The notes under the pieces were generated by a model, which had not been told where the DNA came from, did not search any database, and saw only the letters and a list, made by a program, of their open reading frames with translations. Shown piece by piece: positions 1 through 21,821 of a stretch of DNA of 21,821 bases. This DNA comes from Rickettsiales bacterium (GTDB lineage: Bacteria; Pseudomonadota; Alphaproteobacteria; Rs-D84): NCBI GenBank assembly GCA_031259745.1, contig JAIRLB010000024.1, positions 1 to 21,821 on the forward strand, read 5' to 3'. A program made the position numbers and the translations under genes. Position 1 is the stretch's first letter; the number at the start of each line of letters is the position of its first letter.

Positions 1-38
1 TCTATCGCTGACAGGTATGGTTTAAGAGAGTTGTTCAT
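1..38 (-). CDS. 5' end of an unidentified gene (partial)
   Basis: On the minus strand an ATG at 38-36 is preceded by a good Shine-Dalgarno, AAGGA at 50-46, with a 7-nt spacer, and the frame stays open to the window edge. The visible protein is only MNNSLKPYLSAI, too short to identify. A perfect hairpin (arms CTTGTTT/AAACAAG region, 48-63) lies directly upstream and its 3' arm runs into the SD, so it could modulate ribosome access. The gene is divergent from the tRNA-Val gene. I see a real start signal but cannot name the product. Confidence 0.5.
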   Translation of the reverse strand, partial: MNNSLKPYLSAI

Positions 39-47
39 AACTTGTTC

Positions 48-63
48 CTTGTTTCGAAACAAG
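48..63 (-). promoter_or_regulatory. hairpin overlapping the SD of the leftmost gene
   Basis: CTTGTTTCGAAACAAG is a perfect 16-bp inverted repeat. Read on the minus strand, its 3' arm ends in AAG, which is also the beginning of the AAGGA SD of the gene starting at 38. A further AACAAG copy immediately before the ATG could compete for the same 5' arm. A translational role is inference only. Confidence 0.3.
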
Positions 64-258
64 CCTACTGGACGGGTTTGATTTGTGCATATTCCCTTCG
101 GATATCAGGGTGCGATGACACAAGGTAGCGATATATGTTGCATTTTATCCTAGTGGCGGTACACTATGCTTAAAGCTGCTGGACATTTGTAATGTTTTAG
201 CCTAACATCAACAGGCCGTGCGCTGAGAATCAAAGAATTTGTTGACCGGCTTTACTTG

Positions 259-334
259 GGATGGTTAGCTCAGTTGGTAGAGCACATCGTTCACATCGAT
301 GGGGTCGTTGGTTCGAGTCCAATACCATCCACCA
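259..334 (+). tRNA. tRNA-Val(CAC)
   Basis: A 76-nt cloverleaf. Acceptor GGATGGT pairs with ACCATCC; the D arm is GCTC/GAGC; the anticodon stem CATCG/CGATG encloses loop TTCACAT, giving anticodon CAC (valine, GUG codons). The T arm GTTGG/CCAAT carries TTCGAGT, and discriminator A is followed by an encoded CCA. The 220 nt between the divergent gene at 38 and this tRNA contain no ORF I can support; I could not place a convincing promoter for the tRNA. Confidence 0.96.
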
Positions 335-616
335 CTTTGCGCGGTCCGCGACTTTAGAACCATTTTTATTATCATATTCCCATACTGTAAAACAAATAAG
401 GAGCTAAAAGGCAAGTAACAAATCATATTCAATTATTGGAATGGTTAGATATTCAGTCGCGGCGGCAGTCTGTTTCAACCATTACTAGTGTTTGATCCCG
501 GGTGTCAGAACAGCGGACTGTGCCGGCAATCTGATGGATATAGAGCGTTGCCGGTATGACTTGTATTCCGAAGTTGACGCCATGGTTTATCACTATATTG
601 TAAAATCCAAGTCGCA
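335..616. other. intergenic stretch with no supported gene
   Basis: The region between tRNA-Val and the recF 3' end (335-772) has no ORF of normal size. A frame from an ATG at 441 is interrupted by TAG at 486-488, then stays open to TGA at 663-665 (internal ATG at 534, about 43 residues). I recognise nothing in it and no good SD precedes either ATG. It could be a decayed small gene or plain spacer. A short GC-rich inverted repeat (CGCG/CGCG around 345) follows the tRNA but lacks a clear T-run. Confidence 0.4.
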
Positions 617-772
617 ATGCATGGAAAAGTGCGGAAAAACACAATATTCACGCGGAAACATATGACCAAGAATACTCTGATAAAAATATTTTGGCAATTT
701 TTTGATGACACTATGTTGAAATATGCCCCACTGGTTAAAAAAGCGCTGCAAAATGAAAGTAATAACGGATAA
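617..772 (+). CDS. possible small hypothetical protein (51 aa)
   Basis: Open from ATG 617 to TAA 770-772, with an internal ATG at 662 overlapping the TGA of the upstream 534-665 frame in an ATGA arrangement. The product is Lys-rich at the N-terminus followed by an aromatic segment (IKIFWQFFDD) and an amphipathic C-terminus. No strong SD is present and I recognise no family. It ends one base before the convergent recF stop. It may be a coupled small ORF, the remnant of a frameshifted gene, or chance. Confidence 0.2.
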   Translation: MHGKVRKNTIFTRKHMTKNTLIKIFWQFFDDTMLKYAPLVKKALQNESNNG

Positions 773-1846
773 TTATAACTTTTCAACTTGATAAATCGTT
801 CCATTGTCACAAACAACAAATGCCGCATCTGGTACCTCAGCGAACATATTCTGTTCCAGACCTGTCGCCCAGACTTGGGCATCGGCCGCGCCCAGTTCTT
901 TAAACATGCGTTCTCTGGTATTCGCATCCAAATGCGCGGCGGCTTCGTCCAATAAAATCAACGGTGGTTTGCCGGTCTTGGCGCGCACCAGCTTGGCATG
1001 CGCCAGCATTAAATCTACCAAGACCGCCTTTTGCTGGCCGGTGCTGGTCAAACTCGCTGGCAATTTCAGCAAGCAATTATACATCCCAAAGTCTGATTTG
1101 TGCGCGCCATCAATAATCATCTTGTCGCCCTGCAGACCGCGCTCGGCCGCCAGATATTTCATGTATACAGCCTCGACATCGGCCGCAGTACTGCTTAACA
1201 GCAAAGTTTCTATCTGTCCTGAAACCGACACGGCGCAATTTTCTAAAAAATAGTTTATTTCGCCTGCATATCGAATGCGGGCGGCGGCGATAGCGACAGC
1301 GGTCCCGGCAATTTGCACATCCAGCACATTCAGCCAGTTGTCGTCCGCCCTGTTCTTTAATGCAAATCCGCGCTCGGCCAATAATTTTGATAATCTGGCG
1401 ACGCGACCTGCGTGAATGCTGTCGAAGCTGGCCACCAGCCTGTCGAAAAAGGTGCGCCTGTCAGAGGCAGAATCTACAAACAGCCGGTCTTCCTTTGGCG
1501 TCAGCCACACAATTCGCAAATGGCCGGACAAGTCGGACAAGGTCGCACTGTCGCTGTCTATGCAGGCGCGGCGATTCGAATCATCAGGATTGAAATATAC
1601 CGCCAATTCGGTTTCGTCCGAAAGGCCGGCAAAAACGCTGAAACCGCCGGAACCGTCAAAACGGGAAATATCTGTCATAGGCGCGGCGCGCAGACCGCGG
1701 TCACCGCCCAGCATGGACACGGCCTCTAATATCGCTGTTTTTCCCGACCCGTTAGGGCCGGTGATGATGATATTCTTTCTGCCACCCGTGACAACGCGAC
1801 CAATCGAGTGGTTTCTGAAATCTGTAAGAGCAAGCGTCAATATCAT
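773..1846 (-). CDS. recF: DNA replication and repair protein RecF
   Basis: RecF is a cytosolic SMC/ABC-like ATPase that loads RecA at gaps through RecFOR. The 357-residue product from ATG 1846 matches the usual family length. It shows Walker A GPNGSGKT (residues 30-37), an ABC-type signature region containing STGQQKAVL, and Walker B/D-loop ILLDEAAAHLD near the C-terminus, the pattern typical of alphaproteobacterial RecF. The frame stays open 43 codons further upstream, but that extension only translates tRNA-Cys and spacer, so I reject it. No SD precedes ATG 1846. Instead TATAAT lies 7 nt upstream (1859-1854), suggesting a leaderless mRNA. It follows tRNA-Cys on the same strand by 53 nt. Confidence 0.93.
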   Translation of the reverse strand: MILTLALTDFRNHSIGRVVTGGRKNIIITGPNGSGKTAILEAVSMLGGDRGLRAAPMTDISRFDGSGGFSVFAGLSDETELAVYFNPDDSNRRACIDSDSATLSDLSGHLRIVWLTPKEDRLFVDSASDRRTFFDRLVASFDSIHAGRVARLSKLLAERGFALKNRADDNWLNVLDVQIAGTAVAIAAARIRYAGEINYFLENCAVSVSGQIETLLLSSTAADVEAVYMKYLAAERGLQGDKMIIDGAHKSDFGMYNCLLKLPASLTSTGQQKAVLVDLMLAHAKLVRAKTGKPPLILLDEAAAHLDANTRERMFKELGAADAQVWATGLEQNMFAEVPDAAFVVCDNGTIYQVEKL

Positions 1847-1853
1847 GCAGACG

Positions 1854-1883
1854 ATTATACAACCATATTTTACTATATTTGAA
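1854..1883 (-). promoter_or_regulatory. candidate recF promoter (leaderless)
   Basis: On the minus strand TTCAAA (1883-1878) and TATAAT (1859-1854) are separated by 18 nt. The -10 box ends 7 nt before the recF ATG, so transcription would begin at or next to the start codon, consistent with the absence of an SD. Confidence 0.5.
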
Positions 1884-1899
1884 ATAAATTTCGAAGAGA

Positions 1900-1973
1900 T
1901 GGAGGCCTGGGTCGGAATCGAACCGGCATACAAGGATTTGCAGTCCTCTGCATAACCACTCTGCCACCAGGCC
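1900..1973 (-). tRNA. tRNA-Cys(GCA)
   Basis: A 74-nt minus-strand cloverleaf. Acceptor GGCCTGG pairs with CCAGGCC; anticodon loop CTGCAAA gives GCA for cysteine; the T loop is GGTTCGATTCC; discriminator T is followed by an encoded CCA. It lies upstream of recF on the same strand. Confidence 0.96.
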
Positions 1974-2014
1974 ATTTCTTGTTAAGATGAATGCTAGGGG
2001 AAAATAAATTAAAA

Positions 2015-2043
2015 TTCAATAGAAAAAATTCAAAATTTATGAT
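2015..2043 (+). promoter_or_regulatory. candidate efflux operon promoter
   Basis: TTCAAT (2015-2020) and TATGAT (2038-2043) are spaced by 17 nt, 26 nt before the ATG of the TolC-type gene. This gives a leader of roughly 20 nt. The -35 resembles those proposed for recF and for the 17.9-kb leader RNA. Confidence 0.4.
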
Positions 2044-2069
2044 ATGTTTCCCTTTACGAGAGAAAAAAA

Positions 2070-3413
2070 ATGAAAATTAACAACTTATTACTAGCGGCGA
2101 TTTGCTTATATCCAATGACGGTTACGGCTGCTGACAACTGTCTGTCCAGAAGGGATGTACCGGCTGACGAATTATCACTGCAACAGGTTATTGATTTGGG
2201 ATTGTGCCGCAACCCGCAGACATCGTCCGAATATTTGGCGGCCGAAACCGCGCGTTTGAATAAAAACGCCGGCTATGCGAACTATTTGCCAAATATCAGC
2301 GCGTCCGCATCCGCAACCAAATCATATCGCAACAAGGAATGGGAAGACGGCTGGTCTACGGGCGCATCGCTGTCGGCGTCTTATTTAATATTCGACTTTG
2401 GAAAACGCTTGGCTGAATTAAACGTTCTGGCGGCCAATTGGCGTGCGACCGGATTCGACTATGATGAAGCTGTTCAGAATTATGTATACGGCGTTATCGG
2501 CGCATATTATGCCATGCTGAACGCAAATGCGGACGTCACCACGGCCGAGAGCCTGAAAAAAGTGGCACAGACCGCTAAAGATACCGCCGATAAAAAATTC
2601 AAGGCGGGCTCTGTCGCCAAGGCTGATGTACTAAAAGCCGAGACAACTCTGGCTAGCCGCGACTTGAACTTGGAACGCGCCAAGAATGATCGCAATATTG
2701 CCAAAGGCGCATTGCTGTCCAAGCTGTCTTTCCCAGCAAATCTGGAAATTCAGATTGCAGACATGCCGTCCGATTTCGGCAAGGCTGCAGAAAACAAAAG
2801 CATTGACGAACTGATTGAAACGGCGCAGCGTTCGCGGCCGGACTTGTTGCGCGCTACAGCTAACAAAGATGCCGCATGGCATCGCCGCAACAGTTCCTTT
2901 TTGAGCAATCTGCCAAGCATTTCTGCGTCCGGCAGTCTGTCTTGGAACGATAATCCGTCCGACGTATACAACGCGGGTTCCGACAACGTCAATGGCAGCA
3001 TAGGGATACGCGCATCCATGCCGATATTTGCCGGATTCGCCAACCTGTACGGCCTCCGCGCAGCCGAAGCATCGTATGACCGCGCCAAGGAACAAGAACG
3101 ATATGTCCAAGATTCCGCTGAACTTGATATATTTACTGCATACAATAATTATAAAACCGCGCAAAACGTGCTGATTCAAACCGACACTCTGCTGCAATCC
3201 GCAATGGAAAGCGAACGCGTCACAGCCGGAATGTACAAGGTCGGACGCGCGACAATGCTGGACTGGCAGCAGGCACAGGCAGATCTGGCAGATGCTCAGA
3301 AACAAAACAATGCAGCAAAATACGACCTGTTTACCAAACGCGCCGCCGTTGCGCTGGCCATAGGCGATATAAAGCATGAACTTTCAACGGGGGAAAAACA
3401 TGAAAAACAATAA
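2070..3413 (+). CDS. TolC family outer membrane efflux channel
   Basis: Predicted outer-membrane channel-tunnel of a tripartite exporter. The 447-residue protein begins with a Sec signal peptide (hydrophobic LLLAAICLY segment, likely cleavage after VTAA) and shows the duplicated TolC/OEP layout: long heptad-rich helices alternating with strands. The first repeat has YLIFDFG and KAGSVAKADVLKAE; the second has MPIFAGF and YKVGRATMLDWQQAQADL, the usual (Y/F)xxG...D(W/L)xxAQ signature. Length fits the family. A weak purine-rich SD (GAGAG) precedes the ATG. The 3' end overlaps the adaptor gene by 14 nt, so translation is probably coupled. Substrate cannot be told from sequence. Confidence 0.92.
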   Translation: MKINNLLLAAICLYPMTVTAADNCLSRRDVPADELSLQQVIDLGLCRNPQTSSEYLAAETARLNKNAGYANYLPNISASASATKSYRNKEWEDGWSTGASLSASYLIFDFGKRLAELNVLAANWRATGFDYDEAVQNYVYGVIGAYYAMLNANADVTTAESLKKVAQTAKDTADKKFKAGSVAKADVLKAETTLASRDLNLERAKNDRNIAKGALLSKLSFPANLEIQIADMPSDFGKAAENKSIDELIETAQRSRPDLLRATANKDAAWHRRNSSFLSNLPSISASGSLSWNDNPSDVYNAGSDNVNGSIGIRASMPIFAGFANLYGLRAAEASYDRAKEQERYVQDSAELDIFTAYNNYKTAQNVLIQTDTLLQSAMESERVTAGMYKVGRATMLDWQQAQADLADAQKQNNAAKYDLFTKRAAVALAIGDIKHELSTGEKHEKQ

Positions 3414-4614
3414 AATGTTCGACAAACTATCTGCATTCAAAGGAATATGGAACTGGATAAAACGCCAAAAATGGCAGATTATCTTGATGTTGGCAGTTGG
3501 GGCCGCCGCACTGTACGCATTCAGCAGCAATACGTCCAACACCGTATCCCAGTTTGCATCAACCGCTATCACAAGGGGCGATCTGCACCAAGTTGTGACA
3601 GCAACTGGCGAAATCCGACCAATAAATACCATCAATGTCGGATCCCAAGTCAGCGGAATAATTGAAAAAATCTACGTGGATTATAATTCCAAGGTTAAAA
3701 AAGGCGACGTGCTGCTGACAATTGATCCATCGGTTTTACAGGCCTCTGTGGACGAGGCCAAGGCCTCACTGGTCAGCGAAGAATCCCAGCGCAATTATAG
3801 AAAAAGCGAATATGCACGCAATAAGACGCTGTATAAAGATGGCTTTATCTCACGCGCAGAGATGGAACAATCCCAAACAAACTACGAACAGGCGGAACAA
3901 TCCGTAAAACGCGCAAAATCACAATATGAACGCGCGGTGACAAACTTGGGCTATGCCACGATCATATCTCCGGTTGACGGAACCGTCATTTCCAGAAAAG
4001 TGGACAAAGGCCAGACAGTAGCGGCATCCTTCCAAACACCGAACCTGTTTGAAATTGCGGAAGATTTATCCCAGATGCAGATTGAAACATCTGTATCCGA
4101 AGCTGATATCGGCATGATCAAAGAAAACCTGACTGTGACTTTCTCCGTGGACGCATACCCAACCCAGATATTCGAAGGGGTAGTGCGCCAAATCCGCCTG
4201 TCGCCCACAACGACATCAAATGTTGTCGTTTACACTGTCGTCATCAATGTGGATAATTCCGATCTGCGTCTGATGCCGGGCATGACTGCATTTGTCACAA
4301 TCATGATTGCTGAAAAGCGCGATGTATGGAAAGTTTCCAATTCCGCCCTGCTGTTGCGCAGTTTCGCCGGCATTGTTGAAAATCCTGGCGATGCCACGCC
4401 AAAAACGCACTTGGCTGTCGAACGAAACGGTAAGGTTGTTTTAGTTCCTTATGAAAAAGGCTTGGTAACGGCAACCGAAACTGAAATTATTTCAGATGAC
4501 ATTCAAGAGAAAGACCGGGTGGTTACAGGAAAACTGGGAATGTCTGCAACAGCCAGCGCATCTGTTAAAATGGGCGGTGGAGGTGGTAGAGGCATGATGG
4601 ACGGCCGAAGATAA
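3400..4614 (+). CDS. MacA/HlyD-type periplasmic adaptor (membrane fusion protein)
   Basis: Links the inner-membrane ABC transporter to the TolC-type channel. From ATG 3400 the protein has 404 residues: a cytosolic basic N-terminus, one membrane anchor (about residues 27-44, IILMLAVGAAALYAF), a split biotinyl-lipoyl domain (INVGSQVSGIIEKIYV... and TIISPVDGTVISRKVDKG), a long Gln/Glu/Lys-rich coiled-coil hairpin between them, then beta-barrel and membrane-proximal domains. The C-terminus is Gly-rich. An in-frame ATG at 3376 exists, but the GGGGGA SD right before 3400 favours the later start. The start lies inside the TolC-type gene. Architecture is MacA-like; substrate unknown. Confidence 0.9.
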   Translation: MKNNKMFDKLSAFKGIWNWIKRQKWQIILMLAVGAAALYAFSSNTSNTVSQFASTAITRGDLHQVVTATGEIRPINTINVGSQVSGIIEKIYVDYNSKVKKGDVLLTIDPSVLQASVDEAKASLVSEESQRNYRKSEYARNKTLYKDGFISRAEMEQSQTNYEQAEQSVKRAKSQYERAVTNLGYATIISPVDGTVISRKVDKGQTVAASFQTPNLFEIAEDLSQMQIETSVSEADIGMIKENLTVTFSVDAYPTQIFEGVVRQIRLSPTTTSNVVVYTVVINVDNSDLRLMPGMTAFVTIMIAEKRDVWKVSNSALLLRSFAGIVENPGDATPKTHLAVERNGKVVLVPYEKGLVTATETEIISDDIQEKDRVVTGKLGMSATASASVKMGGGGGRGMMDGRR

Positions 4615-4619
4615 TTAGC

Positions 4620-4645
4620 AAAAAGCCGGCCAAAACCGGCTTTTT
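4620..4645 (+). terminator. intrinsic terminator inside the efflux operon
   Basis: AAAAAGCCGG (4620-4629), six-base loop, CCGGCTTTTT (4636-4645). A GC-rich stem is flanked by A and T runs, so it could act on both strands. It lies 5 nt after the adaptor stop and 27 nt before the ATPase start, with all flanking genes on the plus strand. It may therefore attenuate the downstream genes or mark the 3' end of a shorter transcript. Confidence 0.75.
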
Positions 4646-4672
4646 ATAGAAAATCGAAACGAAGGAAAAAGA

Positions 4673-5392
4673 GTGAGCGATTCAAAAAGCATAATTTCAA
4701 TGGATAAAATATGCAAAAGTTTCCCCTTGGAAATGGGCGGCAGTCAGCAAGTCTTGTTTGATGTGACTTTTGATATCAAACAGGGCGAATTCGTATCCAT
4801 TATGGGCCCTTCGGGCAGTGGCAAATCCACGTGCATGAACATTATCGGTGCGCTGGATGCCCCGACCAGCGGGATATATAAGCTGTACAGAGATGACATT
4901 ACCAACCTGACATCAGACGAGCTAGCCCTTGTCCGAAACGAGCATATCGGCTTTGTATTCCAGAACTTCAACCTGCTGTCCAAGCGCAGCGTGCTGGACA
5001 ATGTGATGCTGCCGCTGATGTACCGCGGTATTTCCACCGACGAACGCGTCCGGCGGGCACGGGACATGCTGAAACGCGTGGATTTAGAGAAATTCGAAAC
5101 ATATCTGCCGCCGCAGTTATCCGGAGGCATGCGACAGAGGGTTGCCATTGCGCGCGCACTGGCTGGCGATCCTAAATTAATTCTGGCGGACGAACCTACT
5201 GGGGCGCTGGATAGCAAGATGGGCAATGAAATCCTGCAATTTTTTAAGAAATTGAACAAGGAAGTGGGAATCACCATAGTCATGATCACCCATGAATTCG
5301 ACATCGCGAGATATTCGGACCGACTTATCCATATCCGCGACGGAAAGATCAATTACGACGGCGATATCCCAAAGGACGAAAGGAATTTGTAA
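4673..5392 (+). CDS. MacB-type ABC transporter ATP-binding protein
   Basis: Cytosolic ATPase of the LolD/MacB/FtsE-like ABC class that powers the adjacent permease. The 239 residues contain Walker A GPSGSGKS (45-52), Q-loop Q97 in FVFQNFN, signature LSGGMRQR (149-156, M where Q is usual), Walker B LILADE (169-174), D-loop and H-loop His207. The start is GTG with AAGGA SD 6 nt upstream. In classical MacB the ATPase is fused to the permease; here they are separate and another gene lies between. The stop overlaps the next ATG by one base (TAATG), indicating coupling. A terminator precedes the gene. Confidence 0.92.
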   Translation: MSDSKSIISMDKICKSFPLEMGGSQQVLFDVTFDIKQGEFVSIMGPSGSGKSTCMNIIGALDAPTSGIYKLYRDDITNLTSDELALVRNEHIGFVFQNFNLLSKRSVLDNVMLPLMYRGISTDERVRRARDMLKRVDLEKFETYLPPQLSGGMRQRVAIARALAGDPKLILADEPTGALDSKMGNEILQFFKKLNKEVGITIVMITHEFDIARYSDRLIHIRDGKINYDGDIPKDERNL

Positions 5393-6069
5393 TGACACCC
5401 AGCAAATCAATTTCTTCAATAGACCAGTTCGAAAAGGCTTGGGCCATGGATTTTCGCAAAACATTTGATTCATCCGCTGAAAATCTGGAAAAACTATTAT
5501 CAAAGAAAATGATACAGCTTCCGTTTAAGCTTTTCTATAGATACACTTTGCCAGACAATAAACAGCCGCAAGAATTTGAAAAAGAACTAAAAAATGTCTG
5601 GGGATATTTGATCTTTGATAAATACAAGACCATCAACGGCCTTTCCATAATACCTGAAACCAAGAATGCATTGAAGCAGATGCGGGCCAAATATTCTGTT
5701 CTGTTAAAAACCTGGGTATCGGACATCAAGGCAAAAAATCCGAAATTGGCCAGTATTTCTGTTCGAAATCGGAACGAAGAACTGAATTTTGTAGACGGGG
5801 CCTGTTACGGATACGGACCCGAAGAAATTCAATTTTTCTTGGAACGCAAAAGATCAGGTGAAGGTACAGAACCTTATTTGTCTTCGGATCAAATTGAGAA
5901 ATTAAAATCATATCTGGGGGATTCCCCAAACTATATACTGACACCAAAGCATTTGTCTTCTTTGATGACGGCCGTTGAAAATCGCATCAACCCAAAAACC
6001 GATGCATTTGGGTGCTTAGACCCAAGCGGATATCTGCGATTTATGGAAGAAAAGGTTTACGGAGATTAA
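5392..6069 (+). CDS. unrecognised cytosolic protein inserted in the ABC operon
   Basis: A 225-residue protein whose ATG overlaps the ATPase stop by one base and which ends 39 nt before the permease. It has no signal peptide or membrane segment and is rich in Lys, Glu and Phe. Visible landmarks are a helical N-terminal half, a central Gly/Tyr/Cys segment (GACYGYGPEEIQFFL), and a C-terminal GCLDPSGYLRF stretch. I do not recognise a family and assign no function. Its tight coupling between the ATPase and permease genes suggests a role with the transporter, for example as an accessory or regulatory factor, but that is inference. Codon use looks like its neighbours. Confidence 0.75.
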   Translation: MTPSKSISSIDQFEKAWAMDFRKTFDSSAENLEKLLSKKMIQLPFKLFYRYTLPDNKQPQEFEKELKNVWGYLIFDKYKTINGLSIIPETKNALKQMRAKYSVLLKTWVSDIKAKNPKLASISVRNRNEELNFVDGACYGYGPEEIQFFLERKRSGEGTEPYLSSDQIEKLKSYLGDSPNYILTPKHLSSLMTAVENRINPKTDAFGCLDPSGYLRFMEEKVYGD

Positions 6070-6108
6070 AAATCTAAGGTTTGTGCGACTTAAAACAAAG
6101 GTAAAAAT

Positions 6109-7326
6109 ATGACTTTTAACGATATTTTGAAAGAATCATGGCTATCCATCAGCGGAAATAAAATTCGCAGCTTCCTGACCGTTCTGGGCATCATTATAGG
6201 TGTTATGGCGGTGGTTATTATGGTGGCTGTGGGCGAAACTGTGGAAAAACAGATTAGTGACCAATTTTCGTCTCTGGGAACCAATACGATTATGATTCGC
6301 GCTGGCGCGGCCCAAACAGCCGGGGTTCGAACCGGAAACGTCCAAACGCTGACCATCAGTGATGCCGAAGAAGTGGCAAAATTGCCAGACATTATGGCGG
6401 CCAGCCCCATTGCAAACGGCGCTTCCCAGATTGTATATGGCAATAAGAACTGGTCTACATCAATGACCGGTGTTTACCCCGATTATATGACCGTTCAGAA
6501 TATTGAAATTGAATATGGTGCGATGTTTGAACAATCCGCAGTCAGAAACGCTGCAACATACGCCATTATAGGTCCAAAGACCGCACGTGAATTAGGAATG
6601 CCGGACAATCCAGTTGGTGAAACCATTCGCGTAGGCAAAACCCCATTTGTCATTATTGGTATGGCCAAAGAACGCGGCGATAGCGCCATGGGCAGCCAGG
6701 ACGATATGCTGGTTATTCCAATTACAACATTGAAAAAGCGCGTCCAGGGCAGCCGTTTTCCAAATTCTGTCAGCATGATTTCATTGAAACTGTATGAAAA
6801 TGCGGACAATGTTTTGGCAACAGAACTGATTACAGCCCTATTACGCGAACGCCACAAACTGAAAGATTCTGACGTTGATGACTTTCAAATTATGGATATG
6901 AAACAGGTTATGGAAGCCATGACAACTGTAACCGGATACATGAAATTATTGCTGATTGCGATTGCCGGCGTATCCTTGCTGGTGGGTTCGATTGGCATTA
7001 TGAACATGATGTTGGTATCTGTGGCCGAACGTACACGCGAAATCGGTATCCGCAAGGCGATTGGCGCCCGCGAAAAGCATATTATTACCCAGTTCTTGTC
7101 TGAATCTATCCTGATTTCTTTCTTGGGTTCTATGGTTGGTATGCTTTTAGGCATTGGATTATCTCAAGGCGTTGGACGCCTGGTACTGCATTATAACGTA
7201 CCGTTCAGTGCTTGGCCGGTGGTATTATCCTTCTCGGTTGCGATTGTTGTTGGCCTGGTATCTGGTGTGACCCCGGCGATCAAAGCCGCCAAGCTGAATC
7301 CTATTGATAGTTTGCGCCACGAATAA
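6109..7326 (+). CDS. MacB-type ABC transporter permease (FtsX family)
   Basis: Inner-membrane subunit of the efflux system. The 405-residue protein has the MacB/FtsX topology: TM1 near residues 20-43 (FLTVLGIIIGVMAVVIMVAV), a large periplasmic MacB-PCD domain (about 45-265), then three TM segments, with SVAERTREIGIRKAIGA as the conserved cytosolic loop that contacts the ATPase and TPAIKAAKLNPIDSLR at the C-terminus. This is the expected length for a permease-only MacB relative. AAAGG SD lies 7 nt before the ATG. A strong terminator follows, closing the operon. Confidence 0.92.
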   Translation: MTFNDILKESWLSISGNKIRSFLTVLGIIIGVMAVVIMVAVGETVEKQISDQFSSLGTNTIMIRAGAAQTAGVRTGNVQTLTISDAEEVAKLPDIMAASPIANGASQIVYGNKNWSTSMTGVYPDYMTVQNIEIEYGAMFEQSAVRNAATYAIIGPKTARELGMPDNPVGETIRVGKTPFVIIGMAKERGDSAMGSQDDMLVIPITTLKKRVQGSRFPNSVSMISLKLYENADNVLATELITALLRERHKLKDSDVDDFQIMDMKQVMEAMTTVTGYMKLLLIAIAGVSLLVGSIGIMNMMLVSVAERTREIGIRKAIGAREKHIITQFLSESILISFLGSMVGMLLGIGLSQGVGRLVLHYNVPFSAWPVVLSFSVAIVVGLVSGVTPAIKAAKLNPIDSLRHE

Positions 7327-7346
7327 AATCTGTACGAAACAATCAA

Positions 7347-7370
7347 AAAACCGGCAATTTCGCCGGTTTT
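7347..7370 (+). terminator. terminator of the efflux operon
   Basis: AAAACCGGC (7347-7355), loop AATTTC, GCCGGTTTT (7362-7370): a 9-bp stem ending in T's, 20 nt after the permease stop. The A-run on the left means it could also stop minus-strand transcription coming from the GNAT gene. Confidence 0.8.
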
Positions 7371-7485
7371 CTATTACATTTTCCAGAAAATTAATTATAC
7401 GAGACGATTGCGACGATTTGACCAAAGAGAGCAAGACATATAAGAATCCAACGGTCAAAGCAAGCAGGTATCCGTAGAACTCATT

Positions 7486-8106
7486 TTATTTTGCAAAAAA
7501 AGTTTGTTCCAGTTTTAGCTTCTTGATAAAATACATTTTATCATGACCCGTATCATCTTTGGCAACTTCAACACAATGGAAACCATAATTGATCGTGTTC
7601 TTCCAGCTATTTTTATTATCAACAGATATCTTACAGATAATTTTGCCACGTTTACGTCTGATTGCGGCCCCTTTACGCATATCCTGCAAAATACGCATCA
7701 AACCCATACCACGATAATCCGTATCCACCATCACCGCTTGAAATATGGCCATTTCGGTATCTGGAACAGGTTTAAATTCTGAGATGTCATGTTTGTATAC
7801 ACCATTTGGAAAATGTATTGTGGCGCTGGCAATCAGCTTTTCTTTATCGAAGATTCCATAAACAACATAATCATTATTGGCCAAAATTCTGGCCCAATCG
7901 TCATCATTACGATCTTTTAAAAAATATCTGGTTTCCGGGGCGTCAGTTATCTGTTTTTGCAGCAAAAGCAATGCGGGCAAATCACGTGCGGTCAATATTT
8001 CAATATGCATACCTTTGGATAACATAGGCAGAACTTTATGCTTTTTTGAACTTAATGCAAGAATAAAAAATGCGCAGCCCCCACAAATGGCAATGAACAG
8101 TGACAA
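7486..8106 (-). CDS. GNAT family N-acetyltransferase with N-terminal membrane segment
   Basis: Predicted acetyl-CoA-dependent acyltransferase, substrate unknown. About 206 residues. The GNAT core starts near MHIEILTARDLPAL, and motif A is AVMVDTDYRGMGLMRIL. The acetyl-CoA loop reads RGMGLM, so the last position of the usual Q/RxxGxG/A is Met. The C-terminal part contains the expected NKNSWKNTINYGF helix-strand unit. I prefer the TTG start at 8106, preceded by AAGGA, which adds a hydrophobic segment (LFIAICGGCAFFILAL) that could anchor it in the membrane. Soluble starts at 8025 or 8010 lack convincing SDs. It lies 31 nt downstream of the switchable Cys-rich gene and may share its transcript. 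Confidence 0.75.
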   Translation of the reverse strand: MSLFIAICGGCAFFILALSSKKHKVLPMLSKGMHIEILTARDLPALLLLQKQITDAPETRYFLKDRNDDDWARILANNDYVVYGIFDKEKLIASATIHFPNGVYKHDISEFKPVPDTEMAIFQAVMVDTDYRGMGLMRILQDMRKGAAIRRKRGKIICKISVDNKNSWKNTINYGFHCVEVAKDDTGHDKMYFIKKLKLEQTFFAK

Positions 8107-8137
8107 TACAGAAGTTTTCCTTATTCTTTATAATTGT

Positions 8138-8920
8138 TCACTGATCTTGACTGTCATCATACACAAAATATGTTGTTCCAACGTAATTTATTTTCAGATT
8201 TCCTTTGACCGCGGCACTCATATTTCCGTAATAAATCGTTCCGTTGATGCTTATGTTTAACGATGGGTTCGTTTTCTTTGCGTTTCGCAAATATATCAAA
8301 TTGTCGCCATAGTGCAATACTCTTCCGCAATCACCAAATTCATCAGCACCGGCGCCATATCCGACTGTTGTAAGACCCGTCGCACATGCCGTGCGCGTTG
8401 TTGCGCCGGCCGCAGACCAATATCCGGCGCCGACGCTCTGCCCGTCTATTTGGGAATGTTGGCTGATAACCGGCGCCCAATATCCACCTATGCACGAAGT
8501 CAAGTTATAGTTATCGCAGCCAGCAATTGAATTGCCGTTATATATGGCTGATGTTCCCAAGCCGGATGTATAATAGCAATCTCTTGTGCCGTTGCAATAA
8601 GAGCCGTTATATACGAGACCTATTTTGGCGCAATGATATATGCTGGTTGCGGCACTGCATGAGACACCATAAACACAAGCGATTACGCCGAACCCATTGC
8701 TATCGCCCTCTGGACATTGATGACGCCCGTATTCGCCAGATGAAACATACGCATCTGTAAAACCTGGGCAATAATATCCACCATTGCAAGTTTCACACCC
8801 AGAGCCATTCCAATATGTCCCAGCCATACATGAAAGGATGGCCGACGATGCGTTAGAAAAGCAGCTCGTAAAAAATAACGCGGCAAAAGCGAATAAACGA
8901 TAAAAAAACCAGCGTTTGGA
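8138..8920 (-). CDS. exported Cys/Gly-rich surface protein, start codon removed by inverton (OFF)
   Basis: The frame is open from the TAA at 8923-8921 to the TGA at 8138. It encodes SKRW, then a hydrophobic stretch (YRLFAFAALFFTSCF, ending SNASSA) that is a clear signal peptide core, then a Cys/Gly/Tyr/Asn-rich exterior domain with units such as CETCNGGYYCPG. No ATG, GTG, TTG or CTG occurs before Met 8827, which lies after the signal peptide. So in this orientation only a signal-less 229-residue product could be made. The stop codon and missing start both sit in the 66-bp segment between the inverted repeats 8909-8920 and 8987-8998. Inverting that segment gives a 274-residue pre-protein starting MSGKPMIFSTKKAQ. 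The mature part resembles the protein at 17102 in style; function unknown, probably cell-surface. Confidence 0.75.
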   Translation of the reverse strand, partial: SKRWFFYRLFAFAALFFTSCFSNASSAILSCMAGTYWNGSGCETCNGGYYCPGFTDAYVSSGEYGRHQCPEGDSNGFGVIACVYGVSCSAATSIYHCAKIGLVYNGSYCNGTRDCYYTSGLGTSAIYNGNSIAGCDNYNLTSCIGGYWAPVISQHSQIDGQSVGAGYWSAAGATTRTACATGLTTVGYGAGADEFGDCGRVLHYGDNLIYLRNAKKTNPSLNISINGTIYYGNMSAAVKGNLKINYVGTTYFVYDDSQDQ

Positions 8921-8998
8921 TTAGGCAATACAAGACAAAAACAAATGTCCGGAAAACCAATGATTTTTTCTACAAAAAAAGCACAGTCCAAACGCTGG
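8909..8998. repeat. candidate invertible DNA element (inverton), 12-bp inverted repeats
   Basis: CCAGCGTTTGGA (8909-8920) and TCCAAACGCTGG (8987-8998) are perfect inverted repeats around a 66-bp segment. Each repeat is exactly four codons (SKRW) in the Cys-rich gene's frame. On the plus strand the segment holds ATG 8945, which reads through the right repeat as MSGKPMIFSTKKAQSKRW. On the minus strand the codon just inside the left repeat is TAA. Inversion replaces that stop with 14 in-frame codons and a start. No recombinase gene is in the window. The alternative reading, a large-loop terminator because T7 follows the left repeat on the minus strand, does not explain the restored frame. Confidence 0.7.
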
Positions 8999-9082
8999 CT
9001 TAGATTGTACATATCATTTTGTCTACTTTATTCAGAAAATACAAGAGGAAAAATGAATAATGTTGGCGTTTTATTTCAATCA

Positions 9083-9982
9083 TTATCCCTTAAACTGCTC
9101 ACTGACTTTGATTGTCAGTTTTCCTATCAGTTCTTGCATCTGCATGCGAGTTTCAAATTTCAGAATAATCTCCCCTGCCCCGCCGCGCTTTTCACGCAAT
9201 TTTGCCGGCATGCCCAAACATTTTTTTATATTAACTTCAATTTCCTTGACTTGGGCATAAGGCATCGAATTTGATGAAAAAGACCGGCTTTTTGATGAAC
9301 GGATTGAACTTTTGACTTTCTTCTCCGTATCAGCCACAGATAATTTATTTTCGATAATTTCATGCGCCATCGCCTCTGCATTTTCTGCAACTGCAATGGT
9401 TCGCCCATGAGATGCGCTTATTCTGCCCTGCTCTACCATATTTTTAACGGCTTCGGGCAAAGCATCCAGACGAATAATATTTCTAATATAGCTCTCCGAT
9501 TTTCCGATTAAACGCGAAACATCGGCCAGCTCATACCCGCATTTTTCCATCAGGTTCTTATAAGCGGATGCTTCTTCGATCGGATTCAGGTTTTCACGCT
9601 GAACATTTTCAATTAAGGCGATCTCCATCGCGTTTTCATCTGTCAGAGTCTTTACCAATGCTGGTATTTCCACCAATCCCGCCATTTTACTGGCACGAAA
9701 ACGGCGTTCGCCGGCAACTATTTCATATTGATGCGGACGTCCCCTGATACTGCGCAAAAGTATTGGCTGCAAAACGCCCTTTTCTTTGATGGACGCCGCC
9801 AAATCCTCCAATTCGCTTATATCGAAAGTTTTTCGCGGCTGGTCCGGATTAGCTCCGATTTGTATCAATGGGATTTGCCTGACGGCAACGCGCTCACTGC
9901 CAGCCAAAACAGAAATATCCGGGATATTACCCATATCCGCTTTCAAATCCGCCAAGCCTTTGCCTAATCCAAATTTAGACAT
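9083..9982 (-). CDS. parB: chromosome partitioning protein ParB
   Basis: CTP-dependent DNA clamp that loads at parS and spreads, working with ParA to segregate origins. 299 residues: the typical N-terminus KFGLGKGLADL, the ParB/Srx CTPase domain with GERRFRA (box II) and NVQRENLNPIEEA, a helix-turn-helix around LADVSRLIGKSESYIRNI that reads parS, and a C-terminal dimerisation domain. SD AAAGGA precedes the ATG. It begins 14 nt after the parA stop, so parAB is an operon. Length is normal. Confidence 0.97.
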   Translation of the reverse strand: MSKFGLGKGLADLKADMGNIPDISVLAGSERVAVRQIPLIQIGANPDQPRKTFDISELEDLAASIKEKGVLQPILLRSIRGRPHQYEIVAGERRFRASKMAGLVEIPALVKTLTDENAMEIALIENVQRENLNPIEEASAYKNLMEKCGYELADVSRLIGKSESYIRNIIRLDALPEAVKNMVEQGRISASHGRTIAVAENAEAMAHEIIENKLSVADTEKKVKSSIRSSKSRSFSSNSMPYAQVKEIEVNIKKCLGMPAKLREKRGGAGEIILKFETRMQMQELIGKLTIKVSEQFKG

Positions 9983-9996
9983 GTTTTTTCCTTTCT

Positions 9997-10767
9997 TTAT
10001 TCACTATTGATGCCTTCTACGATTTCTGTGGCAACGCGCAAATAGGCCTGTGCACCCGCAGAATTAAAATCATAGAACAACGCCGGCTTTCCATGACTTG
10101 GCGCCTCGGACACTCGGACATTGCGCGGAACGACTGTTCTGAAAACCCGGTTGCCGAATGTGTTTCGAACATCTTCCTCTACCGCCTTGGTCAAGCCGTA
10201 ACGCTTGTCATACATTGTCAACAAAACACCCAGAATTTCCAAACTAGGACTCCAGTTTTTCCGGACTTCGGAAATAGTGTTGACTAGATGCTGTACGCCT
10301 TCCAAAGCAAAGAATTCGCACTGCAGCGGCACAATGACCGAATCCGCAGTCGTCAGTGCGTTCAACGTCAAGTAACCCAAAGCTGGCGGGCAATCCAACA
10401 GAATGTAATCGTAATGCTCTTTGATTTGTTCCAATGCATCGCGCAAACGGTATTCGCGGTTGTCCATATCCAGCAATTCTACCTCAGCCCCGGATAACGT
10501 CGGGCTGGATGGCAAAATATGCATTCCCGCCACCGCTGTAGACAAAATATTATCCGCAGCGTTCGCTGTCCCCATAATAACACCATAAACGCTTTGGCGA
10601 TGCGCAGCGCGTACAAACCCCAGGCCCGTTCCTGCATTTCCCTGAGGATCCAAGTCAATTAACAGCACGCGTTTCTTGATTGCTGCTAATGATGCGCCTA
10701 TATTGATAGCTGTCGTAGTTTTTCCAACGCCGCCTTTTTGATTGGCAAATGCGATAATCTTTGTCAT
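9997..10767 (-). CDS. parA: chromosome partitioning ATPase ParA
   Basis: Nucleoid-bound Walker ATPase that moves ParB-parS complexes. 256 residues from ATG 10767. Deviant Walker A KGGVGKTTT at the N-terminus, LLIDLDPQGNAGTG (A' box) and YILLDCPPALGYLT (Walker B) are all intact. A TTG immediately upstream would add one residue, but AAGGA (10778-10774) sits 6 nt from the ATG, favouring it. Order rsmG-parA-parB on one strand is the gidB-parAB block usually found close to oriC. Confidence 0.97.
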   Translation of the reverse strand: MTKIIAFANQKGGVGKTTTAINIGASLAAIKKRVLLIDLDPQGNAGTGLGFVRAAHRQSVYGVIMGTANAADNILSTAVAGMHILPSSPTLSGAEVELLDMDNREYRLRDALEQIKEHYDYILLDCPPALGYLTLNALTTADSVIVPLQCEFFALEGVQHLVNTISEVRKNWSPSLEILGVLLTMYDKRYGLTKAVEEDVRNTFGNRVFRTVVPRNVRVSEAPSHGKPALFYDFNSAGAQAYLRVATEIVEGINSE

Positions 10768-10792
10768 CAAGCTTCCTTCGACTTATGGTCGT

Positions 10793-10821
10793 ACAGTAGA
10801 AAATCCGATCGATTCGGTCAA
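10793..10821 (-). promoter_or_regulatory. candidate parAB promoter
   Basis: On the minus strand TTGACC (10821-10816), 17 nt, TACTGT (10798-10793), placed 25 nt before the parA start. A second possible pair slightly upstream is TTGAAA, 17 nt, TATGCT. Either would give parAB a promoter separate from rsmG. Confidence 0.4.
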
Positions 10822-10906
10822 GCATATAATAAACTTTTTCTTATTTCAACAGGGGCGGAGATTTTTTATATTAAATAACAAAGTAATATAAATGAACTAG
10901 AATATC

Positions 10907-10920
10907 ATTTCATGTGAAAT
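10907..10920. promoter_or_regulatory. parS-like palindrome at the rsmG 3' end
   Basis: ATTTCATGTGAAAT: perfect 6-bp arms around TG. The core TTTCATGTGAAA differs by one base from the core TTTCACGTGAAA of canonical parS. It abuts the rsmG stop codon and lies about 140 bp upstream of parA. A near-identical palindrome occurs at 14074-14089. Binding is inferred. Confidence 0.4.
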
Positions 10921-11480
10921 TATCTGACATTTTCAACCCGAATTATAAACCCATCGCCTGTTTTGGACGGATATAATTGATAGTCAAATCGATAGCATTT
11001 TTCAGCGTCCATAATTTCGGTTTTGATCTCACGGCCTTTTAGCAAAAAAAGCCGGCTTTTTGTAACCGACACATAATCCAAAATCTTTAACAATGAAGCA
11101 AATGCCCTTGCAGTAAAAACCAATTCTTTATCGGCCTTTTTGATAGTTTTTATAAAATTTTCCGCCCTGCCATGATAAATAGTCAGGTTTGGCAAATCTA
11201 ATTCATGTTTCAAAGCTTTCAGAAAGTTTATCTTTTTACCAATCGACTCAATACAGGTAACATTCCACCCCATTATGGCCAGAACAACTCCGGGAAAACC
11301 CGCCCCACTGCCTAGATCTGCAATTCTGACGCCGGCAGGTAAATTTTCGGCTAATTGTGCAGAGTCGGCGAAATGCCTTTTGTGAACATCGTTCAAGGTG
11401 CTTGGCGCCACCAGGTTCATTCTGGTTGACCAACTGCGCAGCATGGCCTCGTACTTAATAAATTTTTCTGGAATGTTCAT
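10920..11480 (-). CDS. rsmG: 16S rRNA (guanine-N7) methyltransferase RsmG (GidB)
   Basis: SAM-dependent enzyme that methylates G527 of 16S rRNA. 186 residues, slightly shorter than the enterobacterial enzyme. It contains the N-terminal NLVAPSTLNDVHKRHFADS motif, SAM-binding ADLGSGAGFPGVVLAI, and CIESIGKKINFLKAL. The start at 11480 has no SD, but TACAAT ends 7 nt upstream, suggesting a leaderless transcript as for recF. It is divergent from the TPR gene across only 26 bp. mnmG (gidA), its common upstream partner, is not in this window. Confidence 0.95.
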   Translation of the reverse strand: MNIPEKFIKYEAMLRSWSTRMNLVAPSTLNDVHKRHFADSAQLAENLPAGVRIADLGSGAGFPGVVLAIMGWNVTCIESIGKKINFLKALKHELDLPNLTIYHGRAENFIKTIKKADKELVFTARAFASLLKILDYVSVTKSRLFLLKGREIKTEIMDAEKCYRFDYQLYPSKTGDGFIIRVENVR

Positions 11481-11487
11481 AAAAATT

Positions 11488-11493
11488 ATTGTA
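11488..11493 (-). promoter_or_regulatory. candidate rsmG -10 box (leaderless)
   Basis: TACAAT on the minus strand ends 7 nt before the rsmG ATG, the same spacing as the TATAAT in front of recF. I see no good -35 at 16-18 nt. The 26-bp gap is shared with the divergent TPR gene, which also lacks an SD. Confidence 0.35.
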
Positions 11494-11506
11494 GCATAAC
11501 AAAACT

Positions 11507-13126
11507 ATGAAAAAAATAGAAACTTTATTTGCCGGCATAAGTTTGTTTGCCGTAATCGTCACAATCAGTGGCGCTATTTGGCGCTTTGCGTATCCCGCTC
11601 AAACGACACTACATACTCAAGAATATCAGGCGACTCGTTTTGGCGCATTTCTGGCCAGCCAGCACGCAATACATGTCAATGATTTCGATAAGGCGGCCGA
11701 ATTCGCTGCTGATTTTGAAGATACCGAACTTCCAATCGTTTTGAATACCGCCATTCTGGCAGATTTCCTGAGTGGTAAAATGTTGTCCAAGGCAGAATTG
11801 CTTCGAGATGAAAAAGGCATGGCCGCACGGTTGATTTATGACGCATATTTGCTGGAAAAAGGCGACTGGAAGGGGATTTATGAAAGACATAAGAAAGATG
11901 AATCTGCCCTGACAGCGCCGTTGCGCATTTGGTCTTCGGTAGCAATGGGTAAGTCTGCGGAGGCCTTGAAATTCATCGACGCGTTAAAGACAAAGAATTC
12001 GTGGAAAGCCTTTATTCGTGGCCAGATTTATGCGGAAAACAACCAATTTGACAAAGCTGCCAAAGAATTCGCCAAGGTTTCCGTTGATTTTATGAATATC
12101 AATGATTACCTGTATATCATTTCATTTTACAAAAATCATGAAAAGGTCGACGCTGCCAATAAATTAAGGTCCGACTTCACAGAGCGCCCCGGTAGCATGT
12201 ACATGCTGAACGTAAAAACTTCTGCGGATTGGGAAAATTATTCAGGTTTGAACAATTCATTGGCTTTCAGCCTGATTCAAAGTGTTTCCCATACTCAGAT
12301 AATGATGTATTCGGACTTTTCTTTATTACTTCTGCGCCTTGCGGAAACGTCACATTGGGGAAAGTCCGGGGATACGAACGCGCTGAATTACTATTTGGGA
12401 CAGTACTTTTATAATAATGGCGGAGATTATAAAAAGCACTTTCTGGCCATTGATCCGAACAGTCCTTTTTTTTCATTCGCCATGATGAAAATTGCTGAAA
12501 AAACCGGTGATATTGACGAATTAAGGACCGCGGCAGAGGCAAATCCGCTATTTGTTCCGGCAATGAACAAGCTGGTCGCTCGCTATGTTCAGCAAGGCGA
12601 TAAAAAAAGGGCGCTGAACGTTGCGGACCGTGCGTTAAAGAATGACAATTTGACAGAAACCGGACGGGCGTTTCTTTTGAAAACACGCGCCTATATTAAT
12701 TTGACTTTCAATAACCTGGACGCCGCCCAGACGGATATCCGCGCGGCTGCCGACGTATTGCCGTTAGACGCCGGAATTCTAGCGATTCAGTCCAAGATAT
12801 GGTCCTATGAAAGACGCGAATTGGAAACTGCGTATGAATATGCGATCGCATTAGTGCGCCGGAATCCGACCGAGATCGAATCCTGGGACGCGCTAGGGAT
12901 GGCGGTTTGGGCTCGAGAAGGGGCGGATGCCGCGCTGGAAGTGGTGGAAAGGGTAGGGCAGGTATCCGAAAGCTGTTCCGTTTTATTTGAACATCTGGGT
13001 GATTTGCATGCAGAGCTGGGGAATAAAAAGCTTGCCAAAGACGCCTATTTGCGGGCTATTGATTTATCGGCTGACGGCTTGACAATTATCCCAAAATTGG
13101 AAAATAAAATAAAAAATCTGAAATAA
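11507..13126 (+). CDS. TPR-repeat protein with N-terminal membrane anchor
   Basis: A 539-residue protein of unknown specific role. An N-terminal hydrophobic helix (about residues 8-28, FAGISLFAVIVTISGAIW) serves as an uncleaved anchor or signal. The rest is all-helical with many TPR-like helix pairs, for example AFIRGQIYAENNQFDKAAKEF, ALNVADRALKNDNLTETG and HLGDLHAELGNKKLAKDAYL, so it is likely periplasmic and a protein-protein scaffold. No SD precedes the ATG. It is followed by gpsA within 11 nt, forming an operon. Possible roles in envelope assembly are inference. Confidence 0.85.
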   Translation: MKKIETLFAGISLFAVIVTISGAIWRFAYPAQTTLHTQEYQATRFGAFLASQHAIHVNDFDKAAEFAADFEDTELPIVLNTAILADFLSGKMLSKAELLRDEKGMAARLIYDAYLLEKGDWKGIYERHKKDESALTAPLRIWSSVAMGKSAEALKFIDALKTKNSWKAFIRGQIYAENNQFDKAAKEFAKVSVDFMNINDYLYIISFYKNHEKVDAANKLRSDFTERPGSMYMLNVKTSADWENYSGLNNSLAFSLIQSVSHTQIMMYSDFSLLLLRLAETSHWGKSGDTNALNYYLGQYFYNNGGDYKKHFLAIDPNSPFFSFAMMKIAEKTGDIDELRTAAEANPLFVPAMNKLVARYVQQGDKKRALNVADRALKNDNLTETGRAFLLKTRAYINLTFNNLDAAQTDIRAAADVLPLDAGILAIQSKIWSYERRELETAYEYAIALVRRNPTEIESWDALGMAVWAREGADAALEVVERVGQVSESCSVLFEHLGDLHAELGNKKLAKDAYLRAIDLSADGLTIIPKLENKIKNLK

Positions 13127-13137
13127 GGATGCAAGAT

Positions 13138-14001
13138 ATGAAAATTGGTGTCTTGGGCGCGGGCGCATGGGGAACTGCTTTAGCTATTACATCCGCAAGG
13201 GTCGAAAACAATGTCACTTTATGGTCTTATGACGGCCAATACGCCAATTTTGACGGTGTTCAAATGCCGCAGAATATCAAGGTAACAGGCATTATGGATG
13301 ATTTGGAAACCGCCGATGCTTGGCTAATTGCAACGCCCGCCCTTTTTTTTCGTGAAACTTTATTGAACAGCCGCGCCTTTTACAAAGGCCAGCCTGTTAT
13401 TATATGCACCAAAGGAATCGAGGCTTCTACGCATAAATTTATGTCGGAAATCATGGACGAGGAATTGCCAGAATGCACTGATTACGGCATTTTGTCTGGT
13501 CCGCAATTTGCCAAGGAAGTTGCAGGCGGCATTTTGACCGGCAGTACATTAGCCGGAACCGAAAAGGCAATTATTGCCGGATCCGAGGCATTAAAAGAAT
13601 TATATCTTGAAATATCAGATGACGTTATTGGTGCTGAAATCTGTGGGATTGGCAAAAACGCCGTGGCATTGGTGGTGGGTTTCGCAAGTGTTGAAATGGG
13701 TGGCGAAAACAATAAAGCTCTGATATTTACACTTGCTTGGAATGAAGTGGTCAAATTTGGCTTGGCAAATGGAGCAAAAATCGATACTTTTCTGAAATTA
13801 TGCGGCTTGGGGGACCTGTATTTATCCGCGACATCCAAGACCAGCCGTAATTATTTCGCCGGCATTTCAATAGCAAAAAACAAACTAATTATCGGAACCG
13901 TAGAGGGAATCGCAGCATTAAACGGCTTGGTATACCGTGCATCAAAGCAAAACATCAACATGCCTATCTTGGCTGATATGCGTGAAAAACTAAATGTGTA
14001 A
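13138..14001 (+). CDS. gpsA: glycerol-3-phosphate dehydrogenase [NAD(P)+]
   Basis: Makes sn-glycerol-3-phosphate from dihydroxyacetone phosphate for phospholipid synthesis in the cytosol. 287 residues from ATG 13138. It has the nucleotide-binding GAGAWGTALA, CTKGIE, SGPQFAKE, the catalytic-lysine region CGIGKNAVALVVG, and the substrate loop GLGDLYLSATSKTSRN. It is about 40 residues shorter than most GpsA, with compact loops, but key segments are present. An ATG at 13129 overlaps the SD AAGGA (13125-13129), so 13138 with 8-nt spacing is the better start. Confidence 0.93.
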   Translation: MKIGVLGAGAWGTALAITSARVENNVTLWSYDGQYANFDGVQMPQNIKVTGIMDDLETADAWLIATPALFFRETLLNSRAFYKGQPVIICTKGIEASTHKFMSEIMDEELPECTDYGILSGPQFAKEVAGGILTGSTLAGTEKAIIAGSEALKELYLEISDDVIGAEICGIGKNAVALVVGFASVEMGGENNKALIFTLAWNEVVKFGLANGAKIDTFLKLCGLGDLYLSATSKTSRNYFAGISIAKNKLIIGTVEGIAALNGLVYRASKQNINMPILADMREKLNV

Positions 14002-14059
14002 TTTGTTAACAAAGCCCTAAAAAGGCCGGGGGGTAACAAAAAACAAATCGAATAAAAAC

Positions 14060-14200
14060 AACAAAATACCGGTGATTTCATATGAAATCTGGCGTAAAAT
14101 GTAATTTGCAACAGACGCTCTTGTCTTATAATCTTCCTATTAAATTGATATACTGGTTGTTTTACTTGTTTTTTATCATTATGATTAACAAAATACCGGT
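14060..14200. repeat. 14-bp direct repeat pair
   Basis: AACAAAATACCGGT occurs at 14060-14073 and 14187-14200, a 127-bp period. The first copy runs directly into the 14074 palindrome. Nothing else in the window matches it exactly; a partial copy (AAAATACC) lies near 14381. Confidence 0.5.
14074..14089. promoter_or_regulatory. perfect 16-bp palindrome, parS-like
   Basis: GATTTCATATGAAATC is perfectly self-complementary and shares ATTTCAT(A/G)TGAAAT with the site at 10907. It differs from canonical parS mainly in the central two bases. It lies 72 bp after gpsA within the candidate origin region. Confidence 0.4.
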
Positions 14201-14408
14201 TTTTTTAACGATTTTAAGTATTCTTTGTAATTAAAAGTCCAAACAATGCATTTTTGCCACCCATAAAATCTAGTGATAACATTTTTATGCCAGCGTTTTT
14301 GATTACTTTTTATTTGCCGCCGTCACACCGAGAAAAGTAAAACACCTGGAAGAAAAACATATTATTTACGTCAGATAGGGAAAATACCAAACCTTATCAT
14401 AGAGGAGC

Positions 14409-14417
14409 TGTGAATAA
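14409..14417 (-). promoter_or_regulatory. DnaA box-like site
   Basis: Minus strand TTATTCACA fits TTWTNCACA exactly. It is followed by a strongly AT-rich tract (14442-14460) that could serve as an unwinding element. Confidence 0.4.
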
Positions 14418-14626
14418 AATACGACTGCTGTGGATTGATCTTTAATATAATATAAAATAATATCGTCATGACGCGCATCTGCGATGTGTTATGATTGTAT
14501 TTATCGGAATATGTTCGCAGATATAAAACAAATATCCATAGTAATGAATCAATTTAAAAAAAGTGATCAGATCAATCTTTGTTGCGCGAACATAGGCGCA
14601 CAAAAAAAAACAAATAGTATGAAAAT

Positions 14627-14635
14627 TTATTCACA
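14627..14635 (+). promoter_or_regulatory. DnaA box-like site
   Basis: TTATTCACA, exact match to TTWTNCACA, opposite orientation to the site at 14409, about 210 bp away. Confidence 0.4.
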
Positions 14636-15144
14636 CAAATCGGATTAAAATCATATTCTAGCTTATGCAGCCGGTAGGTATTTATATGACTGTTTTCTCT
14701 GTTTCATTTTTGTAAAAAAATGATAAATTTTTTTCAAAAACGACGCTTATTCATCCAAGATTCATTCAAGTGCATTTTATCGGGACTTTCAAAAAAGTAA
14801 CTGTCTTAAAAAGTCAATTCTGAGTTTATCTACAGGAAACCATCTCCAGCGAGTTTGCACAAAAAATCCTGGGAACCTGGACATTTAGAATTCATTATCA
14901 GGAAACGTTGTTTTTAAGTACAGAAACATATTGCCGCATATTCTTTGGGTCAAAATCCAACATATTTTTATGTTTTCAATCTAAAAACGCATTATTAAAA
15001 CGATTCGGCGACAATCCCGCGGCGAATTATTGTCCCAACGATTGCGATCGTGTGTGAAAAGGTAAGAATAATGTCGTCGATTTGGCTTTGCATTCATAAA
15101 ATCAGAATTTGGCGCCGAAAAAAAGATGAACATGAATCAAAGCA

Positions 15145-15169
15145 AAGAAAAACCCGCCGCCGCGGGTTT
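15145..15169 (-). terminator. terminator of pal
   Basis: Stem AAACCCGC (15150-15157) with GCGGGTTT (15162-15169), loop CGCC. Read on the minus strand it is followed by TTTCTTT. It lies 21 nt beyond the pal stop. Confidence 0.75.
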
Positions 15170-15190
15170 AATTTTCCAACAACGAGATAA

Positions 15191-15607
15191 TTATTTAACT
15201 GTCGTTGTCGCGTTGCGATTCTGAGCCCAAACTTTTTCGCCTGTGCCCCTGACCGCCGGACGTTCCTTGCCATAAGAGATTGTGGAAACACGCACAGATT
15301 CGACACCGTCCTTAACCAACACAGACTTTGCGGCATTCGCGCGGCGCGCGCCTAACGCTAAGTTGTATTCTGTCGAACCGCGTTCGTCGCAGTTGCCAGC
15401 TATCTGGATTTTCGTATCCTTATGATTTTTCATATATAAAGATTGCCCCAGCAAGTTTTCGCGAGCTTCTGCAGAAATTTCAGCAGAATCAAATGCAAAG
15501 AAAACTTTCTGACCATTCACATCGGCCGGCTCTACGATAGTTGAACCGCCGCATGCAGCCAGCAACCCAGCGATACCGGCCAACATGGCCAAGTTTTTTA
15601 TTTTCAT
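15191..15607 (-). CDS. pal: peptidoglycan-associated lipoprotein Pal
   Basis: Outer-membrane lipoprotein of the Tol-Pal system that tethers the envelope to peptidoglycan during division. 138 residues: a lipoprotein signal with lipobox LAAC (lipidated Cys19), then an OmpA-like domain with VFFAFDSAEIS, IAGNCDERGSTEYNLALGARRA and ISYGKERP, containing the Asp/Arg positions that bind diaminopimelate. It is shorter than typical Pal because the linker is reduced. SD AGGGAG precedes the ATG. No tolB or tolQRA is next to it, unlike the common arrangement. It is divergent from the UDG-like gene. Confidence 0.93.
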   Translation of the reverse strand: MKIKNLAMLAGIAGLLAACGGSTIVEPADVNGQKVFFAFDSAEISAEARENLLGQSLYMKNHKDTKIQIAGNCDERGSTEYNLALGARRANAAKSVLVKDGVESVRVSTISYGKERPAVRGTGEKVWAQNRNATTTVK

Positions 15608-15683
15608 GAAAATACTCCCTTGTATTTTTGTTGTTCGTTTATTAGTCTATATCAAAATATTCGCAAAATCAAGGAAAAAGGCA

Positions 15684-16475
15684 ATGAGATTAAATTCTTT
15701 ACGCGATTTGGAGCTTGCTGGCATAAGATGGGAACTGTGTGAAAATCAGTCGAAAAAGGTATCATCGCGAAAATCAAACCCCGTTCGTGCCGAAGTTGCC
15801 CCAAAGCGGACATCAGTATCATCGGCCGCGTTCGGATTTGCGCCTGATGCGGCCGTGATACCGCCGGCTGCGCCGATCGCGCTATCTTCAGCACAAAGCT
15901 GCGCGGAAGGCGCATCAAACTTATCCGCGCTATGTGGGGCAATTGCCGGGTTTAATCATCCTTTGAAGCAATTTGTAAAGAATGCCGTCATGCCGCACTT
16001 TGCCGAAAACCGAGGAGCTGGGCTGTTGATCATCACAGACGCCCCTTCGGCTGATGATGACGGCAATGCAAAAATATTGACGGGCACAGCAGGCGAACTG
16101 ATGAATAAAATGCTTGGGGCAATCGGACTGTCTCGCGACACGGTATCGATCGCGCCGCTCGTATTCTGGCGAACACCGGGCGGCCGTATTCCTGCACGCG
16201 AAGAATTGGATTTGGCGAAACCGTTTGTCGACCGAGCTATTGTACTTTTGAAACCAAAAGCCATTTTAACCTTGGGAATTTTGACAGCGGCCGAGATTGC
16301 AAAAGCAAAACTGCCAAAAGATCACGGCGGTCAGTTTGAATCCGAAAACGGAATCCCAGTTTTTCCGATTTATCATCCCAATTATCTTATGTTGAAACCG
16401 GACGCGAAAAAAGATGCATGGGTGGCGTTGCAGAAATTGCAAAAATTCTTGAAAAATTCCCCGGAACCATTATAA
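15684..16475 (+). CDS. uracil-DNA glycosylase superfamily protein (divergent, family 4-like)
   Basis: 263 residues from ATG 15684 (SD AAGGA at 15671-15675). The C-terminal 150 residues follow family 4 UDG: LLIITDAP, GTAGELMNKMLGAIGL, SIAPLVFWRTPGGRIPAREEL, CRPF-like AKPFVDRAIVLLKPKAILTLG, and YHPNYLMLKPDAKKDAW. The Fe-S cysteine pattern expected N-terminally is absent, the catalytic GEAPGxxED appears as TDAPSADDD, and the aromatic PFxG becomes ILTG. The N-terminal 100 residues are low-complexity Ala/Ser/Pro-rich. It may be an inactive or altered-specificity paralogue. An in-frame extension upstream to 15585 lacks support. The stop overlaps the infC promoter. Confidence 0.8.
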   Translation: MRLNSLRDLELAGIRWELCENQSKKVSSRKSNPVRAEVAPKRTSVSSAAFGFAPDAAVIPPAAPIALSSAQSCAEGASNLSALCGAIAGFNHPLKQFVKNAVMPHFAENRGAGLLIITDAPSADDDGNAKILTGTAGELMNKMLGAIGLSRDTVSIAPLVFWRTPGGRIPAREELDLAKPFVDRAIVLLKPKAILTLGILTAAEIAKAKLPKDHGGQFESENGIPVFPIYHPNYLMLKPDAKKDAWVALQKLQKFLKNSPEPL

Positions 16476-16476
16476 T
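16449..16476 (+). promoter_or_regulatory. infC promoter
   Basis: TTGAAA (16449-16454), 16 nt, TATAAT (16471-16476), about 28 nt before the infC start codon. The -10 box overlaps the stop codon of the upstream gene. Confidence 0.6.
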
Positions 16477-16504
16477 AACTCATAGACTATTAAAGGAGCC
16501 TACC

Positions 16505-17062
16505 ATTAAACCAACATTCAACCGTGACAATCGCCGCGACCCGGGGCCGCGCATGAATAGCAAAATTTCTGCCAAGAGCGTCCAAGTAATCGACGCAAAT
16601 GGCGCAAATTTGGACATAATGCCAACGCCGCAGGCTTTGCAGATGGCCGCAGATCAGAATATGGATTTGGTCGAGATTAATGCGACCAGTGTACCGCCCA
16701 TTGTAAAGATTATGGATTACGGCAAGTTCAAGTATGATCAGAAAAAAAAGGCATCCGAGGCCCGCAAAAATCAAAAAAACACAGAACTAAGAGAAATATG
16801 GGTAAAGCCGTTTATTGAAGAAAACGACTTCAATATCAAAATGAAAAAGGTATTTCAATTCTTGGAAGATGGCGACAAGATTAAAATTTCGGTAATGACC
16901 AAGGGCTCTAAGACGGTTCTGGCGCGCGGCAAAGACGCAATTCCTGAACTGTTCTCGAGGATTGTTGAGGCTATCGGCGATAAAGGGATATTGGAAAGCA
17001 AATCCAAACCTGACGAGCGGACCAAATCGATTATCGTGGCGCCGCAAAAGACTGCAAAGTAA
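16505..17062 (+). CDS. infC: translation initiation factor IF-3
   Basis: Binds the 30S subunit, monitors the initiator codon and prevents subunit joining. 185 residues. The N domain contains VQVIDANGANLDIMPTPQAL and the linker VKIMDYGKFKYDQKKK; the C domain has ELREIWVKPFIEENDF. The start is a rare ATT at 16505, placed 6 nt after a perfect AAAGGAG SD, giving an N-terminus (M)KPTFNRD. No ATG lies in a suitable place (the next, 16553, lacks an SD and would trim the N domain; the upstream frame runs into the UDG-like gene). An AUU start is the known self-regulatory device of infC in many bacteria. Confidence 0.96.
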   Translation: MKPTFNRDNRRDPGPRMNSKISAKSVQVIDANGANLDIMPTPQALQMAADQNMDLVEINATSVPPIVKIMDYGKFKYDQKKKASEARKNQKNTELREIWVKPFIEENDFNIKMKKVFQFLEDGDKIKISVMTKGSKTVLARGKDAIPELFSRIVEAIGDKGILESKSKPDERTKSIIVAPQKTAK

Positions 17063-17063
17063 T

Positions 17064-17092
17064 AAAAAAGCGACCGGTTGGTTGCGTTTTTT
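17064..17092. terminator. bidirectional terminator between infC and the convergent gene
   Basis: Stem GCGACC (17070-17075) / GGTTGC (17080-17085), loop GGTT, with an A6 run before and a T6 run after. It ends infC and, on the minus strand, also the Cys-rich gene that stops at 17102. Confidence 0.75.
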
Positions 17093-17101
17093 CAACTTTT
17101 T

Positions 17102-17767
17102 TTATTCGTCGGTTAACCCCCTACCGATGTTGCCTGCATTCTTGCTTTTTATCTTTATGCTTATGTACGTGCTGTCACCGCCATACATCGCACCGACCGT
17201 TTGCAAGTCGCACACGGGCATGCATTTTCCATTCCATATCACAACTTCGGTTCCGAATTTCTTTCCTGCTGTCGGACTTTTTGTGTCGTCGGGTTCATTT
17301 TCTCCGCACAAAATATTCCAGCAAATCCCATCGGACTTAGATGAGGTTTGGGACAGCCCGTTGCATGATATGCATTTTTTATAATCCACTGTTCCATCCG
17401 ATTTGCCCTCAAAATAGCTTCCTTCGGGACAACGTCTGGCCCAGCATTTTTTTTCTTCATTCATTACGATCACCGTAATCAAGCTATCGGCGCCATCAGA
17501 TGCATCCGGACACCAGCCGCCGTCTTCTTCCCCCCACCGGTCATTACACCACCACGTCCAATCGCAGCGGTTGCATTTCTTCTGTTTGCCTGGATTCGAT
17601 GACAATATCACGTGGCCCTTGCTGTGCGTTTCATCCACACCGCCGTCGCATCCGCATCCATGCGTCCTGCCCCAATAATCTGTCACGATATCATCGCCGC
17701 TGCATTTCGCAAACACGCTTATGGGTAACAGCGCGAGCGCGAAAATTAAAAACAATATTTTTTTCAT
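17102..17767 (-). CDS. secreted Cys-rich protein downstream of a structured leader
   Basis: 221 residues: a signal peptide (MKKILFLIFALALLPISVFA), then a Cys/Trp/Gly/Asp-rich mature part with pairs such as CNRCDWTWWC, CWARRCPEG, CISCNG, CWNILCGE and CMPVC, likely disulfide-bonded outside the cytosol. No family is recognised beyond its general likeness to the protein at 8138. SD AAGGAGG lies 7 nt before the ATG, one of the strongest in the window. It is preceded by a terminator and a folded RNA with its own promoter (17786-17998), so expression is probably attenuated. Function unknown; extracellular or surface location is inference. Confidence 0.8.
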   Translation of the reverse strand: MKKILFLIFALALLPISVFAKCSGDDIVTDYWGRTHGCGCDGGVDETHSKGHVILSSNPGKQKKCNRCDWTWWCNDRWGEEDGGWCPDASDGADSLITVIVMNEEKKCWARRCPEGSYFEGKSDGTVDYKKCISCNGLSQTSSKSDGICWNILCGENEPDDTKSPTAGKKFGTEVVIWNGKCMPVCDLQTVGAMYGGDSTYISIKIKSKNAGNIGRGLTDE

Positions 17768-17785
17768 TCAAGTTCCTCCTTGGTT

Positions 17786-17811
17786 AAAAAGCCGCCGAAA
17801 AATATGGCGGC
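17786..17811 (-). terminator. terminator in the leader of the Cys-rich gene
   Basis: On the minus strand GCCGCC, nine-base loop, GGCGGC, then T5. It sits between the structured RNA and the SD of the 17102-17767 gene, the classical position of a transcription attenuator. Confidence 0.75.
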
Positions 17812-17963
17812 AGGAGGTTCATAACTATTAGTTTTGGAAAATAGTGGCGTGCTTTCAATATATAGCGCACCCCTCCTGCCTTTGCAGGAGAAACTTATCG
17901 TCCTTTCGGACGCCAAAACTAAAAGGGTTATGAAGCCCTGGCACCGGAATATTTTCCGAAGCT
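17786..17963 (-). ncRNA. structured leader RNA or sRNA, riboswitch-like, family not recognised
   Basis: From a predicted start near 17963 the minus-strand RNA folds as: a small 5' hairpin (CGGAA/TTCCG); a long closing helix made of CCTG/CAGG (17940-17937 with 17814-17811), GTTATGAA/TTCATAAC (17927-17934 with 17818-17825) and a perfect 10 bp (17913-17922 with 17828-17837); and three hairpins in the junction: CGTCC/GGACG (17899-17912), CTCCTGC/GCAGGAG (17873-17890), and GGCGTGCT/AGCGCACC (about 17846-17871, one mismatch). A terminator follows. A 9-nt complement (17872-17880 with 17809-17817) would break both a junction hairpin and the terminator. It lacks landmarks of tmRNA, RNase P, SRP, SAM, TPP, FMN or cobalamin RNAs. 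Confidence 0.6.
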
Positions 17964-17969
17964 GTCGGA

Positions 17970-17998
17970 ATTATAGCATGCGCCGCGCAAAATTTGAA
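17970..17998 (-). promoter_or_regulatory. promoter of the leader RNA
   Basis: TTCAAA (17998-17993), 17 nt, TATAAT (17975-17970) on the minus strand. It points toward the structured RNA and the Cys-rich gene, back to back with the tRNA-Val(GAC) promoter. Confidence 0.6.
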
Positions 17999-18011
17999 AG
18001 AATTATTTTTA

Positions 18012-18039
18012 TTGCATCGAATGAAACTTTTGCTACAAT
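18012..18039 (+). promoter_or_regulatory. promoter of tRNA-Val(GAC)
   Basis: TTGCAT (18012-18017), 16 nt, TACAAT (18034-18039), 11 nt before the mature tRNA 5' end. Confidence 0.5.
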
Positions 18040-18050
18040 GTCGGTCGCGC

Positions 18051-18127
18051 GGGTGATTAGCTCAGCTGGTTAGAGCGTTACGTTGACATCGTAAAGGCCG
18101 TTGGTTCGAGTCCAATATCACCCACCA
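18051..18127 (+). tRNA. tRNA-Val(GAC)
   Basis: A 77-nt cloverleaf. Acceptor GGGTGAT pairs with ATCACCC; anticodon stem TTACG/CGTAA encloses TTGACAT, anticodon GAC (valine, GUC/GUU). The T arm GTTGG/CCAAT is identical in stem to the Val(CAC) gene, and CCA is encoded. The 220 nt to metG hold only small inverted repeats (TCCGG/CCGGA near 18168; ATGCGC/GCGCAT near 18261) and the metG -10 box. Confidence 0.96.
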
Positions 18128-18325
18128 CTAATTTTTATTGAGCGAAGCGAGGACTAAAATCGAGTGTCCGGTGCAAGGCCGGATAAGCAGAATTCAGAAG
18201 TTGCCCGCCATCTGATTCGACAAACATGATTTATGATGTAAGATTTTCACAATCCCATATGATGCGCGTTCGCGCATAATCCTTTGATATTCCTCTTTAC
18301 ACATTCTGATTTAAGATTTACACTT

Positions 18326-18331
18326 TATAAT
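18326..18331 (+). promoter_or_regulatory. candidate metG -10 box
   Basis: TATAAT ends 16 nt before the metG ATG. The -35 region is poor. The weak AAAGAG is the only SD-like sequence. Confidence 0.35.
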
Positions 18332-18347
18332 AACAAAGAGAATTAAC

Positions 18348-20342
18348 ATGACTAAAAAATATTTGATAACCAGCGCGCTGCCTTATGTAAACAACGATTT
18401 GTCTCTTGGAATATTAATCGGCTGCCTGTTGCCATCGGACGTTTATGCCCGCTTTTGTCGAATGGCTGGACGCGATGTTTTATTTATCTGCGGAGATGAC
18501 ATGCACGGAACGCCGTCAGAAGTCGGCGCAAAACAAGCCGGCATATCCGTTGAAGAATATACGGACAGATACCACCAGTCGCATTTGCAATCCGTCCGAG
18601 ATTTTAACTTGTCATTTGATATATACGGAACTACACACACAAAGCAAAGTGAAGCAATTATTCACGATGTTTTTTCCAAACTGGACAAGAATGGGTTTAT
18701 TGAAGAAAAGATCATGACCCAGCCGTTTTCACTCGACGATAACATGTTTTTATCCGACCGCCAGATAGAAGGAACCTGCCCGAAATGCGGATACGCGCAC
18801 GCTCGTGGCGATGAATGCCCGAAATGTCTGGCTCTGCTGGAACCGCGCGACCTGATAAATCCATATTCCGCGATTTCCGGCGGGAAAAACATAAAGTGGC
18901 GCGATACCAAACATTTGTTTTACATGGCCAGCAAAACAACGTCCTTATTGCGCAGCTGGATAGATTCGCGAATCGGGTGGCCAAAAACGGCAACATCAAT
19001 TGCCAATAAATGGATGGACGAAGGATTGCAAGACCGCGCAATTACGCGCGATTTAAGGTGGGGTATTTCCATTAACAAACCGGGGTATGAAAACAAGGTT
19101 TTTTATGTCTGGTTTGACGCTCCATGGGGATATGTTTCGATGTCCCAAATCGCGCGTCCGAATGACTGGTCCGATTGGTGGAAAGGCGGCGAAAACTGCC
19201 ATTACACTCAATTTATGGGCAAGGACAATGTCGCGTTTCATTCAATATTCTTTCCGGGTCAGGAACTGGCGACCGGTGATAACTGGAAAACCGTAGATGT
19301 TTTAAAGGCTATGAATTTTCTGAACTTTGAAGGTGCAAAGATTTCCAAAAGAACAAGCAACGGCATATTTATGCCGGATGCTGTAAAAGATGCGCCGGCC
19401 GATTGCTGGCGCTATGCGCTTATCGCATCCGCGCCGGAAACGGACGATACTGATTTTACAATCCGTCGGTTCGCCGACATCGTGAACAAAGACCTGAACG
19501 GAATGCTGGGCAACTTTGTCTCGCGCGTCTGCAAGCTGGCTGAGAAGAATTTCGGCAGCCGGGTCCCGTCTGCAAAACAAGGCGGATTCGGCATTGATTC
19601 CAGAATAAATGAAAAGCTGGAAGAGCTGACGGACGCGCTGGACGCTTGCGAGTTCCGCCCGGCAATCGCCGCATTGCGCGGTCTGTGGGCGATCGGCAAC
19701 GAATTTATGACCGAAACGGAGCCTTGGACGCTGGTCAAAAACGGCAATACGGACGTGGCCGGCGCGGTCTTGAACGAATGTTTCCAGCTGATTGACCTTT
19801 ATGCACGGGTCAGTGCGCCGTTCATTCCGGATGCGGCGGAAAATATTCAAAACATCTTTGCCGGAAGACATGATTTGTCGTGGCCGACTGAATACGAGCG
19901 CCGAATCGCGTATGGAGAGGAATTTTCAGTTCCGGAAAATTTGTTTGAGCGAATCGATGACGCGCGCGTTGCCGAATTAACTGACAAATACTCAAAAAAG
20001 CCGGTTGCTCCGCCAAAAATCGTGGTTGCAAAGATTTTGGAAGTAGCCGCGCACCCGACCAAGGAAGGCTTGTCAATACTAACGATTGACGCTGGCGAAA
20101 CGAAGCCGTTGCAAATCGTCTGCGGCGCGCCGAACGTCCGCGCCGGATTAATCGGTGTCTTGGCCAAGATTGGCGCTGTTCTGCCCGGTCAGAAAAAGCC
20201 GATAACACTGCGCGCCGTGCAGAATGTCGAATCGTTCGGCATGATGCTGTCCGCAGCGGAAATAGGCGAGGGCAGCGATTGCGACAATATTTTGGAGCTG
20301 CCGCAGGACTTCGCTATTGGAAAAGAATTCGAGATAAGATGA
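18348..20342 (+). CDS. metG: methionyl-tRNA synthetase with altered HIGH motif
   Basis: Charges tRNA-Met. 664 residues laid out as in the E. coli-type enzyme: Rossmann catalytic core (TSALPYVNN at 8-16, FICGDDMHGTPSE around 46-58), a zinc knuckle (Cys 144, 147, 157, 160), VFYVWFDAPWGYV (251-263), KMSKS as KISKR (331-335), an anticodon-binding helical domain, and a C-terminal EMAP/Trbp-type tRNA-binding OB domain (about 555-664, VVAKILEVAAHPTKEGLSIL...). The class I HIGH signature, normally HLGH or HLGN here, reads SLGI (19-22), so both nucleotide-contacting positions are replaced. The rest looks intact and well conserved. It may be a functional variant or a specialised second MetRS. The stop overlaps queH (ATGA). 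Confidence 0.92.
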   Translation: MTKKYLITSALPYVNNDLSLGILIGCLLPSDVYARFCRMAGRDVLFICGDDMHGTPSEVGAKQAGISVEEYTDRYHQSHLQSVRDFNLSFDIYGTTHTKQSEAIIHDVFSKLDKNGFIEEKIMTQPFSLDDNMFLSDRQIEGTCPKCGYAHARGDECPKCLALLEPRDLINPYSAISGGKNIKWRDTKHLFYMASKTTSLLRSWIDSRIGWPKTATSIANKWMDEGLQDRAITRDLRWGISINKPGYENKVFYVWFDAPWGYVSMSQIARPNDWSDWWKGGENCHYTQFMGKDNVAFHSIFFPGQELATGDNWKTVDVLKAMNFLNFEGAKISKRTSNGIFMPDAVKDAPADCWRYALIASAPETDDTDFTIRRFADIVNKDLNGMLGNFVSRVCKLAEKNFGSRVPSAKQGGFGIDSRINEKLEELTDALDACEFRPAIAALRGLWAIGNEFMTETEPWTLVKNGNTDVAGAVLNECFQLIDLYARVSAPFIPDAAENIQNIFAGRHDLSWPTEYERRIAYGEEFSVPENLFERIDDARVAELTDKYSKKPVAPPKIVVAKILEVAAHPTKEGLSILTIDAGETKPLQIVCGAPNVRAGLIGVLAKIGAVLPGQKKPITLRAVQNVESFGMMLSAAEIGEGSDCDNILELPQDFAIGKEFEIR

Positions 20343-20896
20343 CAGACAGCAAACCAGAAATCATAAAATTGGTCTTGGTTTCCTGCTGCGCCCCGTGCTC
20401 TTGCGGGGCAATCAGGCAATTGGCGGACGGCGGAATTCCCGGTGTGTGGGATTTCATCGTCTTGTTTTATAACCCGAATATTTATCCCGATGACGAGTAT
20501 CGAAAAAGATTGGCAGAACAAATCCGTTATTGCGAGACGCTCGGCGTTAAATACGCGGTCGGACTGTACGACCATAACACCTGGCTGTCGGAAATACGCG
20601 GTTTGGAATCCCGGCCCGAGCGCGGAGCGCGATGCTCTGCATGTTTTAAGCATCGATTCAGGTTTGCCCAGAAATTCGCATCGGAAAACGGATACAACGC
20701 GATTGCCTCCGTTCTGGGCGTATCAAGATATAAAAACCAAGCCCAGGTCGACGCCTGCGCGGCAGAAGTCCTGACCGAAGTAAAGTACATGCTCGTAACA
20801 TGGAATGATTCGTTAAAACGAGAAATATCGAAAAACACCAGCTTTTATCGCCAAAATTATTGCGGCTGCGAATTTTCAATGCGCCAAGTGCATTGA
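20339..20896 (+). CDS. queH: epoxyqueuosine reductase QueH
   Basis: Catalyses the last step of queuosine synthesis, reducing epoxyqueuosine in tRNA; the non-orthologous alternative to QueG (formerly DUF208). 185 residues from ATG 20339. The conserved metal/Fe-S cysteines are visible: SCCAPCSCG (15-23), RCSACFKHRF and YCGCEFS, together with FYNPNIYPDDEYRKRL. The ATG overlaps the metG TGA by four bases, so the two are translationally coupled. An in-frame upstream extension lies inside metG and is rejected. Confidence 0.94.
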   Translation: MTDSKPEIIKLVLVSCCAPCSCGAIRQLADGGIPGVWDFIVLFYNPNIYPDDEYRKRLAEQIRYCETLGVKYAVGLYDHNTWLSEIRGLESRPERGARCSACFKHRFRFAQKFASENGYNAIASVLGVSRYKNQAQVDACAAEVLTEVKYMLVTWNDSLKREISKNTSFYRQNYCGCEFSMRQVH

Positions 20897-20905
20897 ATTT
20901 ATAAT

Positions 20906-20933
20906 TTGCGATCCGCAATTTATGATTTATAAT
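20906..20933 (+). promoter_or_regulatory. candidate fabD promoter
   Basis: TTGCGA (20906-20911), 16 nt, TATAAT (20928-20933), 22 nt before the fabD ATG. Confidence 0.45.
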
Positions 20934-20955
20934 CGCAAAAACAAAAGAGGGAAAC

Positions 20956-21821
20956 ATGTCGTCAATATTTATTTTTCCTGGCCAGGGTTCCCAGGCCGTG
21001 GGAATGGGCAAGGGTTTATATGACAATCATGCGGCGGCGCGCGCTGTATTCGACGAGGTCGACGATGCCTTGAATCAAAAATTATCCGATATTATCTTCA
21101 ACGGCCCGATCGAGGAATTGACGCTAACCGCGAATGTACAGCCTGCGATTATGGCCGTATCAATCGCGATGCTGCGCGTTGCTGATCCTGAAATAACGCC
21201 TTTTGTGGCGGGACATTCCTTGGGCGAATACACGGCGTTATGCGCGGCCGACGCCCTGACTCTGGCAGACACTGCCAGACTGTTACGCCTGCGCGGAGAC
21301 GCTATGCAGCGCGCCGTGCCGGTGGGCCAGGGCGCGATGGCCGTGGTCTTGGGATTAGACATAGGAACATTGACGGCTATCTGCCGCCGGGCCGAAGAAC
21401 AGGCCGGTGGAAACATGGTATGCGACATTGCCAACGACAATGCTCCGGGCCAGGTCGTCATATCGGGTTCCAAGCCCGCCATCGAGGTCGCAATGGAATT
21501 GGCCAAAGAGGCGGACGCCAAGCGCGCGATGCTGCTGCCGCTGTCAGTACCGCCCCATTCGCGCCTGATGGCTCCGGTGTCCGAAGAAATGCTGGGCGCG
21601 CTGAACGAAATCCAGATGAACGCGCCGATCGTGCCGCTGATTTCCAATAAAACCTGCATGCCTATGACAGATATAGGCGAAATCAAAGAGGCGCTGGTTT
21701 ACCAAATTACTCACGGCGTACGCTGGCGTGAAACCATTTTCGGACTGCCTGCCTTGGGTGTTACAGAAACGATCGAGGTCGGTCCTGGCAATATTTTGAC
21801 AGGATTGACGCCGCGCATTGT
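20956..21821 (+). CDS. fabD: malonyl-CoA:ACP transacylase FabD (3' end beyond window)
   Basis: Transfers malonyl from CoA to ACP to start fatty-acid elongation in the cytosol. From ATG 20956 (SD AGAGGG) the frame is open to the window edge, 288 codons, nearly the whole of a typical 310-residue enzyme. Motifs: FPGQGSQAVGMG (7-18), catalytic Ser88 in AGHSLGEYTAL, the following Arg in RLRGDAMQ, active-site His in VPPHSRLMAP, and EVGPGNILTGL near the end. VPPHS replaces the more usual (V)SAPFHS/(V)SGPFHS form, a minor variation. Confidence 0.95.
   Translation, partial: MSSIFIFPGQGSQAVGMGKGLYDNHAAARAVFDEVDDALNQKLSDIIFNGPIEELTLTANVQPAIMAVSIAMLRVADPEITPFVAGHSLGEYTALCAADALTLADTARLLRLRGDAMQRAVPVGQGAMAVVLGLDIGTLTAICRRAEEQAGGNMVCDIANDNAPGQVVISGSKPAIEVAMELAKEADAKRAMLLPLSVPPHSRLMAPVSEEMLGALNEIQMNAPIVPLISNKTCMPMTDIGEIKEALVYQITHGVRWRETIFGLPALGVTETIEVGPGNILTGLTPRI

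Follow-up and report, generated by a model that had tools for sequence, protein, structure and literature searches.

Short DNA elements of about 85 bp, dispersed through the small genomes of one alphaproteobacterial family, very probably form a multi-locus system of site-specific inversion that, as judged from their sequences, switches the start codon and signal peptide of exported proteins. One element lies at positions 8909–8998 of the window, by which we mean the whole 21,821-nucleotide stretch of contig JAIRLB010000024.1 that was analysed. The initial annotation had read this site as a start-codon and signal-peptide inverton in its OFF state; relatives, including copies in the ON state, bore that reading out, but the recombination unit is a 30-bp site (12-bp arm, 6-bp core, 12-bp arm) with a matching central dinucleotide, not the 12-bp arm, and what had been taken for a single switch locus is one of many such elements in the genome containing the window (G000) and its relatives.

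In the mechanism that we propose, a constant promoter would face the ~85-bp cassette, and a small Mpi-family serine recombinase (candidate SR-A, below) would recombine two inverse arm–6 bp–arm sites at their central 2 bp. In the ON orientation the left site would be palindromic (arm1–core–arm3), and the transcript would carry a Shine–Dalgarno sequence, a start codon, a basic n-region and, in some genomes, half of the hydrophobic core, with this coding part joined in frame to what remains of the signal peptide and to the mature exported sequence. In the OFF orientation the n-region stretch would lie antisense, leaving the gene without a served start or a complete signal peptide. We infer that inversion is reversible and current, and that it switches export.

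Anatomy of the element in the window

Perfect 12-bp inverted repeats at 8909–8920 and 8987–8998 enclose 66 bp (15 nt at 93% when extended). On the minus strand, the frame of the Cys-rich protein (8138–8917) holds the signal-peptide core FFYRLFAFAALFFTSCFSNASSA and then the mature part; it is closed by TAA at 8921–8923 and, as read from the sequence, has no ATG, GTG or TTG up to the hydrophobic stretch. On the plus strand, the ATG at 8945 opens a reading frame that continues in frame across the right arm. Inversion in silico yielded a 274-residue open reading frame (ORF) beginning MSGKPMIFSTKKAQSKRWFFYRLFAFAALFFTSCFSNASSA, in frame without any change and with a signal peptide that was good by eye. 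On each of these points the initial annotation was correct.

Comparison with the family placed the left recombination site, on the minus strand, as a degenerate arm1 (GTACAATCTAAG, 8999–9010), the 6-bp core CCAGCG (8993–8998, central AG at 8995–8996) and arm2 (TTTGGACTGTGC, 8981–8992), the inner half of which is degenerate. The right site, on the same strand, consists of an intact arm3 (GCCTAATCCAAA, 8915–8926), within which lies the TAA that ends the gene frame as the segment is oriented now, and the core CGCTGG (8909–8914), whose central CT at 8911–8912 is the inverse of the left AG. If exchange occurs at the central dinucleotides, in silico inversion turns over positions 8913–8994, and the plus-strand stretch 8945–8998 would supply the start codon and 18 codons (MSGKPMIFSTKKAQSKRW) as the N-terminus of the Cys-rich protein. 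The ribosome-binding region of this ATG (8927–8944, plus strand) is weak when compared by eye with its paralogues, which have AGGAG, GGGGG and similar; at the Shine–Dalgarno position the window reads AAGACA versus AAGGAG in close paralogues.

A putative promoter lies outside the invertible segment on the minus strand, with a −35-like hexamer TTGTAT at 9039–9044 and, at 17-nt spacing, a −10-like hexamer CAAAAT at 9016–9021. We read both from the sequence on the basis of conservation: upstream of an ON copy in the same genome (G000:C8) the hexamers are arranged alike, as TTGTAT-17-TAAAAT. A generic promoter scan of 8800–9150 reported no promoter.

Searches of NCBIfam (E 1e-5) and Pfam (E 1e-3) assigned the Cys-rich protein to no family. 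Four relatives were found, each covering 31–38% of its length, and the common part appeared by eye to be C-terminal. A second Cys-rich ORF in the window (17102–17767, minus strand) has an ordinary start and a signal-peptide-like N-terminus (MKKILFLIFALALLPISVFAKCSGDD...).

A dispersed family with matching cores and frames

The 12-bp repeat is not significant by itself, and we rejected it as evidence on its own, as at least one inverted pair of 12 bp at 40–120 bp spacing occurred in 43/300 first-order simulated windows. What raises the window repeat above chance is its homology to a dispersed element family with shared anatomy. A DNA search of the window's own genome and that of its genus sister (G001) aligned the segment and its promoter-side flank to another copy in G000 at 75% over 140 bp (E 4e-19). 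The initial annotation had pointed to a search for further arm copies and for a nearby recombinase. Degenerate family arms were indeed present elsewhere, but there was no exact copy of the window arm beyond its two occurrences here in the 676-kb, 69%-complete G000 assembly, and the likely enzyme, an Mpi-family serine recombinase, is on another contig. Allowing up to 2 mismatches, the window arm matched 87 places versus 48 for a reversed control, and some of these were arms of other copies. With the family arm TTTGGATTMGGCA at up to 1 mismatch, we counted 27, 26, 91 and 40 places in G000, G001, G141 and G012, against 1, 3, 2 and 2 for the reversed control.

The element was matched in 12 of the 60 genomes searched for it. 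A family-wide inverted-repeat pattern occurred in 61/183 genomes, a tally that is not an element count, as the pattern also caught many pairs resembling ordinary coding sequence. Public metagenome-assembled genomes also carried the element in its symmetric form: two isolates recorded as Rickettsiales bacterium, and records titled uncultured Alphaproteobacteria bacterium, uncultured bacterium or bacterium. The isolate name of one of these records points to wild mice. We tentatively take the element-bearing family to be gut bacteria of the order Rs-D84; other genomes of the family measure about 0.5–1.1 Mb. According to the accessible part of one study, this order has reduced genomes and the lifestyle of an obligate symbiont or parasite (PMC12306168).

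With the gene drawn on the right, the elements share one layout, which runs from the promoter through arm1 GCCTAATCYAAA, a 6-bp core of variable sequence, arm2 TTTGGATTAGGC (symmetric form), ~53 bp, arm3 GCCTAATCCAAA and the inverse core to the gene. The distance from the start of arm1 to that of arm3 was 84–86 bp in 87/91 elements. In the window and across the family, the invertible segment is bounded by inverted sites, as in an inverton; the promoter-like TTGTAT/TTGCAC-17-TAAAAT/TATAAT, read from the sequence, appears to sit outside it, unlike in promoter inversion of the Mpi type.

The cores, which differ between elements, match at their centre. The central 2 bp of the left and right cores agreed in inverse orientation, as expected of partner sites for a serine recombinase, in 90/91 elements (L084 being the exception) and in 32/33 distinct core pairs, whereas random re-pairing of left and right cores gave a mean of 25 and a maximum of 38 matches in 2000 trials. 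Four genomes fetched later added 18/18 matching pairs. Core positions 1–2 matched in 47/91 (shuffled mean 43, maximum 53), and positions 5–6 in 67/91, above chance (shuffled mean 38, maximum 52; 19/33 distinct pairs); the core centre is thus the most strictly matched part but not the only one. This pattern favours a serine recombinase with a 2-bp overlap over a helix or a 6-bp tyrosine-recombinase overlap, although positions 5–6 also exceed chance. The 91 elements in the core counts are 97 pairs minus seven (six non-elements or reverse readings, namely L048-, L084-, L096+, L121-, L139+ and L175+, together with L096- at 77) plus the window. For the frame counts below, the six named pairs were dropped, L096- at 77 was kept and the window was left out. 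In both sets, copies within a genome are paralogous and so the trials are not independent.

In G001, a set of elements (L008, L010, L012, L029, L031, L036, L037 and L039, with L040 similar) has CCATC. left cores with a central AT, which is its own reverse complement and therefore leaves the polarity of recombination undefined. Several of this set lie upstream of genes that encode AEIA(S/A)K behind a signal peptide.

For the frame test, each element was inverted in silico and the first start codon with a strong Shine–Dalgarno sequence in the flipped interior was used. Such a served start was present in 46/91 elements, 45 of which had enough gene sequence. After inversion, 42/45 stayed open for at least 150 nt beyond the junction, compared with 4 and 5 when the gene side was shifted by +1 and +2, and an 11-residue hydrophobic stretch (Kyte–Doolittle mean of at least 1.6) then followed in 40 of the 42. 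By genome, the frame was kept in 25/25 elements of G141, 11/13 of G000, 3/3 of G012, 1/1 of G086, 0/1 of G001 and 2/2 of others, with none testable in G116. The three that were not open in frame were two in G000, L009 and L202 (for L202 it was the +1 frame that stayed open), and L174 in G001, for which the start-finder chose differently from an earlier reading. In the later genomes, the flipped interior offered a served start in ten copies, and all ten ran at least 544 nt past the junction. In silico, then, inversion alters the coding sequence itself, as in an intragenic inverton.

Signal peptides were judged by eye and by hydrophobicity. In L153 of G141, the flipped part encodes MRKTGIFILGILSYANV and the gene side GLFSAPAMA-ETC, which splits the signal peptide itself in two. 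The public record P0006 is the L153 protein as recorded from the OFF reading (MPNPNVGLFSAPAMA...), without most of the signal peptide. The start-codon role covers just part of the element family, given that about half of the elements have no served start (45/91, for which the flipped interior alone was scanned, and 7/18 of the later pairs, for which both interiors were). Moreover, on the arm3 side in the OFF orientation, an in-frame ATG (MPNP..., without a Shine–Dalgarno sequence) remains in many relatives, so that OFF may mean a shortened product instead of none. Another public protein, P0005, has MPNPKGG at its N-terminus, resembling what an element of this kind encodes when read in the OFF orientation, and retains a hydrophobic stretch, as known from the protein record alone.

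Copies in the ON orientation were found in several genomes, among the loci examined. G141:C19 shows TTGCAC-17-TATAAT, a palindromic site, GCGGAGG, a GTG start and MRISGIFILGILLYPNVGLAETVV..., 132 residues in all. In the window's own genome, G000:C8 has TTGTAT-17-TAAAAT, the site, ATG and MSRKSGVFENKKTDIIIGRFFRPVFAFALLFISTSSWAVT..., with an ORF of just 82 residues. G001:C6 encodes a 274-residue product, its right-hand site having no clear inverse core; G066:C1, in a three-contig genome, encodes 295 residues; and G141:C30:23777 has the ON orientation as well, truncated by a contig end. The public protein P0019, known from its protein record alone, has an N-terminus like the ON product of L179.

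OFF dominates in the copies seen (25 OFF copies in G141 and 14 in G000), which is also what locked or decaying copies would give. Among 18 matches to the G000 element interior within that genome, C8 was ON, C47 (L236) was in the ON orientation with an early stop, and 16 were antisense to the gene side; C39 (L232) among the latter lacks a recognisable arm3, and some are cut by contig ends. The initial annotation had looked to related genomes for both orientations, and both were present, but only across paralogues or different genomes: in these single assemblies, no one locus was seen in both. In G000, C6 (L009/L228) and C47 (L236) share gene-side sequence and have interiors in opposite orientations; C47 seems rearranged on its promoter side. 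Contigs of G141 end within a few hundred bases of the element in C5, C10, C13, C23, C27, C41, C48, C55, C61, C66, C72 and C73, as is expected for repeated or mixed-orientation sequence.

A paralogue pair in G116, on C40 and C17, carries the interior in opposite orientations. The two copies are alike in 98/100 bases before the element and 133/134 after it, and their interiors agree in 74/80 columns if one is inverted and in 55/81 otherwise. Each copy has a start of its own that lies beyond the element. The same sites here (L192:1005–1140 on C17 and L196:1063–1198 on C40) surround an intrinsic-terminator-like hairpin without a served start, with the hairpin and its T-run in the sense strand in one orientation. 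It is possible, from this arrangement, that the pair is an invertible terminator switch, and the same recombination sites may also flip terminators.

Candidate recombinase and rival explanations

We found a candidate enzyme, SR-A (G000:C40:6312–6899), that scored 301.8 bits against NF009949, the Mpi master invertase family (cut-off 272), and whose nearest solved relatives are the DNA invertases 4m6f and 3uj3. A second small serine recombinase of this genome, SR-B (G000:C3:7798–8226, L218), scored 253.6, below the Mpi cut-off. Serine recombinases of PF00239 were present in all ten genomes tested, the gene being split in G012. In G035, C1 has eight PF00239 matches, five of them with open frames of more than 500 residues (large serine recombinases).

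In the enzyme scan, 124/173 family genomes had a match and 51 a close relative: 50 with a best E of at most 1e-86, a threshold chosen once the list had been inspected, plus G012, which was included manually on account of its split gene. Strict sites were found in 29/173 genomes, by a pattern tally that counts palindromic sites twice. At least one strict site was present in 25/51 genomes with a close relative versus 4/122 others, and at least two in 21/51 versus 0/122 (Fisher 2e-13; 20 of the 21 remain without G012). The enzyme and site scans covered 173 genomes each and were taken as one set, with 29 genomes without a match not listed by name in the enzyme scan. Fewer than two strict sites were present in 30/51 enzyme-bearing genomes; where SR-A occurs without strict sites, arms of a variant form may be used, as in G035. 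SR-A is the likely enzyme of the system.

Three other accounts of the family were weighed. A non-switching palindromic repeat, which we liken to a MITE or a Rickettsia palindromic element, could have spread upstream of genes in either orientation; the high copy number (in G141 the pattern matched 40 times forward and 32 times in reverse), the palindromic ends and the near-fixed length (84–86 bp in 87/91) would suit it. Insertion would, however, carry arm1 along, whereas arm1 and the promoter keep their gene side and just the interior flips, and such a repeat leaves the co-occurrence with one recombinase subfamily, the core rule and the frame rule unexplained; we consider it very unlikely. Even more unlikely, in our estimate, is an RNA leader in which the repeats form the stems of an attenuator or a start-codon-masking hairpin, with DNA inversion uninvolved. 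The window transcript does fold strongly (−32.9 kcal/mol, z −4.0; L192 z −6.0, L196 z −6.5), pairing is possible between arm1 and arm2 and between arm2 and arm3, a T-run is often next, and core positions 5–6 match above chance. Yet a helix should pair all six core positions, of which 1–2 are at the shuffled level and 3–4 nearly invariant; an antisense served start codon that comes into frame after inversion would be unexpected; and in one paralogue pair matching flanks enclose the interior in opposite orientations. Of Rfam families, none matched L013, L151, L153 or L207 at the gathering score, with two matches (E up to 1) far below it. RNA may nevertheless play a role in addition to inversion.

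Least probable of all is that XerC/XerD, not a serine recombinase, recombines the sites. The core of dif is 6 bp long, and the arm–6–arm site resembles dif; two tyrosine recombinases of G000 also resemble XerC and XerD. The central region is not identical over 6 bp, though: the outer core positions (1–2 in 47/91, 5–6 in 67/91) are not kept as a 6-bp overlap requires. Both G000 proteins look like housekeeping Xer, their best model scores being 291.7 (XerC) and 286.6 (XerD), each below its cut-off, with the second passing NF001399 (general tyrosine recombinase). Furthermore, tyrosine recombinases (PF00589, above the Pfam cut-off) were present in 10/10 genomes tested, against strict sites in 29/173. 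We rejected all three readings of the family: RNA attenuation, a transposable repeat and recombination by Xer. A further account concerns the window copy alone and is compatible with a working family elsewhere: the gene would start at the arm3 TTG (MPNPN...), with slippage at the T7 run as the switch, or would have a plain frameshift, the inverted repeat being a relic. That start is in frame in many relatives, and a start of this kind is where the public proteins P0005 and P0006 begin; in the window it is off the gene frame by one, beside the T7 run. It has no Shine–Dalgarno sequence upstream, however, and the inverted product is in frame without change, and we regard this account as rather unlikely. 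Inversion by a serine recombinase remains our preferred reading of the family. As read from its sequence, the window copy is currently OFF; its cores obey the rule (AG/CT), while arm1 and half of arm2 are worn. The poor Shine–Dalgarno sequence, the CAAAAT −10 box and the worn arms make its present switchability uncertain. It may be decaying, and we put the chance that it still switches at slightly better than even.

Relation to known inversion systems and possible role

Master invertases of the Mpi type and intragenic invertons are already known, and the start-codon and signal-peptide cassette is a variant on them. The Mpi master invertase of Bacteroides fragilis was reportedly described by Coyne et al. 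in 2003. The system here resembles it in the recombinase family (NF009949), in the apparent use of one enzyme on many dispersed sites and in its surface or exported products. In the Mpi system the inverted segments carry promoters, whereas here the promoter appears to be outside and the segment comprises the ribosome site together with the start codon and a portion of the signal peptide. Intragenic invertons, said to be described by Chanin et al. in 2024, likewise alter a protein by inversion within its coding sequence; they differ, on a comparison by title only, from a standardised cassette that is repeated at many loci and provides each gene that it serves with a start codon and a portion of its signal peptide. 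Hin crosses over at 2 bp in the centre of a palindromic site, and systems of the Hin/Gin type use a Fis-bound enhancer. They share with the present system a small serine recombinase and, for Hin, a central 2-bp crossover like the one proposed here, but are single-locus switches of a promoter or a tail fibre.

DNA inversion also joins a signal-encoding 5′ part to alternative surface-protein bodies in the Mycoplasma vsa and vpma systems. On the accessible part of the source, the nearest described case is the UU172/MBA locus of Ureaplasma, where, as here, inversion joins a signal-bearing N-terminal part, encoded at the 5′ end, to alternative surface-protein bodies (PMC3047005). In Ureaplasma and Mycoplasma one N-terminal or expression part serves several partners, whereas here each gene has its own promoter and 85-bp switch. 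An open-licence literature search, outside which the main intragenic-inverton paper fell, returned no paper describing start-codon and signal-peptide inversion cassettes.

If our reading is true, matching central dinucleotides provide a sequence rule that predicts which sites recombine with which, and annotation would depend on the orientation that happened to be assembled, as the example of P0006 and L153 illustrates. More tentatively, and at somewhat less than an even chance, one Mpi-family invertase may draw one or a few exported proteins at a time from a silent reserve by flipping cassettes while every promoter stays on, an archive resembling those of antigenic variation, with its sites common to a second, terminator-flipping set. 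The bacterium using such an archive would probably be a small-genome organism dependent on a host or on other cells. If the inversion reading itself is right, phase variation can target start codons and secretion signals across many genes by way of a single standardised 85-bp cassette, with the promoters left as they are.
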